In this document: one piece after another, positions 1-64,000 of the stretch
Numbering within the stretch: the first letter of the stretch is position 1
Layout: the number at the start of each line of letters is the position of its first letter
Assembly (NCBI GenBank): GCA_944363035.1
Contig: CALVTS010000001.1
Location: forward strand, 190,691-254,690
Length of the DNA stretch: 64,000 bases
Direction of reading: 5' to 3'
Source of the DNA: an uncultured Clostridia bacterium
GTDB lineage: Bacteria > Bacillota > Clostridia > Christensenellales > CAG-917
Position numbers and translations under genes: made by a program
The notes under the pieces: generated by a model
What the model saw: the letters and a program-made list of their open reading frames with translations, nothing else
Database searches by the model: none
What the model was told of the DNA's origin: nothing

Positions 1-1168
1 TTCCGTATGAAACGCCGATAGAAGCCCCGCTCACTCTCCCTCCCGCGACCCCGGAGTAAGGGTTCGCGTTCGCCCTGTTTGCGAAAGTTGACGAGTCTAT
101 CCTGTCCTTCACGTCCAGCGTCAGCATCTTGGAGTACTTCATGACGCCCACCGTGATGCTGTCCTTCCCCACCGCCGCGTCTGTCATGTTGATGACGTTG
201 CCGGTGGCTATGGTCGCGTTGTCCTTCGGCGCGTTGTTCTTGATGGTCTCGTAAAGCTCGCTGTCGGGGTTGAGATAAGTCCCGTTGTCCGTCGCCAGCG
301 TGGACTGCAACGTGGAGTTGTCCCCGTTCACCGTCGCCTGCGGCGCCGCCGTGTCGGTGATGTTGTTGACCTTTATCGTGAAAGTGAAGACGTTGTTCGT
401 CGCTCTCACGCCGCCGCCGACTGCCCAACCATATGCACCTTGATGATTGCCTTGTAGTCCGACGTGCACATATTTGTCTGCACTGTTGAGGGTTATCGTT
501 GCGTTTGCGTCAAGGACCTTGGCGTCGTCTCCGACACCGTCTCCTTGACGATACGTAGACCCTTTGGTGTTCCAGGCAAGACTGGTCCATGCGCTTCCGC
601 TCGATTCGAACGAATATCCCCACATAATTTGGCCGCCTGTAAGAGCCTTGCGTCTGCACCATATTTCCGCCTGATGCCTTGCGCTTACGGAATAGCTGGA
701 ATTGGATATGAACGCAGTGATTGCGCTGGGTATACGGAAGTTGAGCCAGGAAAAGACGTCTGCTGTTTTTGTATCCGCTTGAGCGCCGAAACCGTCGTTT
801 GCGTCCCACGGCCTTCCGCTCCAGTCATAGTTTGATGCACTGCCCGAAGTTGCCGACATGTCTGAGTAGGATTGCAGGTCTGTACTCGCCAAATCAATCG
901 TGACTGTCACCGAGCCGGCATTCTGCGCATGAAGCGCCGCTTGGATCGCGGCAATTACCTCCGCATCGCTGCTGTATGTCCGCCCGTTGACCTTAAGGTA
1001 AGACACCGCCGGAGAATATTCCGCCTCCGCGACCGGTAAGCCGAACCCGCCGCCCATGACTCCCACAGTCAGCACCAGCGCGAATATCAGCGCAAAGCAC
1101 ATCAGCAGCACTACGGCTTTCATGGTTCCGACCAAAAATCTTCTCTGCCCGTTACGGCTGTTACTCAT
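1..1168 (-). CDS. Large exported surface protein, C-terminus outside window
   Basis: The frame is open without a stop from an ATG at 1168 to the left edge, giving at least 389 residues. A Shine-Dalgarno AGAGGTGGGA lies just before the ATG. Residues 1-16 are basic and about 17-37 are strongly hydrophobic (VVLLMCFALIFALVLTVGV), followed by an A-E-A stretch that would suit signal peptidase. The exported part is rich in Ser, Thr, Asn, Gly and Ala with few Cys, as in cell-wall or extracellular repeat proteins of Clostridia. I recognise no domain family in the visible part; any anchor or repeats would be in the missing C-terminus. The gene reads away from the repeat island to its right. Codon use and the intact frame make it a real gene; function is unknown. 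Confidence 0.72.
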   Translation of the reverse strand, partial: MSNSRNGQRRFLVGTMKAVVLLMCFALIFALVLTVGVMGGGFGLPVAEAEYSPAVSYLKVNGRTYSSDAEVIAAIQAALHAQNAGSVTVTIDLASTDLQSYSDMSATSGSASNYDWSGRPWDANDGFGAQADTKTADVFSWLNFRIPSAITAFISNSSYSVSARHQAEIWCRRKALTGGQIMWGYSFESSGSAWTSLAWNTKGSTYRQGDGVGDDAKVLDANATITLNSADKYVHVGLQGNHQGAYGWAVGGGVRATNNVFTFTIKVNNITDTAAPQATVNGDNSTLQSTLATDNGTYLNPDSELYETIKNNAPKDNATIATGNVINMTDAAVGKDSITVGVMKYSKMLTLDVKDRIDSSTFANRANANPYSGVAGGRVSGASIGVSYG

Positions 1169-1384
1169 AATCCCACCTCTCAAAAGCAACTTCCCTTGTC
1201 ACTTCGAAATTTTCTTGAAACTTTCTTCTCCCATGCATATGCGCACCCCTGCGCGCACACACATGATATTCATATGCATGATGATTCTATCACCCTTTCC
1301 CCCTCCTTTCAACCCCCCTCAACCAAAGTTACCCCTCCCCTCCCTCCTTTTAATCTTTCGTTTTACCCTCGTCTCGCTGGTGAA
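1169..1384. other. Pyrimidine-rich gene-free stretch
   Basis: This is the upstream region of the exported-protein gene. The + strand is rich in C and T runs and includes several near-palindromic CATATG-containing words around 1233-1285. No convincing promoter or ORF was found. It runs into the first repeat cassette. Confidence 0.4.
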
Positions 1385-1735
1385 TGTTGTCCCCCCTCCT
1401 CCCCTTCGGGACTCCTCCCCCACTCGGAATAGAGTTCGCTCCTCCTAAAATGCGGGACTTACTTTTTCATAAAGGCGTAAATCGTGCCTTTATGAAAACA
1501 CCTCTTGAAAAAAGTTTGAGTCTCACACTCACATAATCAAGCGGATACCAGTACTTACCGAACATCGCTCGCGGGGCGAGGAGGGCGACTCGACGCGCAC
1601 CGAGCCCGTGTCTACTTAATTTTTCGTCTAGCTTGCGAGATCGCAGATACGCGCCGCGACTTGCAAGAGCGGGCGCAAACGCCCGCTGTGCAAGTTTGGC
1701 TGAGCGGCGCGTAGTTCCGTCTCCGCATAAGTGTA
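1385..1735 (+). repeat. Type I hairpin cassette, copy A
   Basis: About 350 bp shared with 26140-26492 (same strand) and 3258-3590 (opposite strand). Landmarks in order are CTCCCCTTCGGGACTCCTCC, a CATAAAGGC/GCCTTTATG hairpin at about 1470-1495, CACTCACATAATCAAGCGGA, GGCGACTCGACGCGCACC, and a three-tier hairpin at 1651-1710. In that hairpin GCGCCGC pairs GCGGCGC, ACTTGCA pairs TGCAAGT and GCGGGCG pairs CGCCCGC. There is no coding capacity with recognisable homology. The unit ends near the first RAYT-type palindrome. Confidence 0.8.
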
Positions 1736-1819
1736 CGTTGGAATCAAACACACTCCCAATAATTTCCCTACGCCCTTTCGGCGCCGCCCCGCCTCTTATA
1801 TCGACTCCCCTCTTTCCAA

Positions 1820-1890
1820 TTTGGACACATGGGGACGTGTTTATTTTGTCCATTTTTTGGACATTTTAAACACGTCCCCATGTGTCCAAA
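1820..1890. repeat. 71-bp palindrome, copy 1 (REP-like)
   Basis: Perfect 24-bp arms, 1820-1843 and 1867-1890, enclose an inner hairpin TGTCCA-TTTTT-TGGACA with symmetric TTT internal loops. The arm core reads ACACATGGGG here. It is one of two copies spaced about 180 bp apart upstream of the RAYT gene. Confidence 0.9.
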
Positions 1891-2070
1891 ATCGCAATAT
1901 AAATCGCTATCTTTCACTTCTTCATCTTTCCCTCTTTTCCCCTCTCCCCTTTTCTTCCTTATTTCGTCATTTTTCCTCAAAATCCCCACCAAACAGTATC
2001 ATTTCTCATCCCCTCCTCTCCCCCGTTTCCCCCCTCTTCACCCTCTCCATATCGACCTCCATCTTTCCAA

Positions 2071-2141
2071 TTTGGACACTTGGGGACGTGTTTATTTTGT
2101 CCATTTTTTGGACATTTTAAACACGTCCCCAAGTGTCCAAA
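2071..2141. repeat. 71-bp palindrome, copy 2 (REP-like)
   Basis: Same structure as the copy at 1820, but the arm core is ACACTTGGGG with the matching change CCCCAAGTGT on the other arm, so pairing is kept. It ends 5 bp before the -35 box of the transposase promoter. Confidence 0.9.
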
Positions 2142-2146
2142 ATCGC

Positions 2147-2175
2147 TTGACTTTTTTAGATTTATCGCTTATACT
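2147..2175 (+). promoter_or_regulatory. Promoter of the RAYT gene
   Basis: TTGACT (2147-2152), a 17-bp spacer and TATACT (2170-2175). The -35 box begins just after the second palindrome, so a hairpin or bound protein there could affect transcription. The leader is about 20 nt with GAGGTGG before the ATG. Confidence 0.75.
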
Positions 2176-2202
2176 CAACTCATCAAATCTCCGAGGTGGA
2201 CC

Positions 2203-2973
2203 ATGCCCCGTATCTCCCGCAAAGACAACTCTTCACCCTATCTCCATGTCGTCGTCCAAGGCATCGGCAAGGAAAGCATCTTTGCCACAAATTCCCTTAA
2301 ATCCGCCTATCTTGACGACCTCGCGCGCTTCAAAGACGACTACGACGTCAAGATCATCACCTATTGCATCATGAGCAACCACGCCCACATCCTCCTGCGC
2401 ACCCCCTCCGTCGAGGCGGTGATCGCCTTCATGCACCGCGTCAACACCCGCTTCGCCGGCTGGTACAACAAGGTCAACGACCGCGTGGGCTACGTCTTCC
2501 GCAACCGCTATCTCAGCCAGCCCATCTTTGACGACCGTTATGTCATAAACTGCCTGGTGTACATCCACAACAACCCCGTAAAGGTCGGTTTGGTGCAAAA
2601 CGCGGCGGATTACCTATTCTCGGGGTTGCGCTGTTATCTGGATGGCGAAGGCATTGTCGATCTCGATTGCGCCGCCGAGCTTTTTGACGTCTCTCCCCAA
2701 AACCTCCTCGCGATAATGTCCGAAAAGTCCGAGCACGAGGACGGGCTCTGCCCCATCTGGCTGGATCACAAGGAGAGCCCCGCCGCCCGCGACGCTGGCA
2801 TCGCCAACATCCTCAAAAACGCCCGTTGCAACCTTTCCGTCATCAAGCACGACAAAGAGGAGCTCTGCCGCATCATCGACATCTTGCGCGAGAACAACAT
2901 CACCCTCGCCGAAGCCGCGCGACACCTCGGCATCTCCCGCAGCACCATCTACAACGCCCTCACCGGCAAGTGA
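2203..2973 (+). CDS. REP-associated tyrosine transposase (RAYT, Y1_Tnp family)
   Basis: A 256-residue HUH single-strand transposase of the IS200-like Y1 family. The HUH motif is MSNHAHILL at about residues 58-66, and a likely catalytic Tyr lies in the RFAGWYNKV segment some 30 residues later. A conserved YIHNNPVKVG block follows. The C-terminal 40 residues form a helix-turn-helix (EAARHLGISRSTIYNAL), an extension common in RAYTs. The start is ATG 2203: GAGGTGG sits 4 bp upstream, and upstream in-frame ATGs lie inside the palindrome. Two 71-bp palindromes precede it and a third and fourth lie at 14180 and 14413. RAYTs are known in other bacteria to be tied to dispersed palindromic repeats; that it acts on these ones is inferred from position. 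Confidence 0.92.
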   Translation: MPRISRKDNSSPYLHVVVQGIGKESIFATNSLKSAYLDDLARFKDDYDVKIITYCIMSNHAHILLRTPSVEAVIAFMHRVNTRFAGWYNKVNDRVGYVFRNRYLSQPIFDDRYVINCLVYIHNNPVKVGLVQNAADYLFSGLRCYLDGEGIVDLDCAAELFDVSPQNLLAIMSEKSEHEDGLCPIWLDHKESPAARDAGIANILKNARCNLSVIKHDKEELCRIIDILRENNITLAEAARHLGISRSTIYNALTGK

Positions 2974-2983
2974 CCCCCCCCTT

Positions 2984-3251
2984 CGGAGCGTGCTTGAACT
3001 TTACGCACACTTATTCGGGGTGGAGCCTGACTCCCACGTATACTTATTCGGACTGTGTTTGATTTCCACGTACACTTATTCGGAGTGCAACCTGAACTTT
3101 ACGTCTCTTTTTCGGAGACGTGTTTGAACTCCACGTAAACTTATTCGGAGTGGAGCCTGACTTCCACGTAAACTCATTCGAAGCGTGCTTGATTCCCACG
3201 TGAACTTATTCTGGGCGTGTTTGAACTCCACGTTAACTTATTCGAAGACGA
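2984..3251 (+). repeat. Array of ~32-bp repeats (8 units)
   Basis: Eight degenerate head-to-tail units of 32-33 bp. Each starts with TTCGGAG or a close variant and ends with a CCACGTAnACTTA-type tail. Units differ by several bases in the middle. The same unit occurs at 7966-8082, 15083-15120, 15553-15690, 26050-26120, 26500-26580 and 26660-26735. It follows the RAYT stop by 10 bp. Confidence 0.85.
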
Positions 3252-3257
3252 TTTCAC

Positions 3258-3590
3258 GCGCCGCTCAGCCAAACTTGCACAGCGGGCGTTTGCGCCCGCT
3301 CTTGCAAGTCGCGGCGCGTATCTGCGATCTCGCAAGCTAGACGAATAATTAAGTAGACACGGGCTCGGTGCGCGTCGAGTCGCCCTCCTCGCCCCGCGAG
3401 CGACGTTTAGTCTATACTGGTCGCCGCTTGATTATGTGAGTGCGAGATTCAAACTTTTTTCAAGAGGTGTTTTCATAAAGGCGCAATCTGCGCCTTTATG
3501 AAAAAGTATATCCCGCATTTTAGGAGGAATGAACTCTATTCCGAGTGGGGGAGGAGTCCCGAAGGGGAGGAGGGGGTACAATATTACCAT
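3258..3590 (-). repeat. Type I hairpin cassette, copy B
   Basis: Inverted relative to copies A and D. The three-tier hairpin is at 3258-3317, followed by the GCGAGATCGCAGA and GGCGACTCGACG landmarks read in reverse. A near-perfect hairpin (TTCATAAAGGCGCA / TGCGCCTTTATGAA) lies at about 3472-3505. The G-rich end (GGGGAGGAGTCCCGAAGGGG) lies near 3545-3575. Confidence 0.8.
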
Positions 3591-3646
3591 GCTAGGGGAC
3601 GTAAACCCCTTTTAACCAGCCTGAATACGATGAAGAACAAGGAAAA

Positions 3647-3743
3647 GCCTCCCATACGGGCGCTTACGTACACGGGGTCCCCGGGCGAAAATCAAAGATT
3701 TTCGGCTGGGGCAAAAAGTACGCCGCGCGCCCGTATGGGAGGC
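3647..3743. repeat. Nested palindrome, stop-proximal family, copy c
   Basis: Perfect 17-bp arms 3647-3663 and 3727-3743 (GCCTCCCATACGGGCGC and its complement). It is preceded by AAGGAAAA and followed by GTTGACGCAGTTATTCG, the same flanks as in the element at 15709. The loop holds a second hairpin, CGAAAATC-AAA-GATTTTCG, and a CCCC/GGGG pair. The outermost arms of the family are not evident here. Confidence 0.75.
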
Positions 3744-3782
3744 GTTGACGCAGTTATTCGCCCTTTCCAAACGCCAATCCGC

Positions 3783-3906
3783 TGAAAGGCGTCATTTGGA
3801 TGAAGAGCGCGAAAAAGCCTCTGCCGAGAGGCGGAGCTTACTTGATCGTAAGTGAGCATCTACGGCAGAGGCTTTGACAAAGCTATTCGCCAAATGACGC
3901 CTTTCA
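3783..3906 (-). repeat. Nested palindrome, stop-proximal family, copy a; likely terminator
   Basis: Outer arms of 17 bp (3783-3799 and 3890-3906) and inner arms GCCTCTGCCG/CGGCAGAGGC (3817-3826 and 3863-3872) are perfect complements. The apical stem is CTTAC-TTGATC-GTAAG. The right outer arm contains the TGA stop of the leftward acyl-CoA synthetase gene. Read on the - strand the inner stem is followed by TTTTTC, so this copy probably terminates that gene. Confidence 0.8.
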
Positions 3907-5547
3907 GTGGCGCAGTTCGGTCCTCCTGATCTTCCCCGATATAGTCTTCGGCAGTTCGGTCACGAATTCTATGACGCGGGGGTATTTGTAGGGGGCGGTG
4001 AGATGTTTGACGAAGGTCTGGATCTCTTTTTTGAGGTCGTCGGTGCCCTCATAGCCGTTCACAAGGACGATGGTCGCTTTGACGACCTGCCCTCTTGTGG
4101 GATCGGGGACGCCGGTGACGGCGCATTCCAGCACGGCGGGGTGCTCCATGAGCACGCTCTCTATCTCGAAGGGTCCGATGCGGTAGCCGCTGGACTTGAT
4201 GATGTCGTCCGTGCGCCCGACGAAGAAGAGATATCCGTCCTCATCGCGATACGCCATATCCCCGGTGTGATAAAGCCCGTCATGCATGGCACGATACGTG
4301 CTCGCGTTGTCGCGGTAGTATTCGCGGAAGAGCCCGTACGGTCTGCCCTCCGAGATGTCGATGCATATCTCGCCCGGCTCCCCCATCGGAGTCTCGGTGC
4401 CGTCTGCGGACACGAGTTTGAGCTTGTATATCGGGGTGGGCTTGCCCATACTGCCCGGTTTCGGGGTCATACCGACGAGGTTCGCCACCGTGAGCGTGGT
4501 CTCCGTCTGCCCGAATCCCTCCATGAGGGAGTGCCCCGTGGCGGCTTTGAGCTGGTTGAAAACCTCGGGATTGACCGCCTCTCCCGCCGTGGTGATGTAT
4601 TGGAGGGAGGAAAGGTCGTGACGGCTCAGATCCGCCTTTATCATGAAGCGGTAGATGGTGGGCGGCGCGCAGAATGTCGTGATGCGGTATTTTTCTATCA
4701 TCCCGAGCAGCTTTTCCTGGTCGAACTTCTCGAAATCGTAGGTGAACACGCAGGCTCCGCACAGCCATTGACCGTAGAGCTTGCCCCACACGGCTTTGCC
4801 CCATCCCGTCTCGGCGACGGTGAAATGTATCCCGTCCTTCCTGACGTTGTGCCACCATTTCGCGGTGACGAAGTGCGCGAGCGCGTAGGTATGCTCGTGC
4901 GCGGCGATCTTGGGATACGCCGTGGTGCCGGAGGTGAAATACATCAGCATGAGCTCGTCGCGCATGGGCGCGGTGCCGTCCGTTGGACGGGGATACACCT
5001 CGTCAAACGCCTCACATTCGGCGTTGAAGAAATGCCAGCCCTCCCTCCTGCCGACTGCCGAGACCATGACCGTCACCTGCGGACACTTTTTCACCGCGCT
5101 CTCCGCTTCCTCGATGACGTTGCCCGTCGTGGTGCAGATGATGGCTTTGACGCCCGCGGCGTCGAAACGGTACACAAAGTCTTTCTCTTTGAGCTGATCG
5201 GTCGCGGGAATGCTGATGGCGCCTATCTTGTGCAACGCCACGATGATGGGCCAGAATTCCCAATGTCTGCGGAGGACGAGGAGGACTCTGTCCCCCTTGC
5301 CTATGCCGAGGGATCTGAAATAATTCGCCGCCTGCGCAGACTTGCGCATCATGTCCCCGAAAGTGAAGATCCTCTCCTCTCCCTCCGAAGACACCCAGAT
5401 CATGGCTCTTCTCTCCGGCTCCTCGGTGCCGTAGTAATCGACCACGTCGAAGCCGAAATTGAAGTCGTCGGGAGCGTGGAAATCTATCCCCGTCAGTCTC
5501 CCGTTTTCGTCAACTTTTTCGGTCAAAAATCTTTGGTACAGTTCCAT
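3904..5547 (-). CDS. Acyl-CoA synthetase (AMP-forming, medium-chain type)
   Basis: A 547-residue cytoplasmic enzyme of the ANL superfamily that activates a carboxylic acid through an acyl-adenylate to acyl-CoA. Visible motifs are the phosphate loop YFTSGTTAYPK at about 203-213, GFGQTET at 344-350, YHTGD at 426-430, the GRTDDIIKSSGYRIGP hinge at about 444-459 and the catalytic lysine in SGKIRR (K539). Length and motifs match the ACSM/medium-chain branch rather than acetyl-CoA synthetase, but the substrate cannot be read from sequence. The start has AAGGA about 7 bp upstream. The stop codon is inside the stop-proximal palindrome. It lies 235 bp downstream of pckG on the same strand. Confidence 0.9.
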   Translation of the reverse strand: MELYQRFLTEKVDENGRLTGIDFHAPDDFNFGFDVVDYYGTEEPERRAMIWVSSEGEERIFTFGDMMRKSAQAANYFRSLGIGKGDRVLLVLRRHWEFWPIIVALHKIGAISIPATDQLKEKDFVYRFDAAGVKAIICTTTGNVIEEAESAVKKCPQVTVMVSAVGRREGWHFFNAECEAFDEVYPRPTDGTAPMRDELMLMYFTSGTTAYPKIAAHEHTYALAHFVTAKWWHNVRKDGIHFTVAETGWGKAVWGKLYGQWLCGACVFTYDFEKFDQEKLLGMIEKYRITTFCAPPTIYRFMIKADLSRHDLSSLQYITTAGEAVNPEVFNQLKAATGHSLMEGFGQTETTLTVANLVGMTPKPGSMGKPTPIYKLKLVSADGTETPMGEPGEICIDISEGRPYGLFREYYRDNASTYRAMHDGLYHTGDMAYRDEDGYLFFVGRTDDIIKSSGYRIGPFEIESVLMEHPAVLECAVTGVPDPTRGQVVKATIVLVNGYEGTDDLKKEIQTFVKHLTAPYKYPRVIEFVTELPKTISGKIRRTELRH

Positions 5548-5740
5548 ATCCGTTCCTTATTTCCCGCTCTGCGGGATGAATTGAGTCTTGATGTCATCCG
5601 ACGTGCGGAGCCGCCGCCCGAAAGGAGCTCCCCGTACGCCGAGACGCGTTTACGCGCCGTCCGCACAAAAACGCACAAAAGGAAAATCCGACGTTTCCGT
5701 CCGAATTTTCCCCTCATCTTTCAGTATGCGCCGAGCGCGG

Positions 5741-5778
5741 CGTTGGCGGCGCGCCCTCGTGGGCGCGCCACGCCTTTT
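5741..5778. terminator. Strong GC hairpin at the 3' end of pckG
   Basis: GGCGCGCCC-TCGT-GGGCGCGCC (5748-5769) is flanked by a GGCGT/ACGCC pair. The T-tract (CTTTTTG) lies on its + side, so it would act as an intrinsic terminator for rightward transcription entering pckG antisense. For pckG itself it gives a stable 3' hairpin without a U-tract. Confidence 0.5.
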
Positions 5779-5782
5779 TGTC

Positions 5783-7552
5783 TTATTTCAGGTTGTTTTT
5801 CAGAGTGGCGAGCTCGTCCGCAAGCGCCTTGGGCAGCTTGTCGCCGAACTTGGCGTAGAACGCTTCGATGCCCGCGGCGTCCTCTTTCCAGAGCTCTTTG
5901 TCCACGGTGAGGAGGTCTGCGACGTCCTCTGTGGTCATGTCCAGCCCGTTGAGGTCGATGTCCTCGGGACGGGGCACGTAGCCTATGGGAGTCTCCACCG
6001 CTTCCGCCTCGCCTTCGGTGCGTTTCAGGATCCAATCCAGCACGCGGAGGTTGTCGCCGAAGCCGGGCCACAGGAAGTGACCTTCGTCGTCCGTCCTGAA
6101 CCAGTTGACGTTGAAGAATTTGGGCTTCTTGGTGACCTTCTCGCCCATTTCAAGCCAATGAGCGAAGTAATCTCCCATGTTGTAGCCGCAGAAGGGAAGC
6201 ATCGCCATCGGGTCGCGGCGCACCACTCCGACCGCTCCGCTCGCCGCCGCCGTGGTCTCGCTCGCCATGATGGAGCCCACGAACACGCCGTGCGCCCAGT
6301 CGCGCGCTTCGTAAACGAGGGGCGCGGTCTTTGCGCGTCTGCCGCCGAACACTATCGCGTCAAGCGGCACGCCCTGCGGATTTTCGAACTCGGGAGAAAT
6401 GCAGGGGCAGTTCTTCGCGGGAGCGGTGAAACGGGAGTTGGGATGCGCGCCCTTCACGCCGTTTGCTCTGTCCTCTTCCGTCCAGGGATTGCCCTTCCAG
6501 TCGATGGCTTTCTTGGGAGGATTCTTATCCAGCCCTTCCCACCATACGGTGTTGTTTTCGAGGTTGTGCACCACGTTGGTGAATATCGTGCCTTTGCGGG
6601 TGGTGGCAAGCGCGTTGGGGTTAGATTTCGCATTGGTGCCGGGAGCCACGCCGAAGAACCCGTTCTCGGGATTGATGGCGTACAGTCTGCCGTCCGCGCC
6701 CACTCTTATCCACGCGATATCGTCGCCGACCGTGAACACTTTGTATCCCTTCTCGGCAAATTCCTTGGGAGGGATGAGCATGGCGAGATTGGTCTTGCCG
6801 CACGCAGAGGGGAACGCCGCCGCGATATATTTGGTCTCGCCGTTCGGCTTCTCAACGCCCAGGATGAGCATATGCTCTGCGAGCCAACCCTCTTTCCTGC
6901 CCTGATATGAGGCTATGCGGAGCGCGAAGCACTTCTTGCCGAGGAGCACGTTGCCGCCGTAACCGGAATTGACGGACATGATGGTGTTGTCCTCCGGGAA
7001 CTGGCAGATATACCTCTTTTCCTCGTCGAGGTCGGCTTTGGCGTGCAGACCGCGCACGAAATCGTCGCTGTCGCCGAGGGTGTCAAGCACATTCTGTCCC
7101 ACACGGGTCATTATCGCCATGTTGAGCACGACATAAATGCTGTCCGTGAGCTCGATGCCGATCTTGGAGAAAGGCGAACCCACCGCGCCCATGGAGAAGG
7201 GGATGATATACATGGTCCTGCCCTTCATCGCGCCTTTGTAGATGCCTTTGAGCAGTTCGTATGCCTTGTCTTTCTGCATCCAGTTGTTGGTGGGACCGGC
7301 GTCCTCTTCCTTCTCGGTGCAGATGAAGGTGCGCCCCTCGACGCGCGCAACGTCGTTGACGGCGGTGCGATGCAGATAGCACCCGGGCAAAAGCTCCTGA
7401 TTGAGCTTGATCATCTCGCCCGTGGAGCAGGCTTCTGCGCGAAGAGACTCGAGCTGTTCCTCGCTGCCGTCGATGAGCACCACTTTGTCGGGAGCGCAAA
7501 GCGCTATGCTTTCATCGATGAACTTCTGAACGCCTTTGTTTTCAAATTTCAT
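5783..7552 (-). CDS. pckG: Phosphoenolpyruvate carboxykinase (GTP)
   Basis: A 589-residue cytoplasmic enzyme interconverting oxaloacetate + GTP and PEP + CO2 + GDP. The kinase-1a loop with the reactive cysteine is FPSACGKTN at about 247-255 (Cys251). Other family blocks are NSGYGGN near 195, FTVGDDIAWI, HPNSRFTAPA and VFGGRR. Length matches bacterial GTP-dependent enzymes. The start at 7552 is set by GGAGGTAG five bases upstream; the frame stays open upstream but lacks such a site. The gene has its own promoter (7777-7805) and a leader of about 220 nt containing a 12-bp hairpin. In fermenting Clostridia PEPCK commonly runs in the anaplerotic direction; that is inference here. Confidence 0.96.
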   Translation of the reverse strand: MKFENKGVQKFIDESIALCAPDKVVLIDGSEEQLESLRAEACSTGEMIKLNQELLPGCYLHRTAVNDVARVEGRTFICTEKEEDAGPTNNWMQKDKAYELLKGIYKGAMKGRTMYIIPFSMGAVGSPFSKIGIELTDSIYVVLNMAIMTRVGQNVLDTLGDSDDFVRGLHAKADLDEEKRYICQFPEDNTIMSVNSGYGGNVLLGKKCFALRIASYQGRKEGWLAEHMLILGVEKPNGETKYIAAAFPSACGKTNLAMLIPPKEFAEKGYKVFTVGDDIAWIRVGADGRLYAINPENGFFGVAPGTNAKSNPNALATTRKGTIFTNVVHNLENNTVWWEGLDKNPPKKAIDWKGNPWTEEDRANGVKGAHPNSRFTAPAKNCPCISPEFENPQGVPLDAIVFGGRRAKTAPLVYEARDWAHGVFVGSIMASETTAAASGAVGVVRRDPMAMLPFCGYNMGDYFAHWLEMGEKVTKKPKFFNVNWFRTDDEGHFLWPGFGDNLRVLDWILKRTEGEAEAVETPIGYVPRPEDIDLNGLDMTTEDVADLLTVDKELWKEDAAGIEAFYAKFGDKLPKALADELATLKNNLK

Positions 7553-7605
7553 TTCTACCTCCGACGCACGGACGACTCGCCCGCGCAGTTTTTGATTCGT
7601 ATTTG

Positions 7606-7647
7606 CGGGGCGTATCCCGAGACTCGCATAAAAGGATATGCGCCCCG
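7606..7647 (-). promoter_or_regulatory. Hairpin in the long pckG leader
   Basis: CGGGGCGTATCC (7606-7617) pairs with GGATA-TG-CGCCCCG (7634-7647), a 12-bp stem with a 2-nt bulge, about 50 nt upstream of the pckG ribosome-binding site. It matches no riboswitch I know. Confidence 0.4.
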
Positions 7648-7776
7648 TTGAAACGCCGTTTGCCACTTGCGCTCACGCCCTCGCACAAAGGGGACGATCG
7701 CTCACGCACGAGCGCGCGCTTATCTTATATACATTATCGCCGCATATCGCGCGCTACGCGCTCGTATCAGTAATAA

Positions 7777-7805
7777 ATGATACAACCCTTTCCTCCGCCT
7801 GTCAA
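7777..7805 (-). promoter_or_regulatory. Promoter of pckG
   Basis: On the - strand TTGACA (7800-7805), a 17-bp spacer and TATCAT (7777-7782). Transcription would start near 7770, leaving a leader of about 220 nt before the ATG at 7552. Confidence 0.7.
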
Positions 7806-7965
7806 TCAAAACCTTTTCCCACCGCACCGCGACAGATCCGAGACAATTTATGGAGGTAAATCCCCTGACACGGAAGTGTACCCCCTCCTCACTATACCCC
7901 ACAAAATCACCTTTGGTGATATTTGCGGGGACCCCGGGTTCGGGACTCCACTCCCTCCCCCCGTG

Positions 7966-8082
7966 AACTCATTCGAAGACGTGTTTGATTCCCACGTACA
8001 CTTATTCGGAGAGTATCTGACTCCCACTTACACTTATTCGGAGACGTGAGGTTCAAGCACGCTCCGAATAAGTATATGGCGT
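7966..8082. repeat. Array of ~32-bp repeats with an inversion
   Basis: Two rightward units are followed by one inverted unit. At the junction CTTATTCGGAG (8033-8043) faces CTCCGAATAAG (8062-8072), forming an 11-bp-arm palindrome. The unit sequence is the same as at 2984-3251. There is no hairpin cassette at this site. Confidence 0.8.
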
Positions 8083-8933
8083 GATTAAGGGAGGCGGTAC
8101 GGTGCGTTGATATACGTTGCGCGGGAAAGACGGCGGGAAAATATATTCTCAAATATTGCGCCGAAATCGGGAGCCGTATGCCGCGCGACGTAAAGGGGCG
8201 CAACTTTGCGCGTGCCTGAAAATGTCTAAAAGCAAGTTCGCTCTGCGCCGCCATCGGTCGGCGAGAAGAGGCAAACATAGTCATATTTATATCAAAACTA
8301 CTCTTAAACTCCGAGATTTTTGTAATACTTCTCTCGAAAAATAATTTTTTGAGAATACTGCCTCAAAAATTATTCTCATAACGCTAGAATTATAGAGTAC
8401 TTTTCCCCGAAAAACCCTGCCCTAATAATTTTTGCGAAAAATCCTTCCTCCATGAAGGATATCGGGCAGGATCGCGGAAAAAGCGTCTTCAAAGAGCCGA
8501 TAGGAGCTTTTCTTGTCTTTTCCTTCCTTTGAAACGCCCGACACGCAGAAATAAGGCAATCTCGTATATTGCGGTCGTTTTTTAGCGTTTTTGCCCTGAT
8601 CCGTACCTATGAGAGAGAATGCGGCGCATGGGGAAGCTCTCCTTTCTTCTTGCGGTTTTTCGCTTAAAAAGAGGAGAAAAAGTCGGATCGCGACCTCTTT
8701 CTCGAAGGACGCCGTCTTTTGTTTTCTTTCCTGCCCTCCTTTCAAAAGAGCGGGTTTTTAGCCGCGCTCGATCTCCTGCGAAAGCCCGCGCCTTTCGCTT
8801 TTTCTTCTCTCCTCCGCCCGCTCGTCCGGCGAGGACTCTTTCCCCTTCCTTGCCGCCTCTCTGCGGCGGATATCCCCGTCTTTCCGTTGCGCGCACCGCA
8901 AGGAATGTGAGGCAAGCGAAATTCTCCTCCCTC
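8083..8933. other. Gene-free 850-bp region
   Basis: Short frames here have no plausible family, no good ribosome-binding site and biased basic composition. AT-rich sequence at 8290-8450 contains two overlapping hairpins at 8340-8377. The rest shows no feature I can name. A frame open upstream of the M20 gene from 8619 is not used, because a clear promoter and ribosome site lie downstream. Confidence 0.5.
8340..8377. promoter_or_regulatory. Two mutually exclusive AT-rich hairpins
   Basis: AATAATTTTTTGAG pairs with CTCAAAAATTATT (8340-8374). Alternatively GAGAATA (8351-8357) pairs with TATTCTC (8371-8377). The two stems overlap, so only one can form. No gene is close enough to assign a target. 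Confidence 0.3.
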
Positions 8934-8962
8934 TTGAAATACGGCGAGGTTGAGTGTATAAT
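8934..8962 (+). promoter_or_regulatory. Promoter of the M20 peptidase gene
   Basis: TTGAAA (8934-8939), a 17-bp spacer and TATAAT (8957-8962). The predicted start near 8969 gives a leader of about 37 nt with GGAGG before ATG 9006. Confidence 0.8.
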
Positions 8963-9005
8963 TTTTATAGAGTTTTATTTCTCGTCTTATCAGGAGGATA
9001 TACTT

Positions 9006-10481
9006 ATGACACCCGAAACCATAGGCGCGATCGTCGGCGGCATAATTGCCGGCATCATAGTCGTCTTCTTTGCCGCGCTCATCATCCGCACGGCGCTCAA
9101 TCGTCCCGAAGTCGCCCCGGGAAAAGCGCAGGATCTCCCTGCCATAGACAAGGACGCCGCCGTACGGCACCTGAGAGAGGCGATACGCATCCCCACCGTC
9201 TCTATGGTGGAAGATTACGCCGACAACATCCAACCTTTCATCGACTACCGCGATTGGCTGGCGAAGACCTATCCCCTCCTCCACGCCGCCGCAGAGCGCG
9301 AGATCATCGCGGGATACTCCATCATCTATCATCTCAAAGGCAGCGACCCCACACTCAAAGGCGGATGCTATCTCAGCCACATCGACGTCGTCCCCGCCCC
9401 CAAAGACGGCTGGGAACACGATCCTTTCGAGGGCGTGCTCACGGATGACGGCTACATCTACGGGCGCGGCGCGCAGGATATGAAAAGCCACATGATCGCG
9501 CTCCTCGAAGCGGTGGAATATCATCTCGCCCACGGCAAAAAGTTCGACCGCGACCTCTATCTCTGCTTCGGACACGACGAGGAACCCGGCAATTCCACCA
9601 GCGGCGCGGCGAACATCGTCCGCCACCTCAAAGCAAAGGGCGTGGAGATGGAATTCGTCATTGACGAAGGCGGCACCGTCCTGGACGGCAAATTGCTCGG
9701 TATCCCGCACACCGTAGCCCTCATAGGCGCGTGCGAAAAGGGCAACGGAGACCTCGAACTCGTGGTCAAAAAGTCGGGCGGACACGCCTCCAACCCCAAG
9801 CCTCCCACGGCTGTCGGCTTGCTGTCAAAAGCCGTCGCGAAGGTGGAGAGCCATCCCATGAAGACCTACTGGACGCCCATGACCAAGGAGACTTTCAGAT
9901 CCCTTTCTCCCTACTGCAAAGGCGCGTTCAAGTTCATCCTCACCAACCGCGACGTATTCTCGCCGCTTCTCAAATTCGTGTTCACGAAAGTCGCTCCCAT
10001 GACCAACGCGCTGGTGCGTTCCACCTTTGCTCCCACCATGCTGTGGGGAAGCGACGCGCGCAACGTCATCCCCAAGGAAGCGCGCGCGAACATCAACTTC
10101 CGCATAATCACGGGCGAGACGGCGCAGGACGTCAAGAGCTACCTCAACAAGCTCCTCGGCGACAAGGTGGAGGTCAACCTCCAGACCTATTCCGACCCCT
10201 CGCCGGAAGCGGACGTGCATTGCGCCGCCTACAATCGCCTGAGGGACACTATAGTTAATACTTTCGACGACATCGTAGTCGCGCCTTATATGTTCATCGC
10301 GGCTTCCGACGCGAGGTTCTACAATCCGCTGACGGACAACGTGTTCAGATTCGGTCCTTTCATCAACTCGCTGGACGACCAGTCCCGCATACACGGCATC
10401 AACGAGCGCCTGCACGTCGATCAGCTTGAGAAAGCCACCCAGTTCTTCGTGAAGTGCCTGGACACCATGCTAGCGAAATGA
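9006..10481 (+). CDS. Membrane-anchored M20-family metallopeptidase (carboxypeptidase S-like)
   Basis: A 491-residue di-zinc peptidase or amidohydrolase of the M20 family. Residues 7-29 form a single N-terminal membrane helix, so the catalytic domain is anchored. Metal and catalytic residues are visible: HIDVVPA (H125, D127), GRGAQDMKSH (D158), HDEEPGN (the E192-E193 pair) and a GGHAS motif at the lid-domain junction. Overall it resembles yeast carboxypeptidase S and PM20D1-type N-acyl-amino-acid hydrolases more than the smaller PepV/DapE branches. The start at 9006 is chosen over upstream alternatives because of GGAGG ten bases before it and the promoter at 8934. It is monocistronic and ends in a strong terminator. 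Substrate unknown. Confidence 0.9.
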   Translation: MTPETIGAIVGGIIAGIIVVFFAALIIRTALNRPEVAPGKAQDLPAIDKDAAVRHLREAIRIPTVSMVEDYADNIQPFIDYRDWLAKTYPLLHAAAEREIIAGYSIIYHLKGSDPTLKGGCYLSHIDVVPAPKDGWEHDPFEGVLTDDGYIYGRGAQDMKSHMIALLEAVEYHLAHGKKFDRDLYLCFGHDEEPGNSTSGAANIVRHLKAKGVEMEFVIDEGGTVLDGKLLGIPHTVALIGACEKGNGDLELVVKKSGGHASNPKPPTAVGLLSKAVAKVESHPMKTYWTPMTKETFRSLSPYCKGAFKFILTNRDVFSPLLKFVFTKVAPMTNALVRSTFAPTMLWGSDARNVIPKEARANINFRIITGETAQDVKSYLNKLLGDKVEVNLQTYSDPSPEADVHCAAYNRLRDTIVNTFDDIVVAPYMFIAASDARFYNPLTDNVFRFGPFINSLDDQSRIHGINERLHVDQLEKATQFFVKCLDTMLAK

Positions 10482-10557
10482 GTATGCACAGCAGGGGCGC
10501 CGCCCCTGCGCCTCGGCGGGGATAACATCCCCGCACCCCGAACTTTATATGACAATG

Positions 10558-10602
10558 CACCGAGGGCTACGGTCTCACCCGTAGCCCTCGGTGTGTTTTG
10601 TT
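10558..10602 (+). terminator. Intrinsic terminator of the M20 peptidase gene
   Basis: A 15-bp stem CACCGAGGGCTACGG / CCGTAGCCCTCGGTG is followed by TGTTTTGTT. Two further perfect hairpins precede it, GCAGGGGCG/CGCCCCTGC at 10491-10509 and GCGGGGAT/ATCCCCGC at 10517-10535. Confidence 0.85.
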
Positions 10603-10846
10603 AAAAATGTTTTAGTGTTGGTGCGTCAAAACCGCGAGGAGCGAATACGGGAGAGCTTCAGATAGTTCCTATTGGCGAAGAGGGAAGTGAACATCTCATC
10701 ATTTTTCGCCGCTAAAAGGAGGGGGCTCAGGCCAGCCTCCCGCCGCGAAGCCACGCACGGCGACCGGGCCACGCGTCAGGACAAGGACGCGCGAGCTTAT
10801 AAACTCCTCGCAAAACGATATGGGGAATATCTATCCCGTGGACAAG

Positions 10847-11767
10847 CTATATCGCCGAAGAATGAACTCTAAGCGCGGGGACGACGCCGATATAAGCAAG
10901 ACTGACGTAGTCTGCGCTGCCGTAGCGCACTATACCGTTGACGTGCACGGCACAAGCCACATTGTCCCGCAAATCTATGGGCGAACGCAACCACCACCAG
11001 CCGTTGCCATAATAGTCCTGTGTGCTGTCTGCGCTCTTTTCGGGATGGGCGTATGCACCGGTAGCCTTTGCATAATCACTCACAGAGCGTTCGCGGAAGC
11101 GGTCGGGGCCGTCATCTTTCAAGAAATAATATGCTGTCGAGGTCATCTCGGCACGGCTTGGCAAAAATATCTTATCGTTTGTATTCTCTGAGACATTGTC
11201 GTTGTCGGCAAATCCCGTGCTTGCCGCACTATTGTCGACCTCGGTGACGAGGATGTCAGCACTCTCATCGTCGTTGAACGCCGCTGTCAGGAAATCGCCA
11301 TTGAGCCACGCCCTGATGTCACTCTCTGCATAATCGGAGTTATCAGCGTCATACGCCATGTTCGCAAGCACTCTGTCGGCAAGTAAAAACATCGTACCGT
11401 CCGCATCGGATAGCACCTGCCAGCGAATAGGCTCGACCTTGAAATAGTAAGTCTTGCCGCTTTCCACCGCCGCGCCGGTTGAAAATGCGCACGAACCATG
11501 CGGCGCCGCCGTTACCTTTGCATAACGGGCACCGTCGCTCCCGAGATACCATCCGTTTGCGTCCGCCGAACTCTCGTCCACCGTCACATCATCCGCCTTC
11601 ACCGTCTGCGGGAACATCCCGAACTCTACATATGCGGGATCGGAACGCTCATCCTTAGTGCCGAGAGTGGAAGTTTCGTCGCACGCCGCCAATGCAAACA
11701 GCGCGCACGCCATGACCAACATAACCGCGATTGCCGCGGCAATCGTTCTCTTTCCGTTCTTTTTCAC
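10847..11767 (-). CDS. DUF6273-domain lipoprotein
   Basis: A 306-residue exported lipoprotein. The start is taken as GTG 11767, with GGAGG five bases upstream; an in-frame ATG six codons earlier lacks such a site. A lysine-rich n-region and hydrophobic stretch lead to the lipobox ALAAC (Cys29). The mature part carries the DUF6273 signature: an EPIRWQVL segment, then FLLADRVL, DIRAWLNGDFL near the middle, an IFLPSRAEM block and the closing GWWWLRSP and VPALRV motifs. DUF6273 is common in Clostridia surface proteins and its role is unknown. A promoter lies at 11809-11837. A decayed fragment of a related gene is at 11900-12000. Confidence 0.85.
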   Translation of the reverse strand: MKKNGKRTIAAAIAVMLVMACALFALAACDETSTLGTKDERSDPAYVEFGMFPQTVKADDVTVDESSADANGWYLGSDGARYAKVTAAPHGSCAFSTGAAVESGKTYYFKVEPIRWQVLSDADGTMFLLADRVLANMAYDADNSDYAESDIRAWLNGDFLTAAFNDDESADILVTEVDNSAASTGFADNDNVSENTNDKIFLPSRAEMTSTAYYFLKDDGPDRFRERSVSDYAKATGAYAHPEKSADSTQDYYGNGWWWLRSPIDLRDNVACAVHVNGIVRYGSADYVSLAYIGVVPALRVHSSAI

Positions 11768-11808
11768 ATTCGCCTCCGCTGTCATCGCATTGTGCGCTTA
11801 TTTTCTAT

Positions 11809-11837
11809 ATTGTAGCATTAAACCAATTGACTGTAAA
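11809..11837 (-). promoter_or_regulatory. Promoter of the DUF6273 lipoprotein gene
   Basis: On the - strand TTTACA (11832-11837), a 17-bp spacer and TACAAT (11809-11814). Confidence 0.65.
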
Positions 11838-11899
11838 GAGCCTTTTCACGCTCTCTTCCTCGCAGAAGGATACGAGGAACATCCCACACCATGGGAAGG

Positions 11900-12000
11900 C
11901 TATACCGAACCGAAATAATACAAACCGGGGTCTGCGCTGCCGTAGCGCGCCAACGAGCCTGCGCGGGACGAGCCCCTTAGAGACCATTTCGGTGAGTCAC
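11900..12000 (-). pseudogene. Fragment of a second DUF6273 gene
   Basis: The nucleotide string GTCTGCGCTGCCGTAGCGC is shared with the 3' end of the intact DUF6273 gene (near 10911). On the - strand a frame here reads SLARYGSADPGLYYFGSV, similar to GIVRYGSADYVSLAYIGVV at the end of the intact protein. Upstream similarity fades quickly. The rest of 11838-12218 shows nothing else I can name. Confidence 0.5.
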
Positions 12001-12218
12001 GAAAACAGATGGCGCTCCCGAGCCGAGCGACCGTCGAGCGCACGGCAGACGCGCGCTTCCCTATATGAGCACGATACGTGTACCATACGGGGAACGCCCT
12101 CGCGAAACACTTTTCGTGTTTTAAATGCGGCGCGGGCTTCCTCTTGCGAGTGTGTTTGTATCGGCGGCGCAATGACCTCACAACAAGTTGTGCCGAGCGA
12201 AATTTTTCGGACAAAGTA

Positions 12219-12247
12219 TTGAAATGCGCGGCGGATGGTGCTAAAAT
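12219..12247 (+). promoter_or_regulatory. Promoter of the DUF4364 gene
   Basis: TTGAAA (12219-12224), a 17-bp spacer and TAAAAT (12242-12247). The leader is about 75 nt. Confidence 0.7.
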
Positions 12248-12329
12248 TCCATTCTGCGTCGGACGGATTATGATGCGGGATGTTTTTCTCGGTTTTTCCG
12301 CTCGGCGACAGCCATAAGGAGGAAAAGAG

Positions 12330-12869
12330 TTGGAGCACGAGCAGGACGGCATCCCCACCAGATTGGACAGCAAGATCCAGAAACTGATCATACTGTTTGT
12401 TTTCGACAAGATGGCGATCTCCCTTTCCGAAGCGGCGTTGCTTGATATCTGCACGTCCGAAAACGACTGGTTGACCTATATGGATTGCAAGCAGTATCTC
12501 GGCGAGCTCATCGACACCAACCTCCTTTACCGCGTCCCGAAGAGCGAATACATCAACATCACTCAGGACGGCATAGGCTGTCTCGCGCTCTTTTTCACCC
12601 GCATCCCCACCTCCATCCGCGATGACATCAACGCCTACGCCCGCGAGAACAGGATGCGCTACAAAAAGCGTCAGTCCTATTTTTGCGACTATTCCAAAAA
12701 CGCGGACGGCACCTACACCGTCATCATGAAGATAAACAACGACATCGCGACTCTCATGGAGCTGAAACTCGTGGTGGCAAACCGCCAGCTCGCCAAATAT
12801 CTTTACAAAAGCTGGGTGGACAAGGCGTCGCAGACCTACGCCATAATCCACGACACCCTCCTGGACTGA
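12330..12869 (+). CDS. DUF4364 family protein
   Basis: A 179-residue cytoplasmic protein of the DUF4364 family, found mainly in Clostridia. It starts at TTG 12330, with AAGGAGG nine bases upstream and no better ATG nearby. Residues 1-90 look like a winged-helix fold (KIQKLIILFVFDKM, then LLDICTSENDWLTY and the SEYINITQDG turn). The C-terminal half is a mixed region ending in helices. A DNA-binding role is plausible from the fold but unproven. It stands alone between a promoter at 12219 and a terminator at 12991. Confidence 0.8.
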   Translation: MEHEQDGIPTRLDSKIQKLIILFVFDKMAISLSEAALLDICTSENDWLTYMDCKQYLGELIDTNLLYRVPKSEYINITQDGIGCLALFFTRIPTSIRDDINAYARENRMRYKKRQSYFCDYSKNADGTYTVIMKINNDIATLMELKLVVANRQLAKYLYKSWVDKASQTYAIIHDTLLD

Positions 12870-12990
12870 ACGCGATATCCCGCGAATGACGGCGTAAAGC
12901 GCACCGCTGTGCGGAGAAGCGCTCTGATGCTCGCCGACTCATCCGAGAGTGCCTTATCATCCAACAACACACTCGCCAACGCATCGCATC

Positions 12991-13023
12991 AAAAAGCCCC
13001 CGTCTCTTGACAGGGGCTTTTTT
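12991..13023. terminator. Bidirectional intrinsic terminator
   Basis: AAAAAGCCCC and GGGGCTTTTTT form a stem around a 12-nt loop. It separates the rightward DUF4364 gene from the leftward lipoprotein gene. The remaining 12870-13189 shows no gene. Confidence 0.85.
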
Positions 13024-13189
13024 AGCACACTCGCCCTGATGACGCGGCGAAAGTGCGGTGAGATGCTCCGTTTTCCGCTCTTCTTTTTGTTTTTCCGTCG
13101 GTCAACCTTGACTGTATTAACAATGCGAATGACGCGGTTACAGCGGCGATCGGCGACGCCGAACTCGGTTCGTATTATTCCGAGCACCC

Positions 13190-14044
13190 CTACCTCACGG
13201 GCAATCCGTTTATAGTCTTTTCGGGCACTACCCCGTCTTGAATGGGATAAGCAATGTAATACTCGCCGTATTCATCCTCCGCTTTAAAATAGTCCACGCC
13301 GTTGTAATCAACACAGTCCGCCCAAACGGCTTGTGATTCCATTGCCTTGACCTCGGCGGGGATCTCGATGGTGGTAGCATTCACGCCGCTCCAAACAAGT
13401 TTGTGCTTTTTTATGGCGTCATATTCCTCATCGGAATACTTCACGTCCCAACCTATCTCGATGCTGGTGCCATTCAATTTGACGTAGTCCGTCCCTTCGA
13501 TGAGAGTATCTTCCGTCACCATCAAATTTCCGTTCGGATCTGTCGTAACGATCCCCGAAAGAGCCTGCCCAACAGCAACAACTGTAACCTTGTGCTTATC
13601 GGGATCGTATTGTGCAAGATTTTTATAAGCATAGTCATCCGAGACAAAACCAACATCGCCGAATGTGATCGAGTAATCCACACCGTCCGAACGATATTGA
13701 CATGCGTAGCCGGAAGAGGAATCCACCGTTTTCGCTCCGATTACCTCCGAACTCGAATTTTCATATATACATCCTTCTTCCGTCGCACGGTTTTGCGCTG
13801 TGCTTTCGAGATGATAATCCTCCCCTTTATATGTGCCGACCTCATGATATTCCGCCGAATAAGTCCAACTCCCCGCATTTTCAAGCGCGGCAATGATATC
13901 ATCTAAGGACGCGTCCTGGGTGAATATCCTGTCCCCCGCTCCGCTTCCTCCGTCCTTGCCACCCTCGTTGCAAGCGGCAAGCCCTATCGCGGCGCACGCC
14001 ACTATTGCCAAAACCAGCAACAACGCCGATATCCTTCTCTTCAT
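13190..14044 (-). CDS. Lipoprotein of unknown function
   Basis: A 284-residue exported lipoprotein. The start is ATG 14044 with GAAAGGAGG before it. The signal peptide is MKRRISALLLVLAIVACAA and the lipobox IGLAAC places the lipidated Cys near residue 24. A Gly/Ser/Asp linker follows. The mature protein begins with DDIIAALENAGSWTYSAEY, which resembles the helix-then-strand start of lipoprotein folds such as LolA/LppX types, but I cannot assign a family. Several aromatic and acidic strands follow. It is monocistronic, with a promoter at 14084-14113. Its upstream region borders the second repeat island. Confidence 0.75.
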   Translation of the reverse strand: MKRRISALLLVLAIVACAAIGLAACNEGGKDGGSGAGDRIFTQDASLDDIIAALENAGSWTYSAEYHEVGTYKGEDYHLESTAQNRATEEGCIYENSSSEVIGAKTVDSSSGYACQYRSDGVDYSITFGDVGFVSDDYAYKNLAQYDPDKHKVTVVAVGQALSGIVTTDPNGNLMVTEDTLIEGTDYVKLNGTSIEIGWDVKYSDEEYDAIKKHKLVWSGVNATTIEIPAEVKAMESQAVWADCVDYNGVDYFKAEDEYGEYYIAYPIQDGVVPEKTINGLPVR

Positions 14045-14083
14045 AATTTCCTCCTTTCTCGGCGCACCCCGCGCCGATTTTTT

Positions 14084-14113
14084 TATATATTGTAAACTAC
14101 ACCCCCGTGTCAA
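14084..14113 (-). promoter_or_regulatory. Promoter of the 13190-14044 lipoprotein gene
   Basis: On the - strand TTGACA (14108-14113), an 18-bp spacer and TATATA (14084-14089). Confidence 0.6.
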
Positions 14114-14179
14114 TACCTTTCTATCTATTTCCCCGATTTAACTTTAGTTTGCCTCCCATATCGACTCCCCTCTTTCCAA

Positions 14180-14250
14180 TTTGGACATTTGGGGACGTGT
14201 TTATTTTGTCCATTTTTTGGACATTTTAAACACGTCCCCAAATGTCCAAA
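14180..14250. repeat. 71-bp palindrome, copy 3 (REP-like)
   Basis: Same design as the copies by the RAYT gene. The arm core is ACATTTGGGG, matched by CCCCAAATGT. Homology to copy 1 extends about 30 bp on each side (TATCGACTCCCCTCTTTCCA before, GCAATATA after). Confidence 0.9.
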
Positions 14251-14412
14251 ATTGCAATATACATTGCTATCTTTCGCTTCGACTCTTTTTCTTTCTCAAA
14301 TCTTACCTCGCGCTTGCGATTATCTTCAAAACTCTACTGTTTACTGACATTTACTCTCCTGCTCTTCTCCTCCCTGAACCAAACATTCGCCCTATTATAG
14401 ACATTTCTCTCT

Positions 14413-14490
14413 CCAATTTGGACACTTGGGGACGTGTTTATTTTGTCCACTTTTTGGACATTTTAAACACGTCCCCAAGTGTCCAAATTG
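14413..14490. repeat. Palindrome, copy 4 (REP-like, 28-bp arms)
   Basis: The arms extend to 28 bp because CCAA/TTGG also pair. The inner hairpin is TGTCCA-CTTTT-TGGACA. With copy 3 it forms a second pair, about 163 bp apart, like the pair at 1820/2071. Confidence 0.9.
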
Positions 14491-14627
14491 GAAATATAGA
14501 ATTAAAAGTATTGTGGTTATAGGATTTGAAAATTTATCTCAACAAAATGGGCTTAGGCTAAGAACATGGGGGGGCATAATTACGTCTGCGAATGAGTGCG
14601 CGGCGTGTTCAGTCTAATTTAATTTTG

Positions 14628-15075
14628 GGGGTACGTTCTCTAACAGGGAAGTATTGTTGCCCCCTTCCTGCGGGTTTCGTCGTGTTCAAGCACACTCTAT
14701 CATGCTGTACGTCTCGCGGGTGAATGTTGGCTCCCCCTCCAACCCGGGGACCCCACAAAATGCACGCATTTTGCGGGGAGCCCCATTCGGGCTTTCCTCC
14801 CCCGTGTCCGAACGAGTTCAGTCCTCGCATCATGCGGGACTGACTGTACATCTCTACAAAAGTTTTTTATATCGCACTCACATAATCAAGCGGAGACCTG
14901 CACTTGCTGATGACCCGGCACGGGAGGAGGAATTCGGCGCTCGCAAGTTAAAGCCCGTGTCTTTTTAGATTTACGGCGTTGCTCGGCACTCAGAGGGCGC
15001 GCCGCGACTTGCAAGAGCGGGCGCAAACGCCCGCTGTGCAAGTTTGGCTGAGCGGCGCGTGAGACCGTCTTCGAA
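14628..15075 (+). repeat. Diverged type I hairpin cassette, copy C
   Basis: It starts with the GGGGGTACGTTCTCTAAC and GTATTGTTGCCCCCTTCCTG block and contains CACTCACATAATCAAGCGGA as in the other type I copies. It ends with the three-tier hairpin at 14999-15058. The middle is diverged and holds an extra hairpin around GCACGCATTTTGCGGGG. One ~32-bp repeat unit follows at 15083-15120. Confidence 0.7.
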
Positions 15076-15133
15076 AAAGAGACGTGGGAGTCAAGCACAC
15101 TCCGAATAAGTGTACGTCGGGTTCGGGCTAGTT

Positions 15134-15552
15134 TAATGGGGGTTACCTCCCCTAACATGGGAGCATTGTTGCCCCCTTCCTGCGGGTTTCCCCCCAATTT
15201 ACCCCACCGAAAATACTTTCGGCGGGGACCCCGCTCGTTCCCCCTTAAAAGGGGACCCACCATTTTGGGGGAAACCTTCGGCGCGACGCGATTGACACTT
15301 CGCGTAACAATCGCTGGACCTGATGAGACGCGATTGACACTTCGCGTAACAATCGCTGGACCTTCGGTTCGGGCATGAGGGCTACCGAGGACGGCGCCTC
15401 TGCGGCGCCGCCATGTTATGCCGCTTGCAATGCGCCCGCTTCGCGAAGAGAGTGGCGCATTGCTGGCGCACTTTGCGTCTCGCCCTCGGCACTCACTTCG
15501 TCGCCGCCGACTTGCAAGAGGGCTACGCCCTGTGCAAGTTTGACTGGGCGGC
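15134..15552 (+). repeat. Type II hairpin cassette, copy 1
   Basis: It shares the opening block (CCTAACATGGGAGCATTGTT, then CCCCCTTCCTGCGGGTTTCC) with the type I cassettes, but the middle is different and matches 26737-27035. Structures include GCAATGCGCC/GGCGCATTGC (15427-15436 and 15454-15463) enclosing CTTCGCGAAG, and GGACGGCGCC/GGCGCCGCC. It ends in the three-tier hairpin at 15503-15552, here with a shortened inner stem GGGC/GCCC. Confidence 0.8.
15285..15362 (+). repeat. Two 36-bp direct repeats inside the type II cassette
   Basis: Identical 36-bp units at 15285-15320 and 15327-15362 are separated by TGATGA. Each contains GCGATTG and CAATCGC as hairpin arms. They are absent from the sister cassette at 26737-27035. 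Confidence 0.9.
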
Positions 15553-15690
15553 TCCACTCCGAATAAGTTCACGTCGTGTTCAAGGACGTCCCGAATAAGT
15601 ATACGTGGAGTTCAAACACCCCTCCGAATAAGTTTACGTGGGAGTCAAGCACGCTCCGAATAAGTGTGCGACAGGTTCGGAGATACCCTC
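15553..15690 (-). repeat. Array of ~32-bp repeats, inverted
   Basis: Four units read on the - strand (CTCCGAATAAGTnnACGT pattern on +). They directly follow the type II cassette. Confidence 0.8.
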
Positions 15691-15708
15691 ACCCAAACGC
15701 CCGTATGG

Positions 15709-15837
15709 TGAAAACGTCGCCATTTGGATGAAATGCAAGGAAAGTGCCTGCGGGATGGACAGGAGCGTACTTGGTCGTACGTGACTGTTCAGACCGCAGG
15801 CACTTGACACAGCAGTTCGCCAAATGGCGACGTTTTA
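15709..15837 (-). repeat. Nested palindrome, stop-proximal family, copy b
   Basis: Outer arms AAAACGTCGCCATTTGG (15711-15727) and its complement (15820-15836), and inner arms GTGCCTGCGG (15744-15753) and CCGCAGGCAC (15794-15803). The apical stem is CGTAC-TTGGTC-GTACG. The constant segments AAGGAAA and TTGACACAGCAGTTCG match the copies at 3647 and 3783. The right outer arm covers the TAA stop of the leftward MDR gene. Confidence 0.85.
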
Positions 15838-16821
15838 GTCCACGTTGACCACTATCTTATTGTACTGATAAGGATACTCCGCGCATTGCGCGACCATTTC
15901 GGGCACTTCGGAAAAATCTATGCGGGAGTTGATGAGCCCGTCTGTCTTGATGATGCGGTTGGCGAGGAGGTTGATGGCGGAGGACATCTCGCCGTAGCCG
16001 TCTGCGACGCCTATCAGGCGGAGCTGTTTTTGGAGCACTACGCTGACGTCGATGGTGTGCCCGGAGCGCACGGAATAGCCCGCCACGACGACATCCCCCT
16101 TGTCCTTGACGAGGCGGAGCGCCATATTGAAAGGCACGCCGTCGCCGACATAGACAGAGGACTCCGCCATCCTGCCGCCGGTGATCTCCTCAACGCGGCG
16201 TTCGAGGTTATCGTAGGTGGGATTGAGGGTGTAATAGACCCCCCAGCTTGCGGCGAGGGCGAGCTTTTCGGCGTCCAAGTCCACAAGGATCGGTATCATC
16301 TGATAATAAAGCGCGAGCTGTGCGAGCACGAGCCCGAGGGTGCTTGCGCCGACTATGACCACGAAGTCCCCTTTGTCGGCGTCCAGGCTGTTGAGGACAT
16401 TGTTGCCGAGCGCGATATACTCGGCGAATATCGCCTCGTCGTCGGGGATGCCGTCCGGGAGCGCATACACGTTTTCGGCGGGCACCGAGACGAAGTCGGA
16501 AAGCAACCCGTCCTCGTCAACGCCGAGCACGCTGACGTGCTTGACGCCGTGTTCCTCGTGCATGACGAAGGGGCTGACCACCACACGCGCGCCCAATTTG
16601 AGGAAGAGATCGGGATCGTCCTCGGACATATACGCGACGGCGGAATGTCCGGGCACGGTGAGAGCCGCGTTTTTGTTGGGGGTATCCGACGCGAAATAGG
16701 AAAAATCCGTAGAGGAGATCGCCACTTTCGCGACCTTGAGTTTGACCTCGCCGGGCTTTTTGGGCAGGACGCTCTCGATGAGCTTTATCCTTTCCAGATT
16801 CTCGATGTGCCACGCTTTCAT
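15835..16821 (-). CDS. Zinc-type alcohol dehydrogenase-like protein (MDR superfamily)
   Basis: A 328-residue cytoplasmic oxidoreductase of the medium-chain dehydrogenase/reductase fold. The N-terminal GroES-like domain covers about residues 1-130 (EVKLKVAKVAISSTDFSYF, then TVPGHSAVAYM). The coenzyme domain has VIVGASTLGLVLAQLA at about 153-168 and an acidic residue after the next strand (VDLDAEK), suggesting NAD(H). The catalytic-zinc Cys-His-Glu set and the structural four-cysteine loop of classical ADHs are not evident, so it may be metal-independent. The start at 16821 is supported by GAGGCGG and a promoter at 16859. Substrate unknown. Its stop codon lies in the nested palindrome. Confidence 0.8.
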   Translation of the reverse strand: MKAWHIENLERIKLIESVLPKKPGEVKLKVAKVAISSTDFSYFASDTPNKNAALTVPGHSAVAYMSEDDPDLFLKLGARVVVSPFVMHEEHGVKHVSVLGVDEDGLLSDFVSVPAENVYALPDGIPDDEAIFAEYIALGNNVLNSLDADKGDFVVIVGASTLGLVLAQLALYYQMIPILVDLDAEKLALAASWGVYYTLNPTYDNLERRVEEITGGRMAESSVYVGDGVPFNMALRLVKDKGDVVVAGYSVRSGHTIDVSVVLQKQLRLIGVADGYGEMSSAINLLANRIIKTDGLINSRIDFSEVPEMVAQCAEYPYQYNKIVVNVD

Positions 16822-16858
16822 AGCCGCCTCACTTCGGCGGAGGACCGCCGCATAAAAG

Positions 16859-16887
16859 ATGATATCACACCGCGCCGAAATCCGCAA
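16859..16887 (-). promoter_or_regulatory. Promoter of the MDR oxidoreductase gene
   Basis: On the - strand TTGCGG (16882-16887), a 17-bp spacer and TATCAT (16859-16864). A small ATCCGC/GCGGAT hairpin that may end the rng transcript overlaps the -35 side. Confidence 0.55.
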
Positions 16888-16908
16888 GTGCGGATACCGC
16901 CGATCGGC

Positions 16909-18348
16909 TCAATATACCAGCCTGGCTTCCGCAGGCAGAGTGAGCACCTTGTCGTTGCTCGCGGCGATGACGTGCTCATCTCTCCCGAGAGAGGGGTCGG
17001 GGATCAGATACACCCGTCTGCCCTTCCAGAGCTCCGCCGCCTCCCTCGCCATTATCCTGAACTTGAACACGCAATCCGCGACGGCAGGGGACACTCTCGC
17101 GATGACGGAGGCGCAGTCCTTTTCCGTGACAAAATCGATGAGCTCGTCCCGCAGTTTCAACGCAAGGTGCACGGATGACACCACAAAGCCGCCTTCACAC
17201 CTCTCGCAGGGTTCCAGCATGAATGTGTCCGCCGAAAGACGGGTGCGTTTGCGGGTGAGCTCCACGAGCCCCAGCCCCGTCATGGACACGGCGGAAGTCT
17301 TGAGCCTGTCCTTTTTCAACGCCTCTTTGAGCCTTTCCACGACGGCGCGCCTGTGCTCGTCCTGTTGCATATCTATGAAATCCACGATGACGATGCCGCT
17401 GATGTTGCGGGCTCTGAGCTGACGCGCGACCTCGTCCGCGGCGGCGAGATTGGTCTTGAAAACGGTGTCCTCGAGGTCCTTGCCTCCCACGAACCTCCCC
17501 GTGTTGACGTCTATGACGGTGAGCGCCTCGGTGCGGTCGATGACCAGATACGCACCGCCCTCCACGGCGACCTTCCTGTCCGCGAGCTTGTCTATCTGCT
17601 CCGACAGTCCGAAATGGCGGAAGATGTTGCGCACTCCCGAGTAATACTCCACTTCCGCGCCTTTCATGCGGGAAGCCAGCCTTTCTGCGAGGAAGGGCTC
17701 GTTGACGACTATCTTGTCCACCTCCTCAGAGAAGTTGTCGCGTATGGTGCGCTCCACAAGCTGCGCCTCGCGGAACACGACTGCGGAGGGAGAGGCTTTC
17801 ATATAGTCCTCTTCGACGTGCCTCCAAATGCGGATGAGAGCTTCCAGCTCATGCAATATTTCGTCATTTGAGGCTTTTACCGCCGCAGAACGCACGATAA
17901 ACCCCATATCCTGCGGACAAGCGGAGGAGACGAGCTCCTCAAGCTCCGCGCGGCGGACGTCGTTTTCTATCTTGCGGGACACCCCTCTGAATCCCCCTTT
18001 CGGGAGGAGCACCAGGGTGTAGCCGGGAAGAGAGATGTCCGTGGTGAGCCGCGCGCCCTTTGCGCCCATCTGCTCCTTGACCACCTGGCACATCACGATG
18101 TCTCCCGCAGAAACTTTGCTCCCTCCGTCCGGCGCGTCGCCGATATATAGGAAGCCGTTGCGGGGAAGCCCGACGTTGACGAACGCCGCCTTCATACCGC
18201 TCAACACGTTTTCCACTTTGCCCTTGTAGATGTTGCCGACGTGACTGCGCGCGGTGACGTGCTCCACGCCGAACTCCACAAGCTCCCCTTCCTCGGCGAG
18301 CGCGACTCTGACGAAGTAGGGATTGTAGTCGATGAAAAGTCTTTTCAT
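16909..18348 (-). CDS. rng: Ribonuclease E/G family endoribonuclease
   Basis: A 479-residue RNase G-type enzyme that cuts single-stranded RNA in rRNA processing and mRNA decay. An S1-like domain occupies about residues 36-105 (GNIYKGKVENVLSGMKAAFV). The two catalytic aspartates sit in LTVIDVNTG (D280) and IVDFIDM (D323). The Zn-link cysteines are in CERCEGG (C381, C384). It lacks the long C-terminal degradosome scaffold of E. coli RNase E. It follows the TIGR03960 and TIGR03936 genes closely, an order commonly seen in Clostridia, where rplU, rpmA and obg often follow; here an MDR gene follows instead. Confidence 0.93.
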   Translation of the reverse strand: MKRLFIDYNPYFVRVALAEEGELVEFGVEHVTARSHVGNIYKGKVENVLSGMKAAFVNVGLPRNGFLYIGDAPDGGSKVSAGDIVMCQVVKEQMGAKGARLTTDISLPGYTLVLLPKGGFRGVSRKIENDVRRAELEELVSSACPQDMGFIVRSAAVKASNDEILHELEALIRIWRHVEEDYMKASPSAVVFREAQLVERTIRDNFSEEVDKIVVNEPFLAERLASRMKGAEVEYYSGVRNIFRHFGLSEQIDKLADRKVAVEGGAYLVIDRTEALTVIDVNTGRFVGGKDLEDTVFKTNLAAADEVARQLRARNISGIVIVDFIDMQQDEHRRAVVERLKEALKKDRLKTSAVSMTGLGLVELTRKRTRLSADTFMLEPCERCEGGFVVSSVHLALKLRDELIDFVTEKDCASVIARVSPAVADCVFKFRIMAREAAELWKGRRVYLIPDPSLGRDEHVIAASNDKVLTLPAEARLVY

Positions 18349-18366
18349 TGTTCTATCTCAAAAAAT

Positions 18367-19002
18367 TTAGTTTCTTTTTTCGAGGGCTTCCCTCGCGGGG
18401 ATGAGAACGCCGCCCTCACGGACGTACTGTTCCGTCTTCACGACGTCCGTCACGAGGGCGTCCGTCCCGAGCGCGCTCTTCAACGCGTCGAACACTCTGT
18501 CAGCCCTGAGGGTGACGTTGCCGCTCGCGAGCCTGAGGAGGAGTTTCCCGTCTCTGTTTCCCGCCGCGAATATCCTGTCCGACACGTCCTCGCGCACGGG
18601 CGTCCCCTTTTTTACGTAGCTGAGTTCGAGCCCTCGCGAGATGTCGTATGCGTCCGCAGGAAATGGAAAAACGTGATCCGCGGCGGCTATCCTGCCCGCG
18701 AGATTGGGGTTTTTGAGGACGCGGTACGCCGCGGACGCCCTCATATCCTCCGAGACCGCCGCGTTGAAACGCGCCAGCGTCTCCTCGGGAGAGAGCTCGG
18801 TGTCTATCGCCGCATACTCGGCGACGGAAGCTATCCCGACGGGTGTGGGCGGCGAGAAAAAGAGAAGGGCGTGAGGATTGAATCCTGCGGAATATCCCAC
18901 GGGGATGTCCGCCCTGCGCACTATGCGCGCGAAGTCTCGGAGCACGTCTATGTGGGAGAGGAAACGCTTTGCGCCCGTGCGCGAATAGACCAACACTACC
19001 AT
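18367..19002 (-). CDS. TIGR03936 family protein (DUF2344)
   Basis: A 211-residue protein of the DUF2344/TIGR03936 family, almost always encoded next to, or fused with, a TIGR03960 radical SAM protein. The start at 19002 is set by GGGAGGTG ten bases upstream and overlaps the end of the upstream gene by 7 bp. Family features visible are LSHIDVLRDFARIVRRADIP near residues 17-36, GFNPHALLFFSPPTPVGI and a C-terminal DVVKTEQYV block. A role in modifying a ribosomal or translational target has been suspected from context, but the reaction is not established. Confidence 0.87.
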   Translation of the reverse strand: MVVLVYSRTGAKRFLSHIDVLRDFARIVRRADIPVGYSAGFNPHALLFFSPPTPVGIASVAEYAAIDTELSPEETLARFNAAVSEDMRASAAYRVLKNPNLAGRIAAADHVFPFPADAYDISRGLELSYVKKGTPVREDVSDRIFAAGNRDGKLLLRLASGNVTLRADRVFDALKSALGTDALVTDVVKTEQYVREGGVLIPAREALEKRN

Positions 19003-20765
19003 TCTATCGTGCACCTCCCGAGCTTGTTTGCGCCGCAACCGTTGCATCCCTCGCGGCAGGAGCGTGTGGTGACCCCCTCATACGCCAGCCTGCGCTGTGA
19101 GAGGAGGTATCTTTTGGACACTCCGGTGTCTATGAAACCCCAGGGGAGCTCGGCGTCCTCTTTCCACTCGCCCGTGAACTCCCGCATATCCAGACCGCAG
19201 TCCTCGAAAGCGCGCCACCACGCCTCCTTATCGAATTTTTCCGACCAGCTGTCGAACTTGGCGCCCAATGCGTAGGCGCGTTCGATGACGTAGGAAAGCC
19301 GCTTGTCCCCCCTCGCGAGCGCCGCTTCCAGCACGGAGGATTCCGCCCCGTGCCATGAGAATGACACCCCTTTTATGCGGCGAAGGAGCCCGCGCAGATA
19401 ATTCTGCTTGCGGAGCATCTCCTCAAATGTTATCTGCGCCTCCCATTGGAAGGGAGTGCAGGGCTTGGGGATGAACACGGCGCAGGAGACGGAGATGTTG
19501 GGTCCGCGTTTGCCGCGCGTCGCGAAATACAATTCCCGCAGTCTGGAACAGATCGCGGCTATCCCTGCGATGTCCTCGTCCGTCTCGGTGGGGAGCCCCA
19601 GCATGAAATAGAGCTTCACGCTGTCGTAGCCCGCCTCGAACGCCTTTGCCACGTTGTCTATCTCCTCGTCCGTGACGTTCTTGTTGATGACGTTACGCAG
19701 ACGCTGAGTGCCCGCCTCGGGGGCGAACGTCAGGGAGCTCTTGCGGGACTCCTGCGCTATATCCCCGCTGAAACTCGAAAGCCTGAGGCTGGGCAGGGAG
19801 AGGTTGACCCTCTTCTCGTGCACGAAATCGCGCAGTTCGTCCATGAGCTTGACAAGCCCGGAGTAGTCCCCCGTGGACAGCGAACACATGGCGATCTCGC
19901 CGTGACCCGTGTTTCGGACTATCTCCTTCGCCTGAGCGGCGCACCTTTCGGGGGAACGCTCGCGTATCGGGCGGTAATAATAGCCCGCCTGACAAAACCT
20001 GCACCCGCTGGCGCAACCTCTGTAAAGCTCGATGACCGCCCTGTCGTGGACGGCTTCGGTGTTGGCGACTACGGGACGGGTGGGATAGGGGGCGTTCTCG
20101 AAATCCCGATACACCGCCTTTACCACCTTTTCTCCCTTTTCGCGCATGGAGGGGACGTACACGCCCGCGATGCTCTTCATCCTGCGGAGCATCTCGCGCT
20201 TGGACCATCCCTTCTCCTTGCCCTCGGCGACTATTTCCAGGACGGCGGCGTCAACGCCCTCGCCCTCCCCTATCACTATGCAATCGAAGAAATCCGCAAA
20301 GGGTTCGGGATTGACGGCGCAGGGACCTCCCGCGAGGAGGATGGGATAGTCGTCTCCTCTCTCCGCCGCTCTGAACGGGATGCCCGCAAGGTCGAGCATA
20401 TAGAGTATACCCGTGTACAGCAATTCGAACTGCACCGAAAACCCCACGACGTCGAAGTCGCGGAGAGGGGTGGCGGTCTCCAAGGAGAGCAAGGGGACGG
20501 AGTCGGCTTTGAGGAGCGCCGCCATATCCTCGGCAGGCGCGTAACAACGCTCGCAGGCAAAGTCCTCGCGGGCGTTGAGCTCGGAATACAAGATCTGCAT
20601 CCCGAGATTGCTCATGCCTATTTCGTAAAGGTCGGGGAAGCAAAGACAGAAACGCGCGCGGACAGGACCCGTCTTTTTCACCGCGTTCCACTCCCCTCCC
20701 GTATATCGGGAGGGCTTTTCCGCCTGCGGAAGCAGACGGAAGAATCTATCTGCAAAATTTTCCAT
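18996..20765 (-). CDS. B12-binding-domain radical SAM protein, TIGR03960 family
   Basis: A 589-residue protein with an N-terminal cobalamin-binding-like domain (about 35-195, including FCLCFPDLYEIGMSNLG and LLAGGPCAVNPEPFADFFD) and a radical SAM core. The cluster motif is RGCASGCRFCQAGYYYRP with C251, C255 and C258. The C-terminus has an extra cysteine set, SCREGCNGCGANKLGRC, which could bind another metal centre. The partner TIGR03936 gene overlaps its end. It lies 18 bp downstream of the ROK kinase gene and is probably transcribed from that gene's promoter. Substrate unknown. Confidence 0.9.
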   Translation of the reverse strand: MENFADRFFRLLPQAEKPSRYTGGEWNAVKKTGPVRARFCLCFPDLYEIGMSNLGMQILYSELNAREDFACERCYAPAEDMAALLKADSVPLLSLETATPLRDFDVVGFSVQFELLYTGILYMLDLAGIPFRAAERGDDYPILLAGGPCAVNPEPFADFFDCIVIGEGEGVDAAVLEIVAEGKEKGWSKREMLRRMKSIAGVYVPSMREKGEKVVKAVYRDFENAPYPTRPVVANTEAVHDRAVIELYRGCASGCRFCQAGYYYRPIRERSPERCAAQAKEIVRNTGHGEIAMCSLSTGDYSGLVKLMDELRDFVHEKRVNLSLPSLRLSSFSGDIAQESRKSSLTFAPEAGTQRLRNVINKNVTDEEIDNVAKAFEAGYDSVKLYFMLGLPTETDEDIAGIAAICSRLRELYFATRGKRGPNISVSCAVFIPKPCTPFQWEAQITFEEMLRKQNYLRGLLRRIKGVSFSWHGAESSVLEAALARGDKRLSYVIERAYALGAKFDSWSEKFDKEAWWRAFEDCGLDMREFTGEWKEDAELPWGFIDTGVSKRYLLSQRRLAYEGVTTRSCREGCNGCGANKLGRCTIEW

Positions 20766-20783
20766 CCGATAAGGAAAGAACTC

Positions 20784-21728
20784 TCACATCGCAAGCGCCG
20801 CCGCGCCTATGATGCCGGCGTCGTTGCCGAGAGTTGCCGCCACCACGTCGATGGGGGGATTGAACTCTGCGCCGTAAGCGTTCTTTTTCACGAATTCTTT
20901 GAGGGGCAGGATGAGCGCGTCCCCCTCTTTGGAGATGCCTCCGCCTATGATGAACACCTCGGGATAGAACACGTTGGCGAAGCCGACAAGCCCTATGCCG
21001 ACATAGCGGATATAATCGTTTACCACACGTTTTGCGGTTTTATCGCCCTGTTTTGCGGCGATAAACGCTGTTTTTCCGTCAATTCCCCTTTCTTTCGCCA
21101 CTTGCGCGAGCAAACTTTCGGGGTGCCTCTCGACGGCGCGCGCCGTCCTTGACATGAGAGCAGTAGCCGAAGCGTACGCTTCAAAACACCCTCTCTTGCC
21201 GCATCCGCACTTCTCGCCGCCCGCCTTTATTATGACGTGTCCGCCCTCTGCGCCTGCGGATCTGTTGCCCGTGAGCAATCTGCCGTCCACGACTATCCCT
21301 GTGCCCACGCCCGTGCCCAAAGTGACGGTGACGCTGTTTTTCGCCCCGCGTCCCGCGCCGAACATGGTCTCGCCCAACGCCGCGCAGTTGGCGTCGTTGC
21401 TGACTTTCACGTTCTTCACCCCGAGGGCGTCGCCGAGCAACGCGACGATGGGAGTGCGCTCGAAATTGATATTGCAGCTGTATCTGATGACCCCTGCCGC
21501 GTCGTCCACCGACCCGGGAGAACCCACGCCTATGCCGCCGAGTTCCGAGAGATGGATTCCGCCCGCTTCGACCACCTTTTTCACGAGGGCGGCGATGTCT
21601 GCGACTATCTCCTCGGCGGAAGCCCTCGCACGGGTGACCGCCGTATCTTTCAGGAGGATGTTGCCCTTCTCGTCAACAAGCCCCGCTTTCACGCTCATTC
21701 CGCCGATGTCAACGCCTATGAAATACAT
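20784..21728 (-). CDS. ROK family sugar kinase, probable glucokinase
   Basis: A 314-residue cytoplasmic ROK kinase. Visible are the phosphate-1 motif GVDIGG (5-10), the catalytic Asp in SNDANCAALGE (D112), LGTGVGTGI (137-145), the sugar-binding EGGH (161-164) and the zinc-binding CGCGKRGCFEAYAS (C174, C176, C181). This pattern fits glucokinase best; other hexoses or N-acetyl sugars are possible. GGAGG precedes the ATG and a near-consensus promoter lies at 21777-21805. It heads a leftward operon with TIGR03960, TIGR03936 and rng, an unusual position for a sugar kinase. Confidence 0.87.
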   Translation of the reverse strand: MYFIGVDIGGMSVKAGLVDEKGNILLKDTAVTRARASAEEIVADIAALVKKVVEAGGIHLSELGGIGVGSPGSVDDAAGVIRYSCNINFERTPIVALLGDALGVKNVKVSNDANCAALGETMFGAGRGAKNSVTVTLGTGVGTGIVVDGRLLTGNRSAGAEGGHVIIKAGGEKCGCGKRGCFEAYASATALMSRTARAVERHPESLLAQVAKERGIDGKTAFIAAKQGDKTAKRVVNDYIRYVGIGLVGFANVFYPEVFIIGGGISKEGDALILPLKEFVKKNAYGAEFNPPIDVVAATLGNDAGIIGAAALAM

Positions 21729-21776
21729 GATACCTCCGCATATACGCGCGCAGTTTCGCGCGCGCTTGGCAGAGTT

Positions 21777-21805
21777 ATTCTAGAACATTAAATCAAAACT
21801 GTCAA
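21777..21805 (-). promoter_or_regulatory. Promoter of the ROK kinase - rng operon
   Basis: On the - strand TTGACA (21800-21805), a 17-bp spacer and TAGAAT (21777-21782). A GCGCGCG-rich stretch follows the start point. Confidence 0.8.
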
Positions 21806-21818
21806 CCGAGCAAAAGGG

Positions 21819-22715
21819 TCAACTCCCCCGCGAGGGATGCGCCGCAGGCGGGAGATCTCCTTTCGCGGGCGCTTTGACCTTGGTCATGCTCTTTCTCAGG
21901 GTGTCCGAAAGTCTGCCGGAAGAGGCGAGAGCCCTCAACGCGCTCTCTTCAAGCACGCATATCTCCTCGGGAGGGCTCTCCTCCCCTCTCTCCTCCACCA
22001 CGCGAAAAGTGGTGACCGAACGCCCGTCCACATGGTGGAAGAGTCTGACGAGAGGCGCGTCCGCAGAGATGACGACCTCCCTTTTCCTCACGCCGTAAAG
22101 ATAATTTTTCCTCCCTGCGGCGAGCACGCTGACATAGGCGTCCTCCCTGCCTCCGAGAGCCGCACCCGCAAACAGGAACACGGCGGCGATACCCGCCGTG
22201 AACACCGCCGCTTTGAGAGCGCAGGACAGGATGAAAAGGGCAAAGAGCAACACGCTCACCGCCACTCCCGCGCGTTGCATACGGCGCATGGCGAGCAGTC
22301 TGTTCCCCGAAAGTCCCGCCGCCACTCTGGAGCCGTCCAGAGGATAGACGGGCAGGAGGTTGAACAACGCTATCGCGACGTTCGCGAAAAGAAACTGCCG
22401 CGTAAAGACGTATACGGCGGGGAAGAGCCACCACAGCGCAAGTATGACCGCCGCGGCAAGCAGGTTGGCGGCGGGTCCCGCAAGCCCCACCACGACGCAG
22501 GAAACGCGATCCATTTCCTCCTCCGCGCTCATGGCGGCTCCGTAGGGATAGAGGACCAGGCTCTTGACGACATATCCTCTCGCCCGCGCGGCGACGGCGT
22601 GTCCCGCCTCGTGCAGACACACGGCGGCAAGCGTCCACAAAAACGCCGCCGCCTGCCCGAAGAGGATGAGCAAAAGCGCCAGCGCGAAAAACAGAGGATG
22701 TATCCTCAGTCTCAT
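21819..22715 (-). CDS. M50 site-2 protease family protein (SpoIVFB-like)
   Basis: A 298-residue intramembrane zinc protease. The zinc motif is HEAGH (35-39) in the second membrane helix, and the third ligand is Asp127 in NLLPVYPLDGSR. Four to six membrane helices precede a C-terminal soluble region of about 100 residues with a CBS-like or regulatory look (SADAPLVRLFHHVDG). Size and placement next to minD/minE and upstream of the TIGR03960-rng block match the spoIVFB locus of Bacillota, where the protease activates sigma-K. Whether this organism sporulates cannot be judged. It overlaps the end of the small membrane-protein gene by 4 bp. Confidence 0.85.
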   Translation of the reverse strand: MRLRIHPLFFALALLLILFGQAAAFLWTLAAVCLHEAGHAVAARARGYVVKSLVLYPYGAAMSAEEEMDRVSCVVVGLAGPAANLLAAAVILALWWLFPAVYVFTRQFLFANVAIALFNLLPVYPLDGSRVAAGLSGNRLLAMRRMQRAGVAVSVLLFALFILSCALKAAVFTAGIAAVFLFAGAALGGREDAYVSVLAAGRKNYLYGVRKREVVISADAPLVRLFHHVDGRSVTTFRVVEERGEESPPEEICVLEESALRALASSGRLSDTLRKSMTKVKAPAKGDLPPAAHPSRGS

Positions 22716-22969
22716 CCGAACACAGCCGCCGCCGCACCGCCTATCTCTGCGAGCCCCGCCGACACCGACGTGCCGCCCAACAGCCCCGCAAACAGGAACC
22801 CGAGGGAGATGAACACCCCCAGTATCACGGGCAGGAGCGCGATGTCGAGGGGATCCACCTTGCGGTGTTCCTTTGCTTTCCTGCGTTCGCGACGGATATC
22901 GCGCTCATTCTCCGCGATGACGTTTTCGCTGACTTCCACTTCGATTTTTTTGGTTTGGTCGAATTCCAT
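22712..22969 (-). CDS. Small membrane protein upstream of the M50 protease
   Basis: 85 residues. The N-terminal half is charged and likely helical (ENERDIRRERRKAKEHRK); residues 43-67 form one or two hydrophobic segments (IALLPVILGVFISLGFLFAG), followed by a Gly/Ala-rich tail. GAGGTGA precedes the ATG. No family is recognised. It sits where spoIVFA, the regulator of SpoIVFB, is found in Bacillus and is translationally coupled to the protease gene, so a regulatory partner role is a reasonable guess. It lacks the M23/LytM-like domain of SpoIVFA. Confidence 0.6.
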   Translation of the reverse strand: MEFDQTKKIEVEVSENVIAENERDIRRERRKAKEHRKVDPLDIALLPVILGVFISLGFLFAGLLGGTSVSAGLAEIGGAAAAVFG

Positions 22970-23103
22970 CTGTCACCTCGCAATACACCCTATTCCGCCG
23001 TAGCGCGGGATATGCAGGGCGCGAGAAGCAAATTTCTTCCTTCGGCGTCGAGAGCCTAAAACGTAAGATACGCAAAATGTTTTGCGGAAGACAGGACGGA
23101 GTT

Positions 23104-23367
23104 TCAGTATTCGGGTTTGGGAAAATCCGCCGTGGTCTCGAATCTTTTCACATCGGAGGCGAGCGCTTTCACGGATATCTCGTATCCGCCCTCCTCTCCC
23201 GCCGAGATCCTCACCTCGGGAGGCGATTCCAGCTCGAAATAGTCCTCGAGAAGCCTCGCCGCATCCTTGCAAAGTGAGCTCACGAATCCCTCTTTCACCC
23301 CGAGCTTGTCGCGGGTGAGCATCTCTTTCAATCTCTCCGCCATCAGACGGGACGCCCTCAACGCCAT
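23104..23367 (-). CDS. minE: Cell division topological specificity factor MinE-like
   Basis: An 87-residue protein directly after minD, overlapping it by 10 bp. The start ATG 23367 has AGGAGGAG upstream. It has the MinE layout: a short helix (ASRLMAERLKEMLTRDK) that would contact MinD, then LCKDAARLLEDYFEL and two strands (VRISAGEEGGYEISVKAL) of the dimerisation domain. The usual hydrophobic N-terminal membrane-targeting segment is nearly absent, since the protein begins only a few residues before the MinD-binding helix. Identity rests on both sequence pattern and position. Confidence 0.78.
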   Translation of the reverse strand: MALRASRLMAERLKEMLTRDKLGVKEGFVSSLCKDAARLLEDYFELESPPEVRISAGEEGGYEISVKALASDVKRFETTADFPKPEY

Positions 23368-24104
23368 CTTCTTCTCCTCCTGAACGTCGCCGGCTCGGCG
23401 TACTTTTTGGTGCGGTTCGCCACATTGTCCGCAAGCAGACAAAACGCCTTTTCCGAGAGCGCGAACGAAGGCACCCTCCCCAGTTGCTGATAGAGGGTGA
23501 CGCAATCGTCCTCGGGTATGACGCCTATCGCGGGGACGCGCAACAGTCTCGCCACGTCCGCCGCCTCCATCATCTCCCCTCTCGCCACCATATCCGGACG
23601 CACGCGGTTGACGACGAGGGATATATCCTCCAATCTGTACGCCCTCAAAAGGGAGACCACTTTGTCCGCGTCGCGTATCGCGGACGCGGAAGGGGTCGTG
23701 ACCACTATGGCTTCCTCCGCCGCCGAGACCGCGCGGTGGAACCCGTTTTCTATCCCTGCGGGACAGTCGATGATGAGGAAATCACACTCGGGCAAAGAAT
23801 CCGTCACCCCTCTGAACGCCTGCGCGGACATCTCTCCGCCGCCAGAGGAGGGCAATATCTTCGCCGTGCTCTCGTGATCCTGCACCAAAGCCTGAAACAC
23901 TCGGCATCTGCCCGCTATGACGTCCCCGATGTCATACACCACTCTGCTGTCCACGCCCGTCACCACGTCCAGGTTGTTGAGCCCGACGTCCGCGTCCGCC
24001 ATCACCACTCGATAGCCCATGTCCGCGAGCTTCCTGCCAAGCGACGCCGTGACAGTGGTCTTGCCCACTCCGCCTTTTCCGGATGTGACGACGATCTTTC
24101 TCAT
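23358..24104 (-). CDS. minD: Septum-site ATPase MinD
   Basis: A 248-residue ParA/MinD-type ATPase that places the division inhibitor. The deviant Walker A is GKGGVGKT (9-16), and ADADVGLNNLD and FLIIDCPAGIENGF are the switch motifs. It is shorter at the C-terminus than typical MinD: instead of the usual amphipathic membrane-targeting helix it ends TKKYAEPATFRRRRRWR, a run of arginines followed by Trp. The 3' end overlaps minE, so overlap may have shaped this tail. No minC is present. A promoter lies at 24146-24174, back-to-back with the degV promoter. Confidence 0.9.
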   Translation of the reverse strand: MRKIVVTSGKGGVGKTTVTASLGRKLADMGYRVVMADADVGLNNLDVVTGVDSRVVYDIGDVIAGRCRVFQALVQDHESTAKILPSSGGGEMSAQAFRGVTDSLPECDFLIIDCPAGIENGFHRAVSAAEEAIVVTTPSASAIRDADKVVSLLRAYRLEDISLVVNRVRPDMVARGEMMEAADVARLLRVPAIGVIPEDDCVTLYQQLGRVPSFALSEKAFCLLADNVANRTKKYAEPATFRRRRRWR

Positions 24105-24145
24105 GAGCGCAGTTTAATCTCCCGCGCGAGGCGGCGGAAGACGAA

Positions 24146-24174
24146 ATGTGAAAAATGCCGACTTATTTTGTCAA
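24146..24174 (-). promoter_or_regulatory. Promoter of minD
   Basis: On the - strand TTGACA (24169-24174), a 17-bp spacer and TCACAT (24146-24151). Its -35 box is 14 bp from the -35 box of the divergent degV promoter. Confidence 0.6.
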
Positions 24175-24188
24175 ATGCGCGACACGGG

Positions 24189-24217
24189 TTGAAAGCTCTC
24201 CCGCTCGGTGCTATCAT
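24189..24217 (+). promoter_or_regulatory. Promoter of degV, placed for a leaderless transcript
   Basis: TTGAAA (24189-24194), a 17-bp spacer and TATCAT (24212-24217). Six bases separate the -10 box from the ATG at 24224, so transcription should begin at or next to the start codon. There is no Shine-Dalgarno sequence. Confidence 0.75.
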
Positions 24218-24223
24218 GAACGC

Positions 24224-25132
24224 ATGAGAAAGATAGCGATAACCACCGACATGGCGGCGGATATGCCCGAGGGCTTCTTCGCCCAAAAGGGAGTCACCGT
24301 CCTCCCCATGCCCTTTTCGGTGGACGGAAAGGATCATTTCGAGACAGACCTCCCCTCCTATCGGGAGTTTTACGACGCCATGCGCGCGGGCAAAAAGGTG
24401 AGCACTTCCCAGACCTCCGCCTACGCCGCCATGCGCGAATTCGAGCGGTTGCTCAACCAAGGATACGACATCCTGCACGTCTCCTTCTCCTCCGGGATGA
24501 GCGGGAGCTTCTTGAACGTCTCTTCGGCGGCAAAAGAGCTCCTCGTCAAATACCGCGACGGCAGGATACGCGTGGTGGACAGCCTCTCGGGATGCGGCGG
24601 ACAGGGCATCATGGTCGCGGACGCGCTCAAAATGAGAGACGCGGGCATGAGCCTCGACGACATCGCCGACAGCCTGGAAAAGGAGAGGATGAACTATCAC
24701 CACTTCTTCATCGTGGAGGACCTCAACACCCTCTATCGCGGCGGCAGGCTCAGCCGCCTGGAAGCCGCAGTCGGCACCATGCTGGGCATAAAACCCTTGC
24801 TCGAACTCAACCACTACGGCAAGATCATGCCCCTCCTGAAAGTCATGGGCAAGAAGAAGGCTCTGAGCGCCATCACCGAACAGGTCGTGAAATATTTCAA
24901 ACCCGAGAAAAACGACTTCATCCTCGTGGAACACGGCAACGACCTCGTCGGCGCGCAGGCTCTTGCGGAAAAGATACGCGCCGCCCTCCCCGATGTCGGG
25001 ATAGAATTCTGCAACGTGGGCTACCTTGTGGGCGCGCACGCGGGTCCCGGAGCTCTCGCCGTCTTCTTCGTCGGCGCAGAGAGACCCCGATTCATCAACG
25101 TGCCCATCCCCGGGCTGAAAACCTCAAAATGA
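24224..25132 (+). CDS. DegV family fatty-acid-binding protein
   Basis: A 302-residue cytoplasmic protein of the DegV/FakB family, which binds a fatty acid for phosphorylation by FakA or serves related lipid handling. Family features are the N-terminal KIAITTDMAADMP, KVSTSQTSAYA at about 57-67, VSFSSGMSGSF near 90-100 and the FIVEDLNTLYRGGRLS block near residue 165-180. The start is ATG 24224; an upstream in-frame ATG would lie before the promoter. The mRNA is probably leaderless. It overlaps the following aldo/keto reductase gene by 4 bp. Confidence 0.9.
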   Translation: MRKIAITTDMAADMPEGFFAQKGVTVLPMPFSVDGKDHFETDLPSYREFYDAMRAGKKVSTSQTSAYAAMREFERLLNQGYDILHVSFSSGMSGSFLNVSSAAKELLVKYRDGRIRVVDSLSGCGGQGIMVADALKMRDAGMSLDDIADSLEKERMNYHHFFIVEDLNTLYRGGRLSRLEAAVGTMLGIKPLLELNHYGKIMPLLKVMGKKKALSAITEQVVKYFKPEKNDFILVEHGNDLVGAQALAEKIRAALPDVGIEFCNVGYLVGAHAGPGALAVFFVGAERPRFINVPIPGLKTSK

Positions 25133-25998
25133 CGACTATGTTCTCCTCTCTCAAAGACACTTTCACTTTGAAAAACGGAGTGACCGTCCCCTGCGTGGGG
25201 TTCGGCACCTACAAGACCCCCGAGGGCGATGTGTGCAAAAAAAGCGTGCTCGCCGCCCTCGACGCGGGATACCGCCACATCGACACGGCGGAGTTCTACT
25301 TCAACGAGGAAAGCGTGGGGAAAGCCCTCGCAAAGAGCCCCGTCCCGAGGGAGGAGATTTTCCTCACCACCAAGGTCTGGAACACCCATCAGGGCTACGA
25401 CGAGACTCTCGCCGCCTTCGACGCCTCATCAAAACGGCTGGGGACAGCCCCCGATCTCTACCTCGTCCATTGGCCGATCACCAAAGATCACAAGGACGAC
25501 TACCCCGCCCGTCTCATAGACACCTGGCGCGCTATGGAGACCCTCCTCAAAGAAGGACGCGTCCGCGCGATCGGAGTGTGCAACTGTCTGAAAAGCCACT
25601 TGAACGTGCTTTTTGATGAGTGTGAAGTGCCTCCAATGGTGAATCAGATCGAATATCACTTCGGTTTCACGGACGCGGATCAGCTGGAAGCCGCAGAATT
25701 TTCCAAAGCGCACGGGATGGTGGTCGAGGGCTGGGCTCCCCTCTGTCGCGGCAAGGCATTCGGGCATCCCGTCCTCGCCTCCGTGGCAAAAAAACACGGC
25801 AGGACGGAAGCGCAGGTGCTGGTGCGCTTCTGCCTTGAACACGGCGTGCTCCCACTCCCCAAATCCGCCACTCCCTCCCGCATCGCGGAAAATGCGGACG
25901 TGTTCTCATTCTCACCGGACGCAGACGACCTCGCCGCCCTCGACGCGGTGTCCTCCATAGGCCGCCTCGGCCCGCACCCCGACGAAGCAAGACATTGA
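25129..25998 (+). CDS. Aldo/keto reductase
   Basis: A 289-residue NADPH-dependent reductase of the AKR superfamily. The catalytic tetrad is visible: Asp in YRHIDTAEFY (near 54), Tyr in the same segment, Lys in LTTKVW and His in LYLVHWP. GVTVPCVGFGTYKTPEG is the family N-terminus, and the LPLPKSATPSRI segment near the C-terminus is the coenzyme loop. The start is ATG 25129, which overlaps the degV stop (ATGA); a second ATG three codons later is possible. Substrate cannot be deduced. The gene ends at the third repeat island. Confidence 0.9.
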   Translation: MTTMFSSLKDTFTLKNGVTVPCVGFGTYKTPEGDVCKKSVLAALDAGYRHIDTAEFYFNEESVGKALAKSPVPREEIFLTTKVWNTHQGYDETLAAFDASSKRLGTAPDLYLVHWPITKDHKDDYPARLIDTWRAMETLLKEGRVRAIGVCNCLKSHLNVLFDECEVPPMVNQIEYHFGFTDADQLEAAEFSKAHGMVVEGWAPLCRGKAFGHPVLASVAKKHGRTEAQVLVRFCLEHGVLPLPKSATPSRIAENADVFSFSPDADDLAALDAVSSIGRLGPHPDEARH

Positions 25999-26007
25999 AG
26001 GGAAAGC

Positions 26008-26081
26008 CCCCTGTTTTCGGGGTTCCCGCCGTACACTCGTTCGGGGGTATATTTGACTCCCACGTATACTTATTCGTAGCG
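26008..26081 (+). repeat. 74-bp direct repeat, left copy
   Basis: Matches 26629-26702 with one mismatch. It starts with a CCCCTG...CGGGG mini-hairpin and ends in a ~32-bp-family tail (CCCACGTATACTTATTCG). The two copies bracket the type I cassette. Confidence 0.88.
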
Positions 26082-26139
26082 GAGTTTGAACTTTACGTTT
26101 CTTCCACTTCGAATAAGTTCACGTCGTGCTCGGGCTGAT

Positions 26140-26492
26140 TTAATGAAGTTTACGTCCCCTAACATGGAAGTATTGCTCCCCCTCCTCCCCTTCGGGACTC
26201 CTCCCCCACTCGAGATAGAGTTCATTCCTCCTAAAATGCGGGACTTACTTTTTCATAAAGGCGCAGTCTGCGCCTTTATGAAAACACCTCTTGAAAAAAG
26301 TTTGAATCTCGCACTCACATAATCAAGCGGATACCAGTATTGACTAAACGTCGCTCGCGGGGCGAGGAGGGCGACTCGACGCGCACCGAGCCCGTGTCTA
26401 CTTAATTTCTCGTCTAGCTTGCGAGATCGCAGATTCGCGCCGCGGCGTTCAAGAGGCGGCACGCCGCCTGTGAACGCTTGGCTGAGCGGCGC
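26140..26492 (+). repeat. Type I hairpin cassette, copy D
   Basis: Same landmarks as copy A in the same order: GTCCCCTAACATGGAAGTAT, CTCCCCTTCGGGACTCCTCC, the perfect CATAAAGGCGCA/TGCGCCTTTATG hairpin, CACTCACATAATCAAGCGGA and GGCGACTCGACGCGCACC. The final three-tier hairpin (26437-26492) has new stems: GCGTTCA/TGAACGC and GGCGGC/GCCGCC instead of ACTTGCA/TGCAAGT and GCGGGCG/CGCCCGC. The AGA and TG internal loops are kept. Confidence 0.85.
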
Positions 26493-26499
26493 GTGAGAC

Positions 26500-26580
26500 T
26501 GTCTTCGAAAAAGTATACGTGGGGTTCAAACACGTCTCCGATCCGAATAAGTTCACGTCGTGCTCGTAGACGCCCGTTCC
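26500..26580 (-). repeat. Partial array of ~32-bp repeats
   Basis: Two diverged inverted units follow the cassette hairpin, with CCGAATAAGTTCACGTCGTG as the clearest unit end. Confidence 0.65.
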
Positions 26581-26628
26581 AACGCTTGTCCCCTTGACGG
26601 CAGTATTTCAATTAAAAACAAGGGGTAG

Positions 26629-26702
26629 CCCCTGTTTACGGGGTTCCCGCCGTACACTCGTTCGGGGGTATATTTGACTCCCACGTATACTTATTCGTAG
26701 CG
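26629..26702 (+). repeat. 74-bp direct repeat, right copy
   Basis: Partner of 26008-26081. It leads straight into one more ~32-bp unit and the type II cassette. Confidence 0.88.
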
Positions 26703-26736
26703 TGTTTGAACCCCACGAACACTTATTCGGAGTGGA

Positions 26737-27035
26737 GCCGCCTAGCCAAACTTGCACAGCGGGCGTTTACGCCCGCTCTTGCAAGTCGGCGGCGACGAAG
26801 TGAGTGCCGAGGGCGAGACGTAAAGTGCGTCGGCAATGCGCCACTCTCTTCGCGAAGCGGGCGCATTGCAAGCGGCATAACATGGCGGCGCCGCAGAGGC
26901 GCCGTCCTCGGTAGCCCTCATGCCCGAGCGCCGAAGGTTTCCCCCAAAATGGTGGGTCCCCTTTTAAGGGGGAACGATTTTGGGGGAAACCCGCAGGAAG
27001 GGGGCAACAATATTTCCATGTTAGAGGAAGTATAC
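26737..27035 (-). repeat. Type II hairpin cassette, copy 2
   Basis: Reverse-complement homologue of 15134-15552 without the 36-bp tandem. The three-tier hairpin is at 26737-26793 (outer GCCGCC/GGCGGC). GCAATGCGCC/GGCGCATTGC arms lie at 26833-26842 and 26860-26869. The G-rich end (GTTTCCCCCAAAATGG, TGGGGGAAACCC) is at 26935-26990. Confidence 0.8.
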
Positions 27036-27065
27036 CCCGAAAACGTGAGCATCCACGACAAGTGT

Positions 27066-27101
27066 GCTCAAACACAGTTATTCGCGAAATAGCGCCTTTC
27101 A
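27066..27101 (-). repeat. Half copy of the stop-proximal nested palindrome
   Basis: AAACACAGTTATTCGCGAAA followed by TAGCGCCTTTCA matches the right half of the copies at 3783 and 15709 and again covers the stop codon of the leftward gene. The left half is missing. Confidence 0.7.
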
Positions 27102-28097
27102 GTCGAGTTTTATGCCCAACAGATCACTCAAAAACCTCTTATCATCCAAAAACTTCGCGCCCCCGATGGCTACGCTGGAGGGGCCGTCCTGAAGATGAGT
27201 GAGGGGGAGCTCGAAGGCTTGTTCGAGGTATTCTTTGAGCCCTGGGATACGGGCGGAACCGCCTGTGAGGAAGATGCCTTTGCGGAGGATCTCGGCGGCG
27301 AGTTCCGGAGGAGTCTGATCGAGGACGTTCATGACCACCTCGATGATGTCGTCCACGAGAGGGAGCACGGCGTCGCGCATATCCGCGGCGGTGATGGCAA
27401 CGCTCCTGGGCGCGCCGTCTCTGCCTCCGCCGGACACGGCGTAGCTGCCCTCGTCGTTGAGATAGAAAGAGAGCGCGGAGGTCTTTATCTTTTCCACGGT
27501 ATAGTCGCCGAGCTTGACCCCGTAAGCGGTGTACATCGCGTCGATGATGGCGGCGTTGAAGGCGTCGCCCGCAATGTTGACGGTGATCCCGCAGGCTATC
27601 CCGCGGTTGGTGACGGCGGCGACCTCAGTCTTTCCCCCGCCGATGTCGAGGAAGAGCCCGCCTATGCTCCCCGTGTACGCGAGGAGGGAAAGGGGCGCTT
27701 CCACCAGAGTGACCTCCTTGACGCCCGCCTTGACGAAACACTTCTCCACCGCTCTGCGATCCCCGCCCGTCATGGAGCAGGTGACGTTGACGATGGCGCT
27801 CACGCGGGGCGCGAACACCCCTGAGGGCAATATCTTTTTCAGGAAGTGTCTGAGCAGGAGCACGAACATCTCGTCGTCCGCGATGAGCCCCTCCTTGACG
27901 GGCGCGATGACGCGCGCTCCGCCGAGAGAGGAGGACATGATGCTCTCTGCGCGATAGCCCGCCTCGCGGATGACGTACTTGTCCCCGTTCTTTTCGGCGA
28001 GGGCGATCGCGGGCTCGCGGAGCACGGGACCTATCCCCTTCTGGTAGATGGTGATGAACTTGCTTCCGAGGTCAACGGACAATTCGATCTGAGCCAT
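27099..28097 (-). CDS. mreB: Rod-shape-determining protein MreB-like
   Basis: A 332-residue actin-fold protein of the MreB/Mbl family, which polymerises under the membrane to guide wall synthesis. Actin motifs seen are ELSVDLGSKFITIYQKG (phosphate 1), GGLFLDIGGGKTEVAAV near residue 150 (phosphate 2) and GIFLTGGSARIPGL near 272 (adenosine). It is more diverged than usual for MreB, lacking the classic DLGTAN start, so an MreB paralogue is possible. It overlaps maf by 26 bp. mreC and mreD, which normally follow, are absent; a repeat island follows instead. Its stop codon is inside the half palindrome. Confidence 0.83.
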   Translation of the reverse strand: MAQIELSVDLGSKFITIYQKGIGPVLREPAIALAEKNGDKYVIREAGYRAESIMSSSLGGARVIAPVKEGLIADDEMFVLLLRHFLKKILPSGVFAPRVSAIVNVTCSMTGGDRRAVEKCFVKAGVKEVTLVEAPLSLLAYTGSIGGLFLDIGGGKTEVAAVTNRGIACGITVNIAGDAFNAAIIDAMYTAYGVKLGDYTVEKIKTSALSFYLNDEGSYAVSGGGRDGAPRSVAITAADMRDAVLPLVDDIIEVVMNVLDQTPPELAAEILRKGIFLTGGSARIPGLKEYLEQAFELPLTHLQDGPSSVAIGGAKFLDDKRFLSDLLGIKLD

Positions 28098-28671
28098 TCT
28101 GCACCTCTTTGAGTACCTTGACGAGTTTCTCGATCGGGAGCCCTATTATGTTGGAGAGGCTCCCCTTGTATGATCCGACCACGACGCCTTCCTGAATGGC
28201 GTACGCGCCCGCTTTGTCGTACGGGTGATACCCGTCCACGTAATCTGCGATCTCCCTCTCGGAAAGAGTCCTGAACCACACCGAGGAACGCACCGAGAAA
28301 GTGCGCGTCCTGCCTTTTTTTGTCACCGTCACCCCCGTGAAAACGTAATGTTCCCTGCCGTTGAGCGCGGTGAGGATGGCTATCGCGTCTGCGCGATCGC
28401 GAGGTTTACCGTACAATTTGTCAAGATAAACCACGGTATCCGCGCCGATGACCACTTTGTCGGCATTCCCGTCCCTCTCCGCCACCGAGAGCGCCTTCAT
28501 GCGGGAGAGCTCTTTCACAAGCTCCCGCGGAGAGGACGCGGCGACCTTGCTTTCGTCGATGTCCGAGGGGAGGACCGTGATGTCCTCCGCCACGCGGGAG
28601 AGCAATTCCAGCCGTCTGGGGGAGGCGGAGGCGAGGATGACGGGCTCAGAGAATTTCCAGGTTCTTGCCAT
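28072..28671 (-). CDS. maf: Maf-like nucleotide pyrophosphatase
   Basis: A 199-residue Maf family enzyme that hydrolyses dTTP, UTP and some modified nucleotides. The signature ILASASPRRLELL lies at 12-24, followed by DIDES, VIGADTVVYLD and the YAIQEG and SNIIGLPI blocks. It overlaps ppx upstream and mreB downstream by 26 bp each, indicating an operon. Maf beside mreB is the classical Bacillota arrangement. Confidence 0.93.
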   Translation of the reverse strand: MARTWKFSEPVILASASPRRLELLSRVAEDITVLPSDIDESKVAASSPRELVKELSRMKALSVAERDGNADKVVIGADTVVYLDKLYGKPRDRADAIAILTALNGREHYVFTGVTVTKKGRTRTFSVRSSVWFRTLSEREIADYVDGYHPYDKAGAYAIQEGVVVGSYKGSLSNIIGLPIEKLVKVLKEVQNGSDRIVR

Positions 28672-30160
28672 ATGCGGCTTTGAACTCCTGCGCGGCGGAG
28701 AGCGCGTCCTTGACCTCGAGGGAGCAATCCCCTTCCGTCTCCGTCTTGATGATGACGCTGTCGCCGAGCACGTCGCAGGTTATCCCCGTGATGACGCCGC
28801 TCTGACTGCGGTCGAAGCTCTCGGCTATGCGCAGGATGACGCTGAGTTTGCGCATGGCTTCCACGTCCTCGACGGTGAGCATATCCTTATAGCGCATGAG
28901 ATCCTCTTTGACGATCTCGTTCTTTCTGTGCCCCGCCGCCACGAACGCCGCGAGCACGAGATCCTTGTGAGGCACGCCGTAGAGGTTGCTGTTGAGGATG
29001 ATATAGCAGGAGTGTTGCTCGTGATGATAATATTTTATCCTCATCCCCGTATCGTGCATGAGCGCGGCTATCTTCAACACTCTGACGTACATCCTGGGCA
29101 TCTTGTGCAGGACTTTGAGCTGTTTGAAGAGCTGGATGCAGAGGTTGTAGACGTGCTCCGCGTGGGGGATGTTGACGTCGTAATACTTCATCTGGGTGTG
29201 CAGGGAGTGCCCGAGGACGTCCGTCAGGGGACGCTCGTTCACACCGGGCACGGCGTAGCGGAACATCGCGCCCTCGCGGAGCCCGCAACCGCTTATCGTT
29301 ATCTTGGGGAAGTCGAAGCGGGAGAGCACGGCTTTTATCACCGCGAGCGAGCTGGGGAAGATATCCGCCCTGCCGCTGGACAGTCCCTTTATCTTCATGG
29401 TGGAATCCAGATCCAGCTTCCTTATCGTGGAATACAGCCCGTCGAACTCCGACATCGGGATCTCGTAGCCGTGGGTCATGTTGAAGGGATACTTCCTCAC
29501 CATGCGGCTTATCCTGCCCAGATTGCGGAAGGCGCCGCCCACGCCCACAAAAGCGGTGTCGGGTTCGATGCTGTCCAACCAACCTATCTTGTCCAGCTGT
29601 TCGCCTATGAACGCCTCTATCTTGTCCGCGCGGGTCTCGGGCTCTGAGCTGTAACTCTTGAAGAGATCCGTGAGCGTCACCGTGCCGAAAGGCAAGGTCT
29701 CGTAATGTATGAGATTGCGGCGGTTGTAGTAGATGAGGTTGGTGGAGCCGCCGCCCATCTCCATGATGAGCCCTTTGGGAATGTCCATGGAATTGATGAC
29801 CCCCTGATAGATGAGGAGCGCCTGCTCCTCCACGGTGAGCACCTTTATCTTTATACCGCAGGTCATCGCCACTTCGTCGAGGAAGCTCTTCTGGTTTTTG
29901 GCGCGGCGCACCGCCGCCGTTGCGTAGGCGAATATCTTGTCCACGTGGTTGGCGTCGCACAATTTCCTGAACATACTCAGGGTCTTGATGGTCTGCGCCA
30001 CACGCTGAGGCTTGATGATGCCGTCCCAGTCCATATCCTGTCCGAGGCGAACCGTCTCTTTGAGTTCGTCGAACACCACGAAATAGCCGCCCTCAAGGAT
30101 GTTGACAAGCACCAATCTTGCAGAGTTTGATCCGAGGTCGATGACAGCGATTTTTTCCAT
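28646..30160 (-). CDS. Ppx/GppA phosphatase with C-terminal HD domain
   Basis: A 504-residue exopolyphosphatase/guanosine pentaphosphate phosphatase family protein. The N-terminal actin-like half starts KIAVIDLGSNSARLVLV and contains LIMEMGGGSTNLIYY near residue 140. The C-terminal half (about 320-490) is an HD-type domain with ALMHDTGMRI and the HHEQHS segment. The GFGTVTL-type region reads LPFGTVTLTDLF. It probably degrades polyphosphate or (p)ppGpp-type nucleotides. AAGGAG precedes the ATG. It heads the ppx-maf-mreB operon. Confidence 0.9.
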   Translation of the reverse strand: MEKIAVIDLGSNSARLVLVNILEGGYFVVFDELKETVRLGQDMDWDGIIKPQRVAQTIKTLSMFRKLCDANHVDKIFAYATAAVRRAKNQKSFLDEVAMTCGIKIKVLTVEEQALLIYQGVINSMDIPKGLIMEMGGGSTNLIYYNRRNLIHYETLPFGTVTLTDLFKSYSSEPETRADKIEAFIGEQLDKIGWLDSIEPDTAFVGVGGAFRNLGRISRMVRKYPFNMTHGYEIPMSEFDGLYSTIRKLDLDSTMKIKGLSSGRADIFPSSLAVIKAVLSRFDFPKITISGCGLREGAMFRYAVPGVNERPLTDVLGHSLHTQMKYYDVNIPHAEHVYNLCIQLFKQLKVLHKMPRMYVRVLKIAALMHDTGMRIKYYHHEQHSCYIILNSNLYGVPHKDLVLAAFVAAGHRKNEIVKEDLMRYKDMLTVEDVEAMRKLSVILRIAESFDRSQSGVITGITCDVLGDSVIIKTETEGDCSLEVKDALSAAQEFKAAYGKNLEIL

Positions 30161-30217
30161 ATTTACTCCTTTCGGCGCAAGCGCCGCGCTCTCCCCGCCG
30201 GGGCGGAGAGGATAAGC

Positions 30218-31036
30218 CTAACAGTTTTTTATGCACTTGGACGGGCATTTGGACGCGCACAGTCCGCACCCGACGCATTTCTCGTAATCTATCACGGGCA
30301 GATTGTCCCGCATCTCTATGGCGTGTTCGGGACACACCTTCGCGCACAGCCCGCACCCCAGACAGCCCTTCGAGCACATGGCGCGCACTTCCTTGCCTCC
30401 CCTGAGGCAGTTGGAACACGCGATGTACACCTTCGCGCTCGCGGGCACCCTCTTCACCAGACGCTTGGGACACACCGCAACGCACTTCCCGCAGGTGATG
30501 CACTTCTCTCGGTCCACCTCGGCATAGCCGTGCTCTCCCACCTCGATGGCGTGGACGGGACACGCGTCCGTGCACGATCCCATCCCCAGGCATCCCCAGG
30601 GGCACACCTTCCTTCCCCCGCCGAGGAGCTCCATACTGCGGCAGTCCCCGTAGCCCATATACTCATACTTATCGTTGGCGTCGTTGCCGCCGTTGCACGC
30701 CACGACTATCTTCGTAGCCTCGGCGTCCACCGCAACTCCCATGATCTCGCCTATCATCTTCTTTTCGGCGGGAGCTGTGGCGGAACAGGAATTGACATCC
30801 GCCTTGCCCTCGGCGAGAGCTTTCGCGAAAGCGTCGCACCCCGCGTAACCGCACGCGCCGCAGTTGGCTCCCGAGAGATGACGGCGTATCTCCTCCTCCT
30901 TCTCGTCCTTGCGGACGGCAAACTTCTTGCCCATCACGGCAAGGAGCACGCCGAACACCGCCGCGAGCGCGAGCAATACGAGCGCGGACCACAGCACGGT
31001 CATGGGATCTACTGCCGACAAAACGAATGCGCTCAT
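30218..31036 (-). CDS. rnfB: Rnf complex subunit RnfB
   Basis: A 272-residue iron-sulfur subunit of the ferredoxin:NAD+ oxidoreductase that pumps Na+ or H+. Residues 8-33 form the N-terminal membrane helix. A Cys cluster (NCGACGYAGCDAFAKAL) near 58-75 binds one [4Fe-4S]. It is followed by several ferredoxin-type CxxCxxCxxxCP sets (CITCGKCVAVCP, CLGCGLCAKVCP, CVGCGLCASKCP). It is the last gene of rnfCDGEAB, as in Clostridia. Confidence 0.95.
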   Translation of the reverse strand: MSAFVLSAVDPMTVLWSALVLLALAAVFGVLLAVMGKKFAVRKDEKEEEIRRHLSGANCGACGYAGCDAFAKALAEGKADVNSCSATAPAEKKMIGEIMGVAVDAEATKIVVACNGGNDANDKYEYMGYGDCRSMELLGGGRKVCPWGCLGMGSCTDACPVHAIEVGEHGYAEVDREKCITCGKCVAVCPKRLVKRVPASAKVYIACSNCLRGGKEVRAMCSKGCLGCGLCAKVCPEHAIEMRDNLPVIDYEKCVGCGLCASKCPSKCIKNC

Positions 31037-31046
31037 GCTCCCCTCC

Positions 31047-31634
31047 TCACGATATCATCCCCGAAAACGCCGTGAACGCCAGGCTCATTATGGACGCCGC
31101 GACCAGCGTGACGGGGAAGCCCCTGAAAGGCTTGGGCACCGCGTTCACGTCCATGCGTTCGCGTATGCCGGCGAGCAACAGGATGGCGATGGTGAAACCC
31201 GCGCCGCTGAACACGCCGTTGAGAAAGGACATGAACAGGCTTTCTGCGGTCGCTATCCCGTAGGACTGGATGTTGAGTATCGCCACGCCCAGAACGGCGC
31301 AGTTCGTCGTGATGAGGGGGAGGTACACCCCCAGCGCGCTGTAAAGCGCGGGCATGAACTTTTTGAGGAGCAGCTCGACGAGCTGGACGAGCGCCGCGAT
31401 CACGAGGATGAACGCTATCGTCTGCAAGTATTCTATCCCAGCCGCCACGAGCAGTTTCTGCACCAGCCACGTGAACACGGAGGCTATCCCCATGACGAAA
31501 ATGACCGCAAGCCCCATCCCGAGCGCTGTGTCCGTCTTTTTGGACACGCCGAGGAAGGGACAGCACCCGAGGAACTGACAGAGCACGAAGTTGTTGACGA
31601 ACATGGCGCCTATGATGAGGAGGAAGTAGGTCAT
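31047..31634 (-). CDS. rnfA: Rnf complex subunit RnfA
   Basis: A 195-residue integral membrane subunit with six helices. It carries FVNNFVLCQFLGCCPFLGVS near the start and LITTNCAVLGVA in the middle; the two cysteines are those that, with RnfE, hold an intramembrane iron-sulfur centre. Ten bases separate it from rnfB, and it overlaps rnfE by 4 bp. Confidence 0.95.
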   Translation of the reverse strand: MTYFLLIIGAMFVNNFVLCQFLGCCPFLGVSKKTDTALGMGLAVIFVMGIASVFTWLVQKLLVAAGIEYLQTIAFILVIAALVQLVELLLKKFMPALYSALGVYLPLITTNCAVLGVAILNIQSYGIATAESLFMSFLNGVFSGAGFTIAILLLAGIRERMDVNAVPKPFRGFPVTLVAASIMSLAFTAFSGMIS

Positions 31635-32470
31635 TTGCGCTCCTCCCCGACGGGCATATCGCCGTCATCGCCGCTTGACGGCAACGATCTTTCGGCATAA
31701 ACTTCGTCTTTTGCGATATTCTCCGTTTCGGCGAGCTCGTTTTCCACGTGCTCGCGCACCATTTCGTCGATGAGTTTGCCCTCCTCCTCGTGCTTCTCGT
31801 CACGCGCTTTCGCGGCTTTGTCGGAGATGGCGTTTATCGCCGCCATCACGAGCCCCAGCGTGAGGAACCCGCCTGCGGGGAGTACGAACACCGCCATGGA
31901 ATAATCGGGCAGATCGCCGAGCGTCACGCCGAATTCGACGTCCCCGAAAGATCCCGTGAAGAAGGTCCCTGACCCGAGGAATTCGCGGATGACGCCGAGC
32001 AGGACGAGCGCGAGGGTGAACCCGAGCCCCATCCCCAGCCCGTCGAGGACGGAGTCCCCCACCTTGTTGGTGCTTGCAAAGGCTTCCGCACGCGCGAGGA
32101 TGATACAGTTGACGACGATGAGGGGAAGGTATATCCCCAATGCGTCGTAGAGGGCGGGTATGAATTTACGCAGGAGCATCTCCACCAGGGTGACGAAGGT
32201 CGCGATGATGAGGACGTATGCGGGGATGCGCACCTTGTCCGGGATGACCTTGCGCAGAAGGGAGACCAACGCGTTTGAGCACACCAACACCACCGTTGCC
32301 GCGAGCCCCATCCCCAGCCCGTTGAACGCGCTCGTGGAGATGGCGAGCGTGGGACACATCCCAAGCACCAGCCTGAACACGGGATTGGAGGCGAAAATGC
32401 CGTTCGTGACGATCTTGCCCTTTCCTTTCATGCTGAATTTCAATTCCTGCGGCATGGCGGACTTTTTCAT
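31631..32470 (-). CDS. rnfE: Rnf complex subunit RnfE
   Basis: A 279-residue membrane subunit, a homologue of RnfA. Key segments are VLGMCPTLAISTSA and LPLIVVNCIILARAEAFAS, whose cysteines correspond to those in RnfA. About 60 extra charged residues after the last helix (from KARDEKHEEEG) make the C-terminus longer than in most RnfE proteins; they are likely cytoplasmic. It overlaps both neighbours by 4 bp. Confidence 0.94.
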   Translation of the reverse strand: MKKSAMPQELKFSMKGKGKIVTNGIFASNPVFRLVLGMCPTLAISTSAFNGLGMGLAATVVLVCSNALVSLLRKVIPDKVRIPAYVLIIATFVTLVEMLLRKFIPALYDALGIYLPLIVVNCIILARAEAFASTNKVGDSVLDGLGMGLGFTLALVLLGVIREFLGSGTFFTGSFGDVEFGVTLGDLPDYSMAVFVLPAGGFLTLGLVMAAINAISDKAAKARDEKHEEEGKLIDEMVREHVENELAETENIAKDEVYAERSLPSSGDDGDMPVGEERK

Positions 32471-33138
32471 GCTTCCACCTCCGCGACGTTCGCGTTGAAT
32501 GAAGCGAGAGCGGCGTTGACCGCGTTGTTGAACCCCCGCGAGGTCATGGTCGCCTGGGACACCGCGTCCACATAGCTCTCGTCTTTTACGGCGCTCTCAT
32601 CCTTTACGAGGACGAACTGCCCTATCTCGACGGCGTTTTTGCCGACATATTTCCCTTTGTTGGCTTTCACCACTCTGTCAGTATAACCCGCGGTCTCGGA
32701 CTGCGAATATACCTCGATGTCCGCTATCCTCCCGTCCGCGGCGATGTGGACGAGCAGTTCCAGCGTGCCGCCCTTGGAACCGTTGCCCACCGCATGGAAG
32801 ACATACGTCTCTCCCTCTTCGCTGTCCACGATATAGGCGGCGGAAACATAACTCCCGCCCTCCGTCACGCCCTCGCCGAAGGCGCGCACTTCCTCTGCCG
32901 AAACGCCGTAATAGCCCGCGAGCTGTTCGCGTATTGCCTGGTCGGGGTCAACGTAGGTGAACCAGTTGACCAGCCCGAGCAACACACCCGCTATGACCGC
33001 GATCGCGGCGAGCACGACTATGCACATCCAGACATCCTTGGTGAAGAATTTCTTCTCTTTGCCATCCGTCCCGCTCTGATGAGCGTTTGCGGTCTCGGGG
33101 ATGAGCGCCCTGTTTTCATTTTCAGCCAACGCACTCAC
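32467..33138 (-). CDS. rnfG: Rnf complex subunit RnfG
   Basis: A 223-residue subunit with one membrane helix (about 37-60, IVVLAAIAVIAGVLLGLVNW) and an extracytoplasmic FMN-binding domain. The covalent flavinylation motif is SQATMTSRGFNNAVN, where the second Thr is the expected FMN attachment residue. This requires an ApbE flavin transferase, not seen here. It overlaps rnfD by 17 bp. Confidence 0.93.
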   Translation of the reverse strand: MSALAENENRALIPETANAHQSGTDGKEKKFFTKDVWMCIVVLAAIAVIAGVLLGLVNWFTYVDPDQAIREQLAGYYGVSAEEVRAFGEGVTEGGSYVSAAYIVDSEEGETYVFHAVGNGSKGGTLELLVHIAADGRIADIEVYSQSETAGYTDRVVKANKGKYVGKNAVEIGQFVLVKDESAVKDESYVDAVSQATMTSRGFNNAVNAALASFNANVAEVEA

Positions 33139-34222
33139 CTCCCTCTTCGTCTCGGGAGCTCTTCTTCCCGAACTTCGCGCCTATCTCGGCAAATATCTCG
33201 CGCGCGCCTTTCACGGGAGTCCCGAAGGGCTTGCGCTTTATCTTTTCGAGCAGAGGCGTGACGATGTTCATGAGCAGTATCGCGAAGGATACTCCTTCGT
33301 TCATCGTCCCGAACTTCCTGATGACCACGGTGAGGAAGCCCAGCCCCAGCCCGTAGATGACCACCGCGACGGGGGTCTTGGGGGAAGTGGCGTAGTCGGT
33401 CGCCATGAACACCGCGCCGAACATCAGTCCGCCGCCGAGGAGGTAGGTCCACACATACTCCCCGACATAGGGGCTGTCCGCAAAGAATATCGCGGTGAAG
33501 AGCGCCGTGGAGGCGATGTACAGCACGGGGATCTTGACGTCGATGACGCGGCGGACGGCGAGATAGACGCCGCCGATGAGCACCGCAAGCGTGCTCACTT
33601 CTCCCGCGCTGCCGCCTATCCTGCCCAGGAACATATCCAATGCGCTGAGCCCTTCGGCGGGGTCCCCGCCCGAGCTTATCGCGTCCTTGATGTGTTGCAT
33701 GGGAGTCGCCGTGGTGATGGCGTCGGGGAGGGAGATGTCCACCCCGTGCGAGAAGTACGCGAAGAGGTTCGCTCCGTCCGAAAGATCCACGGGCAGGACG
33801 AACCTGGTCATGACTCCCGTCCACGCGAGCATGAGGAATATCCTCGCGGTGATGGCGGGATTGGCGAAATTCTTGCCTATGCCGCCGAAGAGCATCTTGA
33901 CGATGAGTATCGCGAACGCCGCCCCCACCATGGGCACGTAGAAGGGAACCACGGGAGGCAGATTGAGCGCGAGCATTATGCCCGTGACCACGGAGGAAAG
34001 ATCCCTCACCGTCTGAGGACGCTTGGTGACGACGTTGAACACCCACTCCGAGAACACCGCCATGCTCACGCTGAGCACGGTCAAAACGAGCGGATAGAAT
34101 CCGTAAAGCAACACCATTGCGATGACGGCGGGCATGAGCGCGATGATGACGTCCAGCATGATGCGCCGTGTGGTCGCGGGAGAGGTGATGTGCGGCGAAG
34201 AGGACACTCTGAGATTTTTCAT
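33122..34222 (-). CDS. rnfD: Rnf complex subunit RnfD
   Basis: A 366-residue membrane subunit with about ten helices. The covalent FMN site is the Thr in DAITTATPMQHI near residue 170. The start ATG 34222 overlaps the rnfC stop by 4 bp; the frame is open further upstream, but that part lies within rnfC. TVRDLSSVVTGIMLALNLPP and MFGAVFMATDYATSPKTP are family blocks. Confidence 0.94.
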   Translation of the reverse strand: MKNLRVSSSPHITSPATTRRIMLDVIIALMPAVIAMVLLYGFYPLVLTVLSVSMAVFSEWVFNVVTKRPQTVRDLSSVVTGIMLALNLPPVVPFYVPMVGAAFAILIVKMLFGGIGKNFANPAITARIFLMLAWTGVMTRFVLPVDLSDGANLFAYFSHGVDISLPDAITTATPMQHIKDAISSGGDPAEGLSALDMFLGRIGGSAGEVSTLAVLIGGVYLAVRRVIDVKIPVLYIASTALFTAIFFADSPYVGEYVWTYLLGGGLMFGAVFMATDYATSPKTPVAVVIYGLGLGFLTVVIRKFGTMNEGVSFAILLMNIVTPLLEKIKRKPFGTPVKGAREIFAEIGAKFGKKSSRDEEGGECVG

Positions 34223-35541
34223 TTGCCGCCTCCTCTTTCCCGCAATGTCTTCTTCGCCAGCCTTATGGCGTGCACCAGCGGACGTTTTGCGGGACACACA
34301 TAGGAACACACCCCGCATTCCATACAGCTTTGAACATACAGCTCTTCCAGCCTCTCCGTGTCCTTTTCGAGCGCCGCGCGTTCGATGTCGCGGGGAGAGA
34401 GCTTCATGGGACAGCACCTTATGCACCTGCCGCAGTTTATGCACTGCGTCGGCTCCTGCAAAGCCGCCTCCTTTTCCCCGAAAAACAGGAGGGAGGAGGT
34501 GGTCTTGCCCACCGAAGCGTCCAGCCCCGACTGCGCGATGCCCATCATGGGACCGCCGTTTATTATCTTCACGAGATCGTCGTCGGACTTCTCCCCTCTC
34601 GTCATCTCGCGGACGAAGGAGAAGGGTGTGCCTATCGCGACGAAATAGTTGCCCGGTCTTCCCGCCTCCCTTCCGCCGACGGTGAGAGCGCGTTCGGTGA
34701 GAGGCTCGCCGAAGTCCGCCGCACGGCAGACGGCGTAGGCGGTGTGCACGTTGTCCACCACGCACCCCACGTCTGCGGGGAGCCCTCCGGGAGGCACACG
34801 CCTCCCCGTGAGCGCGAACACCAGCTGTTTTTCCGCGCCCTGAGGATATTTGGTGCGCAAAAGCGCCGCCTGCACGCTCACGCCGAGGTCATCCCCCACG
34901 CACTCGGCAAGGATGGCGGCGTAAGCCTCTTTCTTGTTGGATTCCACGCCTATCAACGCCTTGTCCGCTCCTGCGGCGTAGGCAAGCAGACGCGCCCCTC
35001 TCACCACCTCTTTGGCGCGCTCTGTCATGAGGCGGCAGTCGCAGGTGATGTAAGGCTCGCATTCCGCGCCGTTGACAAGGAAAAACTCGGGTTTCTTTGC
35101 GGGAGAGAGTTTGACGTGCGTGGGGAACCCCGCGCCGCCCATGCCGACTATGCCCGCCTCGCGCACTCTTTCTTTGACCTCTTCGGGAGAGGGCTGTCCG
35201 AGTACGGGCATACTCACCCGCCTGCCCTCGCCGTCGGGGACTATCACGATATGTGCGCACTTCCCGCCCGAAGCCGTGGGACGGGACACTATGCCCTCCA
35301 CCCTTCCGGACACGGGAGAATGCACTCTTGCCGACACCTTCCCGCCGCTCTCGCCGACGAGCTGTCCCGCCGCCACGCTGTCGCCGACGCTCACCACGGG
35401 GACCGCGGGCGCGCCTATATGCTGGGAAAGGGGCAGGTACAGCTTCTCCGGCACGTCGAGACGCACAAGAGGGCTGTCGGCTGTGAATTTATTGGCAGGC
35501 GGATGTGTCCCCCTGCCGAATGTCCTGAACGCAAACCGCAA
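34219..35541 (-). CDS. rnfC: Rnf complex subunit RnfC
   Basis: A 440-residue peripheral subunit that transfers electrons to NAD+. It starts at TTG with AAGGAG seven bases upstream. Visible are the barrel-sandwich segment (AAGQLVGESGGKVSARVHSP), the NADH/FMN-binding region GIVGMGGAGFPTHVKL and NGAECEPYITCD, the SLBB-like part, and two ferredoxin motifs CINCGRCIRCCP and CMECGVCSYVCP near 360-410. It is the first gene of the operon; the promoter is at 35600-35628. Confidence 0.95.
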   Translation of the reverse strand: MRFAFRTFGRGTHPPANKFTADSPLVRLDVPEKLYLPLSQHIGAPAVPVVSVGDSVAAGQLVGESGGKVSARVHSPVSGRVEGIVSRPTASGGKCAHIVIVPDGEGRRVSMPVLGQPSPEEVKERVREAGIVGMGGAGFPTHVKLSPAKKPEFFLVNGAECEPYITCDCRLMTERAKEVVRGARLLAYAAGADKALIGVESNKKEAYAAILAECVGDDLGVSVQAALLRTKYPQGAEKQLVFALTGRRVPPGGLPADVGCVVDNVHTAYAVCRAADFGEPLTERALTVGGREAGRPGNYFVAIGTPFSFVREMTRGEKSDDDLVKIINGGPMMGIAQSGLDASVGKTTSSLLFFGEKEAALQEPTQCINCGRCIRCCPMKLSPRDIERAALEKDTERLEELYVQSCMECGVCSYVCPAKRPLVHAIRLAKKTLRERGGGK

Positions 35542-35599
35542 GTTTTGTTCTCCTTACGGGAAATGACCCAAACGGGCGCAACTCTTTACACCCTTAGTA

Positions 35600-35628
35600 A
35601 TTATAAAGCAAATTCCCCGCGATGTAAA
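35600..35628 (-). promoter_or_regulatory. Promoter of the rnf operon
   Basis: On the - strand TTTACA (35623-35628), a 17-bp spacer and TATAAT (35600-35605), about 60 bp before the rnfC start. Confidence 0.78.
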
Positions 35629-35708
35629 TACCGAAAATTCCCTAAACACGCCCGAAAAGCCCGTTTGCGCGTGCGGAATGCGGAAAAAACGCGGTGTCGC
35701 GGGGAGGC

Positions 35709-36074
35709 TCACTCTCCCCTTTTCACCCCGCCCGCCAGCCCCGCGAGCGCGATGAGGATGAGGAACCCTCCGTAAAGTTTGCCGAGAAGCTCCCCCGCCT
35801 CCTCCGCAAAAAAGGAGGTCACCGCCGTGGCGGCGAGAGCGGGGATGAGGATGTAGGGCACCGAGGAAAGCTCTGCAAGACCGTTTTTGAGGTGCATCCC
35901 GAGAGCGACGCTCCCCGTGGGCAGGAAGGAGACGATGTTGACGAACTGCGCGGTGAGCTGTTCCACCGAAAGCAGGAGCACAAGCAAAGGGATGGTGAGC
36001 GTGCCTCCGCCCATGCCCATGCCCGCGAGCACTCCTCCCGAAGCCCCGCAAAGGGCGAGCCAAAGCCACCTCAT
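35709..36074 (-). CDS. TauE/SafE-type permease, C-terminal half
   Basis: A 121-residue membrane protein with four predicted helices, half the size of a normal TauE/SafE sulfite or sulfonate exporter. The repeat signature GGVLAGMGMGGGTLTIPLL is at about 13-31. GGAGGCG precedes the ATG. The gene 128 bp upstream encodes another half, so the two probably assemble into one transporter. Split versions are known in Firmicutes. The transported anion is unknown. Confidence 0.82.
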   Translation of the reverse strand: MRWLWLALCGASGGVLAGMGMGGGTLTIPLLVLLLSVEQLTAQFVNIVSFLPTGSVALGMHLKNGLAELSSVPYILIPALAATAVTSFFAEEAGELLGKLYGGFLILIALAGLAGGVKRGE

Positions 36075-36202
36075 GCTCTCGCCTCCTTTTGAGGAAAATC
36101 ACGATATCCCGTGTTTATCGTACGATTTTGATTATTTAACGTCACTTTTCGTTGGATACTTTCCTTCATCGTTCCCTCCTTTTCTCTTCCTCGGCGCACC
36201 TT

Positions 36203-36625
36203 TCACACCAGCATTTTCAAGCCTGCGAAGAGCATCAGTCCGTAGAAGATGATGTCGAGCACGGGGGCGGAGAGCTTCCTCAAAGCCGCCGCTCCCGCCG
36301 CTCCTCCGAGGAGCACGCCGCAAACTGTGGGGAGCAGGACTCCCGCGTCATATCCCCCCTTCGCCGCATAGACCGCCGCGCCCACCGCGCAAAGAGGGAG
36401 TATGACCGCGATGGCGGTGGCGTGCGCCTTCTTTTCGGAAAGTCCCGCGACATAGGTCAGGACGGGCACGGCGAGCATCCCTCCTCCCGCGCCGAAAAGC
36501 CCGTTTATCGCGCCTATCACCGCGCCGCACACCGCGAGCAACGCCTTCCTTTTTCGCCTGTCGCCGGCGTCGCTCACCCCGAATTTCGCCACGCCGAGCT
36601 TGGTCGACAACGCGTTTTGAGCCAC
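36203..36625 (-). CDS. TauE/SafE-type permease, N-terminal half
   Basis: A 140-residue membrane protein with four helices and the paired signature GAINGLFGAGGGMLAVPVL at about 40-58. The start is GTG with AAAGGAGG upstream. About 28 cytoplasmic residues, with basic RRKRK, precede the first helix. It is probably co-transcribed with the second half downstream. Confidence 0.82.
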   Translation of the reverse strand: MAQNALSTKLGVAKFGVSDAGDRRKRKALLAVCGAVIGAINGLFGAGGGMLAVPVLTYVAGLSEKKAHATAIAVILPLCAVGAAVYAAKGGYDAGVLLPTVCGVLLGGAAGAAALRKLSAPVLDIIFYGLMLFAGLKMLV

Positions 36626-36705
36626 TTTTTCTCCTCCTTTTAATGTTGCTTTCGGATATAGTGTTCATATTTTGGGTGAAAATATCGTTTGCACGCGCAA
36701 ATCGT

Positions 36706-36734
36706 TTGCAAATCGCCACGTTTTGATTTAGAAT
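36706..36734 (+). promoter_or_regulatory. Promoter of the 1494-residue lipoprotein gene
   Basis: TTGCAA (36706-36711), a 17-bp spacer and TAGAAT (36729-36734). Upstream, TTTGC-ACGC-GCAAA and repeated CGTTTGCA words (36687-36712) could be an operator. Confidence 0.55.
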
Positions 36735-36811
36735 ACAAAAGCCTGTATTCGGACGTGCGCGCCCGCGTCAGGCGGATATCAAGTCAAATCACACTTTTTA
36801 TAAAGGACGTT

Positions 36812-39800
36812 ATGAAAAGAAAGAGAATTTCCATTCTGATCATGCTCTTGATCCTCGCGATCGCGTTCTCGGCGGCGGTGTTTGCCGCCTGCAACGATCC
36901 TTCTTCCCCCTCCGATACGGAAGAGATCGAAGCGACGGAGGGTCTCCTCATCAGCAACTCCGACTTCAAAGTGATAGGGACGAGCGGCAGCTATCCCCGC
37001 ACCGTCACGGATTGGTCGGGCGGCAAGATATATTCTTCCTCCTCCGTCCCCGGCGACGTGATCGCGGGCGCCGTAAGTCTGGAAGAAGCGCTCTACTCCG
37101 CCGACCGCGAACTCTGGAACGACGACGGCTCGGACAAGGACGGCAAGTCCCTCTATGACAGACTGATCGCGGGCGGTCACTTTTCGGACGCGGATGACGC
37201 GGTCAACAACGTGCTCATGATCCATATGCCCACCGAGGACATGGCGGAGGACGAGGACGACGACTACGGTCCCACCGCATACGGCTACACCTCCAAATCC
37301 TTCTCCCTCGAAGCGGGCTCCTATTACAAACTCTCCGTGGACGTGCTCACCTATGACATAGCGGGCACGGACGACGAGGACAACGTCCCCGGCGCGAGGA
37401 TATATATCTCCTCCAACGGCTATGCGGAGATCTCCGGCATAGACACCGAGGGCGAGTGGAAGACCTACACCGTCTATATCGAAAGCGCGGCGACCTCCTC
37501 CACCTCCCTCACCGTCAACCTGGGGCTTGGCAAATACAGCTCCTATTACCGCGACGGTCTGACCACCGGTTACGCCTTCTTCGACAATGTGGAACTCGTC
37601 AAGATCAACGACGGCGAGACCACTCTCGAACAAGCCAAGGCGGAATACGACGAAGCCGTCAGCGCCGAAAAGACCTCCTATGAGGAGATAGTCCGAGCCT
37701 ACCTCGACGAGACCGCCACCGCGGACGAGGACGCGGTCGTGAAGTCCCTTGCCGCGCGCTATTCGGCGATGGACACCCGCACGATGACCCTCCTCGCCTC
37801 CAACGGCAGGTTCGACTTCGGCTCCACCACGGTGGGGACGAGCGCGCCCTCCGGCTGGACTCTGGTGACCGGGGACGACGCTCCCACCTCCTACCGTTTC
37901 AACGGGGTCATCAACACCTCCGTGTTTGAGCAGAACATCTCCTCTTACGCGGGCACATACTATCTCGGCACCGCCGACGACCGCATCGTCTGGACTCCTT
38001 CGGGCGAACTCACGGGCGCGGTCGGCGCGATGGACGCCCACGTCTCGGACAGCATCGGCGACAGCGCGTATATGCTCTCCCAGCAGATGATGACGGCGCA
38101 GGGCATCCGCTCCTCCCGCAAGATAGTCATCGAAAAGAACGGGTTCTACGCCCTTCGCGTGAGCGTGCTCACCTACAACGTGTACGGCGAAGGCGTCTCC
38201 CTCATCCTCTCCGGGGACGGCGAGGACATCGTCATCGAGGGCATCTCGGAAAACCCCTACAACGGCACGGTGCTCTTCGGCTCTCAGCCCGAGGGCGCGA
38301 ACGATCCCTCCAATGACGGATGGCGCACCTACACCTTCTATATCCGCGGCAACCAGTTCAAGGATATGTCCTACAACCTGACCCTGTGGCTGGGCACCGG
38401 CGACGCCGAGGACAACACCGAGGAGGAATACACCTACTATTCCTCTTCCTCCTCTTCCTCCACGGGCAGCACCCGCACCACCTATCTCGCCAACGGCACC
38501 TTTGCCTCCGGTTGGGCGTTCTTTGACGACGTGGCTCTCACCCGCTATGCGGACGAAGGCGCGTTCGACGCCGCAAAAGGGGACGCAGAGGAGGGCTTCG
38601 AGCTGGACGCGAGCGTCTTTGAAAACACCGCCCTTTACACCGACCTCTCCTCCGACAGCCACTTTGCGGCTCCCTCAGAGGAATACGGCGGGATAGCGGG
38701 CGATTTCAGCACCGACTCCGCGGAGTTCGAGTTTGCGGGAGACACCCTCGGCAAGCCCGCGGGCTGGACCCGCAAAGTCGCTACGGGCGATGACGCCGAC
38801 AGTGCGCCCATCGTCTCTGCCGACACCCTCACCGCCGGCACCGTGGATCTCACCGACGAGGGATACTTCGAGGCGCTCGGGCTCTCTGTGCCCGGCGTGC
38901 CCTACGACCTCGTAGCCGAGAGAGGCATGACCATCCGCGCGGAGGAAAACACCGCCTTCGCGATGAGGTCCGGCGACATCACCGTGAAAGCCAACCGCGC
39001 GTACTCCGTCTCCGTATGGGTAAAGACCGATGGCGTGAGCGAGGATTCCGGCGCGTACCTCTACCTCAAAAAACTTGACGACAGCGGCAAAGAGACCACC
39101 CTCTCCTCCTTCTCTGCGATAGACACCGCCGAGGTGGAGACCTACAACGGCTGGTCGGAATACACCTTCTATATCAAGGGCTCCGACGAGGGCGAGACAG
39201 CCGTCTGGCTGGAATTCGCTCTCGGCAGCGGCACGAGATGGGCGGCGTCCACCCTCACCTCCGGCGCGGCGTATTTCGCCAATCTGAGTATGCTGGACAT
39301 CACCTATTCCGACTACTCTTCCGCCTCTGCGGGCACCTATGTCCAAAAGACCGACCTCTCCACGGGCTCCGTGGACGGCTCCTTTGCAAACGGTTCCTTC
39401 GGCAACATCGACTATGACGAGCTCTCCGAAGCCGTCACCGCCTCCGAGTCCGACGGCACCTTGCAGGAAAGCGGCGTCACCGGCGTGCCCGAAGACTGGA
39501 CTCTGAGCGATCAGACCATCACCGAAAAGGAGGACGGGAGCAAGAACGAAAACTTCGTGGGCGGCGTCATCAAACTCGACGAATCCGATCCCGGCGTGTG
39601 GGGCGCGAGCACTCAGGTGCAAAAGCTCTTCCCCTCCGACATCGATCTCTTCAACGACATATATTCTTCCTCGGAACCCGACGAAGCCAAGGGCGCGCCC
39701 TATCTGCTCGCTCTTGCGGGGCTCGGCGGCGAGAAGTACTCCGTGGGCTATCTTTCCGACAAGTTCACGCTGGACGCTTCCACCAACTACTCCCTCAGCG

Positions 39801-41296
39801 TGTGGGCTAAGGCTCAACCCGGCACCACGGGCATGATCTTCCTGAAAGGCGAGGCTTCCGGCTCCGTCGTGAGCGGAGAGGAGAACGACACCGCCTACTT
39901 CACCGTGGAAGGAGACGGCTACTGGCACCGCTACACCTTCAACATCGAGGTGGGTCTCACCGACGTCTCTCTGCAACTCGGTCTGTGGCTGGGTGAAAAC
40001 ACCTCCGTCACGGGCAGTTCGGAGGACGCGAAGGACTCCGGCGGCATCATCCTCTTTGACTCCGTGACATTGCACGAGGGTCTGACCGCGCAGGAGATAG
40101 AGGACTACCTCCCCGCCCGATTCGTGAGCGCGGCTTATCCCGACAACACCTATGAAGAGGTGAAGAGGATATCCTTCTACACCGACTCCTTCGACGCTCT
40201 TGACGGCTCCTCCTCCGAGACGGACGAGGACGACGACAACGTCCTCACCTCCCCCAACGGCTGGACGGGCACCAGGGGCACGGATCAGGACGCGGCAAAC
40301 ACCACCTCCGGCGTGTTCAACACCTCCAATCCCACCACGGACGGCATAGGCGGCATATCCTATGTGACGGGGCTGGGTCCCGAGCTCGACGTCGATGACT
40401 TCGACGCCACGCAGGAGGAGATAGCCGCCAAACTCGAAGAGATAGGCGGCAGCATAGACAACGATACGGATGTGGAGCGCGCGCGCGAAGCGGTCAAGCA
40501 GGATAAATACGACGCCGCCGTCGCGGCACGCCTCCTGCCCGCAGACGCTCTGCCCGAGGGCTTCGTGGACGGCAACAACGTCCTCGTCATCAACAACACC
40601 CTCGACAGCGCATACCGCTACGGTTCGGCGGATTACACCCTCACCGCGGAGACCGCCTACAAGATCACCGTGCGCGTGTTCACCTACGGCATAGGACACG
40701 TCGGCGAGGACAACGTCTGGACCGCCGCAGAGGATCGCGGAGCTTACATCGAGCTCTACCTCGGCTCTTCGGAACCCGACGACAATCCTCTGCACTTCTA
40801 CGACATCAACACCGGCGACGGCTACGCGACCTACACCATGTATGTGCTCGCTCCCTCCGAGGACGTCACCGACGTCTCCCTCCGCCTCGGGCTCGGACGC
40901 TACGACGCGGATGACGAGACTCAGCTCGTGAGCGGCTACGCCTTCTTCGACTCCGTGACCATCGAGGTCATCGGCGACGAGACGGACTTCGAGGATCAGA
41001 AAGAGGACGGCGACACCTCCGTCTCCTACTCCGTCCCCGAGGACGCCGAACAGGGCGCTACGGGCGACGACGAAGATTCCACCGAAGTGCCCTCCGGCGG
41101 CTTCGACCTCAACAGTCTGTGGTGGATGATCCCGACCATCGTCATAGCTCTCGCCATCATCGCCGTGGTCATCGTCTTCTTCGTGAAGAAGTATCGCAAG
41201 AAGTTCACCAAGAAGACTCCCGAGGAACCCGCAGACAGCGTCTCCTCCTCCAATGTGAGGAAGAAGAAGGACGATTACGACGCCTTCAATGAGTAA
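36812..41296 (+). CDS. Giant lipoprotein with repeated carbohydrate-binding-like modules and C-terminal membrane anchor
   Basis: 1494 residues. The start ATG 36812 has AAAGGA upstream. The signal peptide ends in lipobox VFAAC (Cys near 27). The ectodomain has about five modules of 200-300 residues, each ending with a strand pattern like YxLSVxVxT...W..YTFYI...LxLGLG...GYAFFDNVxL; this resembles CBM4/9-type jelly-roll folds. Modules are very acidic, with Ser/Thr-rich linkers (a run of serines near 545). Near the C-terminus LWWMIPTIVIALAIIAVVIV is a clear membrane helix followed by a basic tail KKYRKKFTKK. So the protein seems anchored at both ends. It is monocistronic with a terminator at 41318. 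Polysaccharide binding at the surface is inferred. Confidence 0.85.
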   Translation: MKRKRISILIMLLILAIAFSAAVFAACNDPSSPSDTEEIEATEGLLISNSDFKVIGTSGSYPRTVTDWSGGKIYSSSSVPGDVIAGAVSLEEALYSADRELWNDDGSDKDGKSLYDRLIAGGHFSDADDAVNNVLMIHMPTEDMAEDEDDDYGPTAYGYTSKSFSLEAGSYYKLSVDVLTYDIAGTDDEDNVPGARIYISSNGYAEISGIDTEGEWKTYTVYIESAATSSTSLTVNLGLGKYSSYYRDGLTTGYAFFDNVELVKINDGETTLEQAKAEYDEAVSAEKTSYEEIVRAYLDETATADEDAVVKSLAARYSAMDTRTMTLLASNGRFDFGSTTVGTSAPSGWTLVTGDDAPTSYRFNGVINTSVFEQNISSYAGTYYLGTADDRIVWTPSGELTGAVGAMDAHVSDSIGDSAYMLSQQMMTAQGIRSSRKIVIEKNGFYALRVSVLTYNVYGEGVSLILSGDGEDIVIEGISENPYNGTVLFGSQPEGANDPSNDGWRTYTFYIRGNQFKDMSYNLTLWLGTGDAEDNTEEEYTYYSSSSSSSTGSTRTTYLANGTFASGWAFFDDVALTRYADEGAFDAAKGDAEEGFELDASVFENTALYTDLSSDSHFAAPSEEYGGIAGDFSTDSAEFEFAGDTLGKPAGWTRKVATGDDADSAPIVSADTLTAGTVDLTDEGYFEALGLSVPGVPYDLVAERGMTIRAEENTAFAMRSGDITVKANRAYSVSVWVKTDGVSEDSGAYLYLKKLDDSGKETTLSSFSAIDTAEVETYNGWSEYTFYIKGSDEGETAVWLEFALGSGTRWAASTLTSGAAYFANLSMLDITYSDYSSASAGTYVQKTDLSTGSVDGSFANGSFGNIDYDELSEAVTASESDGTLQESGVTGVPEDWTLSDQTITEKEDGSKNENFVGGVIKLDESDPGVWGASTQVQKLFPSDIDLFNDIYSSSEPDEAKGAPYLLALAGLGGEKYSVGYLSDKFTLDASTNYSLSVWAKAQPGTTGMIFLKGEASGSVVSGEENDTAYFTVEGDGYWHRYTFNIEVGLTDVSLQLGLWLGENTSVTGSSEDAKDSGGIILFDSVTLHEGLTAQEIEDYLPARFVSAAYPDNTYEEVKRISFYTDSFDALDGSSSETDEDDDNVLTSPNGWTGTRGTDQDAANTTSGVFNTSNPTTDGIGGISYVTGLGPELDVDDFDATQEEIAAKLEEIGGSIDNDTDVERAREAVKQDKYDAAVAARLLPADALPEGFVDGNNVLVINNTLDSAYRYGSADYTLTAETAYKITVRVFTYGIGHVGEDNVWTAAEDRGAYIELYLGSSEPDDNPLHFYDINTGDGYATYTMYVLAPSEDVTDVSLRLGLGRYDADDETQLVSGYAFFDSVTIEVIGDETDFEDQKEDGDTSVSYSVPEDAEQGATGDDEDSTEVPSGGFDLNSLWWMIPTIVIALAIIAVVIVFFVKKYRKKFTKKTPEEPADSVSSSNVRKKKDDYDAFNE

Positions 41297-41317
41297 ACCG
41301 CCCGACGGGCGAAACCG

Positions 41318-41352
41318 AAGAGCCGCGCTCACACGAGCGCGGCTCTTTCGTT
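41318..41352 (+). terminator. Intrinsic terminator of the giant lipoprotein gene
   Basis: AAGAGCCGCGCTC-ACAC-GAGCGCGGCTCTT followed by TCGTTTG. Confidence 0.85.
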
Positions 41353-41398
41353 TGCCTTCAAGGCGCCCCTCCTGAATTTTTTCCGCCCGAGGCGCATA

Positions 41399-42955
41399 TT
41401 GTGGATTCGAGGCGAAAAATTGAGGGATACCGTAAGATCGTTTTCAATAGTGACGGTGTTTTCCGTGGCGACAAGACTGATGTCCTTTCTGTTCAAGATA
41501 TGGATGTCGCGCACCCTCGGCGCGGAGGCGGTGGGACTTTATCAGATAGCGTTCAGCGTGCTTCTGCTCCTCTTCTCCTGCGTGGCGGGCGCGCCCACCG
41601 TGCTCTCCCGCAAGATAGCGGAATGCGCCGCGAGAGGAGAGGTGCGCCGCCAGAACGCGCTCACTTCCGCCTCCCTCCTCATCGGGCTGGTATCCTCCCT
41701 TGCGGTATGCGTGCTCTTTTTCGCGCTCTCCTCCCGTCTCGGAGGCATTTTTGCGGACGAAAGGTGCGTGCCCATCTTTCTCACCATGCTGCCCGCGCTG
41801 GTCACCTCCTCGGTCTACGCCCCCCTGCGCAGTTGGTTTTGGGGGCGCAAGAACTTCATCGCCTTTTCCTCCCTGGAACTTACCGACGAGGTGTTGAAGA
41901 TAGGCTTTTCCATGCTGTTTGCGGGAGGGTTGTTCTCTGCGCTGACGGGCGCCACGGGAGTTGCACTTGCGATGGTGGTCTCGGACGCGGTGTCAGTCGC
42001 TGTCCTGTTTTTCCTCTTCTTCCGCGCGGGAGGCAGGCTCTCCCGTCCCGAGGGAGGGAAGGAGCTCGTCGCCTCCTCCCTTCCCCTTTCCGCCGTACGG
42101 GTGCTCACCTCTCTTTCCGCCTCACTTTCCGCCTTGGTCATCCCCAAACAGCTCATGGCGGGCGGGATGACCGCCGCAGTCGCCACCGCGCAGTACGGCA
42201 GGGTGGCGGGGATGGCGCTCCCCCTCATCATGGCGCCCGTGACCGTCATCGCCGCGCTGTCCGTGGTGCTCATCCCCGACCTTGCGGAGCTCGCCTCCAC
42301 GGGCAGATATGACGAGATCCGCGCAAAACTGCGCACCGCTCTGCTCTTCGCCGCGATAGTGGCGTCCGCTTTCTTCGCCGCATACGTCCCTCTCGGCAGG
42401 GAACTCGGCAAATTCTTCTTCGGAGACGAGGAGGCGGGCAGGCTGGTCTCATACGCCGCCGCCATAATATTCCCTCTCTCCCTCGGCAACGTCACCACCC
42501 CCGCGCTCAACTCGCTGGGCATGGAAAAGCACTCCTTCATCGGCTATGTGTGCGGATTGCTGTGTTCCCTCCCCTGCATCTTCCTGCTCCCCTCCGAGAT
42601 AGGCATCTACGCCGCCGCTGTCGCGAGCGGAGTGGGCTTCCTCGTGACGGCGACCCTCAATTCCTTCTTCCTGATGAGGAGACTGGGACGCCCCGAGGGC
42701 GCGGGACGTCCCCTCGCGGTATGCGTGTTCTCCCTCCCGCTCGCGGTGCTTGGGGTGTTCCTGGAAAGGCTGGTGTCGCCCGCGCTCAACGAGATACTCA
42801 CCATGGCGGCGGTGTGCCTGCCCGTCCTCGCCCTCTTTGCCGCATTCATATCCGTGTTCGGGATAGTGGACATCCCCGCCTTCCTCGGGATGTTCCTCCC
42901 CGACCGCCTGCTCGGGAAACGCAAAAAAACGGAACGGGCGGGACGCGGGCAATAG
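41399..42955 (+). CDS. Polysaccharide/lipid flippase, SpoVB/MurJ-like (MOP superfamily)
   Basis: A 518-residue membrane protein with 14 predicted helices of the MATE/MOP fold. The family N-terminus reads VTVFSVATRLMSFLFKIWMSRTLGAEAVGLYQI. Basic loops and the mid-protein segment IPKQLMAGGMT fit the SpoVB-like branch that flips lipid-linked wall or polysaccharide precursors. Two TTG starts, 41399 and 41420, each have GAGG 6-7 bases upstream; the second gives a shorter N-terminus and is equally likely. It is not clear whether this serves lipid II or another glycolipid. The basic C-terminus (GKRKKTERAGRG) is cytoplasmic. Confidence 0.85.
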   Translation: MWIRGEKLRDTVRSFSIVTVFSVATRLMSFLFKIWMSRTLGAEAVGLYQIAFSVLLLLFSCVAGAPTVLSRKIAECAARGEVRRQNALTSASLLIGLVSSLAVCVLFFALSSRLGGIFADERCVPIFLTMLPALVTSSVYAPLRSWFWGRKNFIAFSSLELTDEVLKIGFSMLFAGGLFSALTGATGVALAMVVSDAVSVAVLFFLFFRAGGRLSRPEGGKELVASSLPLSAVRVLTSLSASLSALVIPKQLMAGGMTAAVATAQYGRVAGMALPLIMAPVTVIAALSVVLIPDLAELASTGRYDEIRAKLRTALLFAAIVASAFFAAYVPLGRELGKFFFGDEEAGRLVSYAAAIIFPLSLGNVTTPALNSLGMEKHSFIGYVCGLLCSLPCIFLLPSEIGIYAAAVASGVGFLVTATLNSFFLMRRLGRPEGAGRPLAVCVFSLPLAVLGVFLERLVSPALNEILTMAAVCLPVLALFAAFISVFGIVDIPAFLGMFLPDRLLGKRKKTERAGRGQ

Positions 42956-43068
42956 TCTGCTTGCCCGAATATACCTGCCGCGCGACGCGTGAAAAGAGCC
43001 TTCCCGAGGTCTGTCCGCATCATCCCCTCTTCGCGCATAAAACCCCTCCGCCGCCGCAAAATAGCACC

Positions 43069-43779
43069 ATGCTGAATCTCTTCCTGCGGTGCATAACGGT
43101 GTACGCGTTCCTCTTTATCGCGATGAGACTGATGGGCAAACGCCAGCTCGGCGAGTTGCAACCATTCGAATTTGCGATAACCCTTGTCGCGAGCGACCTG
43201 GCGTGCATCCCGATGAGCGACCCCACCATCCCGATAATCTACGGCGTGATCCCCGTGTTCACGCTGTTTGTGGTGCATATCATCATCACCAAGCTCGCCT
43301 CGGGGAGCCTGCGCTTCCGCAAACTCCTGAACGGCAAACCCATCGTGGTCATAGAAAGAGGCAACCTCCTCCCCGACGTGCTGAAAGAGCTCAACATGAA
43401 CATCGACGACCTGTTGGAATCCCTGCGCTCCAACGGCTACTTCGACCCCGGCGAGGTGGAATATGCCATAATCGAGACCAACGGCACCATGACCGTCCTC
43501 CCGAGATCCCGCTTCAAACCCCTCACCCCATCTGATATCGGCGTTGAGCCCGAGCCCGCCGTCATGCCCGTCACCGTGGTGATGGAGGGCAATTTCATGG
43601 GCGCGAACATGAAAGGTCTGCGGGGAACGGACAAGGGACGGGTGCTCAGGCTCCTCGACTCCCTCGGGCTCAAACAGAACGACGTCCTCCTGCTCCTCGT
43701 GACGGGAGACCGCGTCTTCGTCCAGCCCTATCACGGGGACAGCCTGACCGTGGAGCTCCCTGCGGAGGAGAAACAATGA
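43069..43779 (+). CDS. DUF421 (YetF-like) membrane protein
   Basis: A 236-residue protein with three N-terminal helices (MLNLFLRCITVYAFLFIAMR; the FAITLVASDLACIPM region; IPVFTLFVVHIIITKL) and a soluble DUF421 domain (GKPIVVIERGNLLPDVLKEL). The YetF/YdfS family is common in spore formers and of uncertain function. There is no Shine-Dalgarno; CAAAAT ends six bases before the ATG, so a leaderless transcript is possible but the -35 is poor. Its stop overlaps the start of the DUF4363 gene. Confidence 0.87.
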   Translation: MLNLFLRCITVYAFLFIAMRLMGKRQLGELQPFEFAITLVASDLACIPMSDPTIPIIYGVIPVFTLFVVHIIITKLASGSLRFRKLLNGKPIVVIERGNLLPDVLKELNMNIDDLLESLRSNGYFDPGEVEYAIIETNGTMTVLPRSRFKPLTPSDIGVEPEPAVMPVTVVMEGNFMGANMKGLRGTDKGRVLRLLDSLGLKQNDVLLLLVTGDRVFVQPYHGDSLTVELPAEEKQ

Positions 43780-44153
43780 AACGCTTCGTCATCGCCCTCG
43801 TCATACTTGCCGTCATCATAACGGGCGGCGTGCTGGAAGCGGTGCGCGTGGACGCGGTATTCGACGAACTGCAATGCCGCATATCCGCGCTGGAAGCGGC
43901 GATAAAATCCCCCGATGACGACGCGTTGGACGAGGTGAAAGAGCTTTCGGCATGGTGGGAGGAAAGGAGAGCGGAGCTGGAACTTTTCACCTGGTCGCCG
44001 GATATGCGCGCGCTCTCCTACGCGCTCGCCGAGACGGAGGGCTCTTTGGAATGCGGAGACGACAAAAACGCGTTGAGCAAATGTCAGTCCCTGCTCACCA
44101 TGGCGCACAACCTGCACGACCTGCTCAACTTCAACCTTGCCGACATAGTGTGA
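43776..44153 (+). CDS. DUF4363 family protein
   Basis: A 125-residue protein with one N-terminal membrane helix (RFVIALVILAVIITGGVL) and an extracytoplasmic helical domain with a conserved-looking ELSAWWEERRAELELF stretch. DUF4363 genes typically follow DUF421 genes in Clostridia, as here with a 4-bp overlap (ATGA). The pair probably works together at the membrane; function unknown. Confidence 0.83.
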   Translation: MKRFVIALVILAVIITGGVLEAVRVDAVFDELQCRISALEAAIKSPDDDALDEVKELSAWWEERRAELELFTWSPDMRALSYALAETEGSLECGDDKNALSKCQSLLTMAHNLHDLLNFNLADIV

Positions 44154-44262
44154 GCCGCCCAGAGAGGTCGGGCGACGCCGAATGAAAAGAAGGATACAAA
44201 GATGCTCCGAGTGCGCGGACGCGCAAACGAGAACGCTCGTTTTTCAAAAGGGGCAAACGAGA

Positions 44263-45669
44263 CTACTCTTCCTCGGCGCGCCCCTCTCCGTCACGATCCG
44301 TCTCTTTGATCCTCTCCTTCAACTTATATATGTCCCCCGCCCCCAAAAAGAGCACCTTGTCATAGTCTCCCGCAAGCGTAGTCGCAACATCAAAGGCTTC
44401 ATCATGCGAATCGACGATATAAACCTTGCATTCGGGATATTTGTGCGCAATTGCGTCTGCCAGGTCGCGGGAAGTACCGCCCCTAGGGTCTCCCCCTCTC
44501 GCGGCGTAGACGGGCATGAGCACCACCTCTTTCCGCCTCCCCAAGACGGCGGCGAAATCCCCGAGATAACTTCGCGTGCGGGAATAGGTGTGCGGCTGGA
44601 ACACGACGAGCGCTCTTTCCCCGTCCTCTTCTTCGGCAGAGAGCGCGCACCCGAGCTCGGTGGGGTGATGGGCGTAATCGAACACCGCCTGTGCGCCGCA
44701 TATCCTTCCCGCTCTTTCCGCGCGGCGTTTCACCCCGCGAAAGGAGGACAACGCGGCGCAAGCCTCCTCGAAACCTACTCCGAGCGCGACGGCGAGCGCG
44801 ACGGCAAACGCTCCGTCACGGGCGATGTGCGCGCCCGCAAAGGGCAGTACGAAGCTCTCCTCCCGAGCGTCGCGGGAAAGGAGCACGCGCTGTCTTCCCC
44901 CGCCGAGAGGCGTCCTCGAATACTCATATGCGCATACGGGCATACGAGAACACTCATCTCCCTCCCTTTCCCGTATGCACACGCGCGCACCTTTGCATAT
45001 GTGCGCGTCCTCGCAGGAGAGCACGGCGAGTCGGCTTTTTTCGACAAATTTCGCAAAAGTCTCCCTGACTTCGCCGATGTCCCCGAAGCTGTCCGGATGA
45101 TCGCACTCCATGTTGAGCACGACGGCGATATCCGGCGCGAGCGCGAGCAGATGTCTCTCGAACTCGCACGCCTCGGTGAGGAATATCCCGCGCGGAAGCG
45201 AACCGTCCTTCTCCCGCGAAAGGACGAGATTGCTCATGCCGACGGGCTCTCCGCCTATATACGCGACGAAGGGTACGCCGCACTCTTTCAGGATGTGCGC
45301 GGTCATGGCGGTGACGGTGGTCTTGCCGTGCGTGCCCGCCACGGCGGCGACGGTGGCGAACATCCCCGCGATCTCGGCAAGGAACTCGTGACGCTCGACG
45401 ACGGGGATGCCCGCGCCGAGCGCGACGGACACCTCCGCATCCGAAAGAGGCACGGCGGAGGAGCGCACCACAAGATCCGCCCCTGCGATTATGTCCGTGC
45501 GCGCCCCCGTATAAACCTCCGCGCCGAGGGAAGAAAGGCGGAGGAGGACGTCGCTTTCGGCAAGGTCGCTCCCGCTCACCATGTCCCCTCTTCGGAGGCA
45601 GTACTCCGCGAGAGCGCACATACCCGCGCCTCCCGCGCCCACAAAATGTATCCTCTTTGCATCGGGCAT
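44263..45669 (-). CDS. murC: UDP-N-acetylmuramate--L-alanine ligase
   Basis: A 468-residue cytoplasmic Mur ligase that adds L-Ala to UDP-MurNAc. Order of features: Rossmann start KRIHFVGAGGAGMCALAEY, ATP loop AGTHGKTTVT (111-120), LTEACEFERHLL, NMECDHPDSF and the C-terminal FQPHTYSRT block. Length is normal. It is isolated from other mur genes. No Shine-Dalgarno is close to the ATG (GAGGAGG lies about 20 bases upstream), and TATAGT occurs 5 bases before the ATG, so a leaderless start is possible. Confidence 0.95.
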   Translation of the reverse strand: MPDAKRIHFVGAGGAGMCALAEYCLRRGDMVSGSDLAESDVLLRLSSLGAEVYTGARTDIIAGADLVVRSSAVPLSDAEVSVALGAGIPVVERHEFLAEIAGMFATVAAVAGTHGKTTVTAMTAHILKECGVPFVAYIGGEPVGMSNLVLSREKDGSLPRGIFLTEACEFERHLLALAPDIAVVLNMECDHPDSFGDIGEVRETFAKFVEKSRLAVLSCEDAHICKGARVCIREREGDECSRMPVCAYEYSRTPLGGGRQRVLLSRDAREESFVLPFAGAHIARDGAFAVALAVALGVGFEEACAALSSFRGVKRRAERAGRICGAQAVFDYAHHPTELGCALSAEEEDGERALVVFQPHTYSRTRSYLGDFAAVLGRRKEVVLMPVYAARGGDPRGGTSRDLADAIAHKYPECKVYIVDSHDEAFDVATTLAGDYDKVLFLGAGDIYKLKERIKETDRDGEGRAEEE

Positions 45670-45769
45670 ACTAAACTATATGCCCGCCGCCTCCTCGGCG
45701 TGCAGGCTCGGCGGACGCATACCCCCGAAATGATAAAAGGTGAAAAATAAGTGCAAATATGCAAAATGC

Positions 45770-45799
45770 TTGTACAAATGTTGATAGTTATGTTATTAT
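45770..45799 (+). promoter_or_regulatory. Promoter of spoVG
   Basis: TTGTAC (45770-45775), an 18-bp spacer and TATTAT (45794-45799) in an AT-rich region. Confidence 0.55.
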
Positions 45800-45835
45800 A
45801 TTTTGGCAAAAGAAGCCTTAAATAAACATACGATC

Positions 45836-46117
45836 ATGTTGAACATCACGGACGTCAAGATCATACTTCCGAAAAGCCGCACGAGCAAACTCTGTGCGAT
45901 AGCTTCCCTCATCATAGACGACTGCTTCGCCATACACGACATCAAGGTCATCGCGGGCAAACGAGGCACTTTTGTGGCGATGCCCGCCGTGGAATCCTCC
46001 AACGGGAGCTTCCGCGACATCGCTCATCCGCTTGACTCCGACACGCGAAAGACCATCACAGAAAGGATACTCGACGCTTATAGCCGCGCCGTGATAGGCG
46101 AGACTCCCGCCATGTGA
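45836..46117 (+). CDS. spoVG: Septation/sporulation regulator SpoVG
   Basis: A 93-residue SpoVG protein, a small nucleic-acid-binding regulator found across Bacillota. The fold is recognisable from MLNITDVKIILPKSRTSKLC, IIDDCFAIHDIKVIAGKRGT and FVAMPAVESSNGSFRDIAHP, then the C-terminal helix. The start is ATG 45836; a TTG eleven codons upstream is in frame but would add residues unlike the family. No strong Shine-Dalgarno. It ends in a bidirectional terminator. Confidence 0.93.
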   Translation: MLNITDVKIILPKSRTSKLCAIASLIIDDCFAIHDIKVIAGKRGTFVAMPAVESSNGSFRDIAHPLDSDTRKTITERILDAYSRAVIGETPAM

Positions 46118-46149
46118 GGACATTGCTCGGTCCGGGCAGAATGACATCA

Positions 46150-46178
46150 AAAAGACCGTCCGCAGAGGACGGTCTTTT
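46150..46178. terminator. Bidirectional intrinsic terminator
   Basis: AAAAGACCGTCC-GCAGA-GGACGGTCTTTT between rightward spoVG and the leftward flavin oxidase operon. Confidence 0.88.
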
Positions 46179-46212
46179 CTTGCTTGATTTTTCCGAGCGG
46201 CTTTTTCTCGTC

Positions 46213-48021
46213 TTACTTTTTCTTTTCGGTCTTATCCTTTTCGGGCTCTATCTCGGTGTGCGCGGCGGGAGAAGCCTTTTCCTCCCCCTTGCCGCCTTCG
46301 AACACACCCTCGACGGTGAGCGCGCCGTCCAAAGCGAGAGTGCCGCCCGCATTGAGAAGCCCGTCGGGGTCGAAATACGCCTTCAACGCCTTGTAGACAT
46401 TGAGCTGAGCGGTGCCTATGGACTCTTCCAGGAAGGGCGCGAAGAGCTTGCCTATCCCGTGATGGTGCGAAAGCGCCGCCCCCGATTTCATGATGGCGTC
46501 CAGAATGGTGTAATGATACTTCTTGAACGCTTCGAGGTCGGTGGTCTTGATGACGAAGATGAAGTAAAGGTTCGCACCCTGCGGATAGCTGTGGGAGATG
46601 TGGGTGGTGCACATGGCGTCAGGCCAGGCTTTGACGGCTTTCCTGACGTCGCGGTGCACCTGCGCCATGTTATCCCAGTTGACGGCGCACTCCAAAGTGT
46701 CGATGATGATGCCGTAATCCTGGATGGTATCCCTGAGATAGGGGTCCGAGAACCTGCCGTGCTCCCACGCCGTGGTGACATAGCCGGTGAGGGACATCGC
46801 GTTGTATTTGTGGGCTATCTTTTTGACGTTTTTGACGATGTTGCGCTGGAGCCCGTCCTCGCCGTCCGCAAACCCCAGGAGCAGACAACGCTGATTGGGC
46901 TTGAACCCCTTTGCGGCGAGCAACGTGTTGAGCGGGGACTCCGCGATGCCGTACATATGCATCATCATGTCCGTCTCCTCGGCATCCGAGAGCCTGAACA
47001 CGGAAGGATAGCCGAATTCCCCTTGCATGACCTCGCGCATAGCCGCCATGCCGTCCTCCCAAGTGGGGAACATATAGGAGAATTTGCGGTGTTTAGCGGA
47101 CTTTTTGAACACTTTAAGCGTCACTTGCGTCAAAATGCCGAAAGTGCCCTCGCTCCCCATCATGATCTGGTCGATGTTGGGACCCGTCGCCTTGCGGGGG
47201 GCGGAATCCGTGGTTATCCTGCCGATGGGGGTGACGTACTCCTGGCAGAGGACGAGGTCTGCGGCGCATCCGTAATAGGTGGAATTCTGTCCGCTCCCGC
47301 GCGTCACGACCCAGCCGCCCACACAGCTGTACTCGAAGGACTGGGGGAAGTGCCCGCAGGTGAGGCGGTGCTTCGCGCCGAAGTTTTCGGGGGCGTGATT
47401 GAGGATGTCCTCAAGCTGAGGCCCGCTTATGCCGGGCTGTACCGTGATGGTCTGATTGACCTCGTTGAACGCCAGCACTTTGTTGAAGTTTTTCCTGAGA
47501 TCCAGGATCATATTGGGGGAGCACATACACTCCGTCCCGCGCGTCACGCTGGAACCGCCCGCGTAGACATAGAGGTATATCCTGTGCTTTTTGGAGAACG
47601 CCACCAGTTTTTCCACGTCCTCGGTGGTGGAGGGATACACCACGACGTCGGGCAGATTTTCTATTATGCCCTTTCTCAGACGCATGATGTCCACCATGGT
47701 CTTGCCGTAGCACACCTGCGCGCGGGTGAAATCGTCCGTGGTCACGTTGTCCTCTCCGAGGATGTCGGCAAGCTCTTTGAGCTGGGCTTCGGTGAGACGT
47801 GTGGGCACGTGGATGTCCACCACCTCGTTGCCGACGTCCACCATCTCCTTGAAGTCGTCGTCGGTGAGGTGGAATCTGTCCTTCACCAGCTTGTAAAGCC
47901 CCTCTTTCGGACGCTTGTACGCGGCGGGATCCCCCCATTTCATTATGGAGCGGTAGCTCTTTTCGACGGGAGGATCGGTGATCCACTTGGGTTCGAATTC
48001 TTTGTAGGGTTTGTTTGACAT
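46213..48021 (-). CDS. FAD-binding oxidase, alkyldihydroxyacetonephosphate synthase-like
   Basis: A 602-residue flavoprotein of the VAO/GlcD superfamily. The FAD domain has VVVYPSTTEDVEKLVAFSKK, then LYVYAGGSSVTRGT and the later GGWVVTRGSGQNSTYYG block. The C-terminal part carries SHHHGIGK (HHH at 519-521), the signature of alkyl-DHAP synthases, which swap the acyl group of acyl-DHAP for a fatty alcohol to make ether lipids. GlcD/lactate oxidase-type enzymes are the alternative. A charged, probably disordered tail (EKDKTEKKK) ends the protein. AAAGGAG precedes the ATG. It is the last gene of the flavoenzyme operon. Confidence 0.82.
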   Translation of the reverse strand: MSNKPYKEFEPKWITDPPVEKSYRSIMKWGDPAAYKRPKEGLYKLVKDRFHLTDDDFKEMVDVGNEVVDIHVPTRLTEAQLKELADILGEDNVTTDDFTRAQVCYGKTMVDIMRLRKGIIENLPDVVVYPSTTEDVEKLVAFSKKHRIYLYVYAGGSSVTRGTECMCSPNMILDLRKNFNKVLAFNEVNQTITVQPGISGPQLEDILNHAPENFGAKHRLTCGHFPQSFEYSCVGGWVVTRGSGQNSTYYGCAADLVLCQEYVTPIGRITTDSAPRKATGPNIDQIMMGSEGTFGILTQVTLKVFKKSAKHRKFSYMFPTWEDGMAAMREVMQGEFGYPSVFRLSDAEETDMMMHMYGIAESPLNTLLAAKGFKPNQRCLLLGFADGEDGLQRNIVKNVKKIAHKYNAMSLTGYVTTAWEHGRFSDPYLRDTIQDYGIIIDTLECAVNWDNMAQVHRDVRKAVKAWPDAMCTTHISHSYPQGANLYFIFVIKTTDLEAFKKYHYTILDAIMKSGAALSHHHGIGKLFAPFLEESIGTAQLNVYKALKAYFDPDGLLNAGGTLALDGALTVEGVFEGGKGEEKASPAAHTEIEPEKDKTEKKK

Positions 48022-48043
48022 GATCTTCTCCTTTCTGTTGCGC

Positions 48044-48379
48044 TCAATGTATGGTTGCCGTGGCGATGAGGTTGACGTCCGTCCCCACCACGGAAGCCGC
48101 GACAACGTCGCCGCGGCGCAGTTTCTTTGTCACTTCGATCCCGTTGATGAGCCGCATGAGCTCCCCTATCCTGCTTTTCGGGATCTCGCCGTCCGTGCGC
48201 ACGGGGAGCACGGGCATGGAAGGGAACGAAGTCGCCACGGTGGAACACACCGTCCGCATGGGGCAAGTCTCCTCCGCTTTTGCGAAAGCCTCTCCCTTTT
48301 TGCAGGTATTGCCCGTGACGACGCCGTTTTCCACACTCATGCGGCATCCCTTCGGACACACAATGCACACAAGTTCCAT
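48044..48379 (-). CDS. DUF1667 protein
   Basis: A 111-residue protein with an N-terminal cysteine motif CIVCPKGCRM and two more cysteines (NTCKKG, TCPMRTVC) typical of DUF1667. Such proteins accompany GlpA/GlpB-type flavoproteins in Clostridia and probably carry an iron-sulfur centre or link the dehydrogenase to an electron acceptor. Start and upstream stop share one base (TGATG), indicating translational coupling. Confidence 0.88.
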   Translation of the reverse strand: MELVCIVCPKGCRMSVENGVVTGNTCKKGEAFAKAEETCPMRTVCSTVATSFPSMPVLPVRTDGEIPKSRIGELMRLINGIEVTKKLRRGDVVAASVVGTDVNLIATATIH

Positions 48380-49626
48380 CAGTTCTCCTCCAATTCTACC
48401 GTGAGTTTGCTCTTCGCGTTCAGACCGAATGCCGAAAAGTCTATCTCCACTCTCTGCATCTCGGGAGGACGCAGGAAAGCGAATTTCTTCTTGTACACCT
48501 CTTTGCCGTCCGCCGATATGCGGAGGGTGGCTCTGTCCATGTCCTTTGCGGAGCGGAAGAAAAGCACCACTCTGTCCGAAGGCTTGGCAAGATCTATGCG
48601 GTGAGGCACATACGAGAGTATCCCCTTGCCCTTTTCCAGCCTGACGCACTCTCCCGAAGGGAGCATACGAGCGGCATTCCCGCCCGCGTCGGCGGCGCAC
48701 TCGGACACATAGTCCACAAGGTCGAAGACGTTGAGCGCGTTGCCCGCCGAAAACACCCCTTCCACGGTGCTCATATAAGTCTGGTCGCATTCGGGTCCCT
48801 TGGTGGAAGGATCCAACTTTACCCCCAGGCTTTCGGCAAGCTCGTTTTCGGGGATGAGCCCCACCGAGAGTATGAGCGCGTCGCACTCCACCACTCTCTC
48901 GGTACCCTTTATCGGCCGCATCCTGTCGTCCACCTCGGCGACTTCCACCGCGGTGAGCCTGTCCTTGCCGAACACGCGCGTGACGGTGTGCGAGAGATGG
49001 AGAGGGATGTCGAAGTCATGCAGACATTGGTGTATGTTGCGGGTGAGCCCGCTGGGTTCCGGCTTGACTTCGTATACACCCTCCACTTCCGCGCCTTCGA
49101 GAGTGAGGCGGCGCGCCATGATGAGCCCGATGTCGCCGCTCCCGAGGATGACGCACCTTTTGGCGGGGAGCTTGCCCATGAGATTGACGAAGTTCTGCGC
49201 CGTGCCCGCCGTGAACACGCCTGCGGGACGGGTGCCCTGTATGAGCACCTGCTTCGCCGTCCTTTCGCGGCATCCCGTGGCGAGCACGAGGGCGCGGGTC
49301 CTGAAACTCAGCATCCCCTCCCTGCTCACGCAGGTGACGGCGAACCCATCCTTTTCCTTTTTTATCTCGGTAACGAAAGTGAGCGTATAGGTGTCCACGG
49401 GGAGCGCCTCGACGAGGTCGATATATCTCTCGGCGTACTCGGGACCCGCCAGCTTCTCCCCGAAACGGATGAGCCCGAACCCGTCGTGCACGCACTGTTT
49501 GAGGATGCCTCCGAGCCTGGCTTCGCGTTCGAGCACGGCGGTCTTCGCGCCCGCCTTGCACGCGCTCTCCGCCGCGGCGAGCCCTGCGGGACCTCCGCCT
49601 ATGACTATGACGTCGTATTCCTTCAT
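48379..49626 (-). CDS. FAD-dependent oxidoreductase, GlpB/NAD(P)-disulfide-type
   Basis: A 415-residue pyridine-nucleotide-type flavoprotein. FAD-binding VIVIGGGPAGLAAAESA at 7-23, LVLATGCRERT, an NAD-type ILGSGDIGLIMARRL near 165-180, and the second FAD motif GVFSAGNALNVFDLVD. Residues after about 320 form an extra all-beta domain. It corresponds to the small flavoprotein next to GlpA in clostridial glycerol-3-phosphate dehydrogenase clusters. It overlaps the GlpA-like gene by 4 bp. Confidence 0.85.
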   Translation of the reverse strand: MKEYDVIVIGGGPAGLAAAESACKAGAKTAVLEREARLGGILKQCVHDGFGLIRFGEKLAGPEYAERYIDLVEALPVDTYTLTFVTEIKKEKDGFAVTCVSREGMLSFRTRALVLATGCRERTAKQVLIQGTRPAGVFTAGTAQNFVNLMGKLPAKRCVILGSGDIGLIMARRLTLEGAEVEGVYEVKPEPSGLTRNIHQCLHDFDIPLHLSHTVTRVFGKDRLTAVEVAEVDDRMRPIKGTERVVECDALILSVGLIPENELAESLGVKLDPSTKGPECDQTYMSTVEGVFSAGNALNVFDLVDYVSECAADAGGNAARMLPSGECVRLEKGKGILSYVPHRIDLAKPSDRVVLFFRSAKDMDRATLRISADGKEVYKKKFAFLRPPEMQRVEIDFSAFGLNAKSKLTVELEEN

Positions 49627-51359
49627 TTGTCCGCTTCCCCTCCTTTCTTGGTGTCGCCGTAAAGGATGAAACTCCCCTCGTCCCCTTTCAGGACGTCCTC
49701 CTCCCTCATGCCCTCGTGCTCGGCGATTATCTTGACCACGAGGGGGGAACAGAACCCGCCCTGACATCTGCCCATGCCGGGGCGCACGCGGCGCTTTATG
49801 CCGTCCACCGTGCACACTTTCAGGGGGGAATCCAAAGCGTCGATTATCTCTCCTTTGCTCACTTCCTCACATCTGCATACGATCTCGCCGTAGGCGGGGT
49901 CGCGCCTGATGTACTCCTCGCGCTCCTTCGGGGAGAGCCCCGCGAGCCTCGGGGTATGTTTGCGCACGGGATCGAAATCCTTCTTGTCCTTTGCGCCGAG
50001 CATCTCCTTCACCCAATCGCGCACATCGCAGGCGATGGCGGGAGCCGCCGTGATGCCGGGGGATTGTATGCCCGCAGTCTCGATGACGTTCTCCGTGAAG
50101 ATGCCCTTGCGCACCACGAAGTCCTCTTCGTAAGTAGCCGCGCGCACCCCGGAGAAATATGTGATGACGTCTGCGGCAGAGAGCTCCTCCGCCGCCACTT
50201 TCTGCTTGCGGATGATGGACATCACGTCCGAAAGAGAGGTGGAGGTATCCTCGCGATATGGCTGTTCCACCGCGTTGGGGCCCACAAGTATATTGCCGTC
50301 CACCGTGCGCATGACGCCGCCTCCCTTGGTGTGTCCGACCGCCGCGTGGGACTCCTCCCTCGCCTCGGGGGGCAGAGGCGCGAAATAACTGCGCGCGAAG
50401 GAAGACAAAGCGTAATATGCCTTTTTCTTGTCAAGTATGAGATCGGTGCCCTTGCGGGGGTGTATGGTGAAGGTCCTGTCCCCCGCCATTTCGGCTATCA
50501 CGTCGCTGTATGCGCCCGCCGCGTTGACGACTATCTTGGGATACACCGTGCCGCGGTTGGTGCGGACGGAGACTATCCTGCCATCCTTCAACTCCATGCC
50601 CTCCGCGACCGTGTTGAGGGAGACCTCGGCGCCGTTCTCTATCGCGTTTTCGGCGAGAGCTATCGTCACCTTGTAAGGAGACACCACTCCCGCGGACGCC
50701 ATATACACCGCGCCCGTCAGCCACTTGGGAGGATGAGGTTCCAGCTCGCGCATCTCGGCGGGAGTCTTGAAGCTCATGTCCGGCACCCCGAGCAACTTCC
50801 CTTTGAGGAGCATGAGAGGAGCGATGATGTATCTCTCCCATTTGGTGCTGAACATGAAGGTCTGCGCCCACCTCTCGAAGTCGCACCCGAGCTCCTTGCA
50901 CAGTCCCTCGTACATAGCGTTGCCGCGCAGGACGTAATGCAGTTTGAGCTGACCGCGATGCAGGTCTATGCCGGGATGTATGCACCCGTCGTTGCGGGAG
51001 GAAGCTCCCGTGCCGACGTCGTTCGCCTTTTCGATGAGGAGCACGCTTATATCCAGACGGGAAAGTTCGCGCGCCAGCGCGCATCCCATGATGCCTCCGC
51101 CCACGATGAGCACGTCGGGACGCTTCCCTTCCAGCGCCCGATCGCGCAGAGAGGGCTTTTTCATCTCCTCGACAAACCCTTTCAGACGGATGTCGTTGAG
51201 CACCCCGAGGGACTTCCCCGAGACCGCCGCCACGCCGCAACGATAGATGGCGTCCCAGCTGTCCAGCTCCCCCGTGAGCCGCACGCAACCGCGGTGCTCC
51301 TCCACCTTGACGGAGGGCGCTATCTTATGAACTCTTTTTGCGATAGCTTTCAAATTCAT
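49623..51359 (-). CDS. GlpA-like FAD-dependent dehydrogenase with BFD-type [2Fe-2S] domain
   Basis: A 578-residue flavoprotein related to anaerobic glycerol-3-phosphate dehydrogenase subunit A. The FAD motif DVLIVGGGIMGCALARELSR starts at 82. The substrate domain includes ASSRNDGCIHPGIDLHRGQL. The C-terminal BFD-like domain has cysteines in CRCEEVSKGEI (495, 497) and GRCQGGFC (532, 537). Unusually, about 80 residues precede the FAD domain and resemble a BON-like fold (VEEHRGCVRLTGELDSWDAI). It probably oxidises glycerol-3-phosphate or a related 2-hydroxy acid. It overlaps the synthetase gene by 35 bp. Confidence 0.85.
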   Translation of the reverse strand: MNLKAIAKRVHKIAPSVKVEEHRGCVRLTGELDSWDAIYRCGVAAVSGKSLGVLNDIRLKGFVEEMKKPSLRDRALEGKRPDVLIVGGGIMGCALARELSRLDISVLLIEKANDVGTGASSRNDGCIHPGIDLHRGQLKLHYVLRGNAMYEGLCKELGCDFERWAQTFMFSTKWERYIIAPLMLLKGKLLGVPDMSFKTPAEMRELEPHPPKWLTGAVYMASAGVVSPYKVTIALAENAIENGAEVSLNTVAEGMELKDGRIVSVRTNRGTVYPKIVVNAAGAYSDVIAEMAGDRTFTIHPRKGTDLILDKKKAYYALSSFARSYFAPLPPEAREESHAAVGHTKGGGVMRTVDGNILVGPNAVEQPYREDTSTSLSDVMSIIRKQKVAAEELSAADVITYFSGVRAATYEEDFVVRKGIFTENVIETAGIQSPGITAAPAIACDVRDWVKEMLGAKDKKDFDPVRKHTPRLAGLSPKEREEYIRRDPAYGEIVCRCEEVSKGEIIDALDSPLKVCTVDGIKRRVRPGMGRCQGGFCSPLVVKIIAEHEGMREEDVLKGDEGSFILYGDTKKGGEADK

Positions 51360-52866
51360 CGCTCAACCTCACGTGATCGATTTTTCCCACTTGCGTGCGC
51401 GGGAGCGCGTCCACACACACGACGTATTTCGGCTCATGCCACTTGGAAAGCTCGTTGACGATGTGCCGTTTCAGTTCCTTTATCTGCTCATCGGAGAGTT
51501 TTGCCGTCACAAACAGCGCGATAAAGGGCTTGTTCTGTTCTCTTACTTCTATCGCCGCACATTGCGGAACGTACGGGAGACGCACGGCGGCGCGCTCTAT
51601 CTCTGCGGGAAAGACGTTGACCCCCGAGATCTTTATCAGCCGCTTTTTGCGCCCCATGAAAAAGAGGTCTCCGTCGGGCAACGCGCGGAACATATCCCCC
51701 GTTTTCAACCACTTCACTCCCCCGAGCTCGACATATGCGGCGGCTGTGCCCGCCTCGTCGTCGAGGTAGCCCGTCATGAGCTGATTGCCCGTGAGCAACA
51801 GTTCCCCCGTCTCCCCCTGCGGCACGTCCGTGCCCTTTTCGTCCACTATACGGCAGGACATATTGAGGAGAGGTTTGCCGAGCACCGCGCCCCCCGCCTT
51901 GTGCGGCGAGAGCACGCATACGCTCCCCGTCTCTGTGAGCCCGTAGCCCGGAGAGAGCACGCAATCCGTGCCCGCCTCACGCATACGCGCGTCGAATCTC
52001 TCCTCCAACTCGCCGTCCACGGTGTCTCCGCCCACATAGACGTGACGCAGAGACTTCACGTTCTCTCCCGCGAAAGCGGGCTCATTCAGAAGTTTGTTTA
52101 TCATCCCGGGCACCGCTATCATCAGGGTGACCTTGTGTCTCGCTATGGCGCGCACCGCCTTGTCTGAGCGGAACACGGGCATGAGCACGGGAGGCGCGGA
52201 CACGCATATCACGGTGTGCAGTCCCACGAACAGCCCGAAACCGTGAAACATCGGGAGCGCGGTGAGCATCCTGTCCCTCTCGTCGAAGCAGTCGTCCGCA
52301 AGCGTCAGGAAGAGGTTGCCCGTCAGAGCGTTGACAGCCGCCGCCGAGAGCACCACCGTCTTGTGATCCCCCGAAGTGCCGCCCGAACGCATATACACCG
52401 CAGGTTCCGATCCGTCGCCGGAATAGGGAGTGAACTCGGCAGGACGCGGGAGCCCTATATAGCAATAAAGCGCGTAGGGGCAGACCACCCTCTTTACGCC
52501 TTTCAACCCCTTTCCCAGCCTTTGGAAATTCACGTCGGAAAGAAAAACAGCCTTGGGACGCTGTTCTGCCACAGCTCTTTCAAATTCCCCTCTCGCCATC
52601 AGGGGGTGTATCATGGAAGCGACCGCGCCGAGACGGGAGACCGCATAAAACGAGACAATGCCCTGTTCTATGGTGGGAAGAGCGAGCATGACGACGTCTC
52701 CCTTCCTCACTCCGAGCGCGGCGAGCCCGCCCGCAACCCTCTCCACCTCACGGAAAAGTCTGCCGAAAGTCATGCGCCTGCCGCCCCTTATGAATGCGGT
52801 ATTCCCCTCTTTTTTGGGGCGATACGCGCGCATATAATCGTAAAGCGACATCTTCTCCGTTATCAT
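51325..52866 (-). CDS. AMP-dependent acyl-CoA synthetase/ligase
   Basis: A 513-residue ANL-superfamily enzyme. Motifs: MRSGGTSGDHKTV (phosphate loop, with Gly-Gly in place of the usual Thr-Ser order), ALPMFHGFGL, SPGYGLTETGS, WLKTGD and FFMGRKKRLIKISGVNVFP; the C-terminal lysine is in TQVGKIDHV. Similar to long-chain acyl- or aryl-CoA ligases; substrate unknown. The start ATG 52866 lies six bases after a consensus -10 box, so the operon mRNA is probably leaderless; ATG 52851 with GGAG is an alternative. It is the first gene of the five-gene operon. Confidence 0.86.
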   Translation of the reverse strand: MITEKMSLYDYMRAYRPKKEGNTAFIRGGRRMTFGRLFREVERVAGGLAALGVRKGDVVMLALPTIEQGIVSFYAVSRLGAVASMIHPLMARGEFERAVAEQRPKAVFLSDVNFQRLGKGLKGVKRVVCPYALYCYIGLPRPAEFTPYSGDGSEPAVYMRSGGTSGDHKTVVLSAAAVNALTGNLFLTLADDCFDERDRMLTALPMFHGFGLFVGLHTVICVSAPPVLMPVFRSDKAVRAIARHKVTLMIAVPGMINKLLNEPAFAGENVKSLRHVYVGGDTVDGELEERFDARMREAGTDCVLSPGYGLTETGSVCVLSPHKAGGAVLGKPLLNMSCRIVDEKGTDVPQGETGELLLTGNQLMTGYLDDEAGTAAAYVELGGVKWLKTGDMFRALPDGDLFFMGRKKRLIKISGVNVFPAEIERAAVRLPYVPQCAAIEVREQNKPFIALFVTAKLSDEQIKELKRHIVNELSKWHEPKYVVCVDALPRTQVGKIDHVRLSDEFESYRKKSS

Positions 52867-52872
52867 ACGATG

Positions 52873-52902
52873 ATTATAATCCGCACACGCGCGCGCAGTC
52901 AA
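52873..52902 (-). promoter_or_regulatory. Promoter of the flavoenzyme operon, leaderless spacing
   Basis: On the - strand TTGACT (52897-52902), an 18-bp spacer and TATAAT (52873-52878), with six bases (CATCGT) to ATG 52866. Confidence 0.75.
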
Positions 52903-53010
52903 TATGCAAATCCTCTTCGCGGCGGGATAAGACCACAAAAAAATTTTTTTGTCCGAAATGTATAATCCCCTCCCTCGCGGTCAATAATCCAGCCGAACGG
53001 AGGTAATACC

Positions 53011-53697
53011 ATGAGCAAAATATCTGTTGCCGCAAAGAAAGTCGGCGAATTTATCAAGAGAAACGCATTCTATCTTCTCATCCTGCTCTGCATCGCGTCT
53101 GTGGCAACGGTCATCGCCCTTGCGGCGAGCGGAGACTTCGGTGGGGACGACCCCGGCGCCGAGGTCATCAATCCCCTCCCCGATGACGGGAGCGAGGTCG
53201 TAAACCCCGATGACGACGAGGACGAAGACGACGGAAAGGACGATGTGAACGACGATGAGGACGAAGAGCCCGAAACTCCCACCCTCTCCTTCGCCTCCCC
53301 CGTCAACGGCAGCGTGAGTCTGGAATACAGCGACACTTCCCTGGTGTGGAACCCCACCCTCGGGCAGTACGAAGCCCACCTCGGCGTGGACTTCACGGGA
53401 GATGATCTTTCGGTGTTCGCCGCAGAGGCAGGCACCGTGGCGGAAGTCGGCAGCGACGTCCTGGACGGCACCTATGTGATAATAGACCACGAGGACGGCT
53501 ATCAGACCCGATACTACTCCCTTGACGAAAACCTGCAAGTCGCGGCGGGCGACACCGTGGCAAAGGGCGACCTCATAGGCACCATGTCCGCGAGCAGAGG
53601 CTCCGAAAGCCTGTCCGGCAACCATCTCCACTTCGAGATGTCCAAGGACGGCACGGACATCGACCCCCTCACCGTACTGGTGTTGGAAGAAAAATGA
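53011..53697 (+). CDS. M23 (LytM-type) endopeptidase, SpoIIQ-like
   Basis: A 228-residue membrane-anchored peptidase that would cut peptide bridges in the wall. One N-terminal membrane helix (20-40), then a long Asp/Glu-rich linker (45-90), then the LytM domain. The zinc ligands appear intact: HLGVDF (H123, D127) and NHLHFEM (H205, H207). Layout matches SpoIIQ and other Firmicutes M23 membrane proteins; retention of the metal ligands suggests activity. GGAGG precedes the ATG, and TATAAT at 52961 could be its -10. A terminator follows. Confidence 0.87.
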   Translation: MSKISVAAKKVGEFIKRNAFYLLILLCIASVATVIALAASGDFGGDDPGAEVINPLPDDGSEVVNPDDDEDEDDGKDDVNDDEDEEPETPTLSFASPVNGSVSLEYSDTSLVWNPTLGQYEAHLGVDFTGDDLSVFAAEAGTVAEVGSDVLDGTYVIIDHEDGYQTRYYSLDENLQVAAGDTVAKGDLIGTMSASRGSESLSGNHLHFEMSKDGTDIDPLTVLVLEEK

Positions 53698-53733
53698 CAT
53701 CCACTTATGATGAAATAATCTCCCCCCTTATGC

Positions 53734-53768
53734 GAAAAGCGCGGCGATGTCGCCGCGCTTTTCATTGT
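53734..53768 (+). terminator. Intrinsic terminator after the M23 gene
   Basis: GAAAAGCGCGGCGA-TG-TCGCCGCGCTTTTC, followed by ATTG. A-tract on the left makes it usable in both directions. Confidence 0.85.
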
Positions 53769-53894
53769 TTGCGTCCGTCCCGTCAAACGGTGACCGTACG
53801 GATGACATATCTGCAAGTCGCGCCTGTTAAAAAGCGCCGAAAAGCATTGCTCTGTGTCCGGTCGGCATTATTTTGTCCGACACATCTCCCGCCG

Positions 53895-55505
53895 TCACGC
53901 CTCGCGGACATATTCGAGATGTTTGGGGAGCTTTGCGGGGAAGAGCTCCTCGAGAAGGGCGGAGGACACCGCGCACTTCTTTGCGAAGATGAGGTTGAAC
54001 ACGGGGGTGACTATCATGCTCGCCGCCATTGTCATGACCCCGATGAATGGGGACTGCCCTATGCCCGCGTTGAACGCTTCGCCGAAGGAGGGATCCGCGC
54101 CGTCTGCGCGCAGGACGTAATACCCCAGCCCTATTATCAGCGCGAAAGTGAGAGCCAGCGAAGTGGCGATGGAGGCATACGCGCCCGCCTTGTTCGCCTT
54201 CTTGCTGTAAAGCCCGTAGACGTACGGTCCCATGAAGCATCCCGCGATGACCCCCCAGCTCAGGCTCATCATGCTGACGATCGCCTGCACTTCCACTATG
54301 GCGAGCACGGCGGACACCGCCACGAACACCAAACAAAGCACGCGGATGAGGATGTTGAGGTTGCTCTCGGGAGCTTTCTTTTTGATGTATCCCTTATAGA
54401 AGTCCACCGTCACCGTGGAGCTCGAAGAGAGGGAGAGCGCCGCCAGCGTGGACATGGACGCGCTGAACAGCAGGACTATGATGAGCCCGAGGAGTGCGGA
54501 GGGCAAATTTTCCACTATCATGGTGGGGATGAGCCTGTCGAAGTTGCCGTCGGGCACCTCGCTCACGAAGAGGGTGACCAGACTGCCCATGAAGTACGCC
54601 CCGCATCCCACTATCGCCGAGAACACCGTGGATATCACCGCGCCGCGGCGTATCGCCGCCTTGTCCTTTATGGCGTAGAACTTGTGTATGGACTGCGGCA
54701 TCCCCCACATCCCGAAAGAGGTCAGGCACACCAGTATGACGATGCTGAGCATCTGATTGTCCAAAAAGGTCCCGCCCTCGGGCGTGACGGGGTTGGGCAC
54801 CAGAGTGAGATCGGGGTCGCGGAAGAGCTCGCCGAGCCCCTCCCCCCAGTTGACCTGCGACTGTCCGAGGAGCATGAACACCGTGACCAGGATGCCCACG
54901 ATCATGATCATGCCCTGTATGAAATCCGTGATGGTGGTGGCAAAATATCCGCCCAGGAAGAGATATGCCGCCGTGAGCCCCGCAAGGATGAGGATGCACC
55001 ACATCGCGTCTATGCCGAGCGCCGCCTCGAAGACGTAGCCCATCCCCTGATAGACGGAGGCGGAATAAGGAAGCAGAAATACGAAGATGGCGAGCGCCGC
55101 GACCAGCTTGATATACTTGCTCTCGTAGCGCTTTTCAAAAAATTCGGGCATGGTGCGCGCTTGCAGGACGGAGGTCATCACCTTGGTGCGGTTTGCCAGC
55201 ACCAGCCAAGCCGCGAGGGTGCCGATGAGCATATTGCCTATGCCGATCCACACCGCGGACAAGCCGAAATTCCAACCGAATTTGCCCGCATATCCCACAA
55301 AGACGACGGCGGAAAAATAGGTCGCGCCGTATGCGAAAGCGCTAAGCCAACCTCCCACGCCCTTGTTTGCGAACATGAACCCTTCCACGCTCGTGCTCTT
55401 GCGGCGCGTGATGAGAGCGACGGCAAGTATGACCGCCATATAGACGCCGAAGATGAGCCATTGCGGCCAGACCTCACTTTCCGCCGCAGAGATGAGCGAG
55501 AGCAT
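53895..55505 (-). CDS. Sodium:solute symporter (SSS family)
   Basis: A 536-residue transporter with about 13 helices, of the PutP/PanF/monocarboxylate branch. Landmarks are the first helix after MLSLISAAESEVWPQW, ANKGVGGWLSAFAYGATYFS, TMPEFFEKRYES and the sodium-site segment LFSASMSTLAALSLSSSSTV. Exact substrate unknown; sugars, amino acids or short carboxylates are possible. The start ATG 55505 has GGGAGGAAG upstream. The 164-bp spacer to the next gene holds a TGCACATATGCA palindrome at about 55600. Confidence 0.88.
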   Translation of the reverse strand: MLSLISAAESEVWPQWLIFGVYMAVILAVALITRRKSTSVEGFMFANKGVGGWLSAFAYGATYFSAVVFVGYAGKFGWNFGLSAVWIGIGNMLIGTLAAWLVLANRTKVMTSVLQARTMPEFFEKRYESKYIKLVAALAIFVFLLPYSASVYQGMGYVFEAALGIDAMWCILILAGLTAAYLFLGGYFATTITDFIQGMIMIVGILVTVFMLLGQSQVNWGEGLGELFRDPDLTLVPNPVTPEGGTFLDNQMLSIVILVCLTSFGMWGMPQSIHKFYAIKDKAAIRRGAVISTVFSAIVGCGAYFMGSLVTLFVSEVPDGNFDRLIPTMIVENLPSALLGLIIVLLFSASMSTLAALSLSSSSTVTVDFYKGYIKKKAPESNLNILIRVLCLVFVAVSAVLAIVEVQAIVSMMSLSWGVIAGCFMGPYVYGLYSKKANKAGAYASIATSLALTFALIIGLGYYVLRADGADPSFGEAFNAGIGQSPFIGVMTMAASMIVTPVFNLIFAKKCAVSSALLEELFPAKLPKHLEYVREA

Positions 55506-55669
55506 TTCTTCCTCCCCTTGTGCATATGTATAGGTGTGGCGAAGAGGACGTATCCCCCTGCGCACACTTGCGCATATTTTCCCGCGTCAAGCCTTTCGCT
55601 TGCACATATGCACATTTGAACGATCGTTTTGTTGTGATAAAATGCGCATTTCTGCGCATTGACATATGC

Positions 55670-56470
55670 TCAGATCAGCATATCGGGTATCTCGCGCACC
55701 GCTTGCAGGACGTAATCGGGCTTTATCTTGGAGCGCGCCGCGTCCTCGGGAGTCGTCTCCCCCGAGAGCACCAGCACAGATACAAAGCCGCAGTTGCGCC
55801 CGAACGCGATGTCGGTATAGAGCCTGTCCCCCACCATCGCTATCTTGCGCGGAGGCAGGTTGTATTTCCTCGCTATCCTCTCCCCCGCCGTCCTGTGCGG
55901 TTTGCCCATCACGAGGTCGGGCTCTCTGCCCACCGTGAGTTTTATTGCGGAAAGCATAGCGCCGACGTCGGGCATGGGACAGCCCTCCGCGGGACAGAAA
56001 TTGTCGGGATGGGTGGCGATGAAGGGTTTCCCCTCATTCACGAAACGGCAGAATTTGTACAGCTTGTCATAGTTCAAAGAGGTGTCGAAACCTATCACCG
56101 CAAGGTCTGGGTCGTCCTCGGTGAGCTCTATGCCGTACATCTCGAATTCCGCGCGCAGGCGGTCGTTGCCCAAAAGGTAGACCTTGCGCCCGCGGTAGTT
56201 GTCCAAAAGATATTCGCAGGTCACCTGCCCGCTGGTGTATATCTCGTCGGAATACACCCTGAGCCCGAGATTGTTGAGGCGCGCGATGTAATCCGTGTGC
56301 ATACGGGAACTGTTGTTGGTGAAAAAACAGATGCGTTTGCCCATCTCTCTGAGGCGGTTGACCGCCGCGAAAGAGCCCTCTATCTCATTGTCGCCGATAT
56401 AGACCGTGCCGTCCAGATCGAAGAGGAAGAGCTCCACATCCCTGATATTCCCGATTTTCCTTCTGCCCAT
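55670..56470 (-). CDS. HAD-IIA family phosphatase (NagD/phosphoglycolate type)
   Basis: A 266-residue cytoplasmic phosphatase. HAD motif I is FLFDLDGTVYIG (D18 and D20), motif II FFTNNSS, and motif III/IV VMGKPHRTAGERI with MVGDRLYTDIAFG. The type II cap domain lies between. Related proteins hydrolyse p-nitrophenyl phosphate, phosphoglycolate, glycerol phosphate or nucleotide monophosphates. It lies 45 bp downstream of a degenerate glycerol-1-phosphate-dehydrogenase-like gene, which hints at a glycerol phosphate substrate. Confidence 0.88.
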   Translation of the reverse strand: MGRRKIGNIRDVELFLFDLDGTVYIGDNEIEGSFAAVNRLREMGKRICFFTNNSSRMHTDYIARLNNLGLRVYSDEIYTSGQVTCEYLLDNYRGRKVYLLGNDRLRAEFEMYGIELTEDDPDLAVIGFDTSLNYDKLYKFCRFVNEGKPFIATHPDNFCPAEGCPMPDVGAMLSAIKLTVGREPDLVMGKPHRTAGERIARKYNLPPRKIAMVGDRLYTDIAFGRNCGFVSVLVLSGETTPEDAARSKIKPDYVLQAVREIPDMLI

Positions 56471-56515
56471 CTTTTCCGAAGCGCTCCCGTATTTTTTCTT
56501 CCGTTCGCCGTCCCG

Positions 56516-57628
56516 TCATGCGTCGGACGGCAACATCGCGGCAAACAGTCCCGTCGCCGACATATATCCGAGCAACCCTCCCGACATCTCGCCGGCGAGC
56601 TCCATCGCGCGGAGCATATCCCTTGCGGTGAACGCCTTTTTCAGCCAGAATCCGGCGTCGGCATACATCCGCCGCCACCGCCTTTCCCTGCCTCCGAGAT
56701 CCGTCGAAGAGAGCGCGGAGAGCAGATCCATACGATATTCTCCGATTATATAATTTATTCTAAAATAACCGCTGACGTCAAAAATGTCAAACGCTTGCAT
56801 GAGTTTGTCTTTCTCAGTCCCCGTGAGCCTTGCGATCTCCTCCCTGAGAGCGTCGTGATCGGCGGGCACGAGGGTGTCTATCGCGGGGGAGGAAAGATAG
56901 GATCTGTACACCGTCCCGAGGGCGCACGCCGCCGCGAAAGCGTACTCCCCTTTTCTTCGCGGAGCCCTGCCCGAGGCGCGCGCGAGCAACGCGAGCATAT
57001 CCGCTGTGACGTCGCAGGCGTATCTCCCTTTTTCGCGGAGTTTCAACACTTTCAGCGCGAGCTCTGCGCCGTCCTCTCCCTCCTCCGCCTCGCCTGCGGC
57101 AAAGGGAACAGGGGCTACTGCGAGCACCTTTTCGGCATACGCGTCCTCGAAGCGGCGCACGGGAAGGGTGGACAGCAGTCCCACCGCCGCCGCGTACTCT
57201 TCCTTTCCCGCCGCGTCCAGCGTCTCTCCGTCCAGAAACACCGCGTCGCACCCGTCGGCGCACAGTCCCTCCGAAGCGGGCGACGTCGGCATGAAGGCGC
57301 ATTCGGCGTCCCCCTTCTCCGCCTGCGCCCGAGCGGCTTTCATAGCCCTTTCTCCTCCGACGCCCACTGCGAGCAGACAGCACTCCTCCGCCTCGTCGGC
57401 TCTCTCTGCGGGGAGGGATGTCACCCTGCTCCCGAACCCCTTGAACAGCCTCTCTTCGCGGGAGGCGAGGCTCTCTCCCTCTCCGTCGTACACCAACAGC
57501 GTCCGACCGCTCCCGAAGCGTTCGGCAACGAGCTCGGGAAGCCCCTCGGCGATCCCTCGCCCGATGTATATATCCGCGCCGCCCACCCTCTCTCGCGGAG
57601 AGGGCGAGGGGACATATTCCTTTTGCAT
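56516..57628 (-). CDS. Degenerate glycerol-1-phosphate dehydrogenase (AraM)-like protein
   Basis: 370 residues. The start ATG 57628 follows GGAGGTGAG. The first half looks like the NAD-binding domain of the iron-containing alcohol dehydrogenase fold (LPELVAERFGSGRTLLVYDG, then LLAVGVGGERAMKAARAQAE and CAFMPTSPASEG). The second half is helical and ends GFWLKKAFTARDMLRAMELA. The histidine ligands expected in the helical domain of G1P dehydrogenases are not found; the matching region reads RRKGEYAFAAACALG. It may be catalytically dead or a distant relative. Assignment is tentative. Confidence 0.5.
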   Translation of the reverse strand: MQKEYVPSPSPRERVGGADIYIGRGIAEGLPELVAERFGSGRTLLVYDGEGESLASREERLFKGFGSRVTSLPAERADEAEECCLLAVGVGGERAMKAARAQAEKGDAECAFMPTSPASEGLCADGCDAVFLDGETLDAAGKEEYAAAVGLLSTLPVRRFEDAYAEKVLAVAPVPFAAGEAEEGEDGAELALKVLKLREKGRYACDVTADMLALLARASGRAPRRKGEYAFAAACALGTVYRSYLSSPAIDTLVPADHDALREEIARLTGTEKDKLMQAFDIFDVSGYFRINYIIGEYRMDLLSALSSTDLGGRERRWRRMYADAGFWLKKAFTARDMLRAMELAGEMSGGLLGYMSATGLFAAMLPSDA

Positions 57629-57666
57629 ACTCACCTCCGCACCCACCCTACCACCATGCGGAGCAC

Positions 57667-57695
57667 GAAAAACGGCGGAAACTCTCTTCCGCCGT
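57667..57695 (-). terminator. Intrinsic terminator of the rplI-rsmI operon
   Basis: On the - strand ACGGCGGAA-GAGAGT-TTCCGCCGT followed by TTTTTCG, 46 bp past the rsmI stop. Confidence 0.88.
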
Positions 57696-57740
57696 CCTAT
57701 GCTGTCTATTTCACCGATCCGCCCGCGCCCGACCCGGGAC

Positions 57741-58553
57741 TCAATCCCCCTCCTTCCCGAGGGTGAGACGGTATATCTCGTTTTTCGGCACGCCGCGCTC
57801 CTGCGCCACGCGCTTTACCGCCTCCTTCTTGTCCATGCCGGAGCCCAGATAACTCGCGAGATGTTCCTCGGGCGTGAGAGAAAGCAGAGGATCCCTCTCC
57901 TCCTCCCCCTCGATGACGAGCACTATCTCCCCCCTCTCCTCGCAACAAAAGGAAAGCAGGGTGCTCTCCTCCACGCACTCGTGGAGCTTGGTCATCTCGC
58001 GCACGGCGTACACCTTTCTGTCCCCGAGGAGTTCCCCGAGTTTCGCCGCCGTCCTTTTGACGTCATGTGGAGGGACGTACACCACCAAGGGCAGACAGGC
58101 TTTCGCCGCCCTCAACACCGTCCGTTCTAGCTCCGCCGCCTTGTCGGGGAGAAAACCCAGAAACACGAATCCCCCCGCGCGCACTCCCGAAAGCGCCACC
58201 GCCGTCGTCGCCGCGCTGGGACCGGGGACGCTTTCGACGGCTATCCCCTCCCTTCGGCAAAGTGCGACGACTTCCGCCCCGGGGTCGGAAACGGAGGGCA
58301 TCCCCGCGTCCGTGATGAGAGCCACGTTTTTGCCCTCTCTCACAAGATCCGCTATTTTACGCGCACATTCCGCCTCGTTGAACTTGTGATATGCGATGGT
58401 ACGCCCCTTTGCGCCTATCTCGGCGAGCAGGGGACGGCTGTGCCGTGTGTCCTCGCAGGCGATGACGTCCGCGCTCCGCAAAGTCTCCTCTGCGCGGCGG
58501 GTGAGATCCCCCATGTTCCCTATCGGAGTGCCGACGATATAAAGTTTTGCCAT
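57741..58553 (-). CDS. rsmI: 16S rRNA (cytidine-1402-2'-O)-methyltransferase RsmI
   Basis: A 270-residue SAM-dependent methylase of the tetrapyrrole-methylase fold. The N-terminus KLYIVGTPIGNMGDLT is diagnostic; ACEDTRHSR, LITDAGMPSVSDPG and SVPGPSAATTAVALSG follow. The start ATG 58553 shares one base with the stop of the upstream methylase gene. The frame is open upstream, but that part overlaps the neighbour. Third gene of an rplI-methylase-rsmI operon. Confidence 0.95.
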   Translation of the reverse strand: MAKLYIVGTPIGNMGDLTRRAEETLRSADVIACEDTRHSRPLLAEIGAKGRTIAYHKFNEAECARKIADLVREGKNVALITDAGMPSVSDPGAEVVALCRREGIAVESVPGPSAATTAVALSGVRAGGFVFLGFLPDKAAELERTVLRAAKACLPLVVYVPPHDVKRTAAKLGELLGDRKVYAVREMTKLHECVEESTLLSFCCEERGEIVLVIEGEEERDPLLSLTPEEHLASYLGSGMDKKEAVKRVAQERGVPKNEIYRLTLGKEGD

Positions 58554-59254
58554 CAGTCGTAAAGCTCCTTTATCCTCTCGGTGCGTCTGCCCTCCCCGTC
58601 CGTGACGTACAATGCGTCCGTCCTGAGCCCCGGGCGTCCTCCCTTGCGCGCCGTCATCACGAAACTGCCCGCCTCGGCGTCGGGACGGGGGAATATCAGG
58701 GTGAGGGTCTTGGGTTCCAGCCCGTGCGCTCTGAAAGAGCTCACGGCGTCCGCGAGCCTCTCTGCGCGCATGACCAGAGTGAAGTCTCCTCCGAAACGCA
58801 GGCACTCCGCGCCCGTGGCGATGAAATCCTCCAACCTCGCTTCGCTCTCCCTTTTTGCGAGAGCGTTCCTGCCTCCGTCGCCGCCGTCCGAGAAGTCGAA
58901 ATAGGGCGGATTGCACACCACCTTGTCGAAACTCTCTCTGCCCAGCTCGCGGGACGCGCCTCTGACGTCGCGGCATACGAGGGTCATCCTCCCCTCCAGC
59001 CCGCACCTTTCGGCATTGCGCGCGGCGAGGGCGACCGCCCTCTCGTCCACATCCAGCCCCACGGCATCCCGCACCCCCTTTTTCAGGAGGGCGAGGACGC
59101 TCATTATCCCCGTGCCGCAACCGAGGTCGAGAAGTCTGTCCCGGCTGCCTGCGCGGAGCAGATTGGCGCATATCACGGAATCCTGAGTGAAAAGATACCC
59201 CTCCGTGTCCTGCAACACGGAAAAGCCTCTCCCCAGATCCACGGCGTATTCCAT
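58553..59254 (-). CDS. tRNA1(Val) (adenine-37-N6)-methyltransferase-like protein
   Basis: A 233-residue class I SAM methyltransferase of the TrmN6/YfiC group. Motif I is LLDLGCGTGIMSVLAL (42-57), followed by VGLDVDERAV and the target-base motif VVCNPPYFDF. The N-terminal GYLFTQDSVICANLL is typical of this family. Start and stop codons overlap those of rplI and rsmI (TGATG junctions), so all three are translationally coupled. Confidence 0.88.
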   Translation of the reverse strand: MEYAVDLGRGFSVLQDTEGYLFTQDSVICANLLRAGSRDRLLDLGCGTGIMSVLALLKKGVRDAVGLDVDERAVALAARNAERCGLEGRMTLVCRDVRGASRELGRESFDKVVCNPPYFDFSDGGDGGRNALAKRESEARLEDFIATGAECLRFGGDFTLVMRAERLADAVSSFRAHGLEPKTLTLIFPRPDAEAGSFVMTARKGGRPGLRTDALYVTDGEGRRTERIKELYD

Positions 59255-59700
59255 CAGGCGCGCTCTACGCGGATCTTCACGCGCGTGGATATCTCGGGGT
59301 ACACTCTCACGGTCACCTCGAAGTCTCCGAAATCGCGGATGCTTTCCTTTATCTCTATCTTCTTCTTGTCAATGTCGTAGCCCATCGCGGCGAGAGCCTC
59401 TGAGATGTTCTCTCCCGTTACGGAACCGAACATCTTGCCGCCGTTGTCGCCGCCGCGCATCTTGACGGTCACCACCACGTCTTTGAGTTCCTTGACCGTC
59501 TCCAATGCCGCGGCGCGTTCCGCCGCGGTCTTCGCCTCCTGCGCCTTCCTGCGTTGTTCGGCGACATAGAGATTCTGGGTGGTGCCCTCCGTGGCGAGCC
59601 CCTTTTTCAAGAGGAAGTTGCGGGCGTAGCCGTCGTTGACCTCCACGATCTCGCCCTTTTTGCCTGTGCCTTTGACGTCCTGATTGAGAATGACTTTCAT
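59254..59700 (-). CDS. rplI: 50S ribosomal protein L9
   Basis: 148 residues. The N-terminal domain has [20 protein letters not shown] and the signature [13 protein letters not shown]; a long charged helix links to the C-terminal domain ([20 protein letters not shown]). GGAGAACAG before the ATG and a strong promoter at 59722 mark it as the operon head. Confidence 0.97.
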
Positions 59701-59721
59701 GACTGTTCTCCTTTTGAGAGG

Positions 59722-59750
59722 ATTATACCACACCCACCGCCGAAAGACAA
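59722..59750 (-). promoter_or_regulatory. Promoter of the rplI operon
   Basis: On the - strand TTGTCT (59745-59750), a 17-bp spacer and TATAAT (59722-59727). The leader is about 15 nt and contains AAAAGGAG. Confidence 0.78.
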
Positions 59751-59923
59751 TCCCGAGGATGCTCTCCCCCTCCGCTCTTTTAGTCCTCCGCACCGCCGAT
59801 CTATGCCGGAGCGGAATGACAAGAAGCAAAGCTCGCGTTCCTTTTTTATCGGTTTTTGGGGAATGATCTCCTTTCGGGTGTAAATTTCCCTTTCGATGTC
59901 AAGACTATCCCAGGAGGTGGCAT

Positions 59924-60238
59924 ATGAAAGAAATAATCTGCGAAACGTCCAACTGCGAACACAACCTGAAATGCCGTTGCCTTGCGGGGATAATCTCGGT
60001 GGGCGACGGCGCGAAATGCCTGAGCCGCATAAAGAGGGAGGGCGGCGCGCTCGCCCAGTCCTTTGCGGACGTGGAGGCGGGCGAGGAATTCCACGGCGCC
60101 GAGACGGACAGCATAGTCCAATGTTCGGCAGAGTGCGCGCTCAATTCCGAGGGGGTGTGTTCTGCCGACAAGATCACGGTGAAGGACGCGCTGTTTTCGG
60201 CAAAATGCCGTTCCCGAGTGCCTTCCTCGGGAAAATGA
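59924..60238 (+). CDS. DUF1540 domain protein with two cysteine repeats
   Basis: A 104-residue protein with two copies of the short DUF1540 metal-binding-like repeat: CETSNCEHNLKCRCLAGIIS near residues 6-25 with a later Cys, and CSAECALNSEGVCSADKITV in the C-terminal half with a later Cys. AGGAGGTGG precedes the ATG. Such small proteins are widespread in Clostridia; function unknown, metal binding is inferred from cysteines. Confidence 0.83.
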   Translation: MKEIICETSNCEHNLKCRCLAGIISVGDGAKCLSRIKREGGALAQSFADVEAGEEFHGAETDSIVQCSAECALNSEGVCSADKITVKDALFSAKCRSRVPSSGK

Positions 60239-60287
60239 GGGGTGGCGCGCTCTGCGCGCGATTTATCATCATCCGCGTTTTAAGCAA

Positions 60288-60318
60288 CAAAAAACGCCGT
60301 TTGAAACGGTGTTTTTTT
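60288..60318. terminator. Bidirectional intrinsic terminator
   Basis: AAAAAACGCCGTTT-GA-AACGGTGTTTTTT between the rightward DUF1540 gene and the leftward O-antigen-ligase-like gene. Confidence 0.85.
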
Positions 60319-60337
60319 GCATTATCAGCGAATTTTC

Positions 60338-61783
60338 TCACGCCGCAACGGTTTCGTGCGGCACACGCTCGTACGCGGGCGCGCCGTACCTCCTGCCCTC
60401 CGCCTCCGCGCCGTAGCGGGTGAAGAGACGGTTGTACACATCCACCTCTCCTTTGAACTGCGGGCGGGAGTTGGTGAGCTGCAATATCCCCGTCGTGACC
60501 AGCACCAGCGCCATTGTCGGGAAGCCCACAAAGGTGCCCGTGTCCATCATGGAGTACGCCTCGAAGCCCAGCCACGCCACCAGTACGAAAAGGTTGAAGG
60601 GATTGGACAATTTCGCAAGCACCTGTTTGAATCGTACGACGTAGTAGAACGCATACGCGGCGACGCCCACTATGCCCATGCTCGCAAGCACCTGGAAGAG
60701 GGTGGAATGGAACCAGTAAAACTGCATGGTGTTGATGTCGAAGTTCTCCCCGACATATCCCATGCCCACGCCGAGGAATGGGTGTTTGGTGAAGAGCTCC
60801 CACGCCTCACGGTAGAGGAGGTCGCGGTTTGAGACCCCGAAGCCCTGATCCAGCAGGCTGTTTATCGCCGCGCTTATCTGATCGAAGAGTACCGCGACAG
60901 CCGCCGCCATCGCCGCGATGGCCACCGCATAGGCGATGAGCATCCTCTTCTTGTCCACGGCTTTGATGAGGGCTATTATCGCGCACACGGGACCCGTGAA
61001 CACCGCCATCAATATGCACCCTCTCGAATAGGTGAGGATGATGCCCACATACTGCGCCACTCCGCACAGCGCGTAGATGCCGCCGTTGCGGTAGCGCGTG
61101 GCGAGATAGAAGCACATTGGCGCGGAAAGGCTGAGGATGGTCGCCGCGTTGTTTTCTATGCCCCAGCCGAAGTTGCGGTATTGCTGTCCCCATTCGGCGG
61201 GAGGGACGTCGGCGCGGATATACCACACCGCGATCTCAAAGAGCACCGCGAACCCCAGCCACATCAGCATTTTTGAGAAATACAGACCCACGTCCCTCTT
61301 GTCGTCCCTGCCCTGGAAGCAGTAGACGAGGAGGTATATCCCGAGCCCCGCAACGCCCAGCACGAGGACGTTTGGGAGACCGCGCATATATTCCTCCGTG
61401 GTGCACACCCCCACGCCGCCGAGGAGCAACGCCACGGATACGGCGAGCTGCGGCAGGGTCATGACGCCGGGACGGTGCATCTTCTTTGCGTTGCGGACGA
61501 TGAAGATGACTATGGCGACCGCAAGCGGGATCATGGCGGGCCACATATACGCGAAATCCGCCACCTGATCCGTGAAGATCATGCACATCGCATAAAACAA
61601 AGGCGCGGTGAGGGGAAGTATGTCGTCGAGAGTGACCAATGCGATACAGGCAAGCCCGATGAGCGCAACGAAACCGAACTCCGCGCTCTCCGCCGTCCAG
61701 CCTATCACCACGATGGCGGCAAAAGCGAAAAGGTAGAGATCGGTGTACGCGAATTTTCGGAATTTTTCCGTAAAAGTAAGCAT
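60338..61783 (-). CDS. O-antigen ligase-like membrane protein (Wzy_C family)
   Basis: A 481-residue protein with about 11-12 helices. The start ATG 61783 has GGAG six bases upstream. The Wzy_C/RfaL-type region includes GIENNAATILSLSAPMCFYL, the large loop with EAWELFTKHPFLGVGMGYVG and the FWFHST-like sequence YWFHSTLFQVLASMGIVGV. Proteins of this family polymerise or ligate polysaccharide from a lipid carrier. No other polysaccharide genes are next to it. A promoter lies at 61828-61856. Confidence 0.86.
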   Translation of the reverse strand: MLTFTEKFRKFAYTDLYLFAFAAIVVIGWTAESAEFGFVALIGLACIALVTLDDILPLTAPLFYAMCMIFTDQVADFAYMWPAMIPLAVAIVIFIVRNAKKMHRPGVMTLPQLAVSVALLLGGVGVCTTEEYMRGLPNVLVLGVAGLGIYLLVYCFQGRDDKRDVGLYFSKMLMWLGFAVLFEIAVWYIRADVPPAEWGQQYRNFGWGIENNAATILSLSAPMCFYLATRYRNGGIYALCGVAQYVGIILTYSRGCILMAVFTGPVCAIIALIKAVDKKRMLIAYAVAIAAMAAAVAVLFDQISAAINSLLDQGFGVSNRDLLYREAWELFTKHPFLGVGMGYVGENFDINTMQFYWFHSTLFQVLASMGIVGVAAYAFYYVVRFKQVLAKLSNPFNLFVLVAWLGFEAYSMMDTGTFVGFPTMALVLVTTGILQLTNSRPQFKGEVDVYNRLFTRYGAEAEGRRYGAPAYERVPHETVAA

Positions 61784-61827
61784 ATGCGTCTCCGTGCGGC
61801 GGCAACCGCTCGCAAGATGATATCTAT

Positions 61828-61856
61828 ATGATACCACCTATCCTCTCCGCGCACAA
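61828..61856 (-). promoter_or_regulatory. Promoter of the O-antigen ligase-like gene
   Basis: On the - strand TTGTGC (61851-61856), a 17-bp spacer and TATCAT (61828-61833). It is divergent from the promoter at 61881. Confidence 0.6.
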
Positions 61857-61880
61857 GTCAAAATCCCTCTTCGCCGCCGA

Positions 61881-61909
61881 TTGACAAATTTCCCGCCTTG
61901 CGTTAACAT
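61881..61909 (+). promoter_or_regulatory. Promoter with leaderless spacing
   Basis: TTGACA (61881-61886), a 17-bp spacer and TAACAT (61904-61909); six bases later comes ATG 61916. No Shine-Dalgarno. Confidence 0.8.
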
Positions 61910-61915
61910 TTCGCC

Positions 61916-62386
61916 ATGAAAGCGAAAGGATTCCTCCCCTGCTTTTCGGAGGGGTGCGACACTCTTATTCTGGGCAGTTTCCCCAGCGTCAAATCGCGGG
62001 AGACGGATTTTTATTACGGCCATCCGCGCAACAGGTTCTGGAAGGTACTCTCGGAGCACTTCGGCGAGCCCCTGCCCTCTTCCGTAGAGGAAAAGAAAGC
62101 TCTCCTTTTCAAGCATGGCATCGCGCTGTGGGACGTCGTGACCGAGTGCGAGATAAAGGGGTCGGAGGACGCGAGCATACGCGACTACGAAGTGGCGGAC
62201 GTGCCCGCGTTCGCGAACGCGCACGGTATCGTGCGCATACTCGTCAACGGCAGACGCGCCCTCGACATCCTCCTCTCTGCGTATCCCGAGCTCGCGGACG
62301 TCGCGATCCTCCTCCCATCCACCTCTCCCGCAAATCCGAGGTTCGACAAGAGCGCATGGGAAAACGCCTTGCCGCCGAAACGCTAA
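61916..62386 (+). CDS. DNA-deoxyinosine glycosylase (uracil-DNA glycosylase superfamily)
   Basis: A 156-residue DNA-repair enzyme of the hypoxanthine-DNA glycosylase branch of the UDG superfamily. The family start is LILGSFPSVKSRE (18-30), followed by FYYGHPRNRFWKVL, the GIALWDVV block and LLPSTSPANPRF near the C-terminus, where the last motif inserts into DNA. It removes deaminated bases such as hypoxanthine. The mRNA is probably leaderless. A terminator lies at 62458. Confidence 0.9.
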   Translation: MKAKGFLPCFSEGCDTLILGSFPSVKSRETDFYYGHPRNRFWKVLSEHFGEPLPSSVEEKKALLFKHGIALWDVVTECEIKGSEDASIRDYEVADVPAFANAHGIVRILVNGRRALDILLSAYPELADVAILLPSTSPANPRFDKSAWENALPPKR

Positions 62387-62457
62387 GGATAAATCCGAAA
62401 ACGCTCCACCGCCTTATCGACAAACCGCGAACATTTTTGCACTTTCAATAAAATCAC

Positions 62458-62486
62458 AAAACCGCGTGTTAATACGCGGTTTTTGT
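62458..62486. terminator. Bidirectional intrinsic terminator
   Basis: AAAACCGCGT-GTTAAT-ACGCGGTTTTT between the glycosylase gene and the leftward SipW-like gene. Confidence 0.85.
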
Positions 62487-62512
62487 CAATTTATATCCCG
62501 TTTTTTGTCAAA

Positions 62513-63067
62513 TCATCCGAGACTATGTCTTCCCGTTTTCTTTCTGCGCAAGTCGAAGGGAGGAAGAAAGACCGCGCCGAGCGCGTCCGCGCCCATTGAG
62601 ATGACGCCCGCGAATGCTACTGCAAGCCCTGCCGCGAGCCCGAAGGTCTTTGCGCCCGCGAGCGCGGCGATGACCTTACCTGCGGAGGGGGAATGCGCGT
62701 ACGCCCTGCCGAGCACCGCAGAGCGCGGGATCACCGTGACGGAATCCTCTCCCGCGCGCATGGCGACTCTGTCTTCGTCCGCGAAAACCACTCTTCCCGT
62801 AGCCATTCCGTACACCGTGCGATATACCGCAAAATCATCCTTTGCGGGGCTCTCGTCGCCGTATGCCGAAAAGATGACCAGAGTGTCCTCGGGGAGCTCT
62901 CCCCTCCCGTCGTCCAGCGCGTAACCGATGCCGAACAGATTGGGATAGCCCGCCGTCACGGTGCACATCATGATACAGACGCAGACTATGAGAGCCCACG
63001 CTCCCGCCGCAACGAGAAGCAGAGGGAGATATCGCGCGAGAGCTGTCTTTTCGGTGCGTTCCCGCAT
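62513..63067 (-). CDS. SipW-like membrane protein, signal peptidase I fold, probably lacking the catalytic serine
   Basis: 184 residues with an N-terminal helix (LPLLLVAAGAWALIVCVCIM) and a C-terminal helix (GLAAGLAVAFAGVISM), with a beta-rich extracytoplasmic part between. Arrangement and the motif-like pieces LPEDTLVIFSAYG and DDFAVYRTVYG resemble ER-type signal peptidase SipW. At the place of the usual SGSM serine motif I read YALDDGRG, so the nucleophile may be missing. Two bases separate it from the upstream gene, whose product looks like a SipW-dependent surface protein. Assignment is tentative. Confidence 0.5.
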   Translation of the reverse strand: MRERTEKTALARYLPLLLVAAGAWALIVCVCIMMCTVTAGYPNLFGIGYALDDGRGELPEDTLVIFSAYGDESPAKDDFAVYRTVYGMATGRVVFADEDRVAMRAGEDSVTVIPRSAVLGRAYAHSPSAGKVIAALAGAKTFGLAAGLAVAFAGVISMGADALGAVFLPPFDLRRKKTGRHSLG

Positions 63068-63069
63068 TT

Positions 63070-64000
63070 TCAGAAAGCGATGCTCGCCGTGACGCTGACC
63101 GAGAGCGAGGCTCTTTCCCCGCTCCCTTCGGGATAGAGTTTGTATAGTCTGCGGTTCCCCGACGGATCGGACGACGCCTCGGCGTCGCCGTCATATGCAG
63201 AGAGGGAGTACAGCCCGCCCTTTTCATATCTCACCGCTCCGTCCAGCAGACTTTCAAATCCCGTCGAAGAGTCTTCGGGCACCAACAGCCACACGGCGCA
63301 GTCCTCGGTGAGGTCGTCGGAGGACGCGGGCGTGCGGAACACCCCGTTTTCCTCCACGCTCACGGTGACGTCGTTCATGTACAATACGCCCTCTCTCACC
63401 TCGGCGTACGCCTCGGCAAGCGGGAACTGCCTCACCGTGAAGGAGTCCTCGTCTCCGCCCGTCGCAAAGGCGTTCGCCGTCCTTGCGCCCGCCTCTACGG
63501 CAAATCCCTCGGGAAAAGCGCACCCCGCCGAACAGAGCGCGAGGCAATATTCCTCGTAAGTCGCGGTGGAGGCGTTCTCCGCCCGGACGAGGCACTCCGC
63601 GTCCGAGTAAAATTCGGAGGGCCACATCCAACACAACAGCACGCCCACCGCGAGTTTGGCGGCAATATCCACCGGGTCGCGGGAGACATCCGCCACTTTC
63701 ACCGACTCTCCCTCGGGGGTCTTTACGAAAAGAGCGTCCATGCCCGGGAATGCGTAGTCGGAAAAGAAGGAGCCCTCCTCTGTCTTGCCCTCCGCCGAGG
63801 TCAGATAAAAGATGACGGGGATGCCGCTCTCGTTTGAGACGGAAAATGTCCATACAGGCGAAAGGTCGCCGAAATCCTGCCCTGCGAGCGGAGCAGAACC
63901 GCTGTCTCCCGGGAGGATGACGCCGTCATCGAATAGGTCTATTGTGTAAGTGGTGTCGCGAAATTCCGTCTCGCCCGCAGTCGCTTGGTCGGAATCCCAA
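63070..64000 (-). CDS. Surface protein with TasA/camelysin-like traits, N-terminus outside window
   Basis: Open frame from the right edge to 63070, at least 310 residues, without a start in the window except internal ATGs. Early visible sequence (TTYTIDLFDDGVILPGDSGS, then WTFSVSNESGIPVIFYLT) resembles the beta-sandwich of TasA/camelysin-type proteins. The end is beta-rich (YKLYPEGSGERASLSVSVTA). It is followed within 2 bp by the SipW-like gene, as in tasA-sipW operons. Identification is by pattern and context only. Confidence 0.55.
   Translation of the reverse strand, partial: WDSDQATAGETEFRDTTYTIDLFDDGVILPGDSGSAPLAGQDFGDLSPVWTFSVSNESGIPVIFYLTSAEGKTEEGSFFSDYAFPGMDALFVKTPEGESVKVADVSRDPVDIAAKLAVGVLLCWMWPSEFYSDAECLVRAENASTATYEEYCLALCSAGCAFPEGFAVEAGARTANAFATGGDEDSFTVRQFPLAEAYAEVREGVLYMNDVTVSVEENGVFRTPASSDDLTEDCAVWLLVPEDSSTGFESLLDGAVRYEKGGLYSLSAYDGDAEASSDPSGNRRLYKLYPEGSGERASLSVSVTASIAF

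Follow-up and report, generated by a model that had tools for sequence, protein, structure and literature searches.

The window, by which we mean the whole stretch of 64,000 nucleotides analysed, contains six copies of a three-tier hairpin in both orientations, all of which had been located correctly by the earlier note. B-type copies lie at 1650..1711 on the forward strand (outer stem CGCGCCGC/GCGGCGCG, middle stem ACTTGCA/TGCAAGT, inner stem GCGGGCG/CGCCCGC), at 3257..3318 on the reverse strand with identical stems, and at 26436..26493 on the forward strand, where the middle stem is GCGTTCA/TGAACGC and the inner stem GGCGGC/GCCGCC. A further copy with a B outer stem (14998..15059, forward) terminates a B2-type cassette. 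The A-type outer stem, GCCGCC/GGCGGC, is found at 15503..15552 (forward) together with a short inner stem, GGGC/GCCC, and at 26737..26793 (reverse), where the middle stem is ACTTGCA and the inner stem GCGGGCG. A 20-nt pattern covering the 3' half (TGCAAGTTTGRCTRRGCGGC) matched six times in the window against 0.02 expected.

Each tested copy folds alike: a one-sided bulge separates the outer stem from a middle stem of 7 bp, and an AG/G internal loop separates this in turn from the inner stem. This bears out the architecture first described, with refinements to the bulge and the upper loop. The 3' one-sided bulge reads TTGRSTRR and measures about 7-8 nt, since its first T can pair. At the third position of the 5' loop, an A or C is paired with a T or G in most copies (A-T in 26 and C-G in eight of 39 distinct forms), five forms having C.T there; the upper internal loop is therefore AG/G. 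The two outer-stem types, CGCGCCGC/GCGGCGCG and GCCGCC/GGCGGC, stand in registers that are shifted relative to each other. Folding z-scores ranged from -3.8 to -5.8 as RNA and from -3.5 to -5.9 as DNA, on either strand. No U-tract follows the hairpin. A search of the window against Rfam returned no match at the gathering score and, below it, only hits of which none was convincing. A kink-turn was considered and rejected, as inspection by eye placed a GA pair beside the outer stem in B types and none in A types.

The hairpin closes one end of cassettes of approximately 300-450 nt that lack long ORFs. Three cassette interiors (A, B1 and B2) can be distinguished, and cassettes occur singly, in tandem (approximately 430-500 bp apart) or head-to-head (approximately 720 bp). 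In the window, a non-coding B cassette delimited by alignment occupies 1391..1711 (forward; left limit approximate) and contains the palindrome TTTTCATAAAGGCG..CGCCTTTATGAAAA, slightly imperfect there. Its reverse counterpart at 3257..3620 (right limit approximate) forms a 299-nt inverted repeat with 1468-1766. Between the two lies a gene for a RAYT-type Y1 transposase (2080..2973, forward; PF01797, E=2.7e-10), in which the ATG of the conserved protein is at about 2203, accompanied by two copies of a GGGGACG-type palindrome (1813..2146). A B2-type cassette at 14730..15059 is followed in tandem by an A cassette at 15129..15552 (both forward, left limits approximate). Finally, a B cassette at 26133..26493 (forward; left limit approximate) faces an A cassette at 26737..27058 (reverse; limit approximate), the latter beginning within a truncated hairpin of a second family that adjoins the mreB stop codon. 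Folding a consensus of 30 cassettes yielded one short covarying stem upstream in addition to the terminal hairpin; since only the latter was strongly structured, we rejected the idea of a larger structured RNA that spans the cassette.

Degenerate 32-bp repeats are found both on cassette flanks and within cassettes. An array of about eight lies beside the hairpin at 2982..3250 (reverse), a second lies outside the hairpin at 15559..15680 (forward), and the facing cassettes carry repeats outside the B hairpin at 26499..26566 (forward) and outside the A hairpin at 26662..26736 (reverse). Repeats of the exact type number 110 in the source genome and 0-5 elsewhere; similar repeats without the hairpin occur in one genome of another, related genus (G032, loci L069 and L077). 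The unit length approximates three helical turns, and the arrays are strongly amplified only in the source species. They may possibly provide a DNA-binding protein with an array of sites.

Whilst the six cassettes first noticed are all real, copies are far more numerous. A 16-nt tail pattern (YTTGRSTDDGCGGCKC) matched 77 times in the source genome (G000; 1.61 Mb in 30 contigs), at positions dispersed through the genome and in both orientations. The genus, Candidatus Limadaptatus, was described from chicken gut. Six congeners gave 63, 51, 39, 37, 24 and 18 matches and three further members of the genus 1, 0 and 0, against 0-4 for the reversed pattern, used as a control, across the ten genomes. 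A covariance model gave at least 80 matches in the source genome; 33 further genomes from the family yielded none. By our own estimate, stray pattern matches in unrelated phyla are about as many as chance would give. Carriage by viruses was rejected, the hairpin having no match in viral contigs. The earlier note had staked its structural reading on further covarying copies in related genomes; the hairpin was found in seven of the ten genomes of the genus, with coordinated stem changes and conserved asymmetric bulges.

The stems vary, but within narrow limits. Across species, the middle stem takes only three forms in 110 copies (ACTTGCA, ACTTTCA and GCGTTCA), the inner stem takes about seven main forms, and these forms are common to several species and cassette types. 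The replacement of whole stems with retention of pairing is thus real, although it amounts to a choice among few haplotypes, and because so few forms are exchanged among species and cassette types, few independent stem-change events can be counted. In a set of 39 distinct hairpins, pairing held in 95.7% of cells and 73 cells were altered on both sides (25 in shuffles). The covariation score was 0.216, whereas shuffles scored 0.056 and slid versions no more than 0.038. The count of further pair types was no higher than in shuffles, and that of doubly changed pairs was slightly above them (15 of 500 shuffles reached the observed number); the signal is therefore one of few states in coordination and not of many independent changes. 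Among 114 copies retrieved through the tail alone, 792 of 798 middle-stem pairs were Watson-Crick and six were not, and the bulge letters were almost fixed.

Such near-perfect pairing, with very few one-sided changes and few haplotypes, might also arise in a passive palindrome whose arms are copied by hairpin-templated repair or template switching, with no selection on the fold; DNA palindromes are prone to arm copying. Arm copying should, however, make the asymmetric features symmetrical, and the AG/G loop and the one-sided TTGRSTRR bulge are retained in nearly all copies across seven species. We consequently regard this explanation as rather improbable. The earlier proposal of a selected RNA or single-stranded DNA structure gains from the paired changes and the kept asymmetric bulges, and is weakened by the small number of independent events and by the recombination of stem forms from one cassette or species to another. 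RNA is not favoured over single-stranded DNA, given that the hairpin folds on both strands and that one-sided changes show no clear wobble preference. Assignment of a strand through G-U pairs was attempted and abandoned, since the one-sided changes were too few and their preference unclear.

Each stem form occurs with more than one interior. B1 interiors accompany the ACTTGCA, ACTTTCA and GCGTTCA middle stems in 35, six and eight cases respectively, B2 interiors in 19, one and seven, and A interiors in 20, five and none, from which it follows that stem modules recombine between cassettes. Nested insertions of other small hairpins additionally break up the cassettes. In one congener (G008) nearly every copy carries a TTTGGCTTT tail, a uniformity that is a sign of homogenisation within the species.

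We then consider the genes around the hairpins, as called by a home-made codon-usage caller in genome stretches surrounding the hits (the caller missed an aldo-keto reductase gene, but the region concerned would be classed alike with it). No copy that was examined lay inside a called gene. The 32 hairpin-bearing intergenic regions comprised 17 convergent, 14 co-directional and one divergent, whereas the 73 other intergenic regions included 13 convergent and 21 divergent. Convergent regions are thus enriched (17/32 versus 13/73; Fisher p = 4e-4) and divergent regions depleted (1/32 versus 21/73; Fisher p = 0.003). A separate, terminator-like hairpin often stands directly at the stop codon, ahead of the arrays and the cassette. 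Many contig ends fall in cassettes.

The strong preference for convergent gaps and near-absence from divergent ones, taken with a highly stable fold on both strands and paired stem changes, could indicate a 3'-end structure, formed by the hairpin or by the head-to-head pair, that is selected for a host function between convergent genes: stabilising RNA 3' ends, terminating transcription in both directions or blocking its passage. Against such a role, the hairpin has no U-tract, the stop codon often has its terminator-like hairpin already, and relatives possess short, ordinary terminators at cassette-matched sites. Furthermore, single cassettes between co-directional genes show no facing bias (3' and 5' ends at four loci each), and this placement bias is also reported for mobile REPs (PMC3733652). 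Overall, we consider a host 3'-end function unlikely.

Orthologous sites in relatives differ in their cassette content. The convergent mreB/aldo-keto reductase pair is kept in the source genome, G003, G006, G007 and G008. The gap between the genes measures 1103 bp in the source genome, with two cassettes, and 758 bp in G008, with one; in G003, G006 and G007 it holds no hairpin and measures 244, 245 and 334 bp. Similarly, the gap between the RAYT gene and the AMP-ligase gene is about 930 bp in the source genome, and is short in G005 and G009, where it contains an ordinary terminator. From sequence comparison, these differences in length look like a pattern of insertion and turnover. MreB is 93% identical to that of the source in the filled G008 and 73-80% identical in the species with unoccupied sites, a distance at which loss or replacement is not always distinguishable from insertion. 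The sites compared revealed neither a target-site duplication nor a clean insertion boundary, and no parent transposon was found for the A and B ends, though these bear related inverted hairpins.

MITEs and small mosaic repeats of the Correia, RUP and BOX type are non-autonomous, non-coding, intergenic, nested or mosaic and genus-specific. The present cassettes share each of these traits; they are also multi-copy, and their orthologous sites are found both filled and unoccupied, as for MITEs. They differ in that neither terminal inverted repeats belonging to a known transposon nor a target duplication were found, and in that their hairpin end is modular.

The one local candidate for the mobilising enzyme is the RAYT in the window, where two three-tier hairpins flank the gene in inverted orientation. 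Y1 transposase/RAYT genes were present in six of the seven hairpin-bearing genomes and in none of the three hairpin-free genomes, as would be expected of a true RAYT/REP system in which a single Y1 transposase mobilises the hairpins. Conversely, G007 possesses hairpins with no RAYT match, and the gene resides at one syntenic locus in six species, bounded in those examined by its own GGGGACG..CGTCCCC-type palindromes; three-tier hairpins flank it only in the source genome, none being present in the stretches read at the other five loci. No conserved GTAG or CGTC tag was found in the hairpin flanks examined, GTAG being confined to a subset of copies reading GCGTAGTTCC. We find such a system very unlikely and rejected the local RAYT as partner despite its co-occurrence: because it is flanked by different palindromes, which also border it in relatives and are candidates for its own REP, it is probably not the enzyme that serves the hairpin.

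Other enzymes fared no better. Reverse transcriptase (PF00078) was rejected as a mover, as it occurs in the source genome and in none of the other six hairpin-bearing genomes. The attC site of integrons is a folded single-strand site whose stem varies in sequence whilst its unpaired features are conserved (PMC2727003), and the present element resembles it in these respects. Non-coding cassettes, tandem arrays and hairpins with asymmetric unpaired bases would suit an integron integrase moving cassettes through a folded bottom strand. The R-box core (GTT/AAC) is, however, not shared by all copies (those of the GCGTTCA type read CGCTTGG, CGCTTGGCTGA, at that position), no integron integrase (TIGR02249) scored over the cut-off in the ten genomes of the genus, hits below it occurring in all control genomes too, and copies are dispersed in both orientations instead of occupying one platform. 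We rejected identity with attC on the missing integrase and core motif and judge an integron-like system exceedingly improbable. The ends of IS200/IS605 elements likewise carry subterminal hairpins read as single-stranded DNA; in contrast, no TnpA gene lies between the paired ends described here, and the Y1 genes at the syntenic locus are RAYT-like and unlinked to the three-tier hairpins.

The closest likeness is to REP and BIME elements. REP stems vary through complementary mutations that preserve the palindrome (PMC2817692), REPs may require an internal bulge (PMC8266576), and they sit mainly between convergent and co-directional genes (PMC3733652). The present hairpin is similarly a high-copy, extragenic palindrome with compensated stem variation, a retained bulge, convergent or co-directional placement and paired inverted copies. 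The earlier statement that it matches no family therefore holds for its sequence, which has no Rfam match, and not for its kind, its traits being those of REP elements. It looks like a genus-specific variant of REP-type palindromic repeats and, we infer, works like one. Nevertheless, it is about 60 nt long with three tiers (REPs are 20-50 nt), has no conserved GTAG/CGTC tag, belongs to a 300-450 nt cassette with 32-bp arrays alongside, on both sides, which is atypical of REPs, and differs from the palindromes that accompany the local RAYT. The REP families known to carry a tag are, moreover, mainly proteobacterial. As size, tag and cassette context differ and no RAYT is linked, we do not file the element as a REP.

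On balance, we consider it somewhat probable that the hairpin is the structured end of non-autonomous, non-coding intergenic cassettes, REP/BIME- or MITE-like, whose fold is recognised in trans. One strand would fold whilst single-stranded, the lagging-strand template being one possible setting, and a DNA-processing protein acting in trans would read the fold plus its unpaired bases, so that stem sequences might drift or be exchanged provided that pairing persists. Copies would spread, become alike through gene conversion and persist chiefly in convergent gaps, where they would do least harm. The few stem haplotypes count against this explanation, as the covariation rests on few independent events, and so does the finding that no transposase is linked to the element. 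A more specific possibility, which we put forward only tentatively, is a class of single-strand-hairpin mobile cassettes outside RAYT, IS605 and integrons, in which a putative enzyme would recognise the three-tier fold together with its unpaired bases, accept a small choice of interchangeable stems and carry non-coding cassettes into 32-bp arrays between convergent genes.

In this uncultured gut genus, many gaps between convergent genes are filled by the cassettes, which also break the assemblies. If a mobilising enzyme does recognise the fold, the few interchangeable stems and fixed unpaired bases constitute natural variants with which to test how single-stranded DNA is recognised by its structure in systems other than integrons and RAYTs. 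Should the fold instead act in RNA, it would represent a genus-shared 3'-end module, undescribed as far as our searches show.

Several other palindromes and repeats were observed. Those flanking the RAYT (L183, L184, L185, L187 and L189) share the GGGGACG..CGTCCCC core and differ between species in their outer stems; a fixed RAYT locus with species-variable palindromes offers a natural series in which to follow how RAYTs and REPs co-evolve in Clostridia. A palindrome, TTTTCATAAAGGCGC..GCGCCTTTATGAAAA, is present in B1 cassettes (window 1464-1498, 3470-3504 and 26250-26284) and missing from B2 cassettes, and its place is taken by an unrelated palindrome, TTTACCAAAATTTTTGGTAA, in several G008 copies (L155, L158 and L160). 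A small hairpin insert, GACGCGATTG..CAATCGCTGGACCTTCGGTT, is tandemly duplicated at 15285-15363 of the window; its position in the cassette varies (L174, L175, L177 and L178) and its inner stem is exchanged between species (ACACTTCGCGT versus GCGCGGAGCGC). B cassettes also carry a homopyrimidine mirror repeat, CCCCCTCCTC..CTCCTCCCCC in B1 (for example at window 1391-1421) and CCCCCTCCTT..TTCCTCCCCC in a B2 cassette (L130), such that both mirror halves change together; triplex-forming DNA is a possible interpretation.

A second family of hairpins begins at or near gene stop codons. Eighteen were found, including those at 3775-3906 and 15711-15836 of the window and at loci L031, L033, L034, L038, L043, L047, L048, L054, L056, L057, L058, L061, L122, L123 and L133. 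Each combines a variable outer stem, starting near TGA/TAA, with a terminator-like inner stem and a fixed internal loop, in which CTTTGTCA faces TTTCGCG. The outer stems vary by gene, yet largely pair.
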